Positions 1 through 64,000 of a stretch of 64,000 nt of DNA are shown piece after piece. The notes beneath the pieces were generated by a model, which did no database searches, had not been told where the DNA came from, and saw nothing but the letters and a program-made list of their open reading frames with translations. The DNA comes from Asanoa ishikariensis (GTDB lineage Bacteria; Actinomycetota; Actinomycetes; Mycobacteriales; Micromonosporaceae): assembly GCF_900107455.1 (NCBI RefSeq), contig NZ_FNQB01000005.1, positions 372,001 through 436,000 of the forward strand, read 5' to 3'. How positions within the stretch are numbered: position 1 is the first letter of the stretch; each line of letters starts with the position of its first letter. Made by a program: the position numbers and the translations under genes.

Positions 1-31
1 CGGGCGCTGGGTCGACGGCGTGAACTAGCGG

Positions 32-426
32 TCAGCCGGTCTCGGCGACGTGGTCGGGGGCGGGAGTGCGTGACGCGCGTCGCACCGACCACAGCGAGAA
101 CGCGGTCAGGGCCAGCGCGGCGAGCATCGCCGTCAGGTGCAGGGCTGGGTTGGCGATCGGGGTGAAGCCGATCACCGCGACGGGGACCTGGACCACGGCG
201 ACCAGGGCGATGAGCACGCCACGGCGCCCGGCACCCCAGAAGTAGGCGGTCCACACCGGGGCGGTCACGACCAGGAGGGTCAGCCCATCGAGTACGGCGT
301 GCAGGAACGCGTTGTGGACGTTGTTGTGTGCGAACGCTTGAGCCGGGCTGGCGATCAGCAGAACGGCTGTGGCGAGTGCGGCGATGGCGGCGGCGCGACG
401 CGTGGCGGACCTCCCACGGTGACCAT
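32..426 (-). CDS. small secreted/membrane protein downstream of the ECF sigma gene, apparent 5' frameshift
   Basis: The open frame runs from 32 up to a stop at 449-451 but has no ATG or GTG upstream of the GTG at 268, which would cut off the signal peptide. Read through, it shows a signal-like segment ending in PAQAFA, then a histidine/asparagine-rich start of the mature part and about three membrane helices. An ATG at 424-426 lies in another frame and would join this frame if one base were missing or extra in the GCC run near 390-398. It follows the sigma-factor gene on the same strand after about 75 bases, so it is probably in that operon. I do not recognise the family. Function unknown; the start and the frameshift are inferences. 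Confidence 0.5.
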
Positions 427-501
427 GTCGACACTGTGAGTGGTAACACTAGGTGGCGAACGGGGTGATGAGAACCGGGCTGGCGGCATGTGCGAATCGC
501 G

Positions 502-1092
502 TCAGCTCGTCGACCGCAGCTGTCCCCGGCCGTTGGCGTTCATCGCCTCGACGAGGTCCTCGCGCGCCCGGGCGACGCGGGAGCGGATGGTTCCGACCGG
601 GCAGCCGCAGACCTCGGCGGCCTCGGCATAGCTGAGTCCGGCGATCTGGGTCGCCACGAACGCCTCGCGACGCTCGGCGCTCAACCCTTGCATGAGGGCG
701 GTCAGGGCCACGCCGACCTCGAAGCCCGCAGGGCGCTCGCGCAGCGTGGCGGCCTCGGCCGCGATCCGCCAGTCCTGGGTGGCGGCGATCCGGGGTCGCC
801 TGGTGATCGACCGGACGTGGTCGACGCAGACCCGGCGGGCGATGGCCAGCAGCCACGTCGTGGCCGACGAGCGGCCGTCGAACGACGGCAGGGACCGCAT
901 CGCGCGCAGGTACGTCTCCTGGGTGAGGTCGTCGACGTCGCCCTGAGCCGAGAGGTGCCCGATGAACCGCCGCACCGTGTGCTGGGTCGCCTCCACGAAC
1001 GCGGCCGCCGCGGCACGATCACCCGTTCCCGCGGCCAGGGCGCGCTCCGTGATCAGGTCGGCGAGCTCCGGATCAGCCTCAGGCATGGGCAT
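502..1092 (-). CDS. ECF-family RNA polymerase sigma factor
   Basis: The 196-residue protein has the two sigma domains of group 4 sigma factors and little else. Region 2 lies at about residues 25-95 with the DDLTQETYLRAMRSL helix and a following ATTWLLAIARR segment. Region 4 lies at about 130-185 with the helix-turn-helix AGLSYAEAAEVCGCPVGTIRSR. The family directs RNA polymerase to a small set of promoters and is normally held by an anti-sigma factor; a zinc-finger anti-sigma gene lies divergently, 61 bases away. Two ATGs (1092 and 1086) are possible; 1092 was chosen. Neighbouring copper, zinc and disulfide genes and the repeated GGAACY-N16-CGACNN sites suggest its regulon. Architecture and the copper context recall mycobacterial SigC, but orthology is not proven. 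Confidence 0.93.
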   Translation of the reverse strand: MPMPEADPELADLITERALAAGTGDRAAAAAFVEATQHTVRRFIGHLSAQGDVDDLTQETYLRAMRSLPSFDGRSSATTWLLAIARRVCVDHVRSITRRPRIAATQDWRIAAEAATLRERPAGFEVGVALTALMQGLSAERREAFVATQIAGLSYAEAAEVCGCPVGTIRSRVARAREDLVEAMNANGRGQLRSTS

Positions 1093-1118
1093 CAGGCTAG
1101 CGTCCGCCGGAGCGCGCG

Positions 1119-1146
1119 GGAACCGGCGGGCCGTGCCCGGCGACTA
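1119..1146 (+). promoter_or_regulatory. ECF-type promoter of the anti-sigma gene
   Basis: GGAACC at 1119-1124 and CGACTA at 1141-1146 are separated by 16 bases. The same layout recurs at 2540, 4422, 4664 and 8561. The expected start of transcription falls at or next to the GTG at 1154, so the anti-sigma mRNA would be leaderless. Assignment to the sigma factor at 502-1092 is inference. Confidence 0.6.
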
Positions 1147-1153
1147 TCAGGGT

Positions 1154-1879
1154 GTGGGATGCGAGCGGTATCGCGAGGCTCTCTCCGCAGGTCTCGACGG
1201 GGAAGCGGCACCGGACGACGCCCAAGGCATCGATCAGCATCTGTATGTCTGCCCATCTTGCCGGTCATGGCTGGACGCCGCCGCAGCGGTCACCCGGATC
1301 GCCCGGACCTCTGCCGTGCCCGCTGGTGGCATGCCGGTTCCGGTGTTCGAGCCGCCTGCCGTGCGATGTTTCGGGGTGCCGTGGCTGCTCCGCGTCGGTT
1401 TGGCCGGCGTCGGCTTCGCGCAGTTCCTCCTTGGCGCGGCGCAGACAGCCGGCATCGGGCGGGCCGCGCACCTGGACCACGTCGGCGCGCCGGGCTCGGG
1501 GCATTTGTGGCACGAGTCGGCCGCGTGGAACCTGGCGCTCGGTGCTGGGTTCTTGTTCGTGGCCATTCGCCGGACTCGGCCCGCCGGCCTGCTTCCGACG
1601 CTCACGACGTTCGTCGCGGTGCTGGGGTTGCTGTCGCTGGGTGACATCGCCGACGGCAGGGTGGGTGCCGGCCGGTTGGCCAGCCACGCATTCCTCCTCG
1701 CCGGCTACCTGCTGACGATCGCTCTGTCGCGGCCGGCACTGGACCCCGGTCGGCCGCCAAGCGGTCGAAGGCACGGATGGAGTGTCCTGAGCCCGCGCGC
1801 GGAGGCGTTCTCGGCTGCGATGGTGGCCGAGGGCAGGTCGGCCGTGACCGCCGAGGTTCGCGAAGAACCGGCCGCGTAA
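1154..1879 (+). CDS. zinc-finger membrane anti-sigma factor
   Basis: The start is the GTG at 1154, beginning GCERYREALSAGLDGE, the typical opening of zf-HC2 anti-sigma domains. The zinc ligands appear as HLYVCPSC (the HxxxCxxC pattern) near residue 35. About five hydrophobic segments follow between residues 75 and 195, so the protein sits in the membrane with an N-terminal cytoplasmic anti-sigma domain. It is 241 residues long. It is divergent from the ECF sigma gene, which it most likely binds and inhibits. A longer upstream reading of the frame runs into the sigma gene and lacks conserved features. How the signal is sensed is not visible; the membrane part has histidines (HLDHVG, HLWHE) that could bind a metal, which is speculation. 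Confidence 0.85.
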   Translation: MGCERYREALSAGLDGEAAPDDAQGIDQHLYVCPSCRSWLDAAAAVTRIARTSAVPAGGMPVPVFEPPAVRCFGVPWLLRVGLAGVGFAQFLLGAAQTAGIGRAAHLDHVGAPGSGHLWHESAAWNLALGAGFLFVAIRRTRPAGLLPTLTTFVAVLGLLSLGDIADGRVGAGRLASHAFLLAGYLLTIALSRPALDPGRPPSGRRHGWSVLSPRAEAFSAAMVAEGRSAVTAEVREEPAA

Positions 1880-1887
1880 GCGTGGCG

Positions 1888-2478
1888 TCAGGAGGCCGCC
1901 CGACGGCGCCGCCACCATGCCAGCCCGCCGCCGAACACGATCACGGCGGCGACCACGGCGATGATCCAACCGAGCGGACCGGACCCGCGGCCGGACGAGG
2001 TCCGTGACACCGGGACCGGGGACGCCGCCGTCGGCTCGGCCGTCGCCGGAGTTGGCGAGGGTGTTGCGGCTGCGACGTTCGGGCTCGGGCTTGTCGCGAC
2101 GGGCGGGGCGACCTTGTTGGTGAAGGAGAACGTCCCCTGGATGGGATGGCCGTCGGACGACACCGTCCGCCACCGCACCGTGATGGTGCCGACCGGCAGC
2201 GGCCGCACCGCCTGGGTGACCGTGCGGTCCACCGCGCTGGCCGCGCCGTCGCTATAGGAGACCTCGTCCGGCCCGGCAACCACCACAGTGGTCCCGGCCT
2301 TCTTGATCAGCCCGCTGAACTTCAGGGTCACGTCCGTGACCGCCTTGCGCACGGTGGCCTTCGCCGCTGGTGTCGACCCCGTCAACTTCGTGTGCGCGAA
2401 CGCCGGCGACGCCGGCAACCACACCGTCGCTGCCACGACGACAGCAGCCACGACAGCCAGTGAACGGGAACGGGACAT
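1888..2478 (-). CDS. CopC-domain copper resistance protein, membrane anchored
   Basis: The 196-residue protein starts at ATG 2478 behind a GAGGAGG ribosome site. A signal peptide ends in PAFA, and the mature protein begins HTKLTGSTPA, giving the N-terminal copper-binding histidine of CopC. The CopC beta-sandwich covers about residues 28-120, with the late motif SSDGHPIQGTFSF supplying a second conserved histidine. A Thr/Pro/Ala-rich linker and one C-terminal membrane helix followed by RRRR anchor it outside the cell. CopD is not fused or adjacent. It ends 8 bases from the convergent anti-sigma gene and is divergent from the PCu(A)C gene. The role is extracytoplasmic copper binding or delivery. 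Confidence 0.92.
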   Translation of the reverse strand: MSRSRSLAVVAAVVVAATVWLPASPAFAHTKLTGSTPAAKATVRKAVTDVTLKFSGLIKKAGTTVVVAGPDEVSYSDGAASAVDRTVTQAVRPLPVGTITVRWRTVSSDGHPIQGTFSFTNKVAPPVATSPSPNVAAATPSPTPATAEPTAASPVPVSRTSSGRGSGPLGWIIAVVAAVIVFGGGLAWWRRRRAAS

Positions 2479-2539
2479 AGGGAAGCCTCCTCGAGTGACG
2501 CTCCACACGGTAGCCCCGGTCGATGCAGCCGGACGAGCC

Positions 2540-2567
2540 GGAACTTCTTCGGAAGCCCTGACGACCA
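2540..2567 (+). promoter_or_regulatory. ECF-type promoter of the PCu(A)C-DyP operon
   Basis: GGAACT at 2540-2545 and CGACCA at 2562-2567 have the same 16-base spacer as the other four sites. The start codon at 2611 would leave a leader of about 36 bases with a GGAGG ribosome site. Regulation by the sigma factor at 502-1092 is inferred. Confidence 0.6.
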
Positions 2568-2610
2568 ATCCTCTGACGCACCGATGAGCGACGACCGGAG
2601 GAACCACGGC

Positions 2611-3165
2611 ATGAGCATTTCCACGACAGCGCGCGGTCTCGCGCTCGCGGCGACCGCGGCGCTCGCGTTGCTCGCGACGGCCTGTGGTTCCGCGGCCGAG
2701 CCGGCCAGCACCAGCACGCCGCCCCCACCGTCCGCGTCGGTCCCGGCCGACCCCATCGCCGTGCGCGACATATGGGTCAAGACAGCGGACAAGGGCATGA
2801 CGGCCGCGTTCGGCACGCTACTCAACACCGGCGGCAGCGAGCTTCGGATCGTCAAGGCCACCTCCACCGCCTCGCCGATGATGGAGCTCCACGAGGTCGC
2901 CGAGGTCGACGGCAAGATGGAGATGCGGCCCAAGGAGGGCGGGTTCACGATCCCGGCCGGAGGCAGTCACGAGCTCAAGCCGGGCGGCGACCACCTGATG
3001 ATGATGGACGTCAAGGCGCCAGTTAAGGCCGGCGACGAGGTCACGTTCACCCTGACCCTCGACGACGGCAAGACCTTCGAGTTCACCGCGGTGGCCAAGG
3101 ACTTCGCGGGCGGCAACGAGAGCTACAACCCGGGCTCCAGCGCCAGCCCGATGACCATGGGCTGA
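2611..3165 (+). CDS. PCu(A)C-type copper chaperone lipoprotein
   Basis: The start is ATG 2611, with GGAGG just upstream. A lipoprotein signal ends LLATACGS, so the mature 160-odd residues are lipid anchored outside the membrane. The PCu(A)C copper site is visible: MMELHEV and KMEMRP, then SHELKPGGDHLMMMDV, supplying the H/M ligands of the family pattern. These proteins carry Cu(I) to cytochrome oxidase or related targets. The stop overlaps the start of the DyP peroxidase gene (TGATG), so the two are translationally coupled. A methionine-rich C-terminal tail (SPMTMG) may also hold copper. Confidence 0.92.
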   Translation: MSISTTARGLALAATAALALLATACGSAAEPASTSTPPPPSASVPADPIAVRDIWVKTADKGMTAAFGTLLNTGGSELRIVKATSTASPMMELHEVAEVDGKMEMRPKEGGFTIPAGGSHELKPGGDHLMMMDVKAPVKAGDEVTFTLTLDDGKTFEFTAVAKDFAGGNESYNPGSSASPMTMG

Positions 3166-4403
3166 TGGGTACGCCCGACCGGCCGCTGTCCCGGCGGCGC
3201 CTGCTCGGCGGCGGTGCTTTGGCCGTCGGCGGGGGTGTCGTCGGGGCCGGCCTCACGGCCGGGGCGCACGCCTTCGCCGCCACCGATGCCCAGCCAGCCA
3301 CACCAGCGGCGCCAGCCGTTCAAGTCCTCGGAACCCAGACCGTTCCCTTCTACGGCGCGCACCAGGCCGGAGTCGACACCCCGGCCCAGGCGCATGCCGC
3401 GTTCCTCTCCTTCGACCTGCGTCCAGGCGTCGACCGAGCCGCCCTGGGGCGGATGATGCGGCTGCTCACCGACGACGCCGCCCGCCTCACCCAGGGCCGC
3501 CCGGCCCTGGCCGACACCGAGCCGGAGCTGGCCGCCATGCCGGCCCGGCTGACGGTCACGTTCGGATTCGGCCCGAAGCTGTTCGCCGCAGCCGGCCTCG
3601 ACTCGCATCGACCGACCTCGCTGGCACCGTTGCCCGCGTTCCCGATCGACAAGCTCCAGCCACAGTGGACCGGCGGGGACCTGCTCATCCAGATCTGCGC
3701 CGACGAGCCGCTCACCGTCACCCACACCCAACGCATGCTCATCAAGGACACGCGCGCCTTCGGCAGCATCCGCTGGACCCAGCGCGGCTTCCGGCGCAGC
3801 CGCGGCATGGAGGACGACGGCGTCACCCAACGCAATGTCATGGGTCAGCTCGACGGCACGCGCAACCCCAAGCTCGGCACGCCCGTGTTCGACGGAGCCG
3901 TCTGGGTTGACAGTGGACCGACCTGGCTGCACGGCGGCACGACCGTCGTCGTGCGGCGGATCCGGGCCGAGCTCGAGACCTGGGACGCCGCCGACCCCAC
4001 CGCCAAGGAGTTCGCCGTCGGTCGCCGCCTGTCCGACGGCGCGCCACTCACCGGCGTCGACGAGCACGATCAGCCCGACCTGGCCAAGACCAACGAGCTC
4101 GGCTTCACCGTCATATCCGAGTCGGCGCACATCGCCCGCGCCCACGTCACGTCCGACCGGCAGCGGATCTTCCGGCGCCCGTACAACTATGACGAAGCGC
4201 CAGGACCGGACGGGAACTCAGACGCCGGGCTGATCTTCGCCGCCTACCAGCGCGACATCGGCACCCAGTTTCTCCCCATCCAGCGCAACCTCGCCGAGAA
4301 CGACCTCCTCAACGACTGGATCACGCCGATCGGCTCGGCTGTCTTCGCCGTCCCACCGGGTTGTCGTGAGGATGGATGGGTGGGCCAATCCCTGCTGGGC
4401 TGA
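3165..4403 (+). CDS. Tat-exported Dyp-type haem peroxidase
   Basis: The 412-residue protein opens with a twin-arginine signal (LSRRRLLGGG followed by a hydrophobic stretch and AHAFA). The dye-decolourising peroxidase fold follows, with the diagnostic GxxDG motif as GQLDGTRNP near residue 225 and the proximal haem histidine region in the DEHDQPD to HIARAHVTSDRQR segment. The C-terminal GLIFAAYQRDIGTQFLPIQ block is typical of the EfeB-like class. It works outside the membrane after folding with haem in the cytoplasm. Its start shares a base with the stop of the PCu(A)C gene. An EfeU/EfeO iron-uptake partner is not present here, so an oxidative or copper-linked role is more likely than iron extraction. 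Confidence 0.93.
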   Translation: MGTPDRPLSRRRLLGGGALAVGGGVVGAGLTAGAHAFAATDAQPATPAAPAVQVLGTQTVPFYGAHQAGVDTPAQAHAAFLSFDLRPGVDRAALGRMMRLLTDDAARLTQGRPALADTEPELAAMPARLTVTFGFGPKLFAAAGLDSHRPTSLAPLPAFPIDKLQPQWTGGDLLIQICADEPLTVTHTQRMLIKDTRAFGSIRWTQRGFRRSRGMEDDGVTQRNVMGQLDGTRNPKLGTPVFDGAVWVDSGPTWLHGGTTVVVRRIRAELETWDAADPTAKEFAVGRRLSDGAPLTGVDEHDQPDLAKTNELGFTVISESAHIARAHVTSDRQRIFRRPYNYDEAPGPDGNSDAGLIFAAYQRDIGTQFLPIQRNLAENDLLNDWITPIGSAVFAVPPGCREDGWVGQSLLG

Positions 4404-4421
4404 CCCGAGCGAAGGCGGACG

Positions 4422-4449
4422 GGAACCGGACCCCGTTCGCGGACGACTG
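4422..4449 (+). promoter_or_regulatory. ECF-type promoter, distal, upstream of the metal ABC operon
   Basis: GGAACC at 4422-4427, 16 bases, CGACTG at 4444-4449. It lies just after the DyP stop and about 290 bases before the ABC gene, with a strong hairpin (4601-4636) in between. Confidence 0.5.
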
Positions 4450-4600
4450 AATAGTGTGCGGGGCTATCCTCCGGGTCCCGCTCAGAACGCCCGGCGGAGC
4501 CCGCTGTCGCGGGTTGATCTGTCGTCACGAGTGGGCACGCGGTGCTGGTCGTCAGTCAGGGCCGCGCTGCCGCAGGGCACACGTGGTCGACGGCCGGGGG

Positions 4601-4636
4601 CGAGTGGGGCGGCCGACGGCGCGGCCGCCCCACTCG
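4601..4636. terminator. strong hairpin between DyP gene and metal ABC operon
   Basis: A perfect 14-base-pair stem, CGAGTGGGGCGGCC against GGCCGCCCCACTCG, with an 8-base loop. No T-run follows. It probably ends DyP transcription or attenuates transcripts from the distal promoter at 4422. The stretch 4404-4736 holds no gene. Confidence 0.6.
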
Positions 4637-4663
4637 CCGTTCCGGACCAGTCTGCGGTCGGCG

Positions 4664-4691
4664 GGAACCGGATGCTCAAGATTCACGACTA
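4664..4691 (+). promoter_or_regulatory. ECF-type promoter, proximal, of the metal ABC operon
   Basis: GGAACC at 4664-4669, 16 bases, CGACTA at 4686-4691, identical in both hexamers to the site at 1119. It lies 46 bases before the GTG start of the ABC ATPase gene and beyond the hairpin. Confidence 0.6.
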
Positions 4692-4736
4692 CCAGTTCAT
4701 GAAGCGTGTCGGGTGTGGACAGGCACTGGTGTCCGG

Positions 4737-5369
4737 GTGACCGCCACGACCGTTTCCTTCGCCTCGGTTACCTGCAGGTTCGGTCGACGGACGGTGGTCG
4801 ACGAGGTCGACCTCACCGTCGCCGCCGGGGAACACCTCGCGCTGACCGGCGCGAACGGGTCCGGCAAGACAACGCTCCTGCGTGCCGCGCTCGGCCTGCA
4901 TCCCATCGCGTCTGGCGTGGTGGCGGTAGGTGGTGTCCCCGCTGATGGTCCTGGTGCTCTGGCGCGGCGACGCCGAGAGGTGGCGTGGATGCCGCAGCGG
5001 CTCGCGCCGGGCCGGTTCCCGCTGCTCGCCGGTGAGCTGCTCGACAGCGGCGGCGATCCCGTGGCAGCCCGCGACGCCGCTGGCCGCCTCGATGTCGGGA
5101 GCCTGCGCGACCGCCCGTTGGACACCCTCTCCGGTGGGCAGCTGCAGCGCGTGTTCCTGGCTCGCGCGCTGGGCGCCGTTGCCGCCGGTGCCCGCGTGCT
5201 CTTCGCCGACGAACCGACGGCGGCGCTCGACTTCGCCGGACAGGAGCAGGTCGCCGCGTTGCTGGCTGCACTGCCGGTCACGATGGTCGTGATCTCCCAC
5301 GACCGGACCACGACCCGCGCGTGCGATCGCGTCGCCGAGATGGCCGCCGGCCGCCTACGGCTGGTGTGA
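4737..5369 (+). CDS. metal ABC transporter ATP-binding protein (Zn/Mn type)
   Basis: The start is GTG 4737; the longer reading upstream runs through the promoter. The 210-residue ATPase shows Walker A GANGSGKT near residue 38, the signature LSGGQLQRV near 130, Walker B RVLFADEPTAALD near 155 and the switch histidine in VVISHD. It powers uptake together with the permease and lipoprotein encoded directly after it. The gene order ATPase-permease-binding protein and the permease family point to divalent metal uptake (zinc or manganese class); the sequence does not decide which metal. Confidence 0.9.
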   Translation: MTATTVSFASVTCRFGRRTVVDEVDLTVAAGEHLALTGANGSGKTTLLRAALGLHPIASGVVAVGGVPADGPGALARRRREVAWMPQRLAPGRFPLLAGELLDSGGDPVAARDAAGRLDVGSLRDRPLDTLSGGQLQRVFLARALGAVAAGARVLFADEPTAALDFAGQEQVAALLAALPVTMVVISHDRTTTRACDRVAEMAAGRLRLV

Positions 5370-5373
5370 GGGC

Positions 5374-6255
5374 GTGGACCAGTTCATGACGCTGCTCGAG
5401 CTACCCGCCGTACAACGGTCGGCGGCGGGCCTCGCGATCGCGGCGGTGGTCCTGCCGATCGTCGGTGTCTTCATCATCGGACTCGACATCATCGCGGTCC
5501 GTTTCGCGATCATGCACGTGGCGTTGCTCGGCATCGCTGTCGGCCTGTTGACCGGGCTCGACCCGACGCTGTGCGGGCTGGCCGCCTGCGCGATCGCCGG
5601 CGCCGGCGTGGCGCCGCTGGCTCGACGTCCCGCCGGCCTGTCGGGAGCCATGGGCCTGCTGATGACCTTCGCGATCGCCGCCGCCCTGCTCGTGCTGTCG
5701 GTCTCCGGCGTCAACGCGACCGGTGCGTTCGAGCTGCTCTGGGGTTCCATCCTGGCCGTCCGCGCGGTCGACCTGTGGATCCTCGCGGCGCTGGCCGTCG
5801 CGGTCCACGTGCTTTTCTGGCGCTGGCGTCGGCAGCTCGCGCTGCTGCTGTTCGACCGGGAGCTGGCGCTCTGCTCGGGCGTCGCGGCCGGTCCGCTGAT
5901 GCTGGCGCTACTCGCGGTCGTGGCGGTCGCGATCGGGGCGTCGATCCGCCTGACCGGTGCCCTGCTCGTCGACGCGTTGACGATCCTGCCGGCTCTCGCG
6001 GCCCGCAACCTCGGCCGATCGCTGACCTCGATGGCGCTGTGGGCGGTCGCCTTCGGCGTCGTCGGCAACGCGGTCGGCTTCTCTCTCGCGCTCGCGCTCG
6101 ACCAGCCGCCGGGCCCCGTGCTGGTGCTGGTCTGCGGCGGGCTGACCCTGGCCACCTATCTCATACCCGAAGGAGCGATCGATGCGTTGGTCCCGAGCCG
6201 CCGCCGCAGTGGTGACGACTCTCGTTCTCTTGACAGCCGGATGCTCCAGCACTGA
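5374..6255 (+). CDS. metal ABC transporter permease (ABC-3 family)
   Basis: The 293-residue protein has about eight hydrophobic helices and the family pattern IGLDIIAVRFAIMHVALLG at the start and ASIRLTGALLVDALTILPA towards the end, as in ZnuB/MntB-type permeases. It starts at GTG 5374, four bases after the ATPase stop. Its last 74 bases overlap the start of the binding-protein gene, so the C-terminal tail past about residue 270 (SRRRSGDDSRSL) may be non-conserved. It forms the membrane channel of the importer. Confidence 0.88.
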   Translation: MDQFMTLLELPAVQRSAAGLAIAAVVLPIVGVFIIGLDIIAVRFAIMHVALLGIAVGLLTGLDPTLCGLAACAIAGAGVAPLARRPAGLSGAMGLLMTFAIAAALLVLSVSGVNATGAFELLWGSILAVRAVDLWILAALAVAVHVLFWRWRRQLALLLFDRELALCSGVAAGPLMLALLAVVAVAIGASIRLTGALLVDALTILPALAARNLGRSLTSMALWAVAFGVVGNAVGFSLALALDQPPGPVLVLVCGGLTLATYLIPEGAIDALVPSRRRSGDDSRSLDSRMLQH

Positions 6256-6967
6256 CGCGAGCCCAACGACGGCCGGGTCGCCACCGGCCGGTGACGAGCT
6301 CACTGTGGTCGCGTCGACCAGCTGGGCCGGCGCCCTCGCCAAGGCCGCCGGCGCGTCCGCCGTCACGGTCATCGCGCCGGCCAACGTCCAGCATCCGCCG
6401 GACTACGATGCGAAACCCAGTGACCTGGCCGCGGTGGCCGGCGCCGACTACATCCTCTACGCGGAGTTCGACGGCTTCGCCGCCAAGATCAAAGAAGCGA
6501 CCGGAGGCACTGGAGAGCTCGTACCGGTCGAGCTCGAGAACACGCCGGCGAAGATCCGTGCGGAGGTGACCCGACTCGGCGCGATGTTCGGCACGGAATC
6601 CGCGGCGACGACCTGGCTGTCCAGTTTCGACACTGAATATGCGGCGCTCTCGTCGGGTGTGAAGGCGAAGGTGCCCACCACACCACCCGTGGTCGTCTCG
6701 CACCTCTTCATGGGCTACTGGGGCGAGTTCGCCGGATTACAGGTGCAGGCAACGTACGGACCTGAGCCGATCACACCGGGACAGCTCGCCGAGCTCACCG
6801 CGAAGAAGCCGACCATCGTCCTCGCCAACTCACACATTCCCGGGGCCAACCCGGAGATTCCCGGTGCCAAACGGGTCGACATCGTCAACTTTCCCGCCGA
6901 TGACCTCGATCTGCTGGGCGTGTTCCGGACCAACGCACAGCGGCTGACCGCCGCGGTCGCGGGTTGA
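6182..6967 (+). CDS. metal-binding lipoprotein of the ABC importer (ZnuA-like)
   Basis: The 261-residue protein has a lipoprotein signal ending LLTAGCSS and a compact solute-binding (TroA-type) fold: VVASTSWAGALAKAAG at the front, the QHPPDYDAKPSDL segment carrying a likely metal-ligand histidine, and VVVSHLFMGYWGEFAGLQVQ in the second lobe with another histidine. ZnuA proteins usually have a His-rich loop; none is seen here. It starts inside the permease gene and its stop overlaps the next gene. It captures the metal ion outside the membrane for the permease. Metal choice (zinc versus manganese or other) remains open. Confidence 0.85.
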   Translation: MRWSRAAAAVVTTLVLLTAGCSSTDASPTTAGSPPAGDELTVVASTSWAGALAKAAGASAVTVIAPANVQHPPDYDAKPSDLAAVAGADYILYAEFDGFAAKIKEATGGTGELVPVELENTPAKIRAEVTRLGAMFGTESAATTWLSSFDTEYAALSSGVKAKVPTTPPVVVSHLFMGYWGEFAGLQVQATYGPEPITPGQLAELTAKKPTIVLANSHIPGANPEIPGAKRVDIVNFPADDLDLLGVFRTNAQRLTAAVAG

Positions 6968-8595
6968 GCATCGCCGTGCCCGGTGTGCTGGTCGTCGGAG
7001 GCGGCCCGGTCGGCCTGAGCATCGCGCTCCGGCTCGCTCAACTCGCCGTCCCGGTCACCCTGGTCGAGCGGCACACCGGCACGGCCACCTTTCCGAAAGG
7101 GCGTGCGCTGAGCGTGCGCAGTATGGAGATCTACCGATCGTGGGGCATCGAAGCGGACGTGACCGCCGCCGGCCTACCTCGCGACCAGCTCGCGTTCTAC
7201 GCCGGACGGTCGCTGGTCGACCCGGTCGGCACCCGGATGGTCGCCAACCCGGCGTCGCGGCCGCTGCCCAGCCCCACGTACACCCTGCTGTGCTCCCAGG
7301 ACCGCCTCGAACCCCTGCTGCGCGAAGCGGCGTCGCGGAGGACAACCGCACGCATCCGTTTCTGAGTCGAGTTGGTCGCGCTGACCACCGAAGCGGAGCG
7401 GCCGATCGCCACCTTGCGTGATCGCCGCACCGGCGAGGTGGAGCAACTGCGACCCGACTGGGTCGTCGGCGCCGACGGTGCCCACAGCACCGTCCGCGAC
7501 GCGCTCGGCATCGCCATGACAGGGCCGACCGATGTCTCGCACAACGTCAACATCCTCTTCGAAGCGGACCTTGCCGCTCACCTCACCGACCGGCTCAGCG
7601 CGGTCTACACCGTCCAACGGCCGGAGCTGCACGGCACGTTCCTCGCCGTCGACAGCGACCGGCGATGGCTGTTCAATCTCGTGGTCGACGGCGGCCCGCC
7701 CGCCGATCTCGACAACCGGGCGGCGGCCGACCTGATCCGATCAGCGGCGGGGCTGGCGGACCTGCACCTGACCATCGTGGCGCAACAAGTCTGGCGTGCG
7801 GCGGCTCGAATCGCCGACCGCTTCCAGGCCGGTCGGGTGCTCCTCGCGGGCGACGCCGCACACGTCACCACGCCTTACGGCGGCTTCGGTCTCAACTGCG
7901 GCATCGCCGACGCGGACAACCTCGCCTGGAAGCTCGCGGCCGTCTACCACGGACGGGCATGGCCGGCACTGCTGGACACCTACGCGGCAGAGCGAAGACC
8001 GGTCGCCGAGCTCAGCGTCGCGGAAAGCCACACCCGCCTCGTCGACGCCATGGCGGCGCACCGGACGGGCGCCGCACCGACCGCGAGACCCAGCGAGGGT
8101 CTGGTGCTCGGCTACCACTACACCTCGGCCGCCGTCATCGCGGACTCCTCGCCGGCGCCCCCCGGCGACCCGGTCGCTGATTACGAGCCGGTCGGTCGTC
8201 CGGGCCACCGGCTGCCGCACCTATGGCTCGGCCAGCCGCAGCGAACCTCCACACTGGACCTTCTGGATCCGCTTGAGCTGACCGTGCTGGCCGGACGAGA
8301 CGCCGACTGGTGCCCGGCATGGCCGGTGACCCGCCGGATCGGCACGGCCGACTTGCCCGACCCCGACGACGCGTTCCTGGACCTGTGCGGAATCGGACCG
8401 AACGGCGCGGTCCTGGTTCGGCCCGACGGCCACATCGCGTGGCGAGCGCCGGCCCGCCCGGCGGACGGCGCGGACGCACTCGTGGACGCGGCCGGCCGGA
8501 TCCTGTCCGCCACACCAAGCGCACGACCGACGTCCCCGGCCAGGAATGTTCCCCCTGGCGGGAACCGCGACCACCCCGCGGACGACCGAATCTAG
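6964..8595 (+). pseudogene. FAD-dependent aromatic hydroxylase interrupted by an in-frame TGA
   Basis: The frame is continuous except for TGA at 7363-7365 (reading ...TARIRF-stop-VELVAL...). The first part has the FAD Rossmann motif VVGGGPVGLSIALRLAQ at its start. The second has the NADPH/FAD motif GADGAHSTVRDALG, and RVLLAGDAAHVTTPYGGFGLNCG, the GD motif of group A flavin monooxygenases, then a C-terminal thioredoxin-like tail. A GGA to TGA change would explain the stop. Intact relatives hydroxylate aromatic or polyketide substrates. The start could be TTG 6964 overlapping the upstream stop, or GTG 6976. It stands at the end of the metal importer operon, which is an odd partner. Sequencing error is a real alternative to decay. 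Confidence 0.85.
8561..8588 (+). promoter_or_regulatory. ECF-type promoter of the dsbA-VKOR pair
   Basis: GGAACC at 8561-8566, 16 bases, CGACCG at 8583-8588, matching the other four sites. It lies at the 3' end of the hydroxylase gene, 56 bases before ATG 8645. Confidence 0.55.
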
Positions 8596-8644
8596 CGACG
8601 GCATCGGTTGCCGCGCACAGCTCTCCCGACGCAGAAGGCCAGGC

Positions 8645-9384
8645 ATGTCGAGAAGAACGCCCCACTCGCCGGCAATCAACGGCGCCAAGTCCCCTCAGGT
8701 CAAGCCCGTCGACAAGTCAGTAGCGGCGCTGCGCCGGCGCGGCCTCAGCACCAACGCCAAGCTCACCATCGGCTTGCTCACGTCGTGCTCGTCGGTCTGG
8801 TCGGCTTGTTCGTCTATGTCGAAAGCGCCGGTGACAATCCCTCCGGGAGCGCCGACCTGGTCACCGCCGACAGTCACCGATTGTCGGAAGCCAGCGACGG
8901 CAGGGTCACGCTCGTCGAGTTCCTCGACTTCGAGTGCCCATCCTGCGGCCAGGCATTCCCCGCCGTCGAGCAACTACGCGAGGAATACGACGGCCGCATC
9001 ACGTACGTTGTCCGCAACTTCCCGCTGCCCATGCACCGCAACGCCGAGAACGCGGCCAAGGCCGCCGAGGCCGCGGGACTGCAAGGGAAGTTCGAGGAGA
9101 TGTACCTACAGCTGTTCCGGAACCAGCAGTCGTGGGGCGGCGGGCAGGACGACCGTGCGGAGACGTTCGTGGACTACGCGCGACAACTCGGCCTCGACGT
9201 CGAACGGTTCACATCCGACCTTGCCGGGGCCGAGGTCGAGCGGCGTGTCCGAACCGATGTCGCGGCGGGCGAGGCGGCCAGAGTGATTGGCACGCCGACC
9301 TTCTTCCTCAACGGTGAGCGGATCTCGGCTCCGCCCAGCTACCAGGCCCTCAAGGACGCCGTCGACAATGCCTTGGCCGGTTAA
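8645..9384 (+). pseudogene. DsbA/thioredoxin-family protein with a frameshift in its membrane anchor
   Basis: From ATG 8645 the frame gives a basic N-terminus and the start of a membrane helix (NAKLTIGLL), then breaks near 8781. The continuation in another frame, VVLVGLVGLFVYVESAGD, completes the helix, so one base appears lost. The catalytic domain is intact: FLDFECPSCGQAFPAVEQL holds the CxxC site, and GTPTFFLNG holds the cis-proline loop. Intact relatives are membrane-anchored oxidoreductases that introduce or isomerise disulfides outside the cell. The stop overlaps the start of the VKOR gene (TAATGG), and together they would form an oxidation system. The sequence may be a true pseudogene or contain an indel error. 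Confidence 0.85.
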
Positions 9385-10022
9385 TGGCGGTCACCGGGAC
9401 TACGGCGCCCCGGTCCGCGCCGATCGACGACCCGGTCCGGTCACACACCATCGACTGTGTCCTGACGGTGGGAGGCCTGCTCGGCCTCGCGGCGGCTGCC
9501 ACGTTGACGGTCGAGAAAGATGTACCTGCTGGCCGATCCGTCGTACCGGCCGAGCTGCAGCATCAATCCGATCCTGTCGTGCGGCTCGGTGATGACCACC
9601 GCGCAGGCCGAGGCCTTCGGTTTCCCCAACCCGGTGATCGGGATGGTCGCCTTTCCGGTAGTGGTGGCACTCGGACTGGCCGTGCTTACGGGGATCCGGC
9701 TCAACCGCCTTTCTGGCTGGGGCTCCAGGCAGGCGCCGCCTTCGGCGTGGTGTTCGTGCACTGGCTGATCTTCCAGAGCCTCTAGCGCATCGGTGCGCTG
9801 TGTCCGTACTGCATGGTCTTCTGGGTCGTGACGATCGCTATCTTCTGGTACGTCACCCTGCACAACCTGCGGACCGACAATCTGCCATCACCCCGCACGC
9901 TTCTGCCCCTCATCAGCTTCGCCGTTCGTAGCCACACGTTTGTTCTGCTCATGTGGTACCTGACGATCGTGGCGCTGATCGGTGTCCGGTTCTGGTCCTA
10001 CTGGCGGACGTTGCTGACGTGA
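9384..10022 (+). pseudogene. vitamin K epoxide reductase (VKOR) family protein, two frameshifts and one stop
   Basis: VKOR proteins reoxidise DsbA partners using quinone. All expected parts are present but not in one frame. Residues SHTIDCVLTVGGLLGL begin the first helix. An apparent extra base in the AAA run at about 9518-9520 shifts to the frame with PSCSINPILSCGSVM, the loop cysteine pair. An apparent lost base near 9713 returns to the original frame. TAG at 9783-9785 then interrupts FQSL-stop-RIGALCPYCMVF, where tyrosine is usual, just before the active CxxC (CPYC). Its 3' end overlaps the convergent MFS gene by about 74 bases. Two compensating indels plus a stop within 270 bases suggest sequence error or recent decay. 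Confidence 0.85.
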
Positions 10023-11235
10023 CCGGCGAACCAGCGCTGCCCACCATCGTGGGGTGTCGCTGTGCCCAGCGGATGGCGGGCGGCGCCAACAGCCCGGTCA
10101 GCGCGAACATCGCGCCGGCGACGTACCAGCCGGGTGTGCCCCAGGTGATGCAGAGGGCGATCAGCAGAGCGGGTCCGAACGCGTCGGCTAGGCCGGCGCC
10201 GAGGCCGAACACACCCAGATACTGGCCGGTGGCGTGGATCGGGGCCAAGGCGAAGGAGATCTCGAATCCGGCGGCGGCGTGCCAGAGCTCGCCGATCGTG
10301 TGGATGACCGCCGCGACGAGCAGGAGTGTCACGGCCGCCCAGGCGGGCGTGGCTCTGGTGACGGCGATCAGCGAGCAGGAGGCGAGGAAGGCGATTCCGG
10401 AGCGCCGATATGCCCGTCCGCCGGCGGCTGGGGAGTCGATGCCGCGGCTGGCGCGGACCTGGAAGGCGACCACCATGAGGGTCCCGACGAGCATGGTCCC
10501 GGAAACGATCCACGCCGGTGCGGTCGTCGCCGTCACCACCCACAGCGGGATGAGGACGGTGAGCACCTTGAACTGGATCGCCATGACGCCGTCGATCGCG
10601 GTCAGCACCAGGTAGGGCCAGTCGCTGAGGGCCAGCCAGCGCGGGCCGGGAACGGTCGGCTCCGGAGCGACCGCGGGCAGGGCGACCAGGATGACGGCGG
10701 AGATGACGAACGCGATCGCGTTGCCCAGAACCATGAGGTGGTACGCGGTCAGCGTGCCGACCTGGACGGCCCAACCGGCGCCCAGGGCGCCGAGCGAGAT
10801 ACCGACGTTGGTCACGCTGCGCAGGTAGGCGCGGAACTCCTGCGGTCGGTCGCCGCCGTAGTGGCGGATGAGTGGGCTGCGGGCGGCCAGGCCGGCCGCT
10901 TTCGCGCCGGCAGCGGCGCAGACCGCGACGACGAACGGCCAGAATTCGTGTACGAGCACGAACGCGGCGGTGGCGAGGGCCTGGACGGCGAGGGTGACGG
11001 CGTACACGCCGCGGGCGCCGTGCCGGTCGGCGAGGTGCCCGGCGCCGATCCCGACGGCCAGCGCCAGGGAGCCAGCGATCGCGAGTCCGGCACCCACCTG
11101 GGTCGCGGGCAGATGCAGTGCCTGGGTGAAGTAGAGGACTCCGGCGGTCAGGTAAAGGCCGCTGCCGACGGTGTAGACGAAGTTGGACGCGGCGAGCAGG
11201 CGCTCGGGCCCGCTTTCAGGCAGCAGTCGCGGCAT
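9949..11235 (-). CDS. major facilitator superfamily transporter at the end of the nik-like operon
   Basis: The 428-residue protein starts at ATG 11235 and has 12 hydrophobic segments in two halves. The loop motif GAGHLADRHGARGV between helices 2 and 3 matches the MFS signature. It overlaps the upstream ABC ATPase gene by 20 bases and so is the last gene of the minus-strand operon that begins at nikA. The last 25 or so residues are read across the VKOR gene and may not be conserved. In opine-metallophore systems an MFS exporter accompanies an ABC importer of this type; no metallophore synthesis gene is seen here, so that role is only a possibility. Substrate unknown. Confidence 0.85.
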   Translation of the reverse strand: MPRLLPESGPERLLAASNFVYTVGSGLYLTAGVLYFTQALHLPATQVGAGLAIAGSLALAVGIGAGHLADRHGARGVYAVTLAVQALATAAFVLVHEFWPFVVAVCAAAGAKAAGLAARSPLIRHYGGDRPQEFRAYLRSVTNVGISLGALGAGWAVQVGTLTAYHLMVLGNAIAFVISAVILVALPAVAPEPTVPGPRWLALSDWPYLVLTAIDGVMAIQFKVLTVLIPLWVVTATTAPAWIVSGTMLVGTLMVVAFQVRASRGIDSPAAGGRAYRRSGIAFLASCSLIAVTRATPAWAAVTLLLVAAVIHTIGELWHAAAGFEISFALAPIHATGQYLGVFGLGAGLADAFGPALLIALCITWGTPGWYVAGAMFALTGLLAPPAIRWAQRHPTMVGSAGSPVTSATSASRTRTGHRSAPRSSGTT

Positions 11236-11899
11236 GGCGGCGTTCCTGGGTCTGTAGATCCACGACGCGGTCGGCCCATCGGGTGAGCAGCGCGTGGTCG
11301 TGGCTGACGACGAGGATGCCCGCACCGGTCTCGCGTTGGTAGTCGGTGAGGACCCCGGCGACGTGGGCCTGGGTCGAGGCGTCGAGCATCGCTGTCGCCT
11401 CGTCGCAGAGCAGGTAGCTCGGGCGGTGGGCGAGCGCGCGGGCCAGGCAGGCGCGTTGGAGCTGGCCGTCGCTGACCGCGTGCGGGCGACGGATGAGCAG
11501 GTCGGCAGTCAGCCCGACCAGGTCGGCCAACTCGGTGACCCGCTCGCGGACCGCCGCGTCCGGATGGCCGGTGGCGCGCAGCGGCTCGGAGATGATGTCG
11601 TCGAGCCGCAGCCGTGGGTCGGTGGCCTCGCGGGGGCTCTGGAACAGCACGCCGATCCGTGTCCGCAGCGCTGCGGGCACCCGGTGCCGGGCACCGGCGA
11701 CCCAAGTGCCGTCGATGCTGACATGCCCGGCGTCAGCGCCCTGCACCAGGGCGAGCACCCGCACCAGCGTGGATTTCCCGCCGCCGGACGGCCCGCGCAG
11801 TCCGACCGTCTCCCCGGATCCGATGTGGAGAGACACTCGGTCGAGCACCCGCTGTCGGCTGTAGGAGACGGTGACGTCGTGTGCCGCGAGCGAGGTCAC
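11216..11899 (-). CDS. nickel/peptide ABC transporter ATP-binding protein (NikE-like)
   Basis: GTG 11899 overlaps the stop of the upstream ATPase gene (GTGA). The 227-residue protein shows Walker A GPSGGGKST, a Q-loop in LFQSPREATDPRLRLDD, the signature as VSDGQLQRA (the usual LSGGQ is altered to VSDGQ) and Walker B SYLLCDEATAMLD (the usual DEPT reads DEAT). It pairs with the NikD-like ATPase to drive the two permeases. Length fits NikE rather than the longer DppF/OppF, which carry a C-terminal extension. The Nur-like site ahead of the operon favours nickel as the substrate. Confidence 0.87.
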   Translation of the reverse strand: MTSLAAHDVTVSYSRQRVLDRVSLHIGSGETVGLRGPSGGGKSTLVRVLALVQGADAGHVSIDGTWVAGARHRVPAALRTRIGVLFQSPREATDPRLRLDDIISEPLRATGHPDAAVRERVTELADLVGLTADLLIRRPHAVSDGQLQRACLARALAHRPSYLLCDEATAMLDASTQAHVAGVLTDYQRETGAGILVVSHDHALLTRWADRVVDLQTQERRHAATAA

Positions 11900-12816
11900 G
11901 CCGCGACCTCCTGTTCCACGAGCGGATGGTGGCACCGGGCTGTGCCGGAAAGGTCCGGCATGGTCGCGCAGGCGTCGGTCGCGCGGGTGCAACGCGGCGC
12001 GAAGGCGCAGCCCGCCGGGAGCGCGGTGAGCATGGGCGGATGCCCGGGTACGGCGCGGAAGGCGCGGTCGGGCAGGGCGTCGAGCAGACCGGCGGTGTAC
12101 GGGTGTGCGGGCGCGGCGAACAACGCGTCAGCGGGTTGCTCCTCGACGATCCGGCTGGCGTACATGACGGCCACCCGGTCGGCGACCCGTTGCGCGGCGG
12201 TGAGGTCGTGGGTGATCAGGATGACGGTGTTGCCGGTGTCGCAGCGTCGGCGCAGCAGGTCGAGAGTGTGATCGACCAGCGGCCGGTCCAGGCCGGTGGT
12301 GGGTTCGTCGGCGATCAGCAGGGACGGGTCCGGCGCCAGCGCGAGCGCGGTGCACAGCCGTTGTGCCATGCCTCCGGACAACTCGTGTGGATAGCGGTCG
12401 AGATCCGCTGGGTCGAACCCGACGGCGGCGGCAATACCGTCGGCGTCTGACCGCGGGCGGCCGTGCGCCCGAAGGGTCTCCTCGAGCAGTCGCCGTCCGG
12501 TGCGCACGGGGTTGAGCGCGGTGGCCGGGCTCTGCGGCACGAGCCCCACTCGCCGGCCCCGCACACCGGAAACGCGGCCAGTCAGCAGCTCGGTGTTCCC
12601 GTCGAGAACGGCGCGCCCGGAGACGGTGGCGTTGCGGGGCAGCAGGCCGAGCAGCGTGTGCGCGAGCACCGACTTGCCGCAACCGGACTCGCCGACGACG
12701 GCGAGCAACTCTCCAGGTTGGACGGTCAGGGACAGGTCGGTGACGGCGTGTACGACGGCGCCGCGCAGCCGGAACCGGACGGTGAGCCCGTCGGTCGAAA
12801 GGCGTGGCGTGGTCAC
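11896..12816 (-). CDS. nickel/peptide ABC transporter ATP-binding protein (NikD/DppD-like)
   Basis: Starts at GTG 12816 inside the 3' end of the permease gene. The 306-residue ATPase has Walker A GESGCGKS, signature LSGGMAQRL, Walker B SLLIADEPTTGLD and the C-terminal oligopeptide-transporter extension with the cysteine cluster around GCAFAPRCTRATDAC, which is usual in DppD/OppD proteins and in some cases binds an iron-sulfur cluster. It overlaps both neighbours by 4 bases, so the operon is tightly coupled. It hydrolyses ATP for import by the adjacent permeases. Confidence 0.9.
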   Translation of the reverse strand: MTTPRLSTDGLTVRFRLRGAVVHAVTDLSLTVQPGELLAVVGESGCGKSVLAHTLLGLLPRNATVSGRAVLDGNTELLTGRVSGVRGRRVGLVPQSPATALNPVRTGRRLLEETLRAHGRPRSDADGIAAAVGFDPADLDRYPHELSGGMAQRLCTALALAPDPSLLIADEPTTGLDRPLVDHTLDLLRRRCDTGNTVILITHDLTAAQRVADRVAVMYASRIVEEQPADALFAAPAHPYTAGLLDALPDRAFRAVPGHPPMLTALPAGCAFAPRCTRATDACATMPDLSGTARCHHPLVEQEVAA

Positions 12817-13676
12817 AGTTGCAGCTCCGCTCGTACCCGTGGATCGAGGTATTCGCGCCACCGCACGGCCAGGGCGGCGATGGCGAGGGTGACCACGACG
12901 ATGACCGCCCCCGGGGCGATGCTGGCCCACCAGGCGCCGGTCAGCAGCGAGCCCTGACCGTCGTTGATCATGTTGCCGAGCGAGGCCAGGTGTGGCGGCA
13001 GGCCCAGGCCGAGGAAGGACAGTGCGGTCTCGTGCCAGACGGCGTGCGGGATCATCAGCGTGGTCGCCAGGGCCAGGCGCGGCAGTACGTGCGGCAGCAG
13101 GTGGCGGGTGAGGATGCGACGGCGCCCGGCTCCGCCGCTGATCGCGGCGTCGATGAACGGCCGGTTGCGCAGGCTCAGCAGCTCGGAGCGGACGATCCGG
13201 GCGGTGGACAACCAGTGCGTGACCCCGATCGAGGCGATGACGGCGCCGAGACTAGGGCGCAGCATCGCCACGATGAAGATGCCGAGCAGCAGGTGCGGCA
13301 GGGCCGCGACGGTGTCGACGACGCGCATGAGCAGCCGGTCGACCGGACCACCCAGCGTGCCGGCGATGCCGCCGACGATCCCGCCGATCACGGTGGCGAC
13401 CAAGGCGGCGACCGCGCCGACCAGCAGGGAGACCCGCAGGCCGTACAGAGCCCGCAGGGAGACGTCGCGCCCGAGGTCGTCGGTGCCGGCCGGGTGGGCC
13501 CACGACGGTGGCAGGCGGGTCTGGTCGAGGGCGACGGCGCTCTGGTCGAGGGGCCAGAGCGCCGGCGCCAACAGGCAGGCGAGGATCGCGACCGCCAGCA
13601 CGGAGGCGGCTACCAAAGTGCCCGTCTGGCCTGGCCGCAGGCGGAGAACGCGACGGCGCGGAAGGGCGTCAAGCAT
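12813..13676 (-). CDS. nickel/peptide ABC transporter permease (NikC/DppC-like)
   Basis: Starts at ATG 13676, overlapping the upstream permease gene by 8 bases. The 287-residue protein has an N-terminal helix, a periplasm-facing HPAGTDDLGRDVSLRALYG motif typical of DppC-type permeases, about five more helices and the ATPase-contact loop AAISGGAGRRRILTRHLLP (the EAA-like motif). It forms the translocation channel together with the NikB-like protein. Confidence 0.9.
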   Translation of the reverse strand: MLDALPRRRVLRLRPGQTGTLVAASVLAVAILACLLAPALWPLDQSAVALDQTRLPPSWAHPAGTDDLGRDVSLRALYGLRVSLLVGAVAALVATVIGGIVGGIAGTLGGPVDRLLMRVVDTVAALPHLLLGIFIVAMLRPSLGAVIASIGVTHWLSTARIVRSELLSLRNRPFIDAAISGGAGRRRILTRHLLPHVLPRLALATTLMIPHAVWHETALSFLGLGLPPHLASLGNMINDGQGSLLTGAWWASIAPGAVIVVVTLAIAALAVRWREYLDPRVRAELQL

Positions 13677-14655
13677 CGAGACGGATCCTCGGGTCGGCGG
13701 CGGCATAGGCGAGGTCCGTCGCGAGGTTGGCGGTCAGGACGGCGGCCGTGGTGAGCAGGGTGATCGCGGCCAGCAGCGGGAAGTCGCTGCCGAGCGCGGC
13801 CTGGACGGTGACGCCGCCGAGCCCGGGCAGGGAGAACACGGTCTCGACGAGGATCGCGCCGCCGACGAGCTCCGGCAGGTGCGTGCCGATCAGCGTGAGG
13901 AACGGCAGCAGCGCGGTGCGCAGCGCATGTCCGAATAGGATGGTGCGACCGGGTAGGCCGCGGGCGCGGGCGGCGAGGACGTGGTCGTCGCGGAGGCTGT
14001 CGGCGACGCCGTCGCGGACGAACAGCACGAACCACGGCGCCTGCGAGATGGCCAGCACCAAGACGGGCAGCACCAGGTGGTGGGCCACGTCGCCGAAGCC
14101 GGTGCCGCTCGCGGTGACATCGGTCAGACCGCCTGCTGGCAGCCAGCCCAGCGCGAGGGCGAACACGGCTATCGAGGCCAGGCCGATCCAGAACACGGGC
14201 ATGGCTTCGACGGCGTACGCCGCGGCACGCAGCGTCCGGTCGAAGATCCCGTTGCGGCGGTACGCGGCCAGCGCACCGAGCAGCAGACTGGCCAGCAGGA
14301 CGATGGCCAGGGCGAGGGAGACGACCAGCAGCGTCCACCCGGCCCGGGCGGCGATCACTGACGCGACCGGCTCGTGCCGGCTGGTCGACCAGCCCAGGTC
14401 GCCGCGCAGCAGGTTGCCGATCCACCGCAAGTACTGCACGGGCAGCGGGTCGTCGACACCCCAGTTGGCGCGGATCTGCGCCAGCACCTCCGGGTTGGCG
14501 GTGAACGCGGCCGAGCCCGCGTACTGCTTCGCGGGATCGATCGGGGATGCGGCGCCCAGAGCGAACATGCCGATGCTGGTGAGCACCAGGATCGGGACGG
14601 CGACGAGCAGCCGGCGCCGGACGACCCGTCCGGCGCCGGCGAAGCGACGACTCAC
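13669..14655 (-). CDS. nickel/peptide ABC transporter permease (NikB/DppB-like)
   Basis: The 328-residue protein has six hydrophobic helices, the large external loop after helix 1 (PIDPAKQY, DPLPVQYLRWIGNLLRGDLG) and the conserved cytoplasmic loop AARARGLPGRTILFGHALR that docks the ATPase. It overlaps the 3' end of the solute-binding gene (ATGA) and the start of the next permease gene. The family moves oligopeptides, nickel or nickel-chelates; context favours nickel. Confidence 0.9.
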   Translation of the reverse strand: MSRRFAGAGRVVRRRLLVAVPILVLTSIGMFALGAASPIDPAKQYAGSAAFTANPEVLAQIRANWGVDDPLPVQYLRWIGNLLRGDLGWSTSRHEPVASVIAARAGWTLLVVSLALAIVLLASLLLGALAAYRRNGIFDRTLRAAAYAVEAMPVFWIGLASIAVFALALGWLPAGGLTDVTASGTGFGDVAHHLVLPVLVLAISQAPWFVLFVRDGVADSLRDDHVLAARARGLPGRTILFGHALRTALLPFLTLIGTHLPELVGGAILVETVFSLPGLGGVTVQAALGSDFPLLAAITLLTTAAVLTANLATDLAYAAADPRIRLDA

Positions 14656-16235
14656 TTACGCTTCCAGGTGTTGATGTTCCACCAGATGCTGTTGGCGACG
14701 TCGTGCTCGTGCGCCTCGACCCGCGGCTGGACGCCGTTCACGGCGTCCTTCACGACGTACGTGTGCTTCAGGTAGGCCAGGAACAACCAGGGCAGGTCGG
14801 TAGCGAGCTGCTTCTGGAACGAGCTGTACGCGGCCTTGCGGGCGGCCGGGTCGGCGAGGTCCCGCCCGTCCTGCAACGCCTTGTCGACGACCGGGGACTT
14901 GTAGTGGCCGGGATTGAAGTAGCCCTGCCCGGCGAACTGGGAGCTGAACAGCTTGTAGGAGGTGAAGTCCGGGTCGTACGGCGTGCCGAACCCCATCAGC
15001 AGGGCGTCCTGGCTGATCCGGGTGTCGATCGCGTCCCAGGTCAGGCCTTCGGGCTTGATCTCGATGCCGACCTTCTTCGCGTCGGCGGTGACCGCGAGCG
15101 CGAGCTCCTTGCGCAGGCTGTCGGTGGCCGGGTACATCAGGGTGAACGCGGCCCGCTGGCCACCCTTGGCCCGGATCCCGTCGCCACCGGCGGCCCAGCC
15201 ACCGGCGTCAAGCGCGGCAGTTGCCGCAACCGCATCCGCTGCGGGCCGGCCCGCGGCGGCGGGCTCGGCGAACTCCGAGGTCGGCGGCACCGGCCCGTAC
15301 GCCGGCTCACCGGCACCCCCGAGGACGCCTCCGATCATCGCGGTGCGGTCGACGGCGGCGTTGAGCGCCTTGCGGACCGCCAGGTCGCCGGTCACAGGAT
15401 TGCCCATCGGCAGCATCACGCCGCGGTAGTCGGCGCTGTCGACCCGGTGCACCTGATAACCGCCCACGGAGTCGAACCCGGCGGCCAGCTTCGGCGCGAG
15501 CTCGGCAGCGTCGAACTCACCGGCGCGCATCCGCTGCGCGCGGACGTTGTCGTCGGCGACGAACGCGACGACCACCTTCGCGTTGGCGGGCTTGCCGCCG
15601 AAGTACGTGTCGTTGGCCGCGAGGACGAGCTTGTCGCCGGGCGTCCAGGACTCGACCTTGTACGGGCCGGTGCCGATCGGCTTGCGGTTGAAGTCGGCCT
15701 GGTTGACGTCCGTGCCCTGCAGGGCCGCCGCCGGGACGATGCCGAGCGCGAGCCGCTGGAGGAACGGCGCGTACGCGTACTTGAGCGTGAACACGACCGT
15801 CTTCGGGTCCGGCGCGGTGACCGAGGCGAGCATCTCCAGGTCAGAGCGGATCACCGAATCGACCTTCGGATCCAGGATCGCCTGGTACGTGAACACGACG
15901 TCCGCGGAGGTCAGCGGGCTGCCGTCGTGGAACGCGATCCCATCGCGCAGCGTCGCGGTGACGGTCTTCCCGTCGGGCGACACGGTCGGCAGCGCGGCGG
16001 CCAGGCCGGGCACGAGGGCGTTGCCGGCGTCGCGGGCGACGAGCCCGTCGAAGATCAGCGAGGCGCCGTCGACGCCGTAGTTGAGCACGGGGTTCAGGGT
16101 GTCCGGCTCGCCGGCGGTGGCGACGACGAACGTCCTGTCGGCGGAGGCGGCGGCGCCGCTGGTGGTCGGGCTCGTCGAGCATGCGGCGAGCGCGAGGGCG
16201 CAGGCGACGAGGACGGCGGGGACACGGCGGATCAC
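14652..16235 (-). CDS. nickel/peptide ABC transporter substrate-binding lipoprotein (NikA-like)
   Basis: GTG 16235 gives a 527-residue lipoprotein with the signal ending ALALAACST. It belongs to solute-binding family 5: the early GEPDTLNPVLNYGVDGASLIFDGL block, the signature region GKTVTATLRDGIAFHDGSPL-type stretch near residue 90 and IGTGPYKVESW near 175 are all present. The protein sits on the outer face of the membrane and hands its ligand to the NikBC-like permeases. A 17-base site matching the Nur operator pattern (16288-16304) lies 53 bases upstream, which supports nickel or a nickel chelate rather than peptides. It heads a six-gene minus-strand operon. Confidence 0.9.
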   Translation of the reverse strand: MIRRVPAVLVACALALAACSTSPTTSGAAASADRTFVVATAGEPDTLNPVLNYGVDGASLIFDGLVARDAGNALVPGLAAALPTVSPDGKTVTATLRDGIAFHDGSPLTSADVVFTYQAILDPKVDSVIRSDLEMLASVTAPDPKTVVFTLKYAYAPFLQRLALGIVPAAALQGTDVNQADFNRKPIGTGPYKVESWTPGDKLVLAANDTYFGGKPANAKVVVAFVADDNVRAQRMRAGEFDAAELAPKLAAGFDSVGGYQVHRVDSADYRGVMLPMGNPVTGDLAVRKALNAAVDRTAMIGGVLGGAGEPAYGPVPPTSEFAEPAAAGRPAADAVAATAALDAGGWAAGGDGIRAKGGQRAAFTLMYPATDSLRKELALAVTADAKKVGIEIKPEGLTWDAIDTRISQDALLMGFGTPYDPDFTSYKLFSSQFAGQGYFNPGHYKSPVVDKALQDGRDLADPAARKAAYSSFQKQLATDLPWLFLAYLKHTYVVKDAVNGVQPRVEAHEHDVANSIWWNINTWKRK

Positions 16236-16287
16236 AGGGCACTCCGGGGTTCGAGGGGCGTGCGGTGCTCCTGCATCATCATGGTTG

Positions 16288-16304
16288 TTGCAAAGTCTTG
16301 GCAA
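16288..16304. promoter_or_regulatory. Nur-like nickel operator between nikA-like and GNAT genes
   Basis: TTGCAA-AGTCT-TGGCAA matches the known actinobacterial Nur operator pattern tTGCaa-N5-ttGCAA with a single mismatch. On the plus strand its first half also serves as a -35-like hexamer 17 bases before GATAGT at 16311. It can therefore control both divergent units. No nur gene is in this window. Confidence 0.65.
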
Positions 16305-16438
16305 TAACGGGATAGTGAACGTCGTGGAACGACCCGATCGGCCGGCGTGCCGCTCACGCCGATCGCCTGCTCAGGGGACCTGCAAGGTTGGGTCGCTCCA
16401 CGTCGACTGCCCGGCCGTCGGACTCCGCGGCCGGGTTG

Positions 16439-16481
16439 GGCGGCGCCCACCGCGATGGTCCTCAACCTTGTGGGCGCCGCC
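16439..16481 (+). terminator. hairpin with T-run in the leader of the GNAT gene
   Basis: A 12-base-pair perfect stem, GGCGGCGCCCAC against GTGGGCGCCGCC, with a 19-base loop, followed directly by ATTTTT. This is a textbook intrinsic terminator, placed 19 bases before the GNAT start codon and downstream of the Nur-like promoter. It suggests transcription attenuation of the GNAT gene. The leader between 16317 and 16438 can form further stems, for example CGGCGTG with CACGCCG. Confidence 0.65.
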
Positions 16482-16499
16482 ATTTTTCTGGCGGGCGTC

Positions 16500-17066
16500 A
16501 TGACCAGCCGTTCGGCAGCGATCGAGACAGTGCCGGCGGAACGGTTCCTCGGCATGGCCGAAGACCTGACGCCGGTGTACGCCGCAGCGTTCTCCCGACC
16601 GCCGTGGAACGAGCGCAGCGACGCGTTCGCCGCCTTCAGCGCCCGTTTGCCGAACGAGGCGAGCCGCCCGGGCTTCACCGCCGCGGTGACGCGGAGCCTG
16701 TCCGGTGCGCTGACCGGTTTCGCCTACGGCTACCCGACGCCGACACCGTTCCCGACCGGCCGGTCCTATAACAAGGCCAGCGCCGCGCTCGGCGCCGGAG
16801 CAACCGAGCTGTGCGGGCGTTTCGAAGTCCTCGAGCTCGCCGTGCGCCCGGAGGCCGAAGGCGTCGGGAACGGCCGGACCTTGCTCGACTCGATCGTCGG
16901 CGGACGCTCGGCCTGGCTGCTGACCTCCGCGAACGCGACCCGCGCTGTCGGCTTCTACCGGCGCCGCGGCTGGCGCCCTCTCGGGCAGGCCGACGGCGCG
17001 ATCGTCTTCGCGAGCCCTCCGCGCAGCCCAGCCACGTCACGCCACCACAGCAAGGCCCGATCCTGA
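16500..17066 (+). CDS. GNAT-family N-acetyltransferase
   Basis: The start ATG 16500 overlaps the end of an upstream leader frame (ATGA). The 188-residue protein has a GNAT fold: ELCGRFEVLELAVRPEAEGVGNGRTLLDSIV is the beta4 and acetyl-CoA loop region (the usual RxxGxG is changed to AEGVGNG), and SANATRAVGFYRRRGWRPLG is the classical C-terminal motif. Substrate unknown. An upstream ATG at 16455 would lie inside the terminator loop and adds a hydrophobic stretch; I consider it unlikely. It is divergent from the nik-like operon and shares its Nur-like operator region. Confidence 0.8.
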   Translation: MTSRSAAIETVPAERFLGMAEDLTPVYAAAFSRPPWNERSDAFAAFSARLPNEASRPGFTAAVTRSLSGALTGFAYGYPTPTPFPTGRSYNKASAALGAGATELCGRFEVLELAVRPEAEGVGNGRTLLDSIVGGRSAWLLTSANATRAVGFYRRRGWRPLGQADGAIVFASPPRSPATSRHHSKARS

Positions 17067-17080
17067 GTCTCGACGCCCCG

Positions 17081-18013
17081 TCAAACGGTCGTGAGATGGA
17101 CGGCCGCGATGGTGACCAGGCCGGCGCCGAAGATGGTGACGGCGCTGGCGGCCAGGATCGGGGTGAACCGGCTGGCGAGCTTGAGCGCGCTGATGGAACG
17201 CGCGCTGCGGCTGATGACGGTGCTGCCGGCGACGGCGAGCACGCCGACTCCGAAAAGCACGACGGCCATGCCGATCCCGAACGTGACGACCAGCAACAGG
17301 GCGAAAGCGCCACGGCCGAGAAACAGTCCGCTGGCCAGAACCAGGAACGCGGCCGGTGACGGCGTGAGGCCGCCCGAGACGCCCAGCAGCAGTAGGCCGG
17401 GACGCTTCGACGGCTCGTGATGGTGATCGTGAGTGTGGCCGTGGGTGTGCCCATGCTCATGGCCATGCGAGTGGTCGTGATCGTGGGTGTGCCCGCGCAG
17501 GTGCCGGCGCAGCATCCAGATGCCGGTGGCGATCACGAACGCTCCGGCCGCGACCTGGAGCCAGGTCGTGAGCTGTTCCATCCGCACGACGTCGGACAGC
17601 GACAGGAACGTCCAGGCGACCCCGATGACCAGCACTGAAATGGTGTGCATGACCGCGACGGACCCGCCGAGCCACGCGGCGTCGCGGATGCGTCCCCTGG
17701 AGCCAGCCAGGTAGGCGGCGGCCAAGGTCTTGCCGTGGCCGGGCGTGACGGCGTGCCAGGCGCCGGCGAGGAAAGCGATGACGAACGCCGCCGCCGGCAC
17801 GCCGGGAGTCTGGATCAGGTCCTGAAGGCGGTCCGACACGGAGGTGGCCGACAGCGCGACCAAGCCGGCGCGGGTGGTGTCGAGGCTGATGGCGACCGTC
17901 TGGGGATCGCCGAACGGGTGCGCCGACGCCGGCCCCGGGGCGAGCGCGGCCCCGGTGACAGCTGCCCCGACGACGGTCAACGCCATCACGGCACGGCTAC
18001 AGGGGGAGATCAC
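17081..18013 (-). CDS. NicO/RcnA-family nickel-cobalt transporter
   Basis: The 310-residue protein starts at GTG 18013 (ATG 17986 also possible). It has a signal-like first helix, then AFLAGAWHAVTPGHGKTLAAAY with the HAVTPGHGK motif of the NicO family, and six or so further helices. Between helices lies a histidine-rich stretch (RGHTHDHDHSHGHEHGHT...) that binds metal ions. Members either export nickel and cobalt (RcnA) or import them. It follows the superoxide dismutase gene on the same strand beyond a strong terminator, and is convergent with the GNAT gene. Confidence 0.9.
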   Translation of the reverse strand: MISPCSRAVMALTVVGAAVTGAALAPGPASAHPFGDPQTVAISLDTTRAGLVALSATSVSDRLQDLIQTPGVPAAAFVIAFLAGAWHAVTPGHGKTLAAAYLAGSRGRIRDAAWLGGSVAVMHTISVLVIGVAWTFLSLSDVVRMEQLTTWLQVAAGAFVIATGIWMLRRHLRGHTHDHDHSHGHEHGHTHGHTHDHHHEPSKRPGLLLLGVSGGLTPSPAAFLVLASGLFLGRGAFALLLVVTFGIGMAVVLFGVGVLAVAGSTVISRSARSISALKLASRFTPILAASAVTIFGAGLVTIAAVHLTTV

Positions 18014-18131
18014 GGGAACACACTCCGGGGCGCGGACCTTACGAACGGCCCAGTGTCTCCACCGGCCCTGACCTGCGCAGGCACTCGAAGGTGATCTTCA
18101 AAGGTCGTCGACGTGAACATCCGGGCGCCGG

Positions 18132-18173
18132 CCGTAGCGGGGCGGCGGATGGCGGTCCGCCACCCCGCTACGG
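18132..18173 (-). terminator. terminator of the superoxide dismutase gene
   Basis: An 18-base arm, CCGTAGCGGGGCGGCGGA, pairs almost completely with TCCGCCACCCCGCTACGG across a 6-base loop (one C-A mismatch). It starts 4 bases after the sodF stop. A very stable GC hairpin without a T-run. Confidence 0.8.
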
Positions 18174-18177
18174 GGCA

Positions 18178-18792
18178 TCAGGCCGGCTTGTTCCCGGCCT
18201 TCGCCGCGGCGTACCGGGCAGCCACGTCCGGCCAGTTGACGACCTCCCACATGGCCTTGACGAAGTCCGGGCGTACGTTGCGGTACTGCAGGTAGTACGC
18301 GTGCTCCCAGGCGTCGAAGGCGAGCAGGGGCACGGAGGTCTGCGCGACGTTGCCGTGGTGGTCGTAGACCTGCTCGACGATCAGGCGACCGGAGAGGGGC
18401 TCGTAGGACAGCACGCCCCAGCCGGAGCCCTGTACCAGGGTGGTGGCCGCGGACAGTTGGCCGTGGAAGCCCTCGAACGAGCCGAAGAACTCGTTGATCG
18501 CCTCGCCGAGGTCGCCGTCGGGGCGGTCGCCGCCGTCCGGGGTCATGTTGGCCCAGTACAGCGAGTGCAGCACGTGGCCGGACAGGTTGAACGCGAGCGT
18601 CTTCTCCAGGCCGACGATGCTGGCGAAGTTCCCGGCGTCGCGCGCCTCCTCGATGCGTTCGAGGGCGTCGTTGGCGCCCTTGACGTACGCGGCGTGGTGC
18701 TTGTCGTGGTGCAGTTCGAGGATCTGCCCGTTGATGTGCGGCTCGAGCGCCGCGTAGTCGTAGGGCAGGTCCGGCAACGTGTAAACAGCCAT
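18178..18792 (-). CDS. sodF: Fe/Mn-family superoxide dismutase, nickel-repressed type
   Basis: The 204-residue enzyme has all four metal ligands: the first histidine in [13 protein letters not shown], the second in GHVLHSLYW, and the aspartate and third histidine in [13 protein letters not shown]. It converts superoxide to peroxide and oxygen in the cytoplasm. ATG 18792 follows a GGAGGAC ribosome site. A Nur-like operator lies 52 bases upstream (18844-18860). In Streptomyces, Nur represses the iron enzyme SodF when nickel is available; the operator here suggests the same, so I use sodF rather than sodA. Iron versus manganese cannot be settled by eye. Confidence 0.93.
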
Positions 18793-18843
18793 CTGGTGTT
18801 GTCCTCCAAGCGATGGATCGCCACTGCTGCAACTCTTACGCTG

Positions 18844-18860
18844 TTGCCAGCAATGTGCAA
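18844..18860. promoter_or_regulatory. Nur-like operator of sodF
   Basis: TTGCCA-GCAAT-GTGCAA fits the Nur pattern tTGCaa-N5-ttGCAA. On the minus strand its TTGCAC half can act as the -35 box, with TAAGAG as a possible -10 about 16 bases on, so binding would block sodF transcription. Confidence 0.6.
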
Positions 18861-18882
18861 CAACCCTACGTGGAGGGTTTGC

Positions 18883-19899
18883 TCAGGACTCCGACGGCCT
18901 TGACGCCACGTTCGCCGACCAGCGTTCCTCGACCCGCGCGAAGCGCCAGATCGCGATCGCGACCAGCCAGGACACGACGAACAGGCCGACGATGGCGTAC
19001 CCGGCGTAGTCGAGCGGGATCGAGGCGATCGCGGCGATCGGGCCGTGGGTGATGTGCGCCTGGTCGGCGATCACCCCGATGAGCTCGATCGTGCCGATGA
19101 TCAGCGCCACCGCGACCGAGATCGAGGTGATGGTGATGTTGTAGAAGACCTTGCGGACCGGCTTGGCGAAGGCCCACCCGTACGCGGCGTTCATGAACAC
19201 ACCGTCGGCCGCGTCCATCAGGCACATGCCGGCGGCGAACAGGATCGGCAGCACGAGGATGGCGTAGAACGGCAGGTTGAACGCCGCGGCCCCACCGGCC
19301 AGCACCAGCAGTCCGACCTCGGTCGCGGTGTCGAAACCGATGCCGAACAGCACGCCGATCGGATAGATGTGTCACGGCTTGCGGACCGAGCGGGTCAGGC
19401 CGCCGAGGAAACGGTTCATGAACCCGCGCTTGTTGAGCTGGTCTTCAAGTTCCTGCTCGTCGTAGGTGCCGCGGCGCATCTCGCGGAACACCTTGATGAT
19501 CGCGAGGAGTACGACGAGGTTGAGGATGCCGAGGATCCACAGGAAGACACCGGAGACCGACGCGCCGATGACGCCGGTGATGGAGTGGAGGTTCTACCCA
19601 TCGTCCTCGACCTGCCCGGCGAGTGCCCGCACGCCGATCGAGAGAAGGAGCGCCAGCGAGAAGACGATCGTGGAGTGGCCGAGCGAGAACCAGAATCCGA
19701 CCGACAGCGGCTTGCGGTCGTTGCCGGTCGCGGCGTTGTCGGCCATGAGCTTGCGGGTGGTGTTGTCGACGGCGGCGATGTGGTCCGCGTCGAACGCGTG
19801 GCGTAGGCCGAACGTGTAGGCGAGCACGCCCAACCCGACCGTGAAGACCGGGTTGTCACCGCCCAACGAGAAGTGCTTCGGTGCGACCAGACCGGCCAT
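18883..19899 (-). pseudogene. NiCoT-family nickel/cobalt permease with two in-frame stops
   Basis: One frame from ATG 19899 to 18883 encodes a complete 338-residue NiCoT permease, broken by TAG at 19594-19596 (VEDDG-stop-NLHSITG) and TGA at 19372-19374 (RSVRKP-stop-HIYPIG, where tryptophan is usual, so TGG to TGA). The family signature RHAFDADHIAAVDNTTRK is intact, as are GFWFSLGHSTIVF and GFDTATEVGLLVLAG. Intact NiCoT proteins import Ni2+ or Co2+ through eight helices. There are no frameshifts. Both changes are single substitutions, so read-through, sequence error and recent inactivation all remain possible. A Nur-like site lies about 150 bases upstream. Confidence 0.87.
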
Positions 19900-20047
19900 C
19901 CCGCCGAGCGAACACCAGTCCCGGCGGGTCAGGCTGCGACGGAACCGGGTTACTCCTGAGACGTGCGCCGCCTCTTCCTTTGCTGGCCGTAGCGGACCCT
20001 TCTCGACCTGGGAGAACCGGGTCGGACGCTACGCCGGGCCAGCCTTA

Positions 20048-20064
20048 CTGCACAGAGTTGGCAA
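20048..20064. promoter_or_regulatory. Nur-like operator upstream of the NiCoT gene
   Basis: CTGCAC-AGAGT-TGGCAA; on the minus strand TTGCCA-ACTCT-GTGCAG. The core TGC/GCA positions match the Nur pattern, with weaker outer positions than at the other two sites. It lies about 149 bases before the NiCoT start. Bases 19900-20047 hold no gene I can support. Confidence 0.45.
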
Positions 20065-20166
20065 CAACACAACATCGGCGCCAGTGCCTGCCGGCACTTC
20101 GCGTGGGGTCGACGAGGCCGGCTACAACCCGGCCGGCTGGGCGCCAGAAGAATCAGCTGCGAAGTC

Positions 20167-20776
20167 TCAGCTGGTGATCAATGCGGCCACGGTGTTTCCG
20201 TCGGTGGCGGTGCGCCCGGTTGTGCGCTGGTAGCGCCGCACGATGTGATGGTGCCGCGTGTGTTGACCGAGCCGCCGTTCGGCGCGCATGAGCGCGTTGC
20301 GACGCGGGGGTGGGAATGCCGCCGCGAGAGCCGAGAGCAGCGTTCGTGGATCGACCCGTGCGTAGCGATGCCTCGTAGATGGCCTGGGCGTCCAACCCGA
20401 GGGGTGGGCTCAGCTGAGCGCATCGCCGCCTCGCCTTCGCCGCGCCGAAGGGAAGTAGCGGTTCCCGTGCGGGCGGTTGGTCCAGCAGTCCCGGCCCGGA
20501 AACGGCTAGCAGCCGATCGAGGTCGACGCCGAGCGTGGCAAGGGCCTCCCGGTCGGCTGCTGCGCCCGCGCCGGCCGGGGCCGCGAGGCTAACGGCTTCC
20601 CCGATCGCCGCGGCCGTCGCGCCATGCTCGGTGAGCACGGTAGAGACATCGCAGCCGGCCGTGGTGAGGGCGAGTAGCAGGTGTTCGCCGCCGACCCGGT
20701 AATGCCCGAGGTCCCGAGCGTGGGTCATCGCGCGGCTCAGAACGCGGCGGAGCTCGGGCTGATCGCCTCGGAACAT
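20167..20776 (-). pseudogene. Clp-N domain protein, frameshifted with an internal deletion
   Basis: From ATG 20776 the frame gives a Clp-N (ClpA/ClpC N-terminal) domain: RRVLSRAMTHARDLGHYRVGGEHLLLALT is its first repeat, and LGLDAQAIYEASLR begins the second. After about 20380 the sensible protein continues in another frame (RVDPRTLLSALAAAFPPP, later RRYQRTTGRTATDGN) and ends at 20167. The middle of the second Clp-N repeat seems missing. Stand-alone Clp-N proteins paired with a small HTH protein are known in actinobacteria. The start overlaps the HTH gene stop. Whether the shortened protein is made is unclear. Confidence 0.7.
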
Positions 20777-21006
20777 CAGTCCTCCATGCCGCGGTGGTAT
20801 TTGCGGTGCACGGTTTGTTTGGTGACGCCAAGCCGCGTGGCGATGTCCTGCCACGACCATCCCGCTCGTCGTGCCGCCGCGACGTGCTCGGCCTCGACCT
20901 GCTCCAGCAACCGGCGCAGTCGGGCAACGGCGCGCAGCCCGGCGTCGGGGTCTGTGCCGCGGGTGGCGTCTTCGAGATCAGCACCAGCCGACATGTTCGT
21001 CAGCAT
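20776..21006 (-). CDS. small helix-turn-helix DNA-binding protein
   Basis: The 76-residue protein has an arginine-rich helix (RAVARLRRLLEQVEAEHVAAARRAG) followed by the helix-turn-helix WSWQDIATRLGVTKQTVHRKY, similar to sigma region 4 and to small regulators that precede Clp-N genes. It overlaps the Clp-N gene (TGATG), so the two are co-expressed. Its start codon lies inside the first of two identical-type palindromes (20999-21042), suggesting autoregulation. Confidence 0.82.
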   Translation of the reverse strand: MLTNMSAGADLEDATRGTDPDAGLRAVARLRRLLEQVEAEHVAAARRAGWSWQDIATRLGVTKQTVHRKYHRGMED

Positions 21007-21042
21007 ATGCTGACGCCGCGTGAGGCGTCAACATATGCTGAC
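20999..21042. promoter_or_regulatory. duplicated palindromic operator of the HTH-ClpN operon
   Basis: GTCAGCATATGCTGAC (20999-21014) is a perfect 16-base palindrome, and GTCAACATATGCTGAC (21027-21042) is the same sequence with one change. Their centres are 28 bases apart. The first covers the HTH start codon. Two near-identical palindromes at the promoter of a small HTH gene are what an autoregulatory operator looks like. Confidence 0.7.
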
Positions 21043-21064
21043 GGAGTCCAGGGTCTTGCTCGCG

Positions 21065-21440
21065 TCAATGCGATCCGGGCGCCTGGACGACGGAGAGCTC
21101 CAATATGGCGGGCAACGGGGCGACGCCCGGGCCACCGGCGTCGACCCAGGCGACGATATCGTCGGTCACTACGTCGTTGACTACCAGTCCGAACCAGACC
21201 GGCCGGGCACCCCGGCGGCGAGCATCAGCGGTCGGGTGTACCACGACGACGTTGGACTGCGCGCACGCGTCCAGGCAGTCACTGACGCGCACGCGGTGAG
21301 GCGCGGGTAGGGCGTTCCGGAGACGGTCGAGCTGCGCGTCGTGGTCGACGTCGGGGTGTTTGGTGGCGCTGCCGCAGCAGCAGTCGCGACATACGGTGAC
21401 AAGACACGCGTTGGCGGATGGCTCTACGATCGTCGGCTCC
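21065..21440 (-). CDS. (2Fe-2S) ferredoxin-like small protein, start not resolved
   Basis: The frame holds VTVCRDCCCGSATKHPDVDH, then RVRVSDCLDACAQSNVVVVHP and RPVWFGLVVNDVVTDDIVAWV: the cysteine-rich (2Fe-2S) ferredoxin-like family common in actinobacteria. A GTG at 21292 would remove the first cysteines. The frame stays open up to the stop of the S-component gene at 21488 but contains no ATG or GTG before the cysteines, so the real start is missing, non-standard or hidden by an indel. It is the last gene of the cobalamin/cobalt transport operon. Function unknown. Confidence 0.6.
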
Positions 21441-21487
21441 TCGAACGGCGGTGACTGTGAAACGTAAGTGATGGCGCCGGAAGCACA

Positions 21488-22297
21488 TCACGCGGCGAAG
21501 GTGCCGATCTCGCCGTACGAAGCCTTGCGGGCCGCGCGGCGAAGGACCGTCAGGATCGCGGGGCCCAGGACCACGATGGCGATCGTGTTCGTGATCGCAC
21601 GTCCGGTGTCCCAGCCCGCGGTGGAGGTGAGCACGGTGAAGACGACGAACCGGTGCAGGTTGTCGAGGACCGGTGCGCCGGGAACGTAGGAGATGTGTCC
21701 GCTGTAGTAGTCGACCTCGGCGCCGGTGATGAAGGGCCAGAACCAGAGGTTCATCACGAACCCGAAGACGTACGCGACGAGGATGCCGTACCCGACGAGC
21801 ATGGCGATCTCGGCCTTGCCGGTGACGCGTTTTGGCAGGAGGCCGGCGCCCATGCCGATCCAGGCGGAGGCGAGCATCTGGAACGGGAGCCACGGGCCGA
21901 CGCCGGCGGTCAGCAACGCGGACGCGAACAGCGACGTGCAGCCGAGGACGAAGCCGAAGCCGGGGCCGAAGACGCGGCCGGCCAGGACGAGCATGAAGAA
22001 GACGGTCTCGATGCCGGCGGTGCCGGCGCCGAGTGGGCGCAGGGCGGCGTTGACCGCGGACAGGACGCCGAGCATGGCGAGGGCTTTGGAGTCCATGCCG
22101 CCTTCGGTGAGCTCGGCCAGGACGACGACGATGAGGATCGGCAGGATGCCGATGAACACGAACGGGGCATCCGGGCCGTGTTGCATGCTCTGCGGCTCGA
22201 CGCGGACCAGCAGTGGCCAGACGAACATCATGAGCCCGGCCAGCGACGCCAGGGTGAGCACCGCCGCCGAGCGTGGTCGGACCCGGATCGCGTTCAC
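21488..22297 (-). CDS. ECF transporter substrate-binding (S) component
   Basis: The 269-residue protein has about seven hydrophobic helices and no ATPase or signal domain. Features such as GILPILIVVVLAELTEGGMDSKALAMLGVLSAVNAALRPLG near residue 50-90 fit ECF S components of the class found with cobalt and cobalamin systems. GTG 22297 overlaps the stop of the double ATPase gene (GTGA). It binds the vitamin or metal and is coupled to the T and ATPase subunits encoded just upstream. The cobalamin riboswitches at the head of the operon and the extracellular proteins point to cobalamin or a precursor. Confidence 0.8.
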   Translation of the reverse strand: MNAIRVRPRSAAVLTLASLAGLMMFVWPLLVRVEPQSMQHGPDAPFVFIGILPILIVVVLAELTEGGMDSKALAMLGVLSAVNAALRPLGAGTAGIETVFFMLVLAGRVFGPGFGFVLGCTSLFASALLTAGVGPWLPFQMLASAWIGMGAGLLPKRVTGKAEIAMLVGYGILVAYVFGFVMNLWFWPFITGAEVDYYSGHISYVPGAPVLDNLHRFVVFTVLTSTAGWDTGRAITNTIAIVVLGPAILTVLRRAARKASYGEIGTFAA

Positions 22298-23907
22298 CGG
22301 ACCTCCTGGTGCAACGCGGCGGCCACCTCGGAGACGGTCAGCCAGTCCGGGCCGATGATTTTGGCGACCTGGGTCGCGAAGGCCGGCGATCCGCCGAGCA
22401 CGTCGACGGTCGGGCCGTCGGAGACGACCTCGCCCTCGGCGAGGACGACGACCCGGTCGGCGACGGTGGCCACGAACTCGACGTCGTGGGTGGCGACGAC
22501 GACGGCCCTGCCCTGGTCGGTGAGGTAGGCGATCTGCCGGCCGAGCGCGGCCTTGGCGTTGTAATCGAGGCCCCGGGTGGGTTCGTCGAGCAGCAGCACC
22601 GGTGGGGCGGCGGTCAGCTGGATCGCCAGGACGAGGGCGAGCCGTTGTCCCTCGGACAGGTCGCGCGGGTGCTGGTCGGGGTCGATGCCGGGCGCGAGCT
22701 CGTCAAGCAGGAAGCGGCAGGTGCCAGGTGTGGCGTCGGACTCGCGGTCGGCGGCGGCGCATTCCTGTGCCACGGATTCGAGGTAGAGCAGGTCGCCGGC
22801 GGACTGGGGCACCATGCCGACCAGGCGTCGGGCACGGGCGCTGGGAAGGTCGACGGGGTCGACGCCGTCGACCCGGACCGTACCGCCCTGTCGTGGCCCA
22901 GATCCTTGGACGGCCCAGAGCAGCGAGGACTTGCCGGAGCCGTTGCGACCCATCATGGCCAGGACCGTGCCGCTGCGCAGGTCGAGGTCGACGCCGCGGA
23001 CGGCGACGGTGGCGCCGTAGCGGACGACGATGCCGGTGGCGGTCAGCGTCGCGGGCTCCGTGCCGGCCGGCGCCGGTCGTCGGGGCGCCGGGCCGGCGGC
23101 GAGGTCGCGGCGGATCGGCTCGGCGAGTCGGCGGGCGTCGCGCACCGACAGCGGCAGCGGTGACCACCCGGCGACGCGGCCCAGTTCGACGATCGGCGGT
23201 GCGATGGGCATACCGGCGAGGACGCCGGCGGGTTCTCCATCCACGATGGATCCGTCGCCGGGTAGGTAGAGGAATCGGTCTGCGAACGGAACGACTCGTT
23301 CGAGGCGGTGCTCGGCCATGAGGACCGTGGTGCCGAGGTCTTGGACGAGCCGGGCGAGGGTGGCGAGCACGTCTTCGGCGGCGATGGGGTCCAGGGCCGA
23401 GGTGGGCTCGTCGAGCACGAGCACCTTGGGGTGCATGGTGAGCACGGCCCCGATGGCGACGCGTTGTTGCTGGCCGCCGGAGAGCGTCCGCAGGGGGCGT
23501 CGGCGCAGCTCGGCGATGCCGAGCAGGTCGAGGGTCTCCTCCACGCGGCGGCGCATCACCTGTGGTGCGACACCGAGCTGTTCCATGCCGTACGCGAGCT
23601 CGTCCTCGACGGTGTCGGTGACGAACCCGGCGAGCGGGTCCTGGCCGACCATGCCGACGAGGTGGGCGAACTCGCGCGGTGGTCGGGAGCGGGTGCTGAC
23701 GCCGTCGACGGTGGCTGTGCCGGCGAGGTGTCCGCCGGCGAAGTGCGGCACGAGGCCGTTGACGGTGCCGAGCAGCGTCGACTTGCCGCTGCCGGTGCGG
23801 CCGGCGAGCAACACGAGCTCGCCTTCGCGGATCGTCAGCGTCACGTCCGACAGGACCGGTCGCGGGGCGCCGCGGTACCAGAAGCTGACGTGATCGAGGG
23901 TGATCAT
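22294..23907 (-). CDS. ECF transporter double ATPase (EcfA-EcfA' fusion)
   Basis: The start is ATG 23907; the longer frame upstream overlaps the T component and is not used. The 537-residue protein contains two ABC ATPase domains. The first has Walker A GRTGSGKST, signature LSGGQQQRV and Walker B VLVLDEPTSALD. The second has Walker A GRNGSGKSS, signature LSEGQRLAL (one change from LSGGQ) and Walker B VLLLDEPTRGLD. Fused ATPases are common in actinobacterial ECF transporters. It energises uptake by the S and T components and overlaps both neighbouring genes by four bases. Confidence 0.93.
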   Translation of the reverse strand: MITLDHVSFWYRGAPRPVLSDVTLTIREGELVLLAGRTGSGKSTLLGTVNGLVPHFAGGHLAGTATVDGVSTRSRPPREFAHLVGMVGQDPLAGFVTDTVEDELAYGMEQLGVAPQVMRRRVEETLDLLGIAELRRRPLRTLSGGQQQRVAIGAVLTMHPKVLVLDEPTSALDPIAAEDVLATLARLVQDLGTTVLMAEHRLERVVPFADRFLYLPGDGSIVDGEPAGVLAGMPIAPPIVELGRVAGWSPLPLSVRDARRLAEPIRRDLAAGPAPRRPAPAGTEPATLTATGIVVRYGATVAVRGVDLDLRSGTVLAMMGRNGSGKSSLLWAVQGSGPRQGGTVRVDGVDPVDLPSARARRLVGMVPQSAGDLLYLESVAQECAAADRESDATPGTCRFLLDELAPGIDPDQHPRDLSEGQRLALVLAIQLTAAPPVLLLDEPTRGLDYNAKAALGRQIAYLTDQGRAVVVATHDVEFVATVADRVVVLAEGEVVSDGPTVDVLGGSPAFATQVAKIIGPDWLTVSEVAAALHQEVR

Positions 23908-25001
23908 GCTGGTGCCTTTTCGAGCTCGAGTGGCGGCGGGGCGAGCAGGGCCGGCGTGACGCCGATCAGCACCCCGATCAGCGGGGGCCAGGACAGCAGC
24001 GGCCAGGACAGGGTGATCAGCGACGGGTTGAGGTTGGTCGGGTCGACGCGGGAGGTCCCGAACATGACCACGGCGACGGCGACGCCGCTGGCGGCGACCA
24101 CGATCTCGGCGAGGAGCCAGCGATCGGGGCGGTAGCGGGTACGGTGCACGCGCCGCCCGGCCGCGCGGAAGCCGAGCACGGCGATCACGAGACCGGCGAC
24201 CAGGACAGGCGTGGCCAGGTAGCGCGGGGTAGAGCCGTCGAGGGTCGCGTAGACACCGACGCAGACGCCGAGCAACCCGACGATCATCAGCACGCCGGTG
24301 GCGGCGCGGGCCCGAGTGGTGGCGACACCGGCGCGGCCGTACCCCCGCGAGTCCATCGAGGCGGCCAGCAGCAGGGAGCGGTCCAGGGCGTCGGCGAGGA
24401 TCGGGATCACGATTCCGCGCAGCGCGCGAACGCCTTTCCCAGTGCCGCCGCGCAGTTTGCGGGCGCGACGGACCCGCAGCACGCTCTCGGCCAACTGCGG
24501 AAACACCGACAGCGCGACGGTGACTGCCGTGCCCACCTCGTACAACGCGGCGGGCATGGCTTTGAGCAGCCGCTTCGGGTTCGCGAGGGCGTTGGCGGCG
24601 CCGAGGCAGACCACCATCGTGGCCAGCCGCAGGCCGTCGTAGAAGCCGCCGAGGACCGACTCGGCCGAGACCGCGCCGAACAGTCGGATCCCGGCGGCCC
24701 AGGCGGGCAGCGGGATCTCGGGGAGCCGCAGGATGATCGTCGAGCCTTCGGCCCCGCCGAAGATGATCCTGAACAGGACCCGCATGGTGACGATGAACCC
24801 GGCCAGGACCAGATAAAGGCGGAAGGCCAGCGCCCAGGGTGCCTCGCCGCGACGGGCGATCACGACCAGGCTGGCCACCGCAACGATCAAGCCGAGCAGC
24901 CACGGGTTGGTGGTCCGGCTCGCGGCGGTGGCCAGGCCCAGCGCCCACACCCACCAGGCGGCGGGGTGCAGGTCGCGGGGAAGAAACCAGGTGCTGCCCA
25001 T
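23904..25001 (-). CDS. ECF transporter transmembrane (T) component, CbiQ-like
   Basis: The 365-residue protein starts at ATG 25001, overlapping the upstream stop. Helices at the start and end flank the coupling region, where the two short ATPase-contact motifs are seen as VRRARKLRGG and AASMDSRGYG. It links the S component to the ATPases in the membrane. Its length exceeds the usual 250-280 residues of CbiQ by extra C-terminal helices. Confidence 0.9.
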   Translation of the reverse strand: MGSTWFLPRDLHPAAWWVWALGLATAASRTTNPWLLGLIVAVASLVVIARRGEAPWALAFRLYLVLAGFIVTMRVLFRIIFGGAEGSTIILRLPEIPLPAWAAGIRLFGAVSAESVLGGFYDGLRLATMVVCLGAANALANPKRLLKAMPAALYEVGTAVTVALSVFPQLAESVLRVRRARKLRGGTGKGVRALRGIVIPILADALDRSLLLAASMDSRGYGRAGVATTRARAATGVLMIVGLLGVCVGVYATLDGSTPRYLATPVLVAGLVIAVLGFRAAGRRVHRTRYRPDRWLLAEIVVAASGVAVAVVMFGTSRVDPTNLNPSLITLSWPLLSWPPLIGVLIGVTPALLAPPPLELEKAPA

Positions 25002-25921
25002 CAGGCCTTGCGCGCCCTGCGGCGCTGCCGGGCGATCCACCAGCTCGCCGCCGCCAGCAGGACGACGGCGGCGCCGGCCACCCAGGGTGCGTACGGGCTG
25101 GCGCCGGACTGGCGGCGGAGCACTTTGTTGACGTCCTCAGCCTGCTCGCCGCCGGTGAAGGCGACGCTGAGGGCGGGGTTCGCCGCGGTCGGGCTGGCGC
25201 TGTTGCGCGGGCGCGGCAGTGGAAGAGCGGCGCTCGTGGCAGGTGCAGGCGGCGGCTCGGCGGCCGGGGGGTCGCCGTCACCGCCGCCGTTGTCCGCGCC
25301 GGGCGGCGTGTTCGGCTGGGGCTGCTGCTGCTCGTTCGGGTCGTTCGTGGTCGGCTTCGGTTCCTCGGTGGCGTTGCATGTGCGGCCCTCGGCGCCAGGA
25401 CGGACGGCGGCGATCCTCGGCTGTGGGTTGGTCTTGGCCGTCTTGTTGAGGGAGAACGACCAGCCTTCGAAGCCGCCGGGGATGAAGTCGCGGTTCTTGA
25501 TTCCCCACTGGCTATAGACCCAGGGGCAGTTGTTGCCGGCGTGCCAGTAGGACCAGTAGGCCGAGCCGGGCGGCGTGTCGATGCACAGCTCCCGGTAGTT
25601 CTGCTTGCCCTGCGCGGGGACGATCTCGACCGCCGAGGGTCGGTTCTCGACGCGGCAGATGAAGCCTTCGCCCCACCGCTGAACGCCGGCGATCTGGAAC
25701 CCGGCGCCCTTGAGCGCGTCGAGCCCGGTGCCCCGGCTGGCGCTGGGGAAGCAGCGCACGATGGTGGTGCCGCCCAGGTCCTGGAAGTCGACCACGACGG
25801 TCACGCCGGTCGCCGACGGGCAGAACCCGGGCTTGCCCTTGCTCTGGTCGATGGCGTACGCGGGCGAAGCGACCGCCGTCAGGACGACGGCGGCCGCAGC
25901 CGCGATGAACCTCATCCTCAT
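25001..25921 (-). CDS. secreted, membrane-anchored protein of the cobalamin/cobalt locus (paralogue 2)
   Basis: The 306-residue protein has a signal peptide ending SPAYA and a domain of about 190 residues with GVTVVVDFQDLGG, GEGFICRVENRPS, and YWSYWHAGNNCPWVYSQWG followed by GGFEGWSFSLN. The same order of motifs occurs in the next gene, so the two are paralogues. A Pro/Asp-rich linker and a C-terminal helix followed by ARQRRRARKA fix it to the membrane. I think this is the counterpart of the C-terminal beta domain of transcobalamin (DUF4430-like), because of the tryptophan-rich segment and the toroid proteins next door; this is inference. Start ATG 25921 overlaps the upstream stop. Confidence 0.75.
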   Translation of the reverse strand: MRMRFIAAAAAVVLTAVASPAYAIDQSKGKPGFCPSATGVTVVVDFQDLGGTTIVRCFPSASRGTGLDALKGAGFQIAGVQRWGEGFICRVENRPSAVEIVPAQGKQNYRELCIDTPPGSAYWSYWHAGNNCPWVYSQWGIKNRDFIPGGFEGWSFSLNKTAKTNPQPRIAAVRPGAEGRTCNATEEPKPTTNDPNEQQQPQPNTPPGADNGGGDGDPPAAEPPPAPATSAALPLPRPRNSASPTAANPALSVAFTGGEQAEDVNKVLRRQSGASPYAPWVAGAAVVLLAAASWWIARQRRRARKA

Positions 25922-26781
25922 TGGACGGTGAGCTGGGCGGTCGCGTATACCGTCCCTTGAGGACCAACCGCGCGCACTGTGTAGGTGCAGGTGCCCGGGG
26001 CGGTCGGGGTGATCGTGCGGGTGCCGCCCGGCACCGCGAGCGCACCGGACCAGGAGCCGCCCCCGGTGGTCGGGGCGACCGCGTACGCGGTGACACTGGT
26101 GGAGTTCGTCGACGTCCAGGTCGATGACGTGCTCTGACCGAGGGTGATCTTCCGGTCGAGATCGTTGACCGACAGCCCGACAGTGGGTGCGCTGGGGCTG
26201 ACAGCGGGGTTGCGGGGCGTGACCCGCGGAACCGGGTTCGTCGACGCGCTGCGGTTGAGGGAGAACGACCAGCCCTCGAAGCCACCGGGTACGACGTTGC
26301 GGTTCAGCGCGCCGAAGCTGCTGTAGGTCCACGTCGTGCCGGCGCCGTCGGCGTGCCAGTACGACCAGTACGCGTTGGCCGGCGGGGTTACGACGCAGGC
26401 TTCCTTGTACGTCGGGTTGCCCGTGCGTGGGATCGACTCGGTCGAAGACGGCCGGTTCTCCAGCCGGCAGACGAAACCGAGGCCCCACTGCGCGGTCCCG
26501 GTCACGCCGATGCCGGCGTCCTGCAACGCCTTGATGCCGGTGCGGGCGGTGCCCGGGCTGGCGTTCGGCGAGCAGCGGGTGATCGTGGGAGCGGCCACGC
26601 CGCCGTTGCCGTTGAGCTCCTGGAAGTCGATGACGACCGTGACACCGGTCAGGGCGTCGGCGCCGGTGCAGATGCCGTTGTAGCCCCTGGTCGGGTCGAC
26701 GGCGCCGGCCGGTGTTGGTGCGGCGGCGATCAGGCCGACCAGCAGGGAGGCGGCGGAGGCGAGGGACAGGATTCGTTTCAT
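25918..26781 (-). CDS. secreted protein of the cobalamin/cobalt locus (paralogue 1)
   Basis: The 287-residue protein starts at ATG 26781 (ATGA overlap) with a signal peptide ending TPAGA. Its domain repeats the motifs of paralogue 2: GVTVVIDFQELNG, WGLGFVCRLENRPS, YWSYWHADGAGTTWTYSSFG and GGFEGWSFSLN. It then has an Ig-like C-terminal module (about residues 195-287, ending VYATAQLTV) instead of a membrane helix, so it may be released or associate with the anchored partners. Likely extracellular ligand capture for the ECF transporter; family assignment to a transcobalamin-like beta domain is tentative. Confidence 0.75.
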   Translation of the reverse strand: MKRILSLASAASLLVGLIAAAPTPAGAVDPTRGYNGICTGADALTGVTVVIDFQELNGNGGVAAPTITRCSPNASPGTARTGIKALQDAGIGVTGTAQWGLGFVCRLENRPSSTESIPRTGNPTYKEACVVTPPANAYWSYWHADGAGTTWTYSSFGALNRNVVPGGFEGWSFSLNRSASTNPVPRVTPRNPAVSPSAPTVGLSVNDLDRKITLGQSTSSTWTSTNSTSVTAYAVAPTTGGGSWSGALAVPGGTRTITPTAPGTCTYTVRAVGPQGTVYATAQLTVQ

Positions 26782-29345
26782 GGCGCGACCACCTTGTGGG
26801 TTGAGTGCCGACGGACGAGAGAACGACGCACGAGCAGAAGGCCGAGCGCGATCAGGAAGCCGAGTCCGAACAGGGTCAGCGCGAGCCACAACGGCACACC
26901 GTTGTCGCGGTCGGCAGCGGCGACCGTTTGCTGGTCGGTGGTCGGCAGCGGCAGGCGGATCGCCATCACGACCGGGGAGCCGGTCGCCGCCGTCCAGGAC
27001 CGCCCGGCAACGCCGGGTGCGGCGGCGACGCTGGTGCCCAGGTCGCTGGTCGGTCCGCCGTTGGGCAGGCCGCCGTCGGTGCGGGCCAGCGCGGACAGGG
27101 CACGCGTGATCGCGTTGGTGTCCAGGCCGACCGCCTGCCGACCGGCGGCTACGGCGGCGGACAGCGCCGGGTCGATCGCGCCGGCCGCGTCACGGATGAC
27201 ATCGGTGGTGCCGGCTGCCAGTGCGGTCGCGGCTCGCGTCAGCGACTGGGTGCGAGCTGGCGGCCATCCCGCCGGTCCGCCCGCGACCGGCGACGGGTCG
27301 GCGGTGCCGTCTTCGCTCGGTGCTCGTATGCCGTTGAGCGCGACGATCGCCGCCGCCGTGGCGGGGCGCTCACCGGCGGCGCAGGCGCCGGAGCCGAGCT
27401 CGGCCGGGAAGGTGCCGTCCGCGCATTGGCTGGACACGAGCGTGTCGACGGCCGCGCCGCTGTCTTCGGGCGTGCCGGCGATCGTCGCGAGGGTGCCCCA
27501 GGCGTGGCGGCGCACCGATTGTTTGGTGTCGGCGAAGGCGCCGGTGTCGGTGAAGTGGCCGTTGTCGCCGCGCAACGCGGCCAGGTCGGCGTCGAGAGCC
27601 GCGACGGTGGTGGCCGGCACCGCGCTGTCCGTCTGTCCGAACCGCGCGATGATCACGAGCTTGGCCAGGGGCTCGGCGTACGCGGCGGCTTCCTTCTCGT
27701 ACGGCGCGCCGTGGGCGTACGCGTCGATCGACTCGTGCCGCAGCAGGAACTGGGTGGCCCGGCGGACGGCGGCGGGTTGCTCGCCGAGCACCCGCAGGGC
27801 CAGGACGAGGTCGGCGGTGGCGTCGTAGTCGACGAACGTCTTGCCGTTCTCGGTCACCTCGACGTGGTCGCCGCCAGCGAGCCGGCCGGCGAGGTAGCGG
27901 GCGAGCCGCCCACCGGGTGTGCCCGTCGCGACCTGCGGGGTCGACCCGGCCGTCGGGGTCGTTCGGGGCGTGATGCTGGGGCGGGGACGCGGCGGCGGGG
28001 TGGTGCGGGTCGGCCGCGGCGTCGGGGTGCGACTCGGCCGCGGCGTCGCCGTGCGCGTCGGTGTCGGGGTCATGGTGGCCGTGGGGGTCGGTGAAGCCGT
28101 CGGCGTGGGTGTGGGCGTCGCGGTGGGGATGGGAGTCGGGGTGTCGGTCGGCTCGGGGTCGGTGGGGACGTTGCCTAGGGCCAGGTCGAGGAAGCTGACC
28201 TGGGAGAGGCCGAGCGAGGCCTGGGCGCTGGCCCGGATCCAGGTGTCCAGACCCACGATCCCGCTGGTACGCGCCGCCGTGTAGTCCTCCGGCGTGTACG
28301 CGATCGCGCCGATGTCGCCGCCGAGCGCGTTGCCGGCATCGGCAGCGGTGGCCTGGGCACTTGCTAGGTAGGCCGCGCCGTCACCGACGGCGTTGTCCGC
28401 GCCGCCAGCGTCGGCGAGTGCCTGCACGATCAGGCCGGTGCTGTTGGTGTTCGGCGCCTGGGTGGTAACCCCGCCGCCCCAGCCGCCACTGTCGTCCTGG
28501 TTCGCGATCAGCCAGCTCACGGCGCGGTCGATCGGCTCGTCGAGACCGTTCGCACCGGCTTCCCGCGCGGCCAGCAGCGCGGACAGGGCCAGCCCGGTGG
28601 CGTCGCCGTCGGGTGCCGACTGGTCGGCGGCCTTGCCTTCGTCGCAGCTGGCCAGCCGCGTGGCGCCCTCGTCGTAGTAGAAGAAGATGCGGAAGTACCC
28701 CTCGGAGCACTGCTGGGTGAGCAGGGTGTCGATGGCGAGCTGGTCGTTCTCGCCGGCCGCGGCCAACCCGATGACGGCGAGGGACTGGCCGAACATGTTC
28801 GAGTTGTTGCTGACGTAGTCGGCGTACTCGGGATTCTTCGAGTAGTCGCTGACCCGGCCGGTGTCGCGGCCGGAGCGCAGGATGGCGGCTTTGGTCTCGG
28901 CGACCATGTCGTACCCGTCGAAGCTCCGCGGGTCGCGGCCGGCGACCTCGGCCGCCACCAGCACCTTCGCGGTCGCACCGCCGACGATGATGGCGTCGAA
29001 CCCGGCATCGGGTACGAGGCCGTCCCATGTGAAGTAGTCGCTGGCGTGGCCGTCGTCGTCGAGGTTGCGGACGATCGGGGCGGCGAGCGCGCCGTCGCCG
29101 GAGGCGTACATGGCGAACAGGGTGTCGATCATCAGCCCGTAGTCAGGCAGGATGCCGCCGTTCGGGTTCTGCAGGGTCCCGTCGGGAGCGAGTTGGCGGG
29201 CGAGCCACGCCGAGTTGGAGCGGGCGGCCGGGCGGTCGGCCGCCTCCGCGTCGCGGGGTGCCGCGAGCAGCACGGCCGCGCTGACGGCCACGATCGCGAC
29301 CAGGGCCAGCGCTTTGCCCGCGGTGACGCTCACCGGGTGTCTCAC
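26778..29345 (-). CDS. large surface protein with two alpha-toroid (prenyltransferase/terpene-cyclase-like) domains
   Basis: 855 residues. A signal peptide ending AEA is followed by a toroid domain (about 35-385) with repeats such as AVSWLIANQDDSGGWGGGV and NTNSTGLIVQALADAGG. Next is a stalk of about 85 residues rich in Thr-Pro (TPTPTPTASPTPTATMTPTP), a second toroid domain (about 470-790) with ADLVLALRVLGEQ and SSQCADGTFPAELGSG, and a C-terminal helix with a basic tail. Toroids of this kind form the cobalamin-binding alpha domain of intrinsic factor and transcobalamin; enzyme residues of cyclases (DxDD) were not seen. GTG 29345 lies behind a cobalamin riboswitch. It is the first gene of the seven- or eight-gene transport operon. 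Confidence 0.8.
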   Translation of the reverse strand: MRHPVSVTAGKALALVAIVAVSAAVLLAAPRDAEAADRPAARSNSAWLARQLAPDGTLQNPNGGILPDYGLMIDTLFAMYASGDGALAAPIVRNLDDDGHASDYFTWDGLVPDAGFDAIIVGGATAKVLVAAEVAGRDPRSFDGYDMVAETKAAILRSGRDTGRVSDYSKNPEYADYVSNNSNMFGQSLAVIGLAAAGENDQLAIDTLLTQQCSEGYFRIFFYYDEGATRLASCDEGKAADQSAPDGDATGLALSALLAAREAGANGLDEPIDRAVSWLIANQDDSGGWGGGVTTQAPNTNSTGLIVQALADAGGADNAVGDGAAYLASAQATAADAGNALGGDIGAIAYTPEDYTAARTSGIVGLDTWIRASAQASLGLSQVSFLDLALGNVPTDPEPTDTPTPIPTATPTPTPTASPTPTATMTPTPTRTATPRPSRTPTPRPTRTTPPPRPRPSITPRTTPTAGSTPQVATGTPGGRLARYLAGRLAGGDHVEVTENGKTFVDYDATADLVLALRVLGEQPAAVRRATQFLLRHESIDAYAHGAPYEKEAAAYAEPLAKLVIIARFGQTDSAVPATTVAALDADLAALRGDNGHFTDTGAFADTKQSVRRHAWGTLATIAGTPEDSGAAVDTLVSSQCADGTFPAELGSGACAAGERPATAAAIVALNGIRAPSEDGTADPSPVAGGPAGWPPARTQSLTRAATALAAGTTDVIRDAAGAIDPALSAAVAAGRQAVGLDTNAITRALSALARTDGGLPNGGPTSDLGTSVAAAPGVAGRSWTAATGSPVVMAIRLPLPTTDQQTVAAADRDNGVPLWLALTLFGLGFLIALGLLLVRRSLVRRHSTHKVVAP

Positions 29346-29394
29346 ACATCGTCCTTCGGGTGGTGCGCGAGAACGAGGTGTGTGCCTATGCGGC

Positions 29395-29530
29395 GCGGGT
29401 CCCCTCTGTTTTCGCGACAGCGGTTTGACTCACCGCCCGCGTGATGGACCCGACTTGTCACCAGAGGTGACCCACGGTTGCGCGACAGCGCCGGACTTTG
29501 ACCGGCTTCCTCTATCGCGGGCAGCTCAAC
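29395..29530 (-). ncRNA. cobalamin riboswitch upstream of the large toroid gene
   Basis: On the minus strand the core GGAAGCCGGTCAAAGTCCGG followed by CGCTGTCGCGCAACCGT (29473-29509) matches the conserved GGGAA..GGTG..A..TCC..GC.G.CCCGC.ACTGT layout of the adenosylcobalamin riboswitch. A weaker B12 box (GAGTCAAACCGCTGTC) lies near 29417-29432, about 75 bases before the start codon. The exact ends were not determined. Confidence 0.75.
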
Positions 29531-29634
29531 GTATGGAGTTATGTCGACGCGATGTGGCGCCGAGCAGCCTGGACACTAACGGGAGGAGTCCTCGAACGCC
29601 ACTGTGACGTTTCGCATCAACCGCACCTGGCCGC

Positions 29635-29667
29635 GTGGCCGGACCCCTTGGGAGTGGGTCCGGCCAC
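29635..29667 (-). terminator. terminator after the small toroid gene
   Basis: GTGGCCGGACCC pairs perfectly with GGGTCCGGCCAC across a 9-base loop, 10 bases after the stop of the small toroid gene. It separates this gene from the next riboswitch and operon. Confidence 0.75.
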
Positions 29668-29676
29668 GACGGTCCG

Positions 29677-30585
29677 TCACAACGGCAGCCGTTTTGACCG
29701 GCGCGCCAGCGAGGGCGCGCCAGGTGCTGCGCCGGTGCCGGACAGATCGGCGAACGGGGCACCGGCCGCACCCGGCACCGCTTGCGCGGTGGCGCGAGGC
29801 GCTGTCGAGGGATCGAACCCGGCCGGGCTGTAGGCGATGGCGCCGCGGTCTTCGGCGGCTCCGTCGCAGCCGACCTGGAGGCTCAGGATGAACTGCCGGG
29901 CCTTCTGCCAGGCCACGGGTCGTCCGGCTGCTGCGAGGGCCTGGGCTGCGAGGCCGGTGCTGTTGGTGTTGGCCGTTCCGAACGCGGCGAACGAACCGTC
30001 GGCGGCCTGGTTGCTGACCAGCCATTGGATGCCGGGTGCCGCGTCGCTTCGGCGACCGGCGGCGATCAGTGCCTGCACGGCCATGGCGGTCGAGTCGACG
30101 TCGCTGTCGCACACCGGTTGGGCGAACTGGAGGGGAAAGCCACCGTCGGTGCAGCGGCTGGCGGCGAGGAATGCCACCGCGGAGTTCGGGGCGCCGCCGG
30201 AAGGTTCCAGGGCGAGGATGCCGAAGGACTGCGAGAAGGCGTTGCTGAAGTCCCCGAACGCGGAGCGGTCCGTGAACCGACCGTCGGCGCCGAGCAGGCC
30301 ACGCAAACGCGCGAGCAGGTCGACGCCCCCGAACGACGCGGGATTCTGGCCCCGGACCTGCACTGCGAGGGCGGCCTTCGCTGTCGCGCCCGCGTACGCC
30401 TCGGTGCCGTCACCGATGTAGCCGGCGAGGACCGCAGGCTGCGCCAGCCAGGTGGTCGCGGCGGCCGCGTCCACGCGGTTGTGCGGCGGGGCCGCCGAGG
30501 CGGGAGCGGCCGCAACGGTGGTGAGGGTCAGGGTGGCGAACGCGGCTGCCAACGCTCCGCGGACGCGCATCGATCGCAAGGCCAT
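29677..30585 (-). CDS. secreted single alpha-toroid protein
   Basis: ATG 30585 gives a 302-residue protein with a signal peptide ending APASA. The mature part is one toroid domain, with AAAATTWLAQPAVLAGYIG, STAMAVQALIAAGRR, IQWLVSNQAADGSFAAFGTANTNSTGLAAQALAAAGR and a cysteine pair (SRCTDGG, QPVCDSD) as in the large protein. There is no C-terminal anchor. The layout is that of the alpha domain of transcobalamin, and the gene has its own cobalamin riboswitch (30660-30812). Likely a secreted cobalamin- or cobinamide-binding protein; direct binding is not shown by the sequence. Confidence 0.78.
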   Translation of the reverse strand: MALRSMRVRGALAAAFATLTLTTVAAAPASAAPPHNRVDAAAATTWLAQPAVLAGYIGDGTEAYAGATAKAALAVQVRGQNPASFGGVDLLARLRGLLGADGRFTDRSAFGDFSNAFSQSFGILALEPSGGAPNSAVAFLAASRCTDGGFPLQFAQPVCDSDVDSTAMAVQALIAAGRRSDAAPGIQWLVSNQAADGSFAAFGTANTNSTGLAAQALAAAGRPVAWQKARQFILSLQVGCDGAAEDRGAIAYSPAGFDPSTAPRATAQAVPGAAGAPFADLSGTGAAPGAPSLARRSKRLPL

Positions 30586-30659
30586 CAGACTGTGCCTTTC
30601 CGGCACGCGCGTCGAGGCAACCCAGGACCCACACGGCGGGCCGGACGGCTCCGACCCGC

Positions 30660-30812
30660 GAGCCACGACGGGTGGTGAGGAACCTGCTGATGTGTCGACG
30701 GGCATTCGGGCTCACGGCGCGCACCAGGTGCGCGCACGTCTACCGTTGCGGGCCAGCGCCGGACTTCGACCGGACTTCCCCCATCAACGCACGGCTATCC
30801 AGTTGTCGCGGA
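30660..30812 (-). ncRNA. cobalamin riboswitch upstream of the small toroid gene
   Basis: The minus strand reads GGGGGAAGTCCGGTCGAAGT then CCGGCGCTGGCCCGCAACGG (30743-30782), a good match to the conserved cobalamin riboswitch core. The B12 box follows as GAGCCCGAATGCCCGTCG (30697-30714). The start codon is about 110 bases further on. Cobalamin riboswitches in high-GC bacteria usually repress translation start when the vitamin is abundant. Confidence 0.85.
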
Positions 30813-30814
30813 CA

Positions 30815-31372
30815 GTGTGCACACGATCTTGGAGGCTGACCGACGCCGAAGCAGCCGATGTCGCCAGCGCCTCCTTCACCAAGTTGCTGGAAGAACGTCT
30901 CATCGGCCGTATCTACGCGGCTGCCGAGTCCGCCCGGCAAGAGGAACGACGTAAACGACAGCGGTCGCTTATTGCAGACATCGTCCATGCCGCCGACAAC
31001 TGGACCAACACGATGCAGGAACTCGCTATTGGCAGCGCACGACGTCGGTGGGAAACGCGCGACATTGTCGAGTGGGTAAACAGCGATAGTGGGCGTGCGT
31101 TGGTAAGCAACATGCAGCTCATCAAGTCGAACGCACGTAAACTTCGTCTCGAAACACCGCACCCGGATCTGCTAGTGGCACTCGATGCCGCGCAAACGGC
31201 CGTGAGCAACCCAGAGGTCTTTGATCCGATCTGGAACGGATCTGGTAGCGCACCAGAGGCGAGGGCGGTCGTCTACCGACATCTCAACTACGTCAAACGA
31301 GTCTTCCTAAATCTCGAGCAGATCGGGATCAAGGTGCTGGCTGAGCCGCAGCCCGACGGCACGCAACCCTGA
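30815..31372 (+). CDS. hypothetical protein, mostly helical
   Basis: The frame is open further upstream, but that part is antisense to the riboswitch and toroid gene, so I take GTG 30815 (185 residues) with low certainty. The protein is charged and helical: SARQEERRKRQRSLIADIVHAA, RRRWETRDIVEWVNSD, then HLNYVKRVFLNLEQIGIKV. No signal peptide or membrane helix. I do not recognise the family. It lies at the left edge of the accessory stretch with nuclease and HEPN-like genes and is read in the same direction. Bases 31373-31615 hold no gene. Confidence 0.5.
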   Translation: MCTRSWRLTDAEAADVASASFTKLLEERLIGRIYAAAESARQEERRKRQRSLIADIVHAADNWTNTMQELAIGSARRRWETRDIVEWVNSDSGRALVSNMQLIKSNARKLRLETPHPDLLVALDAAQTAVSNPEVFDPIWNGSGSAPEARAVVYRHLNYVKRVFLNLEQIGIKVLAEPQPDGTQP

Positions 31373-31615
31373 TCATCGATGGCCGCCCAGGCAGGAAGAC
31401 TCAGCGGCGGTGCCAATCTCGCTTTGAATGCGCCATCGGCCAGCTCGCGTCCGGTGGCGAGGATGGTCTCGTCGCCGCTCATTGCCTCGTTAGTGGGCCG
31501 ACCACCTGTGCGGGTCCACGCCGATGACAGCTCGGTCCCGATGCGACGTTCAAGAGTCCTCCGCGCTCGAACCGACTGGTGTTGAACTGGGAGGGCGACG
31601 CTACTATCCCGATTC

Positions 31616-32416
31616 ATGACGACCGAGCCCACGCCGGCCTTGCAGATCGACGACCCCTTGACCGTGCCGGCCAGCCTCCTGCCAGACGTCCTTGAAATGG
31701 TTCAAGCGAATCGCGATGGTGATTACTACCAGTTCACGTTGGGGGCTGAGTTGGACGGCTCGATGTACTGTTCGGCATTCACTCACTGGGTGGGCTGGAC
31801 GGATGACACGATGCGCTATGAAATCCGGGAGCCCTCGCTAGTCGTCGGGGTTGCCGCGTTCGAGCAGCTTTACTACATCGACCAGCCGGCGCTGGTCGTA
31901 GAGGGCGCACGTCAGTTCGCGGTTTGGAACGTGCTCGGTGGCCACGGCATTGTCGAGCGAGCAACGGCGGAGGAGTTGATGCAAGATCGGCTCGTGCCGG
32001 CTGCATGCTCGCAAGCACCTACTGGGTCGGGGTTTGTGGTCCGGAGCGGATGCAGCAGCCAGGAATTGCAATACGCGCCGACCGCGAAACTCCGTATGGA
32101 GGTGCTCACCCGAGACGGATTTCGTTGCCGAGCTTGCGGGCGTAGCCCGAACGACCATGTCGACCTCGAGTTGCACGTTCATCACATCAGGCCGTGGGGC
32201 ATGGGAGGCCTAACGCACCCGCTCAATCTTATAACGCTATGTAATACCTGCCATCGAGGGCTTCCTGCACGAAATGGCCCAGATCACTATGTGCGAGCCT
32301 TTCACGATCTCGTTCCAAGGAATACGGCCGGGCCAGAGGTCGAGCGCGGTGCCATCCAATACCGCGACGCGGTGTTGCGGTATCGCGAATGCGTTGTGCG
32401 CCGGTTGGCGGAATAA
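31616..32416 (+). CDS. HNH endonuclease family protein
   Basis: The 266-residue protein has an HNH nuclease domain at about residues 155-225: FRCRACGRSPN, LELHVHHIRPWGMGG, HPLNLITLCNTCHRG. The pairs CxxC and CxxCH bind zinc and the HH, N and H residues form the active site. The N-terminal 150 residues are of unknown function. TACTAT at 31602-31607 sits where a -10 box would give a leaderless transcript starting at the ATG. It is next to an ApeA-like gene; standalone HNH proteins of this kind occur in restriction and defence loci. Confidence 0.8.
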   Translation: MTTEPTPALQIDDPLTVPASLLPDVLEMVQANRDGDYYQFTLGAELDGSMYCSAFTHWVGWTDDTMRYEIREPSLVVGVAAFEQLYYIDQPALVVEGARQFAVWNVLGGHGIVERATAEELMQDRLVPAACSQAPTGSGFVVRSGCSSQELQYAPTAKLRMEVLTRDGFRCRACGRSPNDHVDLELHVHHIRPWGMGGLTHPLNLITLCNTCHRGLPARNGPDHYVRAFHDLVPRNTAGPEVERGAIQYRDAVLRYRECVVRRLAE

Positions 32417-32543
32417 GAGCCAGCGTGCGCGGCGGGCCGAAGGCCCAAAGCGCAGCTCCGATAGGGCGCGCCGTGAGCAGCGCCTTAATTCTGTTTAAGC
32501 GCAACTCAGCAGTCAGTCGCGAAGCGGAGGGCGAGACAACACA

Positions 32544-33851
32544 GTGACCCAGGAGAAGATGGATAAGGTACTCGCCGGTGCAATCGGCCATTTTTGGCAC
32601 AACGATCTCGCCATAAGAAAGACTGATCAGAAGATGGAACGTGGTTATGTTCGGCTTAACGAGCATGACGAGGTCGAGATTGCGAGTCTCAATGAGGATC
32701 CACGTCGTCGCCTCTTTGATGAATCGATTCCCTTCCCCAGGTCGATCACAGGAATTACTGAGCACGGCGGCATCATGGCGCTTGCCATTACGGGCAGAGG
32801 GTCCACGATCGGCTTCGGCCACGTAGCGAGCGTACTCCGCTATCGGGCGGGAGCAATTGTCGTGGGCGTGAATCCCAACGAATTGAGAACGGCCGGAATC
32901 AAGTCGCTTACGCTTTATTACTCCGGACTCGGATCCTGGGCTGGCATCGAGCGTGCGGACGAGGAATTCGGCCAGGACTCACGCGGCATCCTAAAGACTT
33001 ACTCAATCGCTCTAGACGGCGCGGTTGATGAGACCGTCGGGCTCTCCGGTGGAACACAACTAAAGGTGTCCTCGCACTGGAGTGTGACAGGACCAAGCGA
33101 TCGACGGATCCTAGCGACTCCCACCGCGATAACGGTGCAAGCAAATCGGCCGCGCCCTGCTAATGAGCTACGAGAGCGGCTTCACTGGGTGCATGCTCTG
33201 GCGTGCCTGGCTTATTCCGGGTTTATTGTCGCGGATGGCGGAGCGGTTATACCTGATCTTGGGCGTGAGGGTGAGAGCCCAACATATTGGGATCGGAGAT
33301 TCATGCGCCGCCCAAAGGGAGCGCCGGAACCAACCGACCATGACTTTCCGATGTTTAGACTTGCGAGCATCGGCGGAATTGGCGGGCTGGGCCGATGGGT
33401 GCGGATCTGCGAGCAGCACCCTCGGGCGGTGCGCCCAGTAGTCGATGAGTACCTTCAAGGATTCCGATCGCCGAGTGTCCGGCTCTTAGAGGTTGCGTCC
33501 GGGATCGAGTATTGGGTCAATAGGCATCGGCGCTCGGCAGGGTGGGCCAAGGCAAGCGGCAGCAAGGCCCTCGTCCTGTCGAAGCACGTCGGGAAGTCCT
33601 TCGATCAATGGACCGGAAATTCGGCAAACTGGGCGCGGAAGTTCTGGGACGCATACAACGGCCTAAAGCATGAGCCATCATTCACGATGGATCCTCGCGA
33701 GACTGCAATACTAGCCGCTAGTGGCAGTCTGTTGCTGGGCGTCTCGGTTCTGAACCGTGCTGCACGAAGCAAGGCACCAGCGCGTGAGATATTCGGTACT
33801 GGTCATTTCAACTGGCAACTCAGAGACGCCGTGCGAGACCTGGTAGCCTAA
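32544..33851 (+). CDS. ApeA/HEPN-like protein, possible abortive-infection factor
   Basis: The 435-residue protein starts at GTG 32544. The N-terminal half (FWHNDLAIRKTDQKMERGYVRL, then ITEHGGIMALAITGRGSTIGFGH and a long beta-rich stretch) resembles ApeA N-terminal domains. The C-terminal part (RLLEVASGIEYWVNRHRRSAGWAK to FWDAYNGLKHEPSFTMDPRE) is helical with an N-x-x-x-H motif like the HEPN RNase site. ApeA proteins stop phage growth by RNA cleavage. The gene is clearly less GC-rich than its surroundings, a sign of transfer. The family call is from pattern memory and needs a profile search. Confidence 0.5.
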   Translation: MTQEKMDKVLAGAIGHFWHNDLAIRKTDQKMERGYVRLNEHDEVEIASLNEDPRRRLFDESIPFPRSITGITEHGGIMALAITGRGSTIGFGHVASVLRYRAGAIVVGVNPNELRTAGIKSLTLYYSGLGSWAGIERADEEFGQDSRGILKTYSIALDGAVDETVGLSGGTQLKVSSHWSVTGPSDRRILATPTAITVQANRPRPANELRERLHWVHALACLAYSGFIVADGGAVIPDLGREGESPTYWDRRFMRRPKGAPEPTDHDFPMFRLASIGGIGGLGRWVRICEQHPRAVRPVVDEYLQGFRSPSVRLLEVASGIEYWVNRHRRSAGWAKASGSKALVLSKHVGKSFDQWTGNSANWARKFWDAYNGLKHEPSFTMDPRETAILAASGSLLLGVSVLNRAARSKAPAREIFGTGHFNWQLRDAVRDLVA

Positions 33852-33899
33852 AATACTCCGTCGTTCTCCGGCCTCGCCTTTGCTGGCAGATCGTCCCGC

Positions 33900-34013
33900 C
33901 GCGAAGCATGAGGCCCGGCTGTTCCCGGCCCTGGCGGCGTGGCGAGCGGCCACGTAGCGAGTTGACGGCCTCCCACACCGCCTTGACGAAGCACGGCTGT
34001 ACGCCGCGGCATT
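33900..34013 (-). pseudogene. decayed C-terminal fragment of a superoxide dismutase gene
   Basis: On the minus strand, QCRGVQPCFVKAVWEAVN and then, after a small frame change, RYVAARHAARAGNSRA align with the sodF C-terminus ([18 protein letters not shown], then [13 protein letters not shown]). The DNA is also alike, for example the stretch around CTTGACGAAG and GGCTGTTCCCGGCC. Only the last 35-40 codons remain, with a frameshift and no stop. It is a relic of a second Fe/Mn SOD gene. The rest of 33852-34230 holds no gene I can support. Confidence 0.7.
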
Positions 34014-34230
34014 GTGCTCAAGGGTGAGTGAGGGCGAGGCGATGCGTGTTGCATCGGTCTCAGCCACGGGTCGCTCGGAGCTCTACCTGAGTCGGAACGA
34101 CGACGACCCCTGGTTCCTCGGTTGCGATCGTGGGGTAGGCGCGGCGCTTGTGAGGGAGTGGATAGGGCCAGCGTCCTCTCGGATACAGGTCGACGGCTTT
34201 GTTCGGACAGCGAGGTGCTGTTCTGGAGCG

Positions 34231-35763
34231 CTAATTCGCATGCGTTCTGGTTGTCGCGTGACGTTTCAGAAAGTCAAGTACAGCCATGTTGCGCGTGTAG
34301 GTGAAGCTTTCCCAGCCGTCGTATTGGAATCCTGCCTGGTGTGCCATGGCGTCGATCTCACCCATCGCATTGGCGATCCGCTCCTCGTCGTCGTGGCCGC
34401 CGACCTGGCGGCGCATGGCCTGATCGGTAGCCAACTCGACGAAGATCGGTTCGGTGCGGTGGTGGTTGTAGCGGGCAAAGTTGGGCCAGTAGCTTGGGCT
34501 GCCGGAGCCAACTGGATCGGCAAGGAACACGACGCCGGTGAGCGCGTCGAACTGGCACAGGCTGTCGAGGATCTGGTCGTCGTCGGCCGGCACACCGGCG
34601 TGTAAGGCTGCGGTTCCACGGACGACGTTGCGGGCGAGGCTGATGATGTCGGAGCTACCTTCGTCCAGCATCCGGGAGCGGCTGGCATTCACGATGGTGT
34701 AGCGGAACCAGTTGCGATAGAAGTCGAACTCCGAGCCTCGGACTTGCTGCTCGGCGAGCTGCCGGACGGCTGGCCAGTTTGTCATCCGTACCGCAAGCGA
34801 GCCAAGCCCGTAGGCGTGGGCAGCGATGTGTAGCCGCCGTTCCAGGTTAGCGACTCGATCACCGGGCCCGACGGGGTGCTCGAAGATTCGGGCCAGTGCC
34901 TCGACCGCATCAGTGAACCAAGGCTGCTCTCTGTAGGTAAGCGCCTGGGCTGCAACGCTGGTAATCCGCTGCAGCAGGGTGCCGAAGTCGGGCAGATCGA
35001 GGCTGGCCGCGTCTGTGACGGCCTGCAGCAGGGCGCGGCGCAGCGGTATGTGGTCCGACCGGCGGAGTAGCTCCAGGGTCAGTTCGTCGAAGGCGTTGGC
35101 GTCCAGCCTCCAGGTCATCGCAGCGGCGGGAAGCTGCTGCAGATTTTGGGCGCTGAGTCGCACGTTGATCATTGCACTGATCTCATCGCGATACTCGGTG
35201 CGCCAATCTTCCTTGTGGCGAGCGACGATGGCCGCGATGATGCGTTCCCGATCGTCGGGCTCCCACACCACCGATGAGGTGCCGCGACGCACGTACACCT
35301 CGCCGCGGCGGAACTCGGATCCCCTGCGTTTGCCGCCTTTTGCCTGTGAGTCATCGATCTCGTAGTCGCCGTTGCGGCTGAAGATGTGGAAGCCCTTGGG
35401 GCTCGCGCCGACGTACAGCAGCACCATTGGGCAACCGTCGATTGTGTGCCGGGCGACACCAAGCACAAATGGTTCCGAAAGGTACTTGACGATCTTCGAC
35501 CGGACACGAGACTCGTCGAACAGCTCCAGATGGCGAGCCGTCAAGCCTGGGGCCGGGCGGCCGTCGTCTTGTGCACCGATGACGATGTATCCGCCGAGCT
35601 CGTTGCTGAGCATGGCGGCGATGTCCTTGACCAGCGCAACCACGTCGTAGGTGATGGAAAGGTCGGACATCGTCTTGAAGTCCAGGCCTGCCTGTTCGCA
35701 GCCTTCGTCCAGCAGCGAACGCAACTTTTCTTCTGTTAGCACCGGCTCGACGACGACCGCCAT
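34231..35763 (-). CDS. AlbA_2/Schlafen-type ATP-binding domain protein
   Basis: The start is ATG 35763 behind AGAAGGG; a longer frame upstream is not supported. The first 200 residues match the AlbA_2 (Schlafen core-like) domain: GLDFKTMSD (the ExxxxEFK-like entry), VALVKDIAAMLSNELGGYIVIGAQDDGRPAPG, and RRGEVYVRRGTSSVVWEPDD at the end of the domain. The remaining 310 residues are helical and of unknown function. Such proteins include transcription regulators and, in several bacterial loci, anti-phage effectors. It is on the opposite strand to the ApeA-like and HNH genes, 380 bases away across the SOD relic. Confidence 0.75.
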   Translation of the reverse strand: MAVVVEPVLTEEKLRSLLDEGCEQAGLDFKTMSDLSITYDVVALVKDIAAMLSNELGGYIVIGAQDDGRPAPGLTARHLELFDESRVRSKIVKYLSEPFVLGVARHTIDGCPMVLLYVGASPKGFHIFSRNGDYEIDDSQAKGGKRRGSEFRRGEVYVRRGTSSVVWEPDDRERIIAAIVARHKEDWRTEYRDEISAMINVRLSAQNLQQLPAAAMTWRLDANAFDELTLELLRRSDHIPLRRALLQAVTDAASLDLPDFGTLLQRITSVAAQALTYREQPWFTDAVEALARIFEHPVGPGDRVANLERRLHIAAHAYGLGSLAVRMTNWPAVRQLAEQQVRGSEFDFYRNWFRYTIVNASRSRMLDEGSSDIISLARNVVRGTAALHAGVPADDDQILDSLCQFDALTGVVFLADPVGSGSPSYWPNFARYNHHRTEPIFVELATDQAMRRQVGGHDDEERIANAMGEIDAMAHQAGFQYDGWESFTYTRNMAVLDFLKRHATTRTHAN

Positions 35764-35999
35764 CTGAGGCCCTTCTACCTGCTCTGCTCGACACGTGAGG
35801 GTTAACCCGTTCAGGTTGAGTCGATCCACCGTGGACCCAGTACCGGTCGGCCCTTGACGTTCGTTCGGATCAGTGGAATAACTCACCGTGCGGCGACGCA
35901 ACTTCCGCCGTAAGGTGCAAGAAGACCCCGCCCGGTTACCGAGGTGTCGCTAGCATCTCGGTGTCTGGTGCGGGGTCTCTTGCCTCTCAAGGAGCTACA

Positions 36000-36275
36000 T
36001 CAGAGTGCGGCGCACTCCCGGCAGAGCGGCTTGCCGCCCGTGCCGCTGCGGCGGTTCTCCGGCTCGATGTTGTTCCCCGTGTTGCACCGTGTTTCGTTGT
36101 GGTGCACCGACGAGAGGATGGAGTGCCACGAAGCAGTCTTCACTTCGCCGCCCTCCTTTCTCTGCTCCCGGCCGAGACCGAGCGCCTCGGCCTGCGGCAC
36201 CGCCTTGCGGCGGGGTCGATCTCGATGACCGACCTGAAGAGTGAAGCACAAAGGACAGACGGTCGGCTCGCCCAA
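36000..36275 (-). CDS. small zinc-ribbon-like conserved protein
   Basis: The 91-residue frame has TVCPLCFTLQVGH, then HHNETRCNTGNNIEPENRRSG, and ends GKPLCRECAAL. Two CxxC pairs and an extra cysteine suggest a zinc ribbon, and the NNIEPENRRSGTGG block looks like a conserved signature. The only in-frame start is TTG 36275, so the start is uncertain. Function unknown. It lies downstream of the 2'-5' RNA ligase-like gene on the same strand. Confidence 0.55.
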   Translation of the reverse strand: MGEPTVCPLCFTLQVGHRDRPRRKAVPQAEALGLGREQRKEGGEVKTASWHSILSSVHHNETRCNTGNNIEPENRRSGTGGKPLCRECAAL

Positions 36276-36434
36276 TGACTTGGGCAGAGAGCGCGATCAG
36301 TGGGCGCAAATGACCATGAAGGGGGACGACACACCCGACGGAATGTGGCGTTTGACACATGCCGCAGCTCCGATCATTCCCTCTTTCGGGTGGACTGTCG
36401 ACTCCTCTGTCAACAAACCGACAGGTTAGCCACG

Positions 36435-37118
36435 CTAACGACTTAACGACCCACAGAGGTGGATAGCATCCACCGTGTCCCACACATACTCCCTGTCGTT
36501 GCGCCGCAACTCGATAAGTTCGACGGCTTCTACTTGTAAGGACACGGGTCGGAGTCGACGCAGCGGTCTTAGGCTGGCGACGATTTCTCCACTGGGAGCG
36601 TTGGCGCCGCTGTAGGCCACGGTGATGTGTGGCCGAAACTCGACGTCTTCCGGCACTCGAGACCAGACCGAGGCGATCGCGTCGCGTATGGCGGTGCGGA
36701 GTTGGGTCAGCTTGTCCCAAGGCCGTACCAAGAGCCCGATGCCCTCGGCATCCGGATCGACGGGCCCCAAGTTGATCTCAAAAGAAGGAAGTTGGGCGCA
36801 GCGGTCCCGTGCCGCCTCCACGATGTGCGTGATGTCTTCTCCGGACACCTCATCGGCGAATCCCAGGCCTTGCACGGTCAGGTGCAGTCCCGACAGCGGA
36901 ACGAGGTCAAGGGCCTCCGTCGGTAGGCCTGACTGGATCTCGGCGACGAGCCGATGGAGATCCGGCTGGTTCTTGAACGTCAGGTGCCAGGTGTAGAACG
37001 TGCGCGCCGGTCGCCAGCCAGGACGCCAATACCAGTGGTTGGTTAACCGGTCCGCGCGCTGGTATGCCTCCCAGCGAGCGGAGAGGCTCTCCTCTTCGCG
37101 CGTGGTCACGCACGTCAT
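36435..37118 (-). CDS. 2'-5' RNA ligase / cyclic phosphodiesterase family protein
   Basis: The 227-residue protein shows the two HxT/S motifs of the 2H phosphoesterase family: LHLTVQGLG near residue 80 and PHITVAYSG near 170. The N-terminal WYWRPGWRPARTFYTWHLTF block is typical of the actinobacterial subgroup. 2H enzymes open or form 2'-5' or cyclic phosphate bonds in RNA or nucleotides; the substrate is unknown. ATG 37118 overlaps the stop of the XRE-TPR gene (ATGA), so the two genes are co-translated. Confidence 0.85.
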   Translation of the reverse strand: MTCVTTREEESLSARWEAYQRADRLTNHWYWRPGWRPARTFYTWHLTFKNQPDLHRLVAEIQSGLPTEALDLVPLSGLHLTVQGLGFADEVSGEDITHIVEAARDRCAQLPSFEINLGPVDPDAEGIGLLVRPWDKLTQLRTAIRDAIASVWSRVPEDVEFRPHITVAYSGANAPSGEIVASLRPLRRLRPVSLQVEAVELIELRRNDREYVWDTVDAIHLCGSLSR

Positions 37119-38542
37119 GGTAAAGCGGTGCTGGCAACCAGCGCCCGCTGGCTGATGCGCCGATCGTTGAAGGCGTCGGCAACGGAACGTATGGCGGGGA
37201 CGTCGCTCCAGCGCTGCGTCGAGCGCAGGAATTCGGCCGTGCGCTGGCTAACCGACTCGTACGGGTGCCCCTCGGTGAGGTTGAGCGCTTGCAGCACCTG
37301 TGCCGCACCCTCCTCAGGATCCGCTGGGTTCCGGCCGATGGCAGCCATGGCCTTGTCTAGCCGGGATAGAGCTCGGGGACCTTGTAAGCCGGCGGCGTCG
37401 AAGGCAGCAAGTGCGGTGTCCAGGTAGCCGTCGACCTTTCCGGGCCTTCCGATCGCGAGATATGCGGTCGCTGCGTTGGCCGCAACGCGCGGCGGACAGT
37501 AGGCCTCCAGCGACAGGCTCGGGCTGATGTGCGCCCGCGGAGGCATGGACGAGGTCAGGTCGAAGGCGCGGTTGACTGCTTCGTCGACACCGCGCTCATC
37601 GCCAATGCGGGCGAGCGCACGCGCTTCTCCGTTCACCGCTAGGCGTACCTGATGTGTCGGCGTCTGCGCCCGCCTCTGTCCATCCTGGGCATATGCGAGA
37701 GCGTCGTGATAGTTGCCGTTGTAGTAAGCGACGAGGCTTTGTACTGCGCGTGACCAAGCCTGAACGTCACCGATTGCCGATGCCTCAGCGATCTCAAATG
37801 ATTCTCGTGCGTACGCCTCGGCAGATGGCCGTGCCCCCAAGTCGAGCGCCAGTGCGGCAAGGATCCCGGTGAGGTGAGTCGCTGCTACGTAGAGGCGTAG
37901 GCGCTGGTGGGGATGCTGACTTCCTTGCAAGAGTCCGACCACAAAGTCGTGCAACTGCCGCGCAACCGGCGTGACCAGGAAGGGACTTTCCCGCTCAACC
38001 TTGCCAATCAGCTCGCCGACCGAGAGCTCAATATGGGCAAGGAACGACTCGGATGTGTTGGAGCTCCGCGCGAGTCGGCTCCTCGCGTCAATATCAAAGG
38101 GACTCTCCATCATCGCCGTCTCCGTCGCGCCACCCGCGGCGACGGGCAGTGCTGGTGGGGGCAGCAGATCTCCGGCTACCGAGCCCGACTCATGGGTCGA
38201 CCGAGAACCGGGCTGCTCGGGATCTGGAGGGTCGGAGTACGGAACTGCGAGCGCTTTGCGGCGTCGGTCCTCGAAGCCGAGCTCGGCATCTGTCGATGCC
38301 CCGAGGACGTGGCGGTAGGCGGCACGCCGCCACTCGCGTGGCCAAGTGACTCTTCCTTGTTCGATCTTGGCGATCGTGTTCTCGGTGATTGGCGTGTCGG
38401 GGTCCGGCTTTGTCGATAGCCACGTGTTGCAAACGTCTGCGAGTTCCTGGCGGCTCATAACTCGGCCGGGCATACGTTGGGACTGAATCCGCTCACGCGC
38501 CAGCCTGAATCTGTTGGGCCCCCGGGTGCCGTCGCCGGACAT
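37115..38542 (-). CDS. XRE-family regulator with C-terminal TPR-like repeats
   Basis: ATG 38542 gives 475 residues. An XRE helix-turn-helix lies at about 10-75 (MSRQELADVCNTWL, TENTIAKIEQGRVTWP). The remaining 350 residues form helical repeats of the TPR kind (RLYVAATHLTGILAALALDLG, EAYARESFEIAEASAIGDVQAWS, ALAYAQDGQRRAQTPTHQVRLA). Actinomycetes carry many such regulators that respond to small signals. It is coupled to the 2'-5' RNA ligase-like gene, so that enzyme or its product may be part of the signal. Bases 38543-38976 hold nothing I can support. Confidence 0.88.
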   Translation of the reverse strand: MSGDGTRGPNRFRLARERIQSQRMPGRVMSRQELADVCNTWLSTKPDPDTPITENTIAKIEQGRVTWPREWRRAAYRHVLGASTDAELGFEDRRRKALAVPYSDPPDPEQPGSRSTHESGSVAGDLLPPPALPVAAGGATETAMMESPFDIDARSRLARSSNTSESFLAHIELSVGELIGKVERESPFLVTPVARQLHDFVVGLLQGSQHPHQRLRLYVAATHLTGILAALALDLGARPSAEAYARESFEIAEASAIGDVQAWSRAVQSLVAYYNGNYHDALAYAQDGQRRAQTPTHQVRLAVNGEARALARIGDERGVDEAVNRAFDLTSSMPPRAHISPSLSLEAYCPPRVAANAATAYLAIGRPGKVDGYLDTALAAFDAAGLQGPRALSRLDKAMAAIGRNPADPEEGAAQVLQALNLTEGHPYESVSQRTAEFLRSTQRWSDVPAIRSVADAFNDRRISQRALVASTALP

Positions 38543-38976
38543 CAACCGCCGCCCTTCGCGCTAGCTGTCGTGTGGCGTTGAACCACAGCGTAACCCCGCG
38601 AATTTGCAGGTCGGAAGCCTCGATGATCTCCACTTTCGACGTTTATGCACGTCAAGGCCCATCGTGCCACCTAACATGCCTAGCTACTTGCCAGCGCTAA
38701 GGACGTTCTCTGCCGCCGGGGCCTACGCGATCGTGGAGCACTATGAGGCCCCGTTCACAGATTAGTGACCAAGGTCCCAGCGGGGATCGCAATCTGCTTC
38801 TTCAACACGCTTCAATCGATGGGTTGGCCTCCTATGGGAGGCGAGCTGCGGCTACCGTCCTGACTCTCTGGTCTGGCAGGTGGTCCGCCTTCACAACCCC
38901 ATTCGGCCGTTCGCTGGCGAGGTCGCGCGCTGGCGACGCCAGTCCTGGGACCAACACGTTGATCCATCCCTGCGGC

Positions 38977-39195
38977 GTGCCCGCGGACGTTAGGCAAAGA
39001 AATAGAGGCCAGGCCCAGCTCTCGGACAACGAGGTCGATGAGATCTTCAGGTCGGGGACTCTTTGGTCGTGGGTCTTCGTCGCCGTGCTCTCGGTCTTGG
39101 CCGTAGTCCTCATCTCCTGGAGCGGGACTACAGGGTCTTCAGCCTCTAGGCCGTCCGAGTCGTTCGCCAACATGGCGATGGGAAGTCCATCGTGA
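38977..39195 (+). CDS. small one-helix membrane protein, coupled to the next gene
   Basis: From GTG 38977 the 72-residue product has an acidic start (LSDNEVDEIFRSG), one membrane helix (LWSWVFVAVLSVLAVVLISW) and a Ser-rich tail. There is no good ribosome site, so the start is uncertain. Its stop overlaps the GTG of the DUF397-like gene (GTGA), which supports its being real. Function unknown. Confidence 0.45.
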   Translation: MPADVRQRNRGQAQLSDNEVDEIFRSGTLWSWVFVAVLSVLAVVLISWSGTTGSSASRPSESFANMAMGSPS

Positions 39196-39521
39196 GGCGC
39201 TGGACGAGCCCGCGTCTGCTGTCCGACTGCGACAGCAGAGCTCGGTGGGAGGTTCTATCTAACGGTGAGTTCTGGTACATCCGTGACGGCCAGGATGGCG
39301 GTAGGGGCGCGGTTTTGGAGTTCACCTCGAAGGAGTGGGTGGACCTCGTCGCCGCGGTCGAGGCGGGTAGGTGGCCCCCGTGGGTGACCGTGCTGCCTGA
39401 CGGTGGTGCTGAGGTGCGGATGCCGGGCAACCCGTTTCCTGTGCTCATCTTCGACCTGGCGGAGGTGGAGGCGTTCGCTGGCAGTGTCCGCAGCCAGCAA
39501 CGTGACCTTCTGCCCGCCTAA
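39192..39521 (+). CDS. DUF397-like small protein
   Basis: The 109-residue protein has WYIRDGQDGGRGAVLEFTSKEWVDLVAAVEAGRW, resembling the core of DUF397 proteins (VRDS..GPVLxFTxxEWxAFxxxV). DUF397 proteins commonly partner XRE regulators of the type encoded at 37115-38542, but here the two are divergent and 650 bases apart. GTG 39192 is coupled to the gene before it. Probable signalling partner; the family match is partial. Confidence 0.6.
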   Translation: MRRWTSPRLLSDCDSRARWEVLSNGEFWYIRDGQDGGRGAVLEFTSKEWVDLVAAVEAGRWPPWVTVLPDGGAEVRMPGNPFPVLIFDLAEVEAFAGSVRSQQRDLLPA

Positions 39522-40534
39522 GCCAAGTGCCGTTCGTTCGTGCATTCGATCGATCCTGTCGCCGTGGCGGGTGCTGGATCGCCCCTCGAAGGACCTCAAC
39601 AATATGAAGATCAACGAACGCGTGGCGCGGCTAGCGGGATCTCCGCGCCGACTAGTTCGACGCCCACGTCAACACCCGAACTGGACACTGGTGGCATCGA
39701 CGCTGCGATTGGCGGTAGCCCCGGTGTTCCCCGGTCGTCGTAAGCGCGCTGGACTTTCGCCTGGCGGGCCGCGTAGTGCCGCGAAGCCTCGTGACCCGAT
39801 CGGGATCGGCGGTGGTCACGAATCGTCCGCAATCGATTCGGCTACGAGACCGGGGCGGTGCATGGCGCGTCCTGCCGGCCGGCGTCGTGCGCGGGGAAGG
39901 CGTTTGCTGGGCCGGGTCCGTCGACTGCGGCTGCCCACGGACACGACCCGCGCAGACCCCGGTGACCTATCGGGTCCTGACGTGTCGCGGTTCTCGCGGG
40001 TCGTCGCGGTTTCGAACGCATCGGGACAGCCAGGGTCCGGCAGGCCGTGTCTTTCGGTGGTGGCAGGCAGGCACAGGGCACACGGTTCGGGCGAACCGCA
40101 TGTGTATGGCAGCGAGTCGTTTTTGCTTCGGAAGCCTTCGGATCTTGGCACAGAGTGTCCCGCTCGGACTTTGACGGGCGGACGAGCAGCTCATCGGGCG
40201 GACCAGGTGTGGCTGTCTCTACTGATCGCAGGAATCCATGCCTGTTCAGGCCTATCCGGCTCGACGAAATGGAGTCAGACCGGACCTTAGCCAAGGACGA
40301 ATAGTCGCGGTCCGAACGGTTTCGCTGCGCAGATCGATCCAGACCCGGCGGACCTTCGAGGCACAGGCTGGGTGGCCGGTGCGTATCCCCCGTGCGCGCC
40401 GGCCACCCCCAGCCCGACGGTCGCCGAGGCGCCCAGGACCCGAACTACCAGAACTATCACTGGCCGCCCGTGCGCAGATCCACGCACGTCAACCGCGATG
40501 GCCCAGGCTGCCGGCGCTGCGAAGGGAGGACATC
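39522..40534. other. intergenic stretch without a supported gene
   Basis: About 1 kb between the DUF397-like gene and the GntR gene. Several frames are open on both strands, but none shows codon-position bias, a ribosome site or a recognisable motif. No repeat or RNA gene was seen. Confidence 0.5.
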
Positions 40535-40822
40535 ATGAGCCCGCCCATGTACCAGGAGATTGTCGATGACATCCGGCAGCGGATCATCTCGGGCCAGTTG
40601 GCTCCCGGGGCAGCGCTGCCGTCGTGCCGTGAACTATGTCAGAGCTGGGGCGTGAGCCGGCAAACTGTTGGGTCCGCGATGATCGTGCTGCGTACCCAGG
40701 GCCTGATCGTTGGCGCACAGGGCAGGGCCGTCTACGTCACCGCGGACCACCAGAAGATAAGCGCCCTCAGAAGCAGCGCCGAGCTTGCCAAAGGTACCGC
40801 GCTGCCAGCCGCTCACCCGTGA
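40535..40822 (+). CDS. GntR-family regulator of the lanthipeptide cluster
   Basis: ATG 40535 follows GAAGGGAGGA. The 95-residue protein is essentially a GntR winged helix: MYQEIVDDIRQRIISGQLAPGAALPSCRELCQSWGVSRQTV and LRTQGLIVGAQGRAVYV. There is no effector domain, as in short YtrA-like members. GntR regulators often accompany FxLD lanthipeptide clusters. It is 235 bases before the precursor gene, in the same direction; that gap (40823-41057) should hold the precursor promoter. Confidence 0.85.
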   Translation: MSPPMYQEIVDDIRQRIISGQLAPGAALPSCRELCQSWGVSRQTVGSAMIVLRTQGLIVGAQGRAVYVTADHQKISALRSSAELAKGTALPAAHP

Positions 40823-41057
40823 GGGCGTGGAGATGCCCGCGGCGCTCGAACGATCGGCCAGAGAGGGGCGCGAGCCCGCCAGCGTCACGCGAGCTCATCG
40901 AGGCGTCCGCGCTAGCCCAGCATCGTAGGGCCCGGGCGCGGTCCACCATTTCGCACTTGATCCGATCGTTTCACGTCTCGCCGATCCCAACTTTGTCGTC
41001 GTGCTGGTAGCCGCGGGGGCTACCCGCCCGTCATCTCGGATCCCTTGGAGGGAAAGC

Positions 41058-41192
41058 ATGAATGACCACCTCGACGTCGATGGCGACCCGTTCGAGCTCG
41101 ACGTGCAGATCGTCACAGAAGGTCCTGTCACTGCGGCGTTGCTGTCCAGCACGGACGACGGCTGCGACACCGTGAAGGGAAGCGACTGCTAG
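41058..41192 (+). CDS. FxLD-type lanthipeptide precursor
   Basis: ATG 41058 follows TTGGAGGG. The 44-residue peptide has the FxLD leader motif as PFELDVQIVTEGPV. The core region begins about at residue 25 (TAALLSSTDDGCDTVKGSDC) with two cysteines, three serines and three threonines, enough for two lanthionine-type rings. The Asp-Asp-Gly next to the first cysteine is a plausible target for the O-methyltransferase encoded in the same operon, since PIMT-like enzymes act on Asp. LanB would dehydrate Ser/Thr using glutamyl-tRNA and LanC would close the rings. The leader protease is not seen in the cluster. Confidence 0.9.
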   Translation: MNDHLDVDGDPFELDVQIVTEGPVTAALLSSTDDGCDTVKGSDC

Positions 41193-41202
41193 TCCGATGT
41201 AC

Positions 41203-41246
41203 GTGCCGGTCCCGGTCAGCGACCCGAAATCTGACCGGACCGGCAC
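41203..41246 (+). terminator. hairpin between precursor and LanB genes
   Basis: GTGCCGGTCCCGGTCAG pairs with CTGACCGGACCGGCAC (one bulged C) across an 11-base loop, 10 bases after the precursor stop. It probably acts as a partial terminator or 3' stabiliser, giving more precursor message than enzyme message. Confidence 0.7.
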
Positions 41247-41279
41247 CTCGGGGAACACAACGACGAGAGGGCGGCGCCG

Positions 41280-44200
41280 GTGAGAGGTGTCAAGTTCCGA
41301 AGGGTCGACGCTGCGACGATCCGCATCTGCGTTCACTCCTGGCCGGATGCCCCAACTACGTGGCCGGCCTACGGGGATGCCGCGGCGTTTCGTGGCTGGG
41401 TTCGAGAAGCTTGGGGCACCCCGGGGCTCGCCGAGGCCGTGTGGACCGCTAGCCCGCAGTTCGCTTCCCGTGTGGAGGCGATATGCGCGGGTGTGGCACA
41501 GGACGCGGATCGTATTTCGCCGGTCGCGCTTTCCTTGGCCCGCTATCTGGTGCGGGCTCAGCGCCGGGCGACACCCTTCGGACTGTTCGCCGGCGTAGCG
41601 GCGGTATGTTTCGACACGGCGGCCCCGGTCGCATCGTCGGGGGTGTTGGCAACGCAGGTGCGGCCGGATGCGGCCTGGCTCGCATCGGTGGTCAAACGGC
41701 TCGAGGCCGATCCGAATGTTCGCTCAGGCCTGCGCGTTCAGGCGAACAACCTGGCCGTTGTGCAAGGAACACGCGTCGTCGTACGACGCCGGCCGCACGC
41801 TTCACCGCCGGGGGAGGGGACCTGCTCGGTCAGGAACACGCGAGCCGTGCAACTAGCCGTCTCATCGGCCGCCACGCCGCTGTTGTGGGCGGAGTTGGTC
41901 GAAACGCTTGCCGCCGCCTTTGCCGAGTTCCCTCACCAGTCCGCCGAGACACTGGTCGCCGATCTTGTCGACCAGGGAGTATTGATTTCCGTCCTGCGGC
42001 CACCGTCGACCTGCACGGACCCGATCGGCCATATCCTCGACCACCTTGACCCGAATGAAGCTGACGACGGCGATGGTCAGCGGTGTGTCGCCGCCCGTCT
42101 GAGGTCGTTGGCCGCCCATGGTCACGCGCGCGTCGCGCACCCGGCAGAGCCGCGTGCGCTGGCAGAGCGGATGCGCGGCCTGGCGAACGTTGAGCAACCT
42201 CTCGCGATCGATCTTCGGCTTTCCGATCGCGTCACGCTTCCCGAACAGGTAGCCGCCGACGTCGTGGTGGCCACCGACGTACTGAGACGGTTGACGCCTG
42301 ACCCGACGGGACGGCCGGAATGGTGCGTCTACCGTTCCCGGTTCGTCGATCGCTACGGGATGGCCGCTGTCATCCCACTCGCGGATGTCATCGATCCCGT
42401 CACTGGTTTGGGCTACCCGACGCACTTTCACACACCGGCAGACGGGGCAGATCCGTCCTTGTCCGGTCGCGACGAGCGACTGCTGGCTTTGGCGCAGCAG
42501 GCATCGATCGACGGCGCACGTGAGGTTGTGCTCGATGACGCCGCCATGGTCGCGCTGGCCGGCACCGACCACGACAGCTACCGCGTCAGCGCGCACGTTG
42601 ACGTCTCGGCCGAAATACGTGCCGTCTCGTTGGACGCGCTCTCGGCCGGTCAGTACACAGTCGCGGTTACCGGTATGGGCCGCTCGGCGCTCGCGACCGC
42701 AGGGCGGTTCCTCGACCTGTTGCCCGAGGTCGACAGGGAAAAGATGTCCAGGGAGTTCGCCCTGCTGCCCGTGGCGGTCGAGGGGGCCATGCCGGCGCAG
42801 GTGAGCTTTCCTCCGCACAATCTGCGTTCGCAGAACGTCCTGCGCGCCAGGCAAGTCCTTCCGTGGCTGATCTCGCTCGCCGAGTGCCGACCGCCAGCGG
42901 TGGGTGCGATCGACCTCGACGATCTCGGGGTTGCGGCCGACCGCGATCGGCTCGTTCTGGTCTCTATGTCGCGCCGCCGGGTGGTCGAACCAACCGTTGC
43001 GCATGCCGGTGCGGTGCACACGATGCCGATGATCGCCCGGTTTCTGGTCGAGTTACCGCGAGCCACTGATGCGCGGCTCAAGCCGTTCGACTGGGGAGCG
43101 GCCTCATGTCTGCCGTTTCGGCCCGCACTGCGGTACGGCCGCGTCCTGCTGACCGCCGCGCGGTGGCGTATCGACCCGGCTGCCCTGCCCGACGTGAGCG
43201 CGGCAGAGGCCGAGTGGGCGGCTGCGTGGGATGCATTACGTCAGAGGCTCGACCTGCCTGCTTGGGTCCAGGTCGGTCACGGCGACCAGCGGCTTCGACT
43301 CAACCAGGATCACGCCGTGGACCGTGCGCTGCTGCGTGCCCACCTACACGCCAGCGCCGGACCTGTCACGGTGCTCGAGGCGGCTGGCCCGGACGATTTC
43401 GGCTGGCTGTCCGGCCGAGCCCACGAGATCGTGGTGCCGGTCGCATCCACCGTCGCGCCCGCCCACGCGCCGGCAGCAGTCACCGCACGATCGACGTGGC
43501 CGCCGCCCGCTGCGGCCAAGCCGGTCATTCCGGGATCCTGTGGCCTGGTGTCCGCGTCACTCACCTGTGCACCATCCATGATGGACACCATCTTGTCGCG
43601 ATGGCTGCCGATGCTGCTTGCAGAATGGGATGAGCCGCCGCGATGGTGGTTCGTCCGCCTCCAACATCCTGTGCCGCATCTGCGGCTTCGCTTCCACACC
43701 GACGACTACGGCCACGCCGCGCACAGGCTCGGCCGGTGGGCCGCCCGGCTTCGACAGTCGGGCTTTGCCGGAGACCTCAGCCTGGACACCTACCATCCTG
43801 AGTCCGGGCGTTATGGCGACGAGCCCGCGCTGACGGCTGCCCACGACTTGTTCGCCGCCGACTCCAGCGCGGCTCTAGCACAGTTGAGCGTTGTGGCCCA
43901 CCGTCGGAGTAACGGGCAGGCGCTCACCGCCGCCAGCATGGTCGACCTGGCCGCCGCGATGCTCGGCAGCCGCGGTGACGGCTGGGAATGGCTGGTCGCC
44001 CGCCGCGACCGGCCAGGTCTGCCACCGATCGACCGCGCGGTGCTTCACGACGCCGTCACGCTCGACCGAGCCGGCGTCCCACCGCCGGTCCGCCGGGCCT
44101 GGCAGGAGCGGGCAGCGGCGGCGACCCGCTACGCAGCCGCACTGGCCGCTTCCGGCGGCGCTGTCACCTCGGACTCGGTGCTCGCGTCGCTGCTGCACCT

Positions 44201-44321
44201 GCACCACATCCGCGTCCACGGCCCCGACGAAACCGCCGAGGAGGCCACCTATCGAATTGCCCGCCACATCGCGTTGGCAGCGGTGCGCCCTCGCCGCAGC
44301 GCCGCGGGGGCCTCCCGATGA
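41280..44321 (+). CDS. class I lanthipeptide dehydratase LanB
   Basis: The 1013-residue protein starts at GTG 41280. The N-terminal 700 residues form the Lant_dehydr glutamylation region (for example RAQRRATPFGLFAGVAAV near residue 90, the motif that opens LanB proteins). The C-terminal part from about 750 is the SpaB_C elimination domain (WWFVRLQHPVPHLRLRFH, LSLDTYHPESGRYG). Length and both domains match full LanB. It dehydrates Ser and Thr of the precursor through glutamylation and glutamate elimination. The stop overlaps the LanC start (ATGA). Confidence 0.93.
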   Translation: MRGVKFRRVDAATIRICVHSWPDAPTTWPAYGDAAAFRGWVREAWGTPGLAEAVWTASPQFASRVEAICAGVAQDADRISPVALSLARYLVRAQRRATPFGLFAGVAAVCFDTAAPVASSGVLATQVRPDAAWLASVVKRLEADPNVRSGLRVQANNLAVVQGTRVVVRRRPHASPPGEGTCSVRNTRAVQLAVSSAATPLLWAELVETLAAAFAEFPHQSAETLVADLVDQGVLISVLRPPSTCTDPIGHILDHLDPNEADDGDGQRCVAARLRSLAAHGHARVAHPAEPRALAERMRGLANVEQPLAIDLRLSDRVTLPEQVAADVVVATDVLRRLTPDPTGRPEWCVYRSRFVDRYGMAAVIPLADVIDPVTGLGYPTHFHTPADGADPSLSGRDERLLALAQQASIDGAREVVLDDAAMVALAGTDHDSYRVSAHVDVSAEIRAVSLDALSAGQYTVAVTGMGRSALATAGRFLDLLPEVDREKMSREFALLPVAVEGAMPAQVSFPPHNLRSQNVLRARQVLPWLISLAECRPPAVGAIDLDDLGVAADRDRLVLVSMSRRRVVEPTVAHAGAVHTMPMIARFLVELPRATDARLKPFDWGAASCLPFRPALRYGRVLLTAARWRIDPAALPDVSAAEAEWAAAWDALRQRLDLPAWVQVGHGDQRLRLNQDHAVDRALLRAHLHASAGPVTVLEAAGPDDFGWLSGRAHEIVVPVASTVAPAHAPAAVTARSTWPPPAAAKPVIPGSCGLVSASLTCAPSMMDTILSRWLPMLLAEWDEPPRWWFVRLQHPVPHLRLRFHTDDYGHAAHRLGRWAARLRQSGFAGDLSLDTYHPESGRYGDEPALTAAHDLFAADSSAALAQLSVVAHRRSNGQALTAASMVDLAAAMLGSRGDGWEWLVARRDRPGLPPIDRAVLHDAVTLDRAGVPPPVRRAWQERAAAATRYAAALAASGGAVTSDSVLASLLHLHHIRVHGPDETAEEATYRIARHIALAAVRPRRSAAGASR

Positions 44322-45580
44322 GGATTCCGCCGCTCGATCCTCCGCTGGAGCAGGCGGTCGACTCCACGGCCGTACGCATCGCCGACATGCTTGCCCACCC
44401 GCCGCCACCGGACTTCGCGCCGGATGACTACGGGCCGCGCAGCAGACGCTGGCACGCCCAATCGCTATCCAAAGGAGCCGCCGGGGTAGCGATCCTGCAC
44501 GGCGTACGCGCACAGACCGGCCACGGAGAATGGGAACCGGTCCACGAGTGGCTGCGGCGCGCGACCGCCGACCCGCTGAATAACGCCGGCGGGGCCGGTC
44601 TGTGGTTCGGTGTGCCCGCCGTCGCCCATGCGCTGACGACCGCTACACCGCACGCCCACCCCCGAAACCTCGGCCTTCTTGATCGCGCCGTCGCCGACCT
44701 GGTCCGCCGCCAGCTGGATGCCGCGGCGGCACGTTTCCAGGAAAGGGCGCGGCCCTCGTTGGGGGAGTTCGACCTCGTACGCGGGCTGACCGGGCTGGGC
44801 AGCCACCTGCTGCGCCGCAACCCCGACGGACTCCTGCTCCGCCGGGTGCTGGCATACCTCGTGAGGCTCACCGAACCAGTCGCCGCCCACGACGAAGCCG
44901 GCCCGACCGCGCCGGGCTGGTGGGCCGCCGACCCGCTCGTCCGCGGAACCGTTGTGCCAGGCGGGCACGCCAACCTCGGGATGGCGCACGGCATCGCCGG
45001 CCCGCTGGCGTTGCTGGCCCTCGCCGCTCGCCAGAACATCACGGTGCCCGGCCACGCCGACGCGATCGGCCGCATCTGCACCTGGCTGGACACCTGGCGG
45101 CAGAACGGTCCGACCGGACCATGGTGGCCGGAGCGACTCACCGCCGCCGAATTCCACGCAGGCCAACCCACCGCGACAGAACCGAACCGACCCTCCTGGT
45201 GCTACGGCACCCCCGGCTTGGCCCGCGCACAGCAGCTCGCCGCGATCGCCCTCGCCGACCCCGGCCGGCGGCAGTCGGCAGAGGACGCCCTCGCTCGGTG
45301 CCTGGCCGACCCCGCCCAACTCGGCCGGATCATCGACCCGTCGCTGTGCCACGGCTGGGCCGGGCTCGCCGCCACCACCTGGTACGCCGCCGCCGACGCC
45401 CGCTCCACCAGCCTGGCCACCGCCCTACCTCCGATCGTGCGGCAGCTGATCCAGCACGCCGACAGCACAGCCCCGGCGCGATCCGGCCTCATCGAAGGGC
45501 ACGCCGGAGCCGCCATCACGCTGCACACCATCGCCACGCGCACCGACATCCGCTGGGCCAGCAGCGTACTGATCAACTAG
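44318..45580 (+). CDS. lanthipeptide cyclase LanC
   Basis: ATG 44318 overlaps the LanB stop. The 420-residue protein is a LanC-like toroid: LSKGAAGVAILHG near the start, GHANLGMAHGIAGPLALLALA, then the zinc-binding segments PSWCYGTPGLARA and LCHGWAGLAATTW, and EGHAGAAITLHT at the end. The cysteine in WCYG and the Cys-His pair in CHG are the zinc ligands that activate precursor cysteines for ring closure. An overlapping larger frame in this region is a shadow. Confidence 0.92.
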   Translation: MRIPPLDPPLEQAVDSTAVRIADMLAHPPPPDFAPDDYGPRSRRWHAQSLSKGAAGVAILHGVRAQTGHGEWEPVHEWLRRATADPLNNAGGAGLWFGVPAVAHALTTATPHAHPRNLGLLDRAVADLVRRQLDAAAARFQERARPSLGEFDLVRGLTGLGSHLLRRNPDGLLLRRVLAYLVRLTEPVAAHDEAGPTAPGWWAADPLVRGTVVPGGHANLGMAHGIAGPLALLALAARQNITVPGHADAIGRICTWLDTWRQNGPTGPWWPERLTAAEFHAGQPTATEPNRPSWCYGTPGLARAQQLAAIALADPGRRQSAEDALARCLADPAQLGRIIDPSLCHGWAGLAATTWYAAADARSTSLATALPPIVRQLIQHADSTAPARSGLIEGHAGAAITLHTIATRTDIRWASSVLIN

Positions 45581-45594
45581 ACGAGGAGACCGTC

Positions 45595-47706
45595 ATAAAC
45601 CTCGACCACGAACCCGACATCGAGCAGCCACCCGATCCCGCGCCGACCAGCCGATGGCGTCAGATCAACCTCAGCTTCGCCGACTGGCAGACCGCCGAGC
45701 AGTACGCGGCAACACGACTGGCCCCGACCCTGTCGACCGCCGAAGACACCGGCACGGTCACCGCGTACTGGTTCATCCGCAAGAACGAAACGTGGCGGCT
45801 GCGGCTACTGCCCGGCCCCCAGCTCGGCGACCTCTACACCGTCCTGGCCACGATCACCGACGACGAACGCATCCACCACATCGCTGAACCCCTCTACCGG
45901 CCCGAGACACACGCCTTCGGCGGCGCCCAGGCCATGACACTCGCGCACAACCTCTTCCACGCCGATAGCCGCCACCTCCTCCATCACCTCGCCACCGCTG
46001 GCGGCACCCACCGACGCGAACTCGGCATCCTGCTCGCCACCCGCCTCATGCGCGCCGCCGGGCTCGACTTCTACGAGCAGGGCGACGTCTGGCACCTCGT
46101 CGCCATCCACCGGCGCGAGCCGGCGGCACCCCAGCCGAACGCTCGGCTCATCGCCGCAGTCCAGCGACTGATCACCGCTACCGACGACGCACTCCACAGC
46201 CCGCTGAAGGCCAACCCGGACTGGCCGAACGCTCACCAGCATGCGGGCCAGGACCTGGCCGTCCTCGACCGTCACAGCGCACTGACCCGCGACCTGCGCG
46301 CTGTCCTCACCCACCACACCCTGTTTCTGTTCAACCGACTCGGCATCAGCGCGGCCGCCGCTGGCCTGCTTGCGGCAGCCGCCGCAACCGTCACCTACCA
46401 GCAACCTCACCCCGCATCCGACCGCCGCGCCCGCCATGACCCGACGAACACCGACAGTAGGGTAGAAGAAATGAAAACGGCCAAAACAACATCCGAAGCG
46501 GCTACGCCGACCGAGCTCCGCGAACGCCTGGTCACGACCCTCAAAACGGCCGGCCACCTGCGCACGGCCGGCGTCGAAGACGCATTCCTTAGCGTGCCTC
46601 GGGAGCATTTCCTCCCGGGCGTCGACCTTGAAACCGTCTACACCCGGCGCCAGATCGTGACCAAGCGCGACGACAACGGCGCCGCCCTGTCATCGGCGTC
46701 GAGCCCCAGCCTCGTCGCGGACATGCTCGAACAACTCGACCCACGCCCCGGCGACCGCGTCCTGGAGATCGGCGCGGCCACCGGCATCAACGCCGCCCTC
46801 CTCGCCAGGCTGACCGGCCCGAGCGGCACGGTCGTCACCATCGAACTCGACCAGGACCTCGCCGACGGTGCCGCTGCCGGCCTCGCCCGCGCCGGCTACA
46901 CCACCGTCAAGGTGCTCTGCGCGGACGGCGCCCTGGGCCACCCCGACGCCGCACCCTACGACCGGATCATCGTCACCGCTGGTGCCTGGGATATCAGCGC
47001 AGCATGGTGGGACCAACTCGCTCCCGACGGCCGGATCGTCGTACCCCTGCGCTTGCACGAAAGCGGCCTCACCCGGTGCATCGCGTTGGACCGCAGCAGC
47101 CCTCACCACCTGGTCAGCGGCACCCCGCCGCTGGTCTGCGGATTCGTCCCCATGCGCGGCACCACCGAGCACGCCGACCAGCACGTCCGTCTCGACACCG
47201 ACGTGGTCCTCAAACTCGACGCTGCCGACCAACCCGACCGCGAGGCCCTCAGCCGGGCGCTCACGCACCCGCGGCAGGAACGGTGGACCGGCATCACAGT
47301 GACCGACACCGACTCCATCCACCACCTCGACCTGTGGCTGCTCGTCCACACCGACACAGCATTCGGTCGCCTCGGCGTCGGTGACACGGCACGCACCAGC
47401 GGCCTGGTCACCCCTGCCTACCGGTGGGCCGGTGCCGCCCTCTATGAGGGTGGCACCATCGCCTACCTCGCCTTCAGCAACGCTGAGAGCGATCAGCACG
47501 AAATCGGTGTCATCGCCCACGGACCCGACGCCGAGCGTCTCACCGCCCATCTGGCCGACCTGCTCGAACGCTGGGACAGGCAAGACCGGCCGGACCAGCC
47601 AACCATCGCCGCCCGCCGCAGCGGCACGACGGAAGACCAACCCGCCGCCAGCGTCCGACAACGGCGCATCAGCCGACCCGACGCCACCCTCACCGTCGCG
47701 TTCTGA
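45595..47706 (+). CDS. fused SpaB_C-like protein and FxLD-system O-methyltransferase
   Basis: A single open frame of about 703 codons joins two proteins that are usually separate. Residues 1-280 match the thiopeptide-type/SpaB_C family (WRQINLSFADWQTAEQYAATRLAP, YWFIRKNETWRLRLLPG). From ATG 46471 (MKTAKTTSEAATPTELRERL) follows a PIMT-like methyltransferase with HFLPGVDLETVYTRRQIVTK and the SAM motif RVLEIGAATGINAALLARL, the FxLD-system methyltransferase type. It would methylate Asp in the core peptide towards aspartimide or isoaspartate. A ribosome site (GAGGAG) precedes ATA 45595 where a start is expected; no ATG or GTG is available there. The methyltransferase might also start alone at 46471. 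Confidence 0.82.
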   Translation: MNLDHEPDIEQPPDPAPTSRWRQINLSFADWQTAEQYAATRLAPTLSTAEDTGTVTAYWFIRKNETWRLRLLPGPQLGDLYTVLATITDDERIHHIAEPLYRPETHAFGGAQAMTLAHNLFHADSRHLLHHLATAGGTHRRELGILLATRLMRAAGLDFYEQGDVWHLVAIHRREPAAPQPNARLIAAVQRLITATDDALHSPLKANPDWPNAHQHAGQDLAVLDRHSALTRDLRAVLTHHTLFLFNRLGISAAAAGLLAAAAATVTYQQPHPASDRRARHDPTNTDSRVEEMKTAKTTSEAATPTELRERLVTTLKTAGHLRTAGVEDAFLSVPREHFLPGVDLETVYTRRQIVTKRDDNGAALSSASSPSLVADMLEQLDPRPGDRVLEIGAATGINAALLARLTGPSGTVVTIELDQDLADGAAAGLARAGYTTVKVLCADGALGHPDAAPYDRIIVTAGAWDISAAWWDQLAPDGRIVVPLRLHESGLTRCIALDRSSPHHLVSGTPPLVCGFVPMRGTTEHADQHVRLDTDVVLKLDAADQPDREALSRALTHPRQERWTGITVTDTDSIHHLDLWLLVHTDTAFGRLGVGDTARTSGLVTPAYRWAGAALYEGGTIAYLAFSNAESDQHEIGVIAHGPDAERLTAHLADLLERWDRQDRPDQPTIAARRSGTTEDQPAASVRQRRISRPDATLTVAF

Positions 47707-48183
47707 ACGCGGCGCGGCGCCAGACAAACCAGATTGAGGTGAGTCACGGCGTCGAGGTCGCCGGCGACGCCGTTGAGTACGAATCGCACGACGTCGATCC
47801 TCTGCGGTAATCGGAGGCGCGCCCCGGTCGACTACCCGGTGCGCGTTCCGAGCTCAGTCGAGGCAGCTGTCCGTGCCGCACTGAGCTGACAACCACCGTC
47901 ACCGTCACCGTCAACTGGGACTTCATATCGCAGCGGGAAGTCGGTGAATTGAACCGACGATGGCTCCGCCACGCCCGGTCGGTCCTATGGGGTCTGCTCA
48001 CGCTCTCGGGTGATCCAGCAGGATGCGGTCGTGGGCGCGCGCGTTTTCGCCCTGCCCGCCTTGGAGCGTGCGAGGCTGCTCGCCCGCGGGACGGTCGTCC
48101 AGGCTTCTCGGAGAGGTCTTGTCCTCCGCTTCCCATCTCAGTGCCCGGCGAGCCGGGCTTGCCGATTGTCTTGGAGGCATCTC
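47707..48183. other. intergenic region after the lanthipeptide cluster
   Basis: About 480 bases without a supported gene between the methyltransferase stop and the NUDIX gene. A repeated GTCACCGTCACCGTCA tract lies near 47895-47915. No promoter, transporter gene or protease gene for the lanthipeptide was found here. Confidence 0.45.
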
Positions 48184-48744
48184 GTGTCGATCGCTGACTC
48201 GAAGATTGCGGGTGCTGTTGCCGGCTACCTCGACCGGTATCCGGATGAGACGGCTTTGCTGGCTGAGGCGATTCAACTCCTCGGGCGAGGTAGGCATTTT
48301 GCCTCTCGCCGCAGTTTTCCGATGCATGTGACGGTTGGTGCTCTGCTGATGCGTGGTAGCGCAGAGGTTTTGCTGGTCGGGCACCGGGCGTACGGAATCC
48401 CGTTGCAGCCCGGCGGCCATCTTGAACCGATCGACACCACTTTGGTGGGCGCGGCGGTGCGCGAGCTCGTCGAGGAGACGGGCGTTGATCGAGATGCGGT
48501 CGTTTCCATGTCTGAGGTACCCGTGTATATCGAGTTCGGCGCGGTCCCGGCGCGTTCGCAGAAGGACGAGCCGGAGCATTATCACCTCGACCTCGGGTAT
48601 GCCTTTTCGACGGTGGCGGGGGACGTGGGATCCGTGCAGGAGTCGGAGGTGACGAGTGCGGCGTGGTACCCGTTGGACGAGGCCGAGCGTCTGGTGGGAC
48701 GCCGTATTGCGCGGGTGCTTGATGCCTCGGTTCGGATAGGCTGA
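48184..48744 (+). CDS. NUDIX hydrolase
   Basis: GTG 48184 follows TTGGAGG. The 186-residue protein has the NUDIX box GGHLEPIDTTLVGAAVRELVEETGV (matching GxxxxE...REUxEExGU, with the spacing of the first part slightly changed) near residues 78-103 and a NUDIX-like fold before it (FPMHVTVGALLMRGSAEVLLVGH). Such enzymes cleave nucleoside diphosphate derivatives. The substrate is unknown. A terminator follows at once. Confidence 0.88.
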   Translation: MSIADSKIAGAVAGYLDRYPDETALLAEAIQLLGRGRHFASRRSFPMHVTVGALLMRGSAEVLLVGHRAYGIPLQPGGHLEPIDTTLVGAAVRELVEETGVDRDAVVSMSEVPVYIEFGAVPARSQKDEPEHYHLDLGYAFSTVAGDVGSVQESEVTSAAWYPLDEAERLVGRRIARVLDASVRIG

Positions 48745-48750
48745 CCTCAA

Positions 48751-48778
48751 GTCCAGGCCAGTACTGGCCGGCCTGGAC
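48751..48778 (+). terminator. terminator after the NUDIX gene
   Basis: GTCCAGGCC pairs with GGCCTGGAC across a 10-base loop, 6 bases after the NUDIX stop. GC-rich, without a T-run. Confidence 0.65.
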
Positions 48779-48871
48779 GGGTGTCTGAAAGCCAAAGTGA
48801 GAGTGCGGGTGTGCCAGGCAGATTGTTGGGCACCGGCGCCCCGCCCGTAAGCTCTCCCTGATCGGCTCTGG

Positions 48872-49504
48872 TCAATCGAAGGACGGCTTGGCGGTCCGGG
48901 TGCGCTTAAGCTCGAAGAACCCGTCCGTGCCTGCGACCTGGGCTAGGCCGTCCCACAGCCGGCCCGCGGCCCCGCCACGGGGCGTTGGTGTGACGACCGT
49001 GCCGAATAGGACCGTGCCAGCGATGCGGAGGACGGGCGTCCCCACGTCGAGGTCGACTTCGTCGAATGCCTCGTGATGTGACTGCTTGATCTAATCGTCG
49101 AGCCGTGTACTGGAGGCTGCTCCCGCCAGTGACTCGGGTAGGCCGATCTCCGCGAGGGCCTCGGGGAGAACGGTGGGATCGTCACGGCGGCGTTGGTTGT
49201 GCGGCTAGGTGCCGATGGCGGTGTAGAGGGGGCCGAGAACCTCGTGGCCGGCGTGCTCGGTGGCTGCCGCGCCGACCCTTACCGGCGGCCATGCCCTCTC
49301 CATCAGCGCCCGGTACTGCTCGCCGAGTCCCTTGCCCTCGCGTTGGTCGAGGTTGAGGTAGGCGAGGGACATAAGTCGCCAGTCAGCGCGCACGTCTTTG
49401 ACCTGTTCGACTTCCAGAAGCCAGCGTGAAGTGATCCACGCCCATGGGCAGAGAGGGTCGAACCAGGACGGGACCACCTCACGGGCGCTCTCTACGTCAC
49501 TCAT
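48872..49504 (-). pseudogene. DsbA-family (FrnE-like) oxidoreductase with two in-frame TAG codons
   Basis: The frame from ATG 49504 reads SWFDPLCPWAWITSRWLLEVE, the start of mycothiol-dependent DsbA-like proteins (active site CPWA), and continues in the same frame to 48872, with LPEALAEIGLPESLAG, DLDVGTPVLRIAG and GRLWDGLAQVAGTDGFFELKRTRT. TAG at 49205-49207 and TAG at 49091-49093 interrupt it. There is no frameshift. The intact family reduces or isomerises disulfides in the cytoplasm. The upstream exonuclease gene overlaps it by 8 bases. Same kind of damage as in the NiCoT gene. Confidence 0.82.
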
Positions 49505-50321
49505 CCTGGCGTGCACCGTCCTTCCAAGATGGCCTGGTGCCTTTCGTCGACGCTGTGGGCGGGAGTTCGAACAGCCCGACTTGACGCGGAAGATTGGCCT
49601 TCGCTCTACGACCGGCGATCTTCACGAGAGAGGCGAGGTTCCCGATGCTGCCGCCATCGTCCGCCAGGTTGATGAGCCGGCGGAACACCTGTGCGGTGAC
49701 GTCGACGTCGGCGGTGGCCCTGTGACGGTCTGCCGGCTGCGCGATGCTGAAATGCGCCAGCAGCGTGTCAAGCCGGTAGTTGGTCAGGCCCGGCACGCAG
49801 TACTTCGCGAGTGGTATCGTGTCGAGGAAGTCGATGCGGGCCAACGTTGGGCAGTGTTCTTGCTGGTTGTGGATGAGGTTGGCCTCGGTGGCCGCGTGTT
49901 GGGCCACCAGCAGATACGGCGTGCCGTCTGCGAAACGCCGGTCCACCGCGCCCAGCGCGAGGGATGGAGTGGGCGCGGCGCTCAGCTGCGCGGCAGTCAG
50001 CCCAGTCTGCGCGGTGTCAGCCGGTGTCACCGGCGCGAAAGCAGGAGGCCGGATTAGCGACGTGCTTCGGCCGGTCTCCCGCCAGCCGCCGTCCCCGTAG
50101 CGCAATGCGAGAACGGCTATCTCGATCGGCTGAGACGGATAGCCTGTCGGCGTCGTCGCTTCGAAGTCGATGACTACGTAGGTCGTCGACCGGAAGGCGG
50201 GGTCCGCGGTCAGGCTCCCCAATGCGTTTGCCTCCATTACTGGTTCAGGCACGAGGTCAACGACCGCGCCGCCGGTCAGGTGATCCTCCTCCGACAGCTT
50301 TAGCCGTACGGACCCCATCAT
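49497..50321 (-). CDS. 3'-5' exonuclease (DEDDh, DnaQ-like)
   Basis: ATG 50321 overlaps the stop of the PurC-like fragment; the longer frame upstream is a shadow. The 274-residue protein has Exo I as YVVIDFEATTP (D-x-E), Exo II near TPYLLVAQHAATEANLIHNQQ, where an aspartate is expected, and Exo III as HRATADVDVTAQVF (H-x4-D), the DEDDh layout. It is likely to remove nucleotides from DNA or RNA 3' ends. No polymerase domain is attached. Cellular role unknown. Confidence 0.82.
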   Translation of the reverse strand: MMGSVRLKLSEEDHLTGGAVVDLVPEPVMEANALGSLTADPAFRSTTYVVIDFEATTPTGYPSQPIEIAVLALRYGDGGWRETGRSTSLIRPPAFAPVTPADTAQTGLTAAQLSAAPTPSLALGAVDRRFADGTPYLLVAQHAATEANLIHNQQEHCPTLARIDFLDTIPLAKYCVPGLTNYRLDTLLAHFSIAQPADRHRATADVDVTAQVFRRLINLADDGGSIGNLASLVKIAGRRAKANLPRQVGLFELPPTASTKGTRPSWKDGARQDE

Positions 50322-50736
50322 TGGCCGATCAGTCGGGTGACGGTGCGTGTGGCATCTTCCAGACTCGGCGCGTTCCACCGCCGCTCTCCCGTCCATGCCT
50401 GGCTTAGCGAGCGGTACAGGTCCGGCATCACCGGTACGAATTCCGCGGGTAGCGGCGCCGGTTGGGGCCACCGTTGCCTGGGCACGCCGTCGGCGATCAG
50501 ATGGGCGGTCGGGACCTCGAGTCCATTGTTTACGTACCAGTTCCGCAGGACTGCTTGCCGCAGTGCGCGCCGTTGAACAACAGGCGGCACTCGTCGGGAG
50601 TACCGGGGCTGTCTGCCAACACCAGGCGATGGTCACTGGAGAGCAGAAACTCTGCTTTGCCGTCGCTGAGGCTCAGTCCCACCGTGGCGGCGTGGCGTTT
50701 TAGTACCTCGTTCACCGCGATCGCGGTGTCCCGCAT
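50318..50736 (-). pseudogene. C-terminal fragment of a PurC-like (SAICAR synthetase) protein, frameshifted
   Basis: Starting near 50736 one frame reads RHAATVGLSLSDGKAEFLLSS, then ADSPGTPDECRLLFNG, recognisable as the C-terminal ATP/metal region of SAICAR synthetase (LxDxKxEFG, LxDExxTPDssR). After about 50540 the sequence continues in a second frame (AVLRNWYVNNGLEV...VTRLIGQ). The N-terminal half, with the ATP-binding lysine region, is missing. The fragment is coupled to the exonuclease gene by an ATGA overlap. It is probably a relic of a divergent PurC-like gene rather than the housekeeping enzyme. Confidence 0.6.
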
Positions 50737-50806
50737 CGACTAGCCAGCACACCAGGGGGAGTCCGAGCCCATCCGAGGGGACGGCATCTTGCGGCGGGAC
50801 GGAGTA

Positions 50807-51055
50807 ATGACGACCAGACGAACCTCCAGGATCCTCCGACCGAGGATCGGCGGCTGGGCCTTTTATCGCGAGGGTTGCGAATGGACTGTAATTTCTCAGA
50901 CACGTGACAGATCATCCATCCGTCTCAGCCGAGAACAACTCGTGGAGCTGACCTTCGCTACTCTCGGTGGTTCTTGGCCGCCATACGTTTACTGGTCACC
51001 GGATCGGTCGTGGGCAGCCGTTCATTCTGCCGACGGGCACGGTGCTCTGGTGTGA
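50807..51055 (+). CDS. small hypothetical protein
   Basis: ATG 50807 follows GGGACGGAG. The 82-residue protein has no signal or helix typical of membranes; it contains REQLVELTFATLGGSWPPYVYWSPD, which vaguely resembles the WPPW segment of the DUF397-like protein at 39192. Function unknown. It precedes the IMPase-like gene on the same strand. Confidence 0.5.
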   Translation: MTTRRTSRILRPRIGGWAFYREGCEWTVISQTRDRSSIRLSREQLVELTFATLGGSWPPYVYWSPDRSWAAVHSADGHGALV

Positions 51056-51207
51056 CCAAGCCCAGATGAACATCGTCCGCACACAGATCATCGACCATGT
51101 CCGCAGCACGCTCGTTCGGGCACATGAACGTGAACGGCGATGGGTGGTCCGCCACAGGTTACGCACGATCACCCGTCGCACCTTCTACCGAGAGACGTGG
51201 AGAGATC

Positions 51208-52137
51208 ATGGGCTTAGCACCGACTCCTGCCGGCCTCGGCGATGACCTGGCCGATGTCGTCCGCATCGCCATGGATGAAGCTCGCCCTAAGCTGATCGAA
51301 GCGGCGTTTTCCGGCGATCCCGGAGAGAACGACAATGAGCGTCATGCCGACAACTTCCTGAGCGTCCACGACCTCTGGATGCATGACCGCTATCGTGAGC
51401 TGCTCGCCGACCGGCTGGGATCCTTCGTCTACGCATCTGAGGAAGCGGAGCCACAAGTCGTCGGCACCGAATCCGAGCCCGACCTGTGCATCCTGGTCGA
51501 TCCGCTCGATACCAGCGAGCTCGCCGTACGTGCCCTCAACGGCTACACCCACGTCATGGCCTACTCGCGATCACTCGCGCGTCCCATCGCAGCAGTCGTC
51601 GGCGACATCTACCACCACGTCCAGCTCTACGTCGCCGCCCAGGACGAAGACGGGATCGACCGCGCATACGCGATGACGAGAGACAACGTCAGACGCCCCC
51701 TCGGGCCCCGCGCACCCCGCAAGCTCTCCGAGTCGATCGTCACTAATTTTCTGATGCGGCCCAACGAGCGGTTCCTTCCGCTGAGCAGGCAGACAGGCTT
51801 GATCGAAGCGCTCGAAGAGCCGGCACCAGACGGCAGACGTCGAGGACGTATCGGACTGGACTTCGGCTCGGTGAGCCTGTTTCACGTTGCCGCCGGCTTC
51901 ACCGAAGCGGTGATCGAATTCGCTAAAGGATTCGCCATCTGGGACCTCGCGCCAGGCCACTACATCCTGACCGCTGCCGGAGGCGTCGTGGTCGACCTTG
52001 AGGGTCACGACGTTCCACTCGACTACAGGCTCAAGTCCAAGTCCGATATCGCGGAGGCGATGGAACCACGCCAGCCCTTCGTCGCAACCGGAAGCCGGCA
52101 GCTGGCCGACGAGATCGTACAGGCCCTGACCCGCTAG
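51208..52137 (+). CDS. inositol monophosphatase-like phosphatase
   Basis: ATG 51208 gives 309 residues. The IMPase/FBPase metal site is visible: FVYASEEAEP (the EE pair), then LVDPLDTSELAVRAL, matching DPxDxT, and the second motif FAIWDLAPGHYILTAAGGVVVD, matching WDxAaG. It is likely to hydrolyse a small phosphate monoester with Mg2+. The substrate is not apparent. The N-terminal part of the longer frame upstream was not used because the ATG at 51208 has AGAGAG before it. Confidence 0.85.
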   Translation: MGLAPTPAGLGDDLADVVRIAMDEARPKLIEAAFSGDPGENDNERHADNFLSVHDLWMHDRYRELLADRLGSFVYASEEAEPQVVGTESEPDLCILVDPLDTSELAVRALNGYTHVMAYSRSLARPIAAVVGDIYHHVQLYVAAQDEDGIDRAYAMTRDNVRRPLGPRAPRKLSESIVTNFLMRPNERFLPLSRQTGLIEALEEPAPDGRRRGRIGLDFGSVSLFHVAAGFTEAVIEFAKGFAIWDLAPGHYILTAAGGVVVDLEGHDVPLDYRLKSKSDIAEAMEPRQPFVATGSRQLADEIVQALTR

Positions 52138-52244
52138 TTTCCGCACACTCGCCGCGCCGCTCACCTCCCCAGGCGTTCGGCGACGACGTGGGAGCCGAAA
52201 CGCCCGGCCGTCCCGCGACGCCGCCGCTGACCCGCTCATAGCGT

Positions 52245-53174
52245 GTGGACCTTCCCCGTCTCTACAGTGATGAACTCAACCGGTGCGTGAAGGTTGCCGG
52301 TCATTTTGTTTGCTCGCCTTGGTCGAGGTTGCTACGCCGAGACTTCCGACGGTTCGGGATCTTGTTGATGAGGCCGGACGGTCACCGGGCCAATCGTGGT
52401 CAGGTCCTCGACAAGAACCTGACGCACCACCCGATCACCGCCATCGCACGCACCCGCTACGGCGTTCGCATTCCCGTCACGACCGCCGACCTCATCCAGC
52501 GTTACCTCTACATGTTCGGCACCTGGGAACCGAATCCGACCGCCTGGATTTGCCGCCAGCTGCGACCGGGCGACCCGTTCATCGACGTCGGCGCCCACAT
52601 CCGACACTTCTCCCTCCTGGCCGCAACACTGGTCGGCCCGTCCGGCTGTGTAGTCGCGATCGAAGCATCGCCCCGATTCGCGGCCACCCTCGCGCAGACC
52701 GCGACGGCCAACGGCTACACCAACGTGCGCGTCGTCGCCAGTGCGGTCTCCGCCACCGCACGCGAGCTGAACCTCTACATCAAGACAAGAACAACCTCGG
52801 CGGCAGGACCAGCGTGCGCCCCCCGACGCGACCGCTACCCGCTTTCCGCGCACCGGCAGCATCTCTGCCCGCTCTGCTCAGCGACACGGAGCTAGAACGC
52901 TCGCATCATCAAAATCGACGTCGAGGGCTCCGAGGCCGACGTCATGGACGGACTCGAGCCTCATCTCCACCGACTTCGACCAGACGCCGAAATCGCCATC
53001 GAGATATCACCCAAACGGCTCGCCCGGCAAGGCCGCACCCCCGACGACGTGACCGCAGCCCTTCACACCGCCGGTTTCGACCGTTACCGGATCGAGAACA
53101 GCTACGCCGCCCGCAGGTACGCCCAACGGCGCGTCTGTCCACCACACCCGTGGCCCCACCGATCACGCAGATGA
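52245..53174 (+). pseudogene. FkbM-family methyltransferase, frameshifted
   Basis: From GTG 52245 the frame shows FIDVGAHIRHFSLLAATLVGPSGCVVAIEASPRFAATL (the SAM motif of FkbM proteins; glycine and asparagine of the usual GANxG are altered to GAHIR). Near 52780 it breaks, continuing in another frame with NNLGGRTSV, and after 52895 returns to the first frame with RIIKIDVEGSEADVMDGL, the FkbM C-terminal signature. Two indels plus a stop at 52893-52895 disable it. The family methylates sugars or polyketide hydroxyls. Confidence 0.8.
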
Positions 53175-53325
53175 GCGACTTCGTGTTCTCCCGCCAGCAG
53201 TATCCAGCTACGGCCGTCCCGGCTTCGTTTGGGTCCAGATGACCACCGTCGCCAAGATGGCGACAAACACCACGAGCAAGCACGGACACAAGAGCAGCCA
53301 CGCCAGACCCTCCACACCGCGCAGC

Positions 53326-53625
53326 CTAGGTGGTCCGCCGCGGTCGACTGTTGGGGATCCATAGGTAGCGCCACGGCGGACCCGCCCCGGCGATCGGTTC
53401 CAGGGCGTAGACGCCGTCGACGTCCGCGTCGAGGAGCTCGCTGCCGTACTCGACCCACATCCAGCTCTGATCAAGGTAGGCGGGCGGGACGCCGTCGTCG
53501 TCGAGGCGAACCCAGGCGTCACGGCTGTCGAGCGGCCCCTCGACGCACGGGATCTCGACGACATCGCTCACCACCCGATCATCTGCCGCAGACCGGTTCG
53601 CTCGACTACGTTCCGACGAACCCAC
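53326..53625 (-). CDS. small hypothetical protein
   Basis: GTG 53625 gives 99 residues, acidic, with DAWVRLDDDGVPPAYLDQSWMWVEYGSELLDADVDGVYALEP; the aromatic spacing suggests a folded beta-rich domain. No family recognised. It is 12 bases from the upstream gene at 53638-54009 on the same strand, so the two are probably in one operon. Confidence 0.5.
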   Translation of the reverse strand: MGSSERSRANRSAADDRVVSDVVEIPCVEGPLDSRDAWVRLDDDGVPPAYLDQSWMWVEYGSELLDADVDGVYALEPIAGAGPPWRYLWIPNSRPRRTT

Positions 53626-53637
53626 ACCGCCGGCCCG

Positions 53638-54009
53638 TCAGTGGCGCGGGCCGCCTCGCCGGTGAGCGATGATCTCCCGATGGGTGGCTTCCTGCGCGGC
53701 CGCAGTCTTCGGATCAGCGCCCGCCGCCACGTACAGGTCGACCAAACCCCGTTCCCAGGACCGGTCGTAGGCACGGGCTGTGCCCAGCAGCACGCCCAGT
53801 AGGACCGGCCGACGCGACGTCGGTACCTGTGCGGCGTCGAACAGGGCGTCTAGGGCGGCTATCTTCTCCTCAAGGGGCAGGTCCCGGTCTAGACCGACGG
53901 TGACCCGTTCGGCCGCCCCTGACACCGTCGCCAGGGCCATGCCCTCACGCTTGGGCAGTCGCCCGATGTTCACCACGCCCGCACCCTCCTCGCCCGGTAG
54001 CCGCCGCAT
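53638..54009 (-). CDS. hypothetical protein
   Basis: ATG 54009 gives 123 residues (a GTG start at about residue 12, VVNIGRLPKREG, is also possible). The sequence PLEEKIAALDALFDAAQVPTSRRPVLLGVLLGTARAYDRSWERGLVDLYVAAGADPKTAAAQEATHREI is helical and soluble. No family recognised. Divergent from the DNA ligase gene. Confidence 0.55.
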   Translation of the reverse strand: MRRLPGEEGAGVVNIGRLPKREGMALATVSGAAERVTVGLDRDLPLEEKIAALDALFDAAQVPTSRRPVLLGVLLGTARAYDRSWERGLVDLYVAAGADPKTAAAQEATHREIIAHRRGGPRH

Positions 54010-54128
54010 ACTCTAGAACATGCGTTCGACTGCCTGGCAAGTTCTGGCGAACTGCGGTCACCGCCGTTAGGGCAGGTCGACGATCAAGGCATGGCACCAG
54101 AGTATGGCGGGGCGGCCGACCGGTCCCG

Positions 54129-55163
54129 GTGACCGCACCTGGGCAGCGGGACCGGGCGAGTCTCCACTACCCGGTGGAGCCGATGACCGCTGCCACCACT
54201 CGAGAGCTGCCCGTCGCCGCGGCGTGGGCGTACGAACCGAAATGGGATGGATGGCGGTGCCTGGCGTGGATCCGTCCGGGCCGGGTGCAGCTGCAGACCC
54301 GCAGCGGCAAACCGATCGGTGTCCAGTTCCCCGACATCACCCGTGCCCTGCGGGCAACGCTGCCACCCGGGGTCGTCGTTGACGGAGAGCTCGTCGTTTG
54401 GGATGACGCGCGGGAACGCAGCAGCTTCTCCCTTCTGCAACGCCGCGCCGCAGCCGGCCGACACGTTCTGCAGCTGGCCCGCCAGCATCCCGCCCACTAC
54501 GTCATCTTCGACGTCCTCGCTACCGCCGACGCGTCCTGGCTACCCGCGCCCCTGACCGAACGCCGTGCCCTGCTCGAGGACCTGCTCGCCGGCGCGCCGA
54601 CGAGCCTTGTGTTGTGCCCACACACCACCGACCCTGCCGTCGCCCGCGAATGGCTCGACACCTGGACCACGACAGGGATCGAAGGGATCGTTGCCAAACG
54701 GGTCGACCAGCCCTACCGGGTCGGGCGGGGTGGATGGCAGAAGCTGCGCGCCCGCACGTCGGCCGAGGCGATCATCGGTGGGGTCACAGGGTGGATCACC
54801 GCACCGCGGACGATCCTGGTCGGCCAGTTCGACACCCGCGGCCGGCTGCGGTTCACGGGCAGGTCCACACCGCTGACCGAGACTCAACGCGCCGAGCTCG
54901 CGCCGCTGCTACACCGCCCCGTCGCGCAACGCCAGGGCCTACGGATGGAGCATCCGTGGCCGCAGCCGCTGCCGTCGTCGTGGACCGGGTCGTGGCAGAC
55001 CCGCACAGCCCAGCGATACACACAGGTCGAACCCGACACGGTCGCCGAACTACTCGTCGACACCGCATTCGAACACGGCCGCTACCGCCACCCCGTCCAA
55101 CACATCCGCGTCCGCCGCGACATCTCGGTCTACGACGTACCCATCCTGGGCATCGACGAGTGA
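54129..55163 (+). CDS. ATP-dependent DNA ligase (LigC-like)
   Basis: The 344-residue enzyme starts at GTG 54129. Motif I with the catalytic lysine is YEPKWDGWRCLAW, motif III VVDGELVVW, motif IIIa/IV HYVIFDVLA and GIEGIVAKR, motif V GWQKLRAR. The C-terminal part is the OB domain. It joins DNA nicks with ATP; small ligases of this class work in repair with non-homologous end joining or base excision. No Ku or LigD-type polymerase lies nearby. The gene converges on lsr2 across a bidirectional terminator. Confidence 0.92.
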   Translation: MTAPGQRDRASLHYPVEPMTAATTRELPVAAAWAYEPKWDGWRCLAWIRPGRVQLQTRSGKPIGVQFPDITRALRATLPPGVVVDGELVVWDDARERSSFSLLQRRAAAGRHVLQLARQHPAHYVIFDVLATADASWLPAPLTERRALLEDLLAGAPTSLVLCPHTTDPAVAREWLDTWTTTGIEGIVAKRVDQPYRVGRGGWQKLRARTSAEAIIGGVTGWITAPRTILVGQFDTRGRLRFTGRSTPLTETQRAELAPLLHRPVAQRQGLRMEHPWPQPLPSSWTGSWQTRTAQRYTQVEPDTVAELLVDTAFEHGRYRHPVQHIRVRRDISVYDVPILGIDE

Positions 55164-55259
55164 CCCGCAAAGTACGGCGTGGCTACGTGCCGCGGGACTG
55201 CACCATATCTGCGAGCTGAGGGTCACCGACCTGCGCGGATCCGCGACTATCACGGGCGA

Positions 55260-55295
55260 GAACGCCCCGCACCTCCAACGAGGTGCGGGGCGTTC
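55260..55295. terminator. bidirectional terminator between DNA ligase and lsr2 genes
   Basis: GAACGCCCCGCACCT pairs perfectly with AGGTGCGGGGCGTTC across a 6-base loop, between two convergent genes. Confidence 0.85.
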
Positions 55296-55325
55296 GATGA
55301 CCGGCCATGCGGGTGGCCGCTGTGG

Positions 55326-55730
55326 CTAGGGCCCGGGAGCCAGGAACGGTGATGCCAGGGCGGTGCGCGGCGCGCGACCGTCGTGCTGTTCGTAGGCGTC
55401 GCGGACCCTTTGTGGGACGGCGCCGCGGTCGCTGACTGGGTCGAGGCCGAGCTGGGGTCCGTACTTCTTGCCCCAGGCGCGGATCGCCTGAGTCTGCTTG
55501 CGCAGGCTTTCGCCTCGGGCAGAGATAACGGTGCGGGTGTGGCGCGCTCCGGATGCGGTCACCTTCGTGGCTGCCTCGACGAACGGTTCGAGCGCTTGGC
55601 GCAACTTGCTGGCGTTATCGTCCGAGAGGTCGATCTCGAAGGCGACGCCGTCGAGAGCGAACGTCACCGTCTGTGTTGCGGTGCTCCCGTCGATGTCGTC
55701 GACGAGCTTGACGATGGTCTCTTTGGCCAT
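55326..55730 (-). CDS. lsr2: Lsr2-family nucleoid-associated protein
   Basis: ATG 55730 gives 134 residues. The N-terminal dimer domain shows KLVDDIDGSTATQTVTFALDGVAFEIDLSDDNASKLRQAL. The C-terminal DNA-binding part has LRKQTQAIRAWGKKYG and VPQRVRDAYEQHDG. The usual AT-hook-like R-G-R of Lsr2 is replaced here by an altered segment and a tail (RTALASPFLAPGP), so DNA binding may differ. Lsr2 silences AT-rich and foreign DNA in actinomycetes. Second copies are often found in accessory regions, and this may be one. Confidence 0.88.
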   Translation of the reverse strand: MAKETIVKLVDDIDGSTATQTVTFALDGVAFEIDLSDDNASKLRQALEPFVEAATKVTASGARHTRTVISARGESLRKQTQAIRAWGKKYGPQLGLDPVSDRGAVPQRVRDAYEQHDGRAPRTALASPFLAPGP

Positions 55731-56017
55731 AGGAGCGGATTCCTCACTGAGATGAACGAGCGTTCGCGCCGCTCGTACGCTAGCTAATCTTTGATCACGT
55801 CCGCCGCCGCAGGCCCGCTGCCTCCAGCACAGGCGCTCGAAACAGAGGTCGTGCCGCGGCACCTGTAGCCACCGGGTCTACAAGGTCAACCGTTCTTGCG
55901 CTGTTGCTGGTGGCTGAGGGCGGAGAGAGCCGGTCGCGCAGCGACATCGTCCCTTCGGGTGCGAGGGAGGTGTGGGCAGGCCCGACCGGTCCGTTGAGGT
56001 GTGGTGCGGTTGGCGTG

Positions 56018-56306
56018 TTAACGGCGTTGGGGTCGCGCGGGCCGACGGCCACCGATGACAGCGCCGTCCAGGTCTCGGGCGGTGTCGTGGCACACCAGCA
56101 GGTCGTCGCGGTTGCCTGCGGCCAGGCCGACGACCAGGGACGCTGAGGTCGAGGTCTTCTGATCCGGCGGTGCGCTGCGCCAACCTCGCCAGCGGGCACT
56201 TCGTGGAAGCGGCGACCAGGCGCACCGGTGCCGGGCTCGCTGCGCTCTGGGTGTCCAGCGGGAAGATCCGGACGGGGTACGGGGTGAGGTTGACGATCGT
56301 TGCCAT
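56018..56306 (-). pseudogene. small conserved protein with a frameshift
   Basis: ATG 56306 starts MATIVNLTPYPVRIFPLD, a beginning shared by a family of small proteins of phage and actinobacteria. After about 56140 the recognisable ending lies in another frame (LVVGLAAGNRDDLLVCHDTARDLDGAVIGGR), similar to the family C-terminus. A one-base indel near 56140 would join them. Function unknown. Confidence 0.5.
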
Positions 56307-56617
56307 AGCGGTCCTCCGATCTGGTCGGCATGCCGTGGGCACGCGCAGATGACCGGTCCACTGTGTTGGACAACCAGCTGCCATGGTTGGCTTGGTACGG
56401 AGTGGCAGATGCTCCCTCGGGGAGTGACCTGCTGGCACGTTGAGCCAGACCGGCGATAACGCGGGTGGGCGCCAGGCCCGGTCGCGCTGACCTGGTCGTC
56501 GAGGCCGACGCCGCAGTGATCCCTCGGCCTGCCACGGCCGAGGAGCGGGAGCGCCTGCTCCTGCCTGGTTGCTGGCCCGTGCTCCACAATGCCCGCGACC
56601 CTCGTCGAGTCGACGGC

Positions 56618-56646
56618 CATGCCGCCGGCTCGGCGCCGGCGGCATG
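56618..56646 (-). terminator. terminator of the Hsp70-BTAD operon
   Basis: CATGCCGCCGGC pairs perfectly with GCCGGCGGCATG across a 5-base loop, 100 bases after the BTAD gene stop. The rest of 56307-56745 holds no gene I can support. Confidence 0.65.
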
Positions 56647-56745
56647 GCGTCCGGCTTGGACCAGGCTCGGTCTGGCCACTCACTGGGCGCCGTACGGCTT
56701 GCTCACCGCTGCACGCACGACACGGGATCGCTGTTTGCGGCGTGG

Positions 56746-58662
56746 TTACGTGCGGGAGCGGAGTTGTATGCACGCTTCGTGGAGCCGATGTTGCAGGTGT
56801 TGGTTGACGGGGTCGATTTCGGTTGCGTGGCGCAGGAGGTCGATGGCTTGCGTTGGTGTGGAGGTCTCGCTCAGTGCGGTGCATGCGTCGATGACGTGGC
56901 GGTGGATGGTCTCGCGGGGTTGTGTTAGCCAAGGCCATTGTCGGCCCGCGGCAAGTTCGCCACGGTATGTATCGATAACTGCTCGCAGGGCGGCGGTTCG
57001 GGCTTCGCTCTCGGGGGCGTTTACGGCTCTCTGGTGTGCACTGGTGAGGAGCCACAGGTCGACGTCGACGATGTCGGCGTTCAGCCGGTAGTTGTCTGCG
57101 TCGCGTTCGATGATTGTCGCGCCGTTGTCGGTGGGGACGGCTTTGCGGAGCTCGTTGATGGTGGTGTAGAGACGCCCGGCGATGGTTGTCGGGTGTAGGT
57201 GTGGCCAGATCGCGGTGATGAGCTGGCGGGATGTCGCGCCAGCGGGGTGGATCGCGAGGTAGGCGAGGATCTGCCATCCGGCTGACCGTCTGATGTGGAT
57301 TGGTGCGTCCTGTTTCTCTAGGGCGAGTGTGCCGAGGAGACACAGGCGCAAGGAAGCCGATCGGTGGCCTGCCGTGGTGCTGAGGGGTGCGGGGACAGGG
57401 GATCCACCGGCTCCGTTGCGGGCTGTGGCGTACGTGTGTGGTTGGGGGAAGCCGTCGCTGTTGGCGGCGGCAAGGGTGAGTAGGTCGTTGGCGGCCGTGG
57501 GTGTTAGGACGCAGAGCCGATGCGGTGAGTGCCCGTCGCGGGTGTGGGTGGTCCCGTCGTCGTCGACGTGCCAAGCCGTCCGCGCTCGCTCGTTTCCGAG
57601 AATGATGGTGACAGCGGACCGGGTGTGGGGGAGCTCGGTGAGGCGGGCTGTGTCGTCGTTGTCGGTGATCTCGAGAATCGTGATGGACGGTCCGGTCCGA
57701 TCGCCTTCCACGCGTTCGTCGACCTCTTCGGGGCCGGCGACCACGTCGATGCCGGGCATGTCGGTGGGGCGGTGGGCACCGAGCAGGGTGTCCAGTGTCG
57801 TCGCGGTGGTCAAGATGCGGGTCTGCCGGTCCAGGAGTGTCGAGATCAGGATGCCGCGTGCCGCGGCTGCTGCGCCGTCGCCGGTGAGGGTGAGCCCTCC
57901 CGCCGGTAGGTGCGCGACAGGCATCGGCGGTGGTAGAGGTCCAGTGGGGTCGTGGATGGTGGCGTCGTGGTCGCTGGGCTCAGTGTCGTCGGCGGCGAGG
58001 TGCGCGATGACAGCGGCGACGGTGGGGGAGGGTGCGGGCAGATCGGAGTCGCGGAGCCCGGCCGGTGCGGTGTGGGGGCGGTAGTCGCGGCGGCGGCGCC
58101 ACCAGAGGGCGGCGGCAGCGGCGGTGATGGTCTCGGCGAGGGGGCGGGGTATCCAGCTCCCGTCGGCGAGGCCAAATCCCGCAGTGGTGCTGGCCGTGAC
58201 GGGCTGCTGGCTCGGCTGGTGCTGATCGGCTCCGGGTCGGGTCGGCTCGTCGGCGCCGGTGGTGGCCGCCGCCGGCTGGTGGGTCGCGGCAGGGGCGGCG
58301 GTGCCGAGGGCGGCGGTCCCGGCGACGGCGAGCAAGGCGGTCTTGACGGGGTGCGGCAGTGGTAGGCGTCTCAGCCAGGCGGTAGGGCGTGGGGCGGCGA
58401 GGATGCTGACGACCGCGGCGGCCGCGAGGATGGCCCAGATTAGCGCGGCGGCGAAGACGGCGGCTACGGCTACCGATCTGGCGGTCAGGGGGTTGTCGGC
58501 CCACGAGCTGACCTGGTCGAGGGTGGGCCGGTGGTGTGGGACGACAGCGGCTGCTGCGGCGGCGACGGCGGGGCCGGTCAGGAGCATGGCGATCAGCAAA
58601 ATCCAGCGACCCGCCGTGGGCCGGGTCGGCTGCGTTGCGGGTGTGGGCTTCTTAGGGGGCAC
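56746..58662 (-). CDS. membrane protein with C-terminal winged helix and BTAD domain
   Basis: The 638-residue protein starts at GTG 58662, 11 bases inside the Hsp70-like gene. Two or three helices lie in the first 125 residues (WILLIAMLLTGPAVAAAAAAV, VAVAAVFAAALIWAILAAAAVV). A variable Pro/Asp-rich region and a middle domain follow. From about residue 430 there is an OmpR-type winged helix (LCLLGTLALEKQDAPIHIRRSAGWQILAYLAIHP) and a BTAD helical domain (VDLWLLTSAHQRAVNAPESE to HLQHRLHEACIQL). That is the SARP DNA-binding layout tethered to a membrane. The target may be the repeats at 60731-60770, which is inference. Confidence 0.8.
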   Translation of the reverse strand: MPPKKPTPATQPTRPTAGRWILLIAMLLTGPAVAAAAAAVVPHHRPTLDQVSSWADNPLTARSVAVAAVFAAALIWAILAAAAVVSILAAPRPTAWLRRLPLPHPVKTALLAVAGTAALGTAAPAATHQPAAATTGADEPTRPGADQHQPSQQPVTASTTAGFGLADGSWIPRPLAETITAAAAALWWRRRRDYRPHTAPAGLRDSDLPAPSPTVAAVIAHLAADDTEPSDHDATIHDPTGPLPPPMPVAHLPAGGLTLTGDGAAAAARGILISTLLDRQTRILTTATTLDTLLGAHRPTDMPGIDVVAGPEEVDERVEGDRTGPSITILEITDNDDTARLTELPHTRSAVTIILGNERARTAWHVDDDGTTHTRDGHSPHRLCVLTPTAANDLLTLAAANSDGFPQPHTYATARNGAGGSPVPAPLSTTAGHRSASLRLCLLGTLALEKQDAPIHIRRSAGWQILAYLAIHPAGATSRQLITAIWPHLHPTTIAGRLYTTINELRKAVPTDNGATIIERDADNYRLNADIVDVDLWLLTSAHQRAVNAPESEARTAALRAVIDTYRGELAAGRQWPWLTQPRETIHRHVIDACTALSETSTPTQAIDLLRHATEIDPVNQHLQHRLHEACIQLRSRT

Positions 58663-60562
58663 GGCGGTTGTCTCGCAGCGGGCTGCGGTACAGGTCCCAG
58701 GTGCGGGAGCCGAGCCAGACGGAGATGGCGAGGGCGTACATGACGCCGAGGACTCCGCCGGTTCCGGGTGGGAGGATGGCGCAGAACAGCCCTAGCGGGA
58801 TCGCCGCGATGGCCCGGAAGAGGAAGCGGCGCAGTACGGCGCAGGCGACGGCGACCCCGACGAGCAGACCCCCGGCGATGTCCATCAGTGACAGCAGCAC
58901 GGCCAGCGGGCCGGTCGCGCGGACCCCCGAGAACTCGCTCATGGCCAGCCCTACGGTGACCAAGACGGTGGAGGCGACGGGAAACCGTAGGAGCTGCTGC
59001 CAGCCCTGGGTGGGGACCCGGCCACCGCGGACGGCGGCGATGGCCAGGGCCGCGGCGACGGCGATGGTCGGCAGTTGGGGGAGTAGCGCCCAGCGCAGCC
59101 CTGAAGAGACGCCGCGCTGCCCGATGTAGAACGCGGCGGTCACGCCGTACAGAGCGGCGACGACGACCCCGAACACGGTCGCGGCGAGGACACCGTGGCC
59201 TAGGCTGGGGCCGTCGAGCCGTCGGCCTTTCTCCTCGGCGAGGAACCCGGCAAGGACGACACCGCCGCCGAGGGCGGCGACGACCGCGAGCGCGGCGGCC
59301 ACAGCCACCATGCCCCAGTTGAAGTACGTATACGAGCCGGGGTACAGGTTGCCGCGGAACGGTTCCCACCACGGTTCGCGCAGGTCGACGCCGGCGAAGG
59401 CGACGCACAGGACAGTCAGGGACAGCCCGCCGGCGCCGAACATGGCGGCGGCCTTGCGGACGTAGGGTTTCGCGCTCGCCCAGTCGTTGACGGGTGCGGC
59501 CTGGCTGGGGGTGATGGTGGCGTCGGCGGCACCGTGCACGATCGCGGTGCCGGGGTCGTCGGGGACAACTGGTTCGCGGCCGAGTGCGGCGGCGACTGCG
59601 GCGACGGCGGTGGTTGAGGTCGCGCTGCCGCCGACGCAGACGACGTCGGCGAGCTGGTCGGGTGTCAGGTCGGCGGCGGTCACGGCGTCGGCGGCGAGTT
59701 GCGCGGCGCGTTCCCAGACCGGCCGGGCCGCCACGTCCAGGACCGGCCGGGTGAGCACGACCGGTGACCCAGGTGGTGGCGCGGCAACGGTCACTGCCGA
59801 CGCGGTGGCGAGGGCCTCCTTCGCGGCCCGGACCGCCGCGAGGATGACCGTACCGTCCAGCCGGTCGGCCACCGCCACCGGCGCTGTCGACGGTGTCAGC
59901 TGAGGCTGTGCGGCGGATGCCACTTCGGCCAGGAGCAGACCATCGACGGCCAGGCCACCGGCGTCGGGGTCGGACATGGTGGATAGGACCTCGTATCCGT
60001 CGACGGTGCGGCGCAGCACCGTGGCCTCGCAGCCTCCGCCAAGGTCAACGACGAGGATCAGGTCGCCGACCAGCCCGCGGATGCCGCCGGCGGCGACCAG
60101 ATGCCGTGCGGCGGCGACGGGGGCTTCGACGAGGACCGGCTGGCCCAGTCCGGCCTGGTTCGCGGCGTGCCGGATCCACATCCGATGCCGGGGCCCCCAT
60201 CCCGCGGGTACGGCGAGGCGGACCTCCCCGATTGTCGCCCCGTGCGTGGTGGCCTGCCGGGTGATCAGCGCCAAGGTGGCGGTGACCAGGTCCTCGACCG
60301 CGATCTCGACGGCGCCGACCGTGGCCTGGTGACGGCCCAGACGTAGCGGAGCGGCGACGAACGCGCCCGTCGAGGGCGGCTGTGACCAGGCCCGCTGCCC
60401 GGCGATGACGCCCCCGTCATGGCCGACGACGACCGCGCTGGACAGCACCGGGTCGGCGTCCACCCGCAGTGGGGACCAGACACCGTCGCCGTCGCAGCAC
60501 AGGACGGTCGTGTTGACCGCGCCGTACGCGACCGCGAGCCGCACCTGTCCGTGACCTGTCAC
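58652..60562 (-). CDS. Hsp70-like ATPase fused to a polytopic membrane domain
   Basis: The 636-residue protein starts at GTG 60562. Residues 1-340 form a DnaK-type actin-fold ATPase: phosphate loop 1 as AVAYGAVNTTVLCCDG, phosphate loop 2 as LILVVDLGGGCEATVLRR, adenosine motif as VVCVGGSATSTTAV. The peptide-binding domain of DnaK is missing; instead seven or so membrane helices fill residues 370-620. It forms an operon with the BTAD protein and is divergent from the LysM-BTAD gene. I know of no described function for this combination. Membrane-tethered sensing of envelope state linked to the BTAD regulators is one possibility. Confidence 0.8.
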   Translation of the reverse strand: MTGHGQVRLAVAYGAVNTTVLCCDGDGVWSPLRVDADPVLSSAVVVGHDGGVIAGQRAWSQPPSTGAFVAAPLRLGRHQATVGAVEIAVEDLVTATLALITRQATTHGATIGEVRLAVPAGWGPRHRMWIRHAANQAGLGQPVLVEAPVAAARHLVAAGGIRGLVGDLILVVDLGGGCEATVLRRTVDGYEVLSTMSDPDAGGLAVDGLLLAEVASAAQPQLTPSTAPVAVADRLDGTVILAAVRAAKEALATASAVTVAAPPPGSPVVLTRPVLDVAARPVWERAAQLAADAVTAADLTPDQLADVVCVGGSATSTTAVAAVAAALGREPVVPDDPGTAIVHGAADATITPSQAAPVNDWASAKPYVRKAAAMFGAGGLSLTVLCVAFAGVDLREPWWEPFRGNLYPGSYTYFNWGMVAVAAALAVVAALGGGVVLAGFLAEEKGRRLDGPSLGHGVLAATVFGVVVAALYGVTAAFYIGQRGVSSGLRWALLPQLPTIAVAAALAIAAVRGGRVPTQGWQQLLRFPVASTVLVTVGLAMSEFSGVRATGPLAVLLSLMDIAGGLLVGVAVACAVLRRFLFRAIAAIPLGLFCAILPPGTGGVLGVMYALAISVWLGSRTWDLYRSPLRDNRRAP

Positions 60563-60730
60563 CTACCTACAGATACACGATCGTCGACGTCTCGTCACTA
60601 GTCGATCTCCCACCGCTACGACCGCGGCACCGTGCTGGGTCGCGTGACTGGCCCAGCCACTGCCGCCGCTGGTTTGGGCGGACTGGCTTTACCTGGTCGG
60701 GCCGGTCCCTGATGGGGGCTCCGCCAGGGC

Positions 60731-60770
60731 GTGTGAGGTCGTGTGAGGTGCTGTCAGGTGGTGTGAGGTC
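60731..60770. promoter_or_regulatory. four tandem 10-bp repeats in the divergent promoter region
   Basis: GTGTGAGGTC, GTGTGAGGTG, CTGTCAGGTG and GTGTGAGGTC follow one another with exact 10-base spacing. Direct repeats on one face of the helix are typical of SARP-type regulator sites, and the genes on both sides encode BTAD proteins. The whole divergent region 60563-60886 holds no other gene. Confidence 0.7.
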
Positions 60771-60886
60771 CGCGGCCGGTGTGCGCAGGTGTTGGCGGAT
60801 CTAGCGTGGAGCTGAGCCGATCGCTGTCGATGGATGTGTGGGGCCCGCGGGGCACGCCGCGGCCGGGGTGGAAAGGAGAGGCGCTG

Positions 60887-63835
60887 ATGATCCTTGCGAC
60901 CATGGCCCGCAAGATCGCCGTTACTGCCACCGTGATGGTGATCGGGCTCGGCGCTGCGGCGGCGATATGGAGTGTGGACCAACGGGGGCTGCCCTCGTCG
61001 GCTCAACTGGCGACGTGGCTACGCGAACCGCTCACCACGGACACCCTCTTGTTCGTCGTCGCCTCGGCTGTGGTGATGGTCGTCGCGGTGACCGTCGCGG
61101 CGGCGATCCGGATCGCCGCGATGGCGCTCGGGTCCGCCGGCTCGCAGCGCCGGGCGAAGGTCCGGTTCCGGCCCCCTACCCTCGCCCAGTCGGTGGCCGC
61201 CGCGCTCGTCGGTACTGCGGCCGTCGCCGGGATCGCTGACACCGCTGCGGCTGCGGTTTCCACCGCCGGGGACGGGGCGGCCGGCGACGCACCGCGCGAG
61301 AGCGCCCCGCGCGGAGAAGACGCGCCACCGCCGGGCCAGAGCCGAAGCCCGGCCGCCGCCGACGCAGCGGCGCCACGCCGCAATGATCTCGACACGCAGT
61401 CAGCGGTCGGCGCGGTGCGCGTCGGCTATACCCCGTTTGCTGGCGCCGCCCGCGCCGCGCATTCCAATCATCTGCCGCCCGCGCACGCCAACGCGTTGAC
61501 GCCCATCGCAGTGAACCGGGACAGGGTGACCGTACGGCGCGGCGATACGCTGTGGGACATCGCAGGCTCCGAACTCGGCGATCCACGACGGTGGCCGGAA
61601 GTATTCGACCTGAACAAAGGCAAACGGCAGGCCAACGGCTACGCGCTGCACGACCCGGACGAGATCCACATCGGATGGATTCTGGGCCTGCCCGCCCGCC
61701 ACCGCGCGGCGCCGCCAGCACCGCCACGCGAGTCCACGAACCTGACACCGCCCACCCGTCGCGCGGACGTCACACCCCCGACGCCGGCCACGCCGGATCT
61801 GACGAGTCCACCTGCTCAGAGCGATGACGGCGTCGTCGTCACCCCCTCAGCAACTGTGCCAGCGTCACCGGCACCGGGCGGCGGCCAGGCGGCGTCGGCC
61901 GTCACACCGATCCCATCCGCCGATCGGACCAACAAGGCCACACCGCAGCCAGCCGTCTCCGACGGCACCTCCCCGACCTCGACACTGGGATGGGTCCAGA
62001 TCGCCGGCGGCGCGATGAGCGTCGGGCTGGCCGCCGCGCTGGTGTACGCGGCGGCAACGGTGTGGCGGCGACGCCGTCATCACTACCGGCCCGCGCCGAT
62101 CACCAGCCCGAACGTGCGTGACGCGGACCTGAGCGGACCCCTTGCCACGCTGACCTGGTTGCGCCGAGGTGTACGTCGCGCCGCACCACACCTGCTGGAC
62201 CGCAAAACAGAGCGCGGCCCAACCGTCCGCGAATACGTCACCGCGCAGGTCAAGCCTGCACTGCCGCCACAGGGACCCACCGGCGGAGAACTGGCCGGCG
62301 TCGGCGCACTCCCGGTCACCGCCGGGCTCGGCCTGGACGGACCCGCCGCACGCGACGCCGCTCGCGCCCTGCTCGTGGCCACTCTCACCACCGGCAACGC
62401 CGACGACCCCCACGCGCAAGGCCACGTCATCACCCCGGCCGCGACCCTAGCCAGCCTGCTCGGCGTGTCCGCGATCGCTCTCCCGCCGATGCAACGACTC
62501 ACCATCGCAGCGACCTTCCCGGCGGCGCTCGCCCTCCTCGAGGAGGAGATCATCCGCCGCACTCGGATCGTCGCCGAACACGAAGCCAACAGCGTCTTCG
62601 CGGTGCGCGAGCAGTGGACGTTCGGCGAACCGCTGCCCCAACTGCTCCTCATCGCTGACGCTCCCGACCCAAGTTGGCATCCACGGCTCTCCACCGCAAT
62701 CCACCTTGGCAAGAACGTCGACATCGGCGCCGTCCTGATCGGCACCTGGCCCGACGGTGCCACTCTGACCGTCGCCGCCGACGGCACCACCCACCGCGGC
62801 AACGGCGAGCGCGTCGCCGTGCTCGACACCGCCGCCACCACAGACATCCTGACCATGCTCGCCGAAGCGCACGGCGACACCGAACGCCCCGCCGAGGCCC
62901 TTTCTCCCGAAGACGCGCACCTCGAACCCGCGACAGCCACCCCCCGGCCGACCGACAACACCGCATCGGCCGACCCCGACGCCCCCGAATCCGAACCGAC
63001 GATCGCCGACGCGCCAACGCAGCCCGCCACCACCCTGGCCGATCGAGGCGACAGTCCTGCCGCCAACCGGGTGCGGGCCCGCGCGCTCGGCGAGCCCGCG
63101 ATCCTCGGCCGCGACGGCAGACCGGTGCGGGGCCTGCGCGCCAAGAGCGTGGAGCTGTTCGTGTACCTGGTGGTCCACCGCGCTGGCGCCAACCTGGACG
63201 ACATCATGGAAGCGCTCTGGCCCGACGTGACCGTCTCCCGCGCCGGAGACCGCCTTTCCACGTGTGTCGCCAATCTGCGCACCACCATCCGCTCGATCGC
63301 CCAACCGGATACCGACCAAGCCGGCAACACCACCAAGATCGAACCGGTGATCAACACCGGTGGCCGGTACCACCTCAACCCCAGCCTGCTACAGGTCGAC
63401 TGGTGGACCGTCCAGGATGAGTACGCCCGGGTCGCTGCCGCAGCCGACAACGACGCCCGTCTGAACCACCTGCGGGCCGCGATCGCCGCAGCCAGCGGCG
63501 GTTTGGCCGACGGCAGCGGCTACGAATGGATCGACACCGACCGCGAGCACGTCCGGCGCCGACTGTTGACCATCTACGCCCAGGCCGCGGACCTGCAGGT
63601 CGACAACGACCCGAGTAACGCGCTCGCCCTCTACGACACCGCGTACTCCCTCGACCCGCTATCCGAAGACCTGGCCCGCCGAGCGATGCGAACCGCGGCG
63701 CGCCTCGGCGACGCGGCCGGGGTGCGAGAACGGCTCACCGCGCTGCGCCGCGAGCTCGACGACAACGGCATGGACATCGACCCGGACACCGAGGAACTCG
63801 CCACCACTTTGCTATCCGAGGGGGCCAAGCCATGA
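60887..63835 (+). CDS. membrane LysM protein with C-terminal winged helix and BTAD domain
   Basis: ATG 60887 follows AAAGGAGAGG and gives 982 residues. Two helices lie within the first 80 residues and a third near 100-118. A LysM peptidoglycan-binding domain is at about 213-262 (VTVRRGDTLWDIAGSELGDPRRWPEVFDLN). A Pro-rich stretch and a fourth helix come near 366-390. The C-terminal part has an OmpR-type winged helix at about 730-830 and a BTAD domain at 840-980. A protein touching both peptidoglycan and DNA-binding modules suggests a one-component wall sensor or a scaffold. Related LysM-BTAD proteins occur near pilus or secretion genes, which would lie beyond this window. Confidence 0.85.
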   Translation: MILATMARKIAVTATVMVIGLGAAAAIWSVDQRGLPSSAQLATWLREPLTTDTLLFVVASAVVMVVAVTVAAAIRIAAMALGSAGSQRRAKVRFRPPTLAQSVAAALVGTAAVAGIADTAAAAVSTAGDGAAGDAPRESAPRGEDAPPPGQSRSPAAADAAAPRRNDLDTQSAVGAVRVGYTPFAGAARAAHSNHLPPAHANALTPIAVNRDRVTVRRGDTLWDIAGSELGDPRRWPEVFDLNKGKRQANGYALHDPDEIHIGWILGLPARHRAAPPAPPRESTNLTPPTRRADVTPPTPATPDLTSPPAQSDDGVVVTPSATVPASPAPGGGQAASAVTPIPSADRTNKATPQPAVSDGTSPTSTLGWVQIAGGAMSVGLAAALVYAAATVWRRRRHHYRPAPITSPNVRDADLSGPLATLTWLRRGVRRAAPHLLDRKTERGPTVREYVTAQVKPALPPQGPTGGELAGVGALPVTAGLGLDGPAARDAARALLVATLTTGNADDPHAQGHVITPAATLASLLGVSAIALPPMQRLTIAATFPAALALLEEEIIRRTRIVAEHEANSVFAVREQWTFGEPLPQLLLIADAPDPSWHPRLSTAIHLGKNVDIGAVLIGTWPDGATLTVAADGTTHRGNGERVAVLDTAATTDILTMLAEAHGDTERPAEALSPEDAHLEPATATPRPTDNTASADPDAPESEPTIADAPTQPATTLADRGDSPAANRVRARALGEPAILGRDGRPVRGLRAKSVELFVYLVVHRAGANLDDIMEALWPDVTVSRAGDRLSTCVANLRTTIRSIAQPDTDQAGNTTKIEPVINTGGRYHLNPSLLQVDWWTVQDEYARVAAAADNDARLNHLRAAIAAASGGLADGSGYEWIDTDREHVRRRLLTIYAQAADLQVDNDPSNALALYDTAYSLDPLSEDLARRAMRTAARLGDAAGVRERLTALRRELDDNGMDIDPDTEELATTLLSEGAKP

Positions 63836-64000
63836 TCGAGCCGCAACTGCTAACGCTGGACCGTCCCTTTCTCTGCCGCAAAGTGGACGGCGGCCATGAA
63901 AGCCAGTTTGGCGGCGGCGGAATGCCGGTGACGGCGGCCGACAACAGCAGGGTGCAACACCCCAGCCATCTCAAGGCCTCGGCAACGTTTGAAGCGTTGC
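63832..64000 (+). CDS. possible partial gene at the window edge
   Basis: ATG 63832 overlaps the stop of the LysM-BTAD gene and the frame stays open to the window edge (MIEPQLLTLDRPFLCRKVDG...). The coupling suggests a real gene in the same operon, but composition after residue 20 is not convincing and no family is recognised. Confidence 0.3.
   Translation, partial: MIEPQLLTLDRPFLCRKVDGGHESQFGGGGMPVTAADNSRVQHPSHLKASATFEAL

Follow-up and report, generated by a model that had tools for sequence, protein, structure and literature searches.

Five copies of one promoter-like element lie close together in the 64,000-nucleotide stretch of Asanoa ishikariensis DNA analysed here (the window), and they raise the question of whether a single regulon is encoded there, which sigma factor would read it, and in response to what. 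A scan of the window found GGAACY-N16-CGAC at all five places named by the first-pass annotation, all on the + strand and each with a spacer of exactly 16 bases. A sixth match, at 31018, sits within an open coding frame and is likely a chance match. The expected number of matches in the window is 0.58, and six were reached in none of 100 shuffles. Five sites within 7.5 kb correspond to a Poisson P of ~4e-8, and eight sites within 11.6 kb, including three to the left of the window, to a P of ~2e-12, the stretch having in both cases been picked after the sites were seen. The leftmost sites and genes are as follows, with the congeners G004 and G005 being genomes used for comparison:

502..1092, - strand: SigC-like ECF sigma factor, 196 aa (Pfam Sigma70_r2/r4_2, PDB and NCBIfam matches)
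1119..1144, + strand: predicted promoter of the anti-sigma gene, conserved in G004
1154..1879, + strand: zf-HC2 membrane anti-sigma factor, 241 aa, GTG start, divergent from the sigma gene
1888..2478, - strand: CopC-domain protein (Pfam CopC, 4e-22)
2540..2565, + strand: predicted promoter of the PCu(A)C-DyP operon, elements conserved and spacer diverged in G004 and G005
2584..3165, + strand: PCu(A)C copper chaperone (Pfam PCuAC, 8e-36)
3165..4403, + strand: Dyp-type peroxidase (Pfam Dyp_perox N and C; 376 bits against TIGR01412, cut-off 428)

The loose pattern is mostly noise on its own, because the whole genome (9.09 Mb) holds 104 matches compared with 83 for the reversed control. This small excess is what would be expected if the five sites were chance matches in GC-rich DNA; however, the clustering, the spacing spectrum and the conservation in other genomes make that reading extremely remote, and it is contradicted at 1119, 2540 and 4664. 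A chance origin of the sites was rejected on spacing and conservation. The genome-wide scan bears out a motif that is clustered and specific in its spacing, but not one that stands out by the number of loose matches. In its strict form, GGGAACY-Nk-CGACYA, the motif occurs seven times in the genome at k = 16, and 2, 0, 2, 0, 3 and 2 times at k = 13, 14, 15, 17, 18 and 19, respectively; reversed controls total 17. The seven N16 sites precede anti-sigma genes (three), PepSY genes (two), a YcnI-type gene and the metal ABC operon. Immediately outside the left edge of the window are three extra sites, which precede copC-copD/ctaG, a small ORF and a PepSY gene. When sites in the genome were ranked with a model built from other genomes, the top five lay before three anti-sigma genes, a YcnI-type gene and a MauE-type gene adjoining one anti-sigma gene, and the best distant sites were those before two paralogous anti-sigma genes and before YcnI-, PepSY- and MauE-type genes. 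The score limit for this list, 15.8, was set after the list was seen, and 100 of the 104 sites were classified. The regulon suggested by the window has support as a promoter class, and its members extend beyond those that lie in the window.

Loci from other genomes give the same spacing. In 118 SigC-like loci totalling 2.26 Mb, strict matches number 109 at k = 16, representing 107 distinct motifs because the two locus sets share at least two genomes (L088/L105 and L099/L181), and 0–2 at every other k from 10 to 22. Loose matches numbered 176 in 80 named loci, with 16 in reversed controls, and 89 versus 5 in 40 other loci, two of which are from the genome under study. The first ORF behind the strict motif was identified for 104 of the 109: anti-sigma factor (38, two being duplicates), acyl-CoA dehydrogenase-like (11), PepSY (10), CopC (8), sigma factor (6), binding-protein-like (6), YcnI (4), MauE (4), heavy-metal P-ATPase (3), PCuAC, CopD-CtaG and ABC ATPase (1 each) and other (11). 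In this classification 11 targets were unmatched in the family search, and the reference set included anti-sigma proteins of these same loci. Promoter elements are retained in congeners, with diverged spacers. We conclude from these comparisons that GGGAACY-N16-CGACYA is a real promoter class, and one whose sharp rule should make copper-supply regulons readable from genome sequence.

Every copy in the window had been described as heading a transcription unit. This is the case at 1119, 2540 and 4664, whereas no gene follows 4422 and the unit behind 8561 is damaged. The CopC-domain gene has no motif of its own. The remaining features are:

4422..4447, + strand: motif copy with no gene behind it; the G005 counterpart is the predicted promoter of a YcnI-type gene
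4599..4638, + strand: 17-bp perfect hairpin without a T run, between 4422 and 4664
4664..4689, + strand: predicted promoter of the metal ABC operon, conserved in G004
4699..4740, + strand: 13-codon mini-ORF, starting 9 nt past CGAC, its stop overlapping the ATPase start
4737..5369, + strand: ABC transporter ATPase (Pfam ABC_tran, 1e-21)
5374..6255, + strand: ABC-3 family permease (Pfam ABC-3, 2e-32)
6182..6967, + strand: ZnuA-type substrate-binding protein (Pfam ZnuA, 1.5e-10, N-terminal part only)
6964..8595, + strand: FAD mono-oxygenase-type gene with an internal stop, two open pieces each matching FAD_binding_3
8561..8586, + strand: predicted promoter before the damaged dsbA-VKOR pair; same place before an intact dsbA in G004 (L238)
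8645..9384, + strand: dsbA-type gene with an N-terminal frame change (Pfam Thioredoxin_4/DSBA on the open part)
9384..10022, + strand: VKOR-type gene with frame changes and an internal stop; open piece 9786-10019

No coding-type ORF starts within 200 nt past 4422, and G004 lacks the motif at the corresponding position. G005 does have one there, just past the DyP stop, and it runs into the YcnI-type gene. The copy at 4422 is possibly a chance match. The hairpin (-47 kcal/mol for a 51-nt fold) lies in a stretch that G004 (81%) and G005 (83%, following YcnI) retain, and in which no terminator-like match was found. A riboswitch between 4422 and 4664 was rejected, no Rfam match coming near the gathering score. 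The hairpin is probably a transcript end, which is the likelier of the two because the stretch also occurs in G005 with no ABC operon after it. Given that 4422 lacks an ORF, that its motif is absent from G004 and that the hairpin intervenes, the suggestion that the metal ABC operon has two such promoters is unproven. The site at 4664 is also conserved in Streptomyces humicola, before an ATPase gene that is 61% identical; in G004 the gene behind the motif is a remnant, and the mini-ORF has a positional counterpart. The importer, a putative metal transporter, resembles ZnuABC at the level of family matches (ABC_tran, ABC-3 and partial ZnuA).

The dsbA-VKOR unit proposed behind 8561 is intact and fronted by the motif in G004, but in the window the VKOR gene is broken and dsbA carries a disruption close to its N-terminus. 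The dsbA frame change was read by comparison with the intact relative in L238, and a shortened product may be made, the DsbA domain itself being open. The open VKOR piece matches its family at 8e-5, compared with 2e-43 for the intact relative in L238. A mobile-island origin of the cluster, raised by a tRNA-Leu and an integrase-type ORF to its left, was rejected, the tRNA end being unrepeated in the window.

Among ECF sigma factors, the window protein is closest to SigC. Its best PDB match is M. tuberculosis SigC (2o7g; 4e-25), and its best two NCBIfam models are PRK12535 and SigC, both under cut-off. With 176.5 bits against the SigC equivalog model (NF007231), below the curated cut-off of 219, it is not filed as SigC itself; all 17 proteins scanned hit both models, and the Mycolicibacter relative in L145 scores 327.9 for SigC. 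The promoter elements GGGAACT and CGACTA of the SigC-like (ECF36) group were found here, as, by family match, were copper-supply genes as putative targets. One review passage quotes these same elements, as -35 and -10, for C. glutamicum sigma-C (PMC5483222, discussion), although the introduction of that review gives GGAAAC and CGACT. Passages of other papers describe the C. glutamicum sigma-C regulon as active under copper deprivation (PMC7337898) and propose CtiP, CopC and PCuAC as copper suppliers (PMC9145763); CopC, PCuAC and CopD-CtaG (CtiP) are thus shared with the system described here. A sigma-C promoter there also precedes the 'iron-regulated membrane protein' cg2556, which we guess, by name only, to be PepSY-like. 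Unlike the window regulon, sigma-C is described as targeting cydABCD, and the window adds the ABC-3/ZnuA importer and the dsbA-VKOR unit; no anti-sigma relative was found in the single Corynebacterium locus examined (L171). M. tuberculosis SigC (ECF36), the closest solved relative, is linked with copper starvation in passages of PMC7924339 and PMC8999054, and two of its reported targets, ctpB and nrp, are akin to the P-ATPase and chalkophore-type genes that we met in relatives. It is reported there as monocistronic with no known anti-sigma factor, whereas the window has a separate anti-sigma gene, itself a putative target.

The best explanation overall, to which we give a probability of about 0.75, is a copper-supply regulon of the SigC-like type, in which a zf-HC2 membrane anti-sigma factor is encoded divergently from the sigma gene. 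This reading draws on promoter spacing, conservation, gene set and anti-sigma architecture, all read from sequence. When extracytoplasmic copper is short, the anti-sigma factor (1154-1879) would free the SigC-like sigma factor (502-1092, - strand), and RNA polymerase would then initiate at GGGAACY-N16-CGACYA before copper-gathering and copper-passing genes: copC-copD/ctaG, PepSY, PCu(A)C-DyP and the ABC importer. Among the targets would be the anti-sigma gene, its start codon the predicted transcription start, and the response would therefore be self-limiting. That this sigma type, this promoter and these genes belong together is highly probable, and copper shortage is the likely signal. The coordinated copper, peroxidase and metal-import regulon of the first-pass annotation is partly supported, by promoter class, adjacent sigma and anti-sigma genes and target genes, but its disulfide unit is damaged and its zinc part is unsupported; SigC likeness, PCu(A)C, CopC, CopD/CtaG and YcnI indicate copper supply.

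That one sigma factor governs these sites, as had been predicted, is not established, because the genome encodes two paralogous sigma/anti-sigma pairs (sigma identity 69% and 51%) with the same motif before their anti-sigma genes, so that three sigma factors share it. A paralogue (C3:1493865 or C2:1696059), or several, might read the window sites, with the main role of the window sigma lying elsewhere; G005, which retains the sigma (89%) and motif-bearing targets yet lacks the neighbouring anti-sigma gene, would fit this. However, sigma, anti-sigma and targets stay co-located in G004 and, partly, in other genera, and we regard it as unlikely that the window sigma is not the main reader, although its paralogues may also act at these sites. 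We consider it equally unlikely that the system responds to terminal-oxidase state (haem a or electron flow), with copper acting only through the oxidase. Defective aa3 electron transfer has been speculated to be the stimulus for C. glutamicum sigma-C, in a passage of PMC7337898, and a CtaG-type assembly factor belongs to the regulon, but many of the remaining targets bind or transport copper, and none of the first ORFs that follow the motif was recognised as an oxidase subunit, 11 of the 104 lacking family identification. Still less probable is a response to excess copper or copper-driven oxidative stress in which CopC, CopD, PCu(A)C and the peroxidase are protective. Family entries class CopC and CopD under copper homeostasis or resistance, and a peroxidase could suit oxidative stress; against this, the genes behind the motif or near the sigma gene include those of an importer and a CtaG-type oxidase assembly factor, joined in relatives by chalkophore-type genes, and characterised regulators with like promoters or sigma type respond to copper or respiratory shortage in the relevant passages of PMC7337898, PMC7924339 and PMC5483222. 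CopC and DyP could also act under copper excess.

Sigma and anti-sigma genes do lie beside the sites, as annotated, but the motif fronts the anti-sigma gene, and no copy precedes the window sigma gene on its own strand. The anti-sigma start codon lies 9 nt past CGAC, and the mRNA is predicted to be probably leaderless. The same 9-nt distance was found at other loci in 28/33 anti-sigma genes (6-24 nt past the motif covered, one of 34 rows dropped for a wrong-frame ORF in L069) and in 25/29 (3-39 nt covered); three anti-sigma genes start at 27 or 48 nt (L077, L088 and L105). The protein matches zf-HC2 (8e-8) and has the ZAS-type arrangement of His-X3-Cys-X2-Cys with a further N-terminal Cys (C3, H29, C33 and C36), present in 33/33 anti-sigma proteins, a set selected on His-X3-Cys-X2-Cys but not on C3.

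Four predicted membrane helices carry H117, E121 and H178, and the His/Glu residues at the predicted outer face are near-invariant, both His being absent from L151; they form a candidate copper-sensing site. Copper bound there by H117, E121 and H178 (D164 and Q90 being additional candidate ligands) would keep the zinc-finger domain attached to the sigma factor, and copper loss would free it. We suggest only tentatively, at somewhat less than even odds, that this protein senses copper directly and is the missing sensor of SigC-type sigma factors; a conserved membrane anti-sigma factor beside SigC-like sigmas in many actinobacteria, with few near-invariant residues, makes the question testable in laboratory actinobacteria that are harmless. 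Our literature search, which did not include Morosov et al., Casas-Pastor et al. or Toyoda and Inui (2016, on the C. glutamicum sigma-C regulon), returned no report of a separate anti-sigma factor for SigC-like sigma factors. A fold search with the anti-sigma model gave 0/174 matches at E <=0.001. Of 27 Streptomyces loci searched with the anti-sigma profile, 20 gave no match and seven held weak relatives (E 1e-10 to 1e-16). CorE of Myxococcus xanthus is likewise a copper-linked ECF sigma factor but, as described in part of PMC8999054, senses copper via its own C-terminal Cys-rich extension, unlike the anti-sigma sensing proposed here. The same source describes ECF36 members fused to a DUF2275 anti-sigma factor. 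The Mycolicibacter protein of L145 is such a fusion, in which the anti-sigma factor is joined to a SigC that scores above cut-off: its homologous part matches DUF2275 (6.6e-20), is also found by our anti-sigma family profile and has the conserved His/Glu pattern, pointing to the same kind of anti-sigma factor. In the window, unlike in these fusions, sigma and anti-sigma are separate divergent genes, and the anti-sigma protein has no DUF2275 (PF10039) match up to E 0.05. Elsewhere, the anti-sigma factor is fused to CopC-CopD (L078), and in a third genome a Cys/His-rich tail replaces its membrane half.

A first-pass annotation had assigned five promoters of the form GGAACY-N16-CGAC to one copper/zinc/disulfide regulon. 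All five sites are present in the window (C6:372001-436000), at 1119, 2540, 4422, 4664 and 8561, where 0.58 would be expected; an additional match, at 31018, lies within an open coding frame. The genome-wide comparison of promoters with coding DNA that was proposed as a check gave the following: across 9.09 Mb this loose pattern matched 104 times, against 83 for the reversed control, and 38 of the 100 matches that we classified using a codon-composition test lay outside coding DNA. The strict form with variable spacing, GGGAACY-N13..19-CGACYA, gave 16 matches in the same genome (reversed control, 17 in all). Seven of the 16 have the N16 spacing, and they precede anti-sigma genes (three), PepSY genes (two), a YcnI-type gene (one) and the ABC operon of the window (one).

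The copper cluster extends leftward past the window edge, on the same contig (C6), and carries eight sites within 11.6 kb (Poisson P ~2e-12, for a stretch picked after the fact). Features outside the five sites are as follows.
C6:368968, minus strand: motif before PepSY
C6:371576-371601, minus strand: motif before copC and then a CopD-CtaG fusion
C6:371614, plus strand: motif before a 117-aa ORF (ORF117)
L031:8110-9803 (own locus with the left part of the cluster): tRNA-Leu together with an ORF of the phage-integrase family, both to the left of the copper cluster
window 4599-4638: hairpin behind the 4422 site
C3:1110869 (contig of the same genome): YcnI-type (DUF1775) gene with the motif
Left of PepSY, a short stretch (L031, ~10296-10393) resembles the C-terminus of a YcnI-type protein and is perhaps, judging by its sequence, the remnant of a lost ycnI.

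For scoring, we used 59 anti-sigma promoters, all from other genomes, to train a model. Of the five top-scoring sites in the source genome, two are the anti-sigma promoters of the C2 and C3 paralogues and one precedes a MauE-type gene adjoining the C2 anti-sigma gene; the others are window site 1119 and the site of the YcnI-type gene on C3. Thirteen non-coding sites score at least 15.8, of which 11, including 4422, fall within the window cluster or at top-scoring genes, and two are elsewhere (L002, L200). Sites 8561 and 2540 score lower (13.6 and 12.9).

The strict motif GGGAACY-N16-CGACYA turns up 109 times (107 distinct) in 2,259,359 bases from 118 loci of other genomes, as compared with 0–2 times at every other spacing from 10 to 22. 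The loose pattern outnumbers its reversed control by 89 to 5 in the first set (40 loci, including two of our own) and by 176 to 16 in 80 named loci. In two congener genomes the spacers diverge while the elements persist, most clearly before PCuAC. One congener (G004) retains in place the sites before anti-sigma, PCuAC, ABC, copC, ORF117 and PepSY, and the other (G005) those before PCuAC, copC and PepSY. G004 also has a tRNA-Met gene (L063:15071-15145) just past the ABC remnant. For the C. glutamicum sigma-C elements, both GGAAAC/CGACT and GGGAACT/CGACTA appear in PMC5483222; the comparison is of elements only.

Two of the five sites are weaker members of the set. Site 4422 was placed before the metal ABC operon, but no coding-type ORF of at least 80 codons starts within 200 nt of it. 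G004 lacks the motif at this place, although it has kept the noncoding stretch that follows. At the matching place in G005, directly after the DyP stop, a motif stands ahead of a YcnI-type gene, and the conserved stretch is downstream of that gene; judged by position, 4422 may thus be a promoter left over after loss of ycnI. The site at 8561 does precede dsbA-VKOR, but the unit is not intact: VKOR is broken, and dsbA has a frame change in its N-terminal part. The FAD gene upstream has an internal stop. An intact dsbA-VKOR pair with the motif is found in G004, at a different locus. Among 12 DsbA loci scanned, the motif stands immediately before dsbA in our own and the G004 loci and ~250 bases ahead of the matched DsbA part in L243; L239 has a match within apparent coding DNA, the sole match in L240, near the start, is off-spacing, and the remaining seven have no motif in front.

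The best PDB match of the window sigma factor is SigC of M. tuberculosis. Its score against the NCBIfam SigC model (176.5 bits) is below the cut-off of 219, and we therefore call it SigC-like rather than SigC. In Micromonospora (L103 near 9980, L112 near 9956) the motif also lies directly before the sigma gene; hence, on sequence grounds, the predicted autoregulation differs among species. A single open frame in Mycolicibacter heraklionensis (L145:9002-10474) joins zf-HC2, DUF2275 and a SigC domain above the NCBIfam cut-off. The link between SigC-like sigma and DUF2275 anti-sigma factors is partly known, since PMC8999054 mentions ECF36 members fused to DUF2275 anti-sigma. L159 and L166 carry an anti-sigma relative upstream, in the same orientation.

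The usual distance from a -10 element to the start is the yardstick for a leaderless reading of the anti-sigma mRNA. A search of 41 sources gave 33 zf-HC2 ORFs, 28 of them starting 9 nt behind CGAC (10 nt in four, 15 nt in one), and a search of the 80 named loci gave 29, with 25 at 9 nt (10 nt in four); this distance fits a leaderless mRNA. A few anti-sigma genes have longer leaders, of 27 or 48 nt. Across 33 aligned anti-sigma proteins there is no variation at C3, H29, C33, C36, Q90, H117 and E121, and 32 of them have H178. A second set (n = 28, the window protein and 27 named ones) has Q90 and E121 invariant and H117 and H178 in at least 90%. In the predicted structure of the window protein (pLDDT 80.5, pTM 0.60; helices 75-99, 115-138, 144-167 and 172-191), H117, E121, D164 and H178 would lie near the outer face if the zinc domain is inside; comparison with solved folds gave no significant match. 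An in-frame fusion at L078:7148-9568 (808 aa) joins an anti-sigma of this family to CopC and CopD, and in a Pseudonocardiales MAG (L107:12419-12970) a zf-HC2 domain behind the motif has its membrane half replaced by a Cys/His-rich tail. G005 retains the sigma factor (89%), but neither the adjoining anti-sigma nor the two small ORFs found a match in L064:12047-13868.

We assessed the first ORF behind 104 of the 109 strict motifs of other genomes: anti-sigma (38), PepSY (10), CopC (8), sigma (6), YcnI and MauE (4 each), P-ATPase (3), and PCuAC, CopD-CtaG and ABC ATPase (1 each). The 28 without assignment by comparison include 11 similar Streptomyces proteins of acyl-CoA dehydrogenase type and six similar proteins of Peripla_BP_2 type (Pfam confirmed for one of each). 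Eleven of the 80 named loci that have a SigC-like sigma (10 from Streptomyces, one from Acrocarpospora) encode a permease with 65–71% identity to that of the window, and the S. humicola ATPase gene has the motif. A Mycobacterium locus (L137) encodes, together with the sigma factor, a ScoE-type oxygenase above cut-off (470 versus 400 bits), which we take to be linked to chalkophore synthesis. Taken together, these targets, the permease and ATPase relatives and the oxygenase favour copper gathering over zinc.

In the same Mycobacterium angelicum locus (L137:3416-10513), the motif, an HMA-domain P-type ATPase and an anti-sigma relative follow one another in this order, divergent from the SigC-like sigma gene. 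In the window, a 13-codon mini-ORF (4699-4740) begins 9 nt behind the promoter, and its stop overlaps the ABC ATPase start; G004 has a counterpart differing in sequence. In Streptomyces, a face-to-face motif pair, with starts ~70 bp apart, lies before an acyl-CoA dehydrogenase-type gene (L120, L125, L139, L140, L147, L148, L152, L155, L156, L160 and L169).
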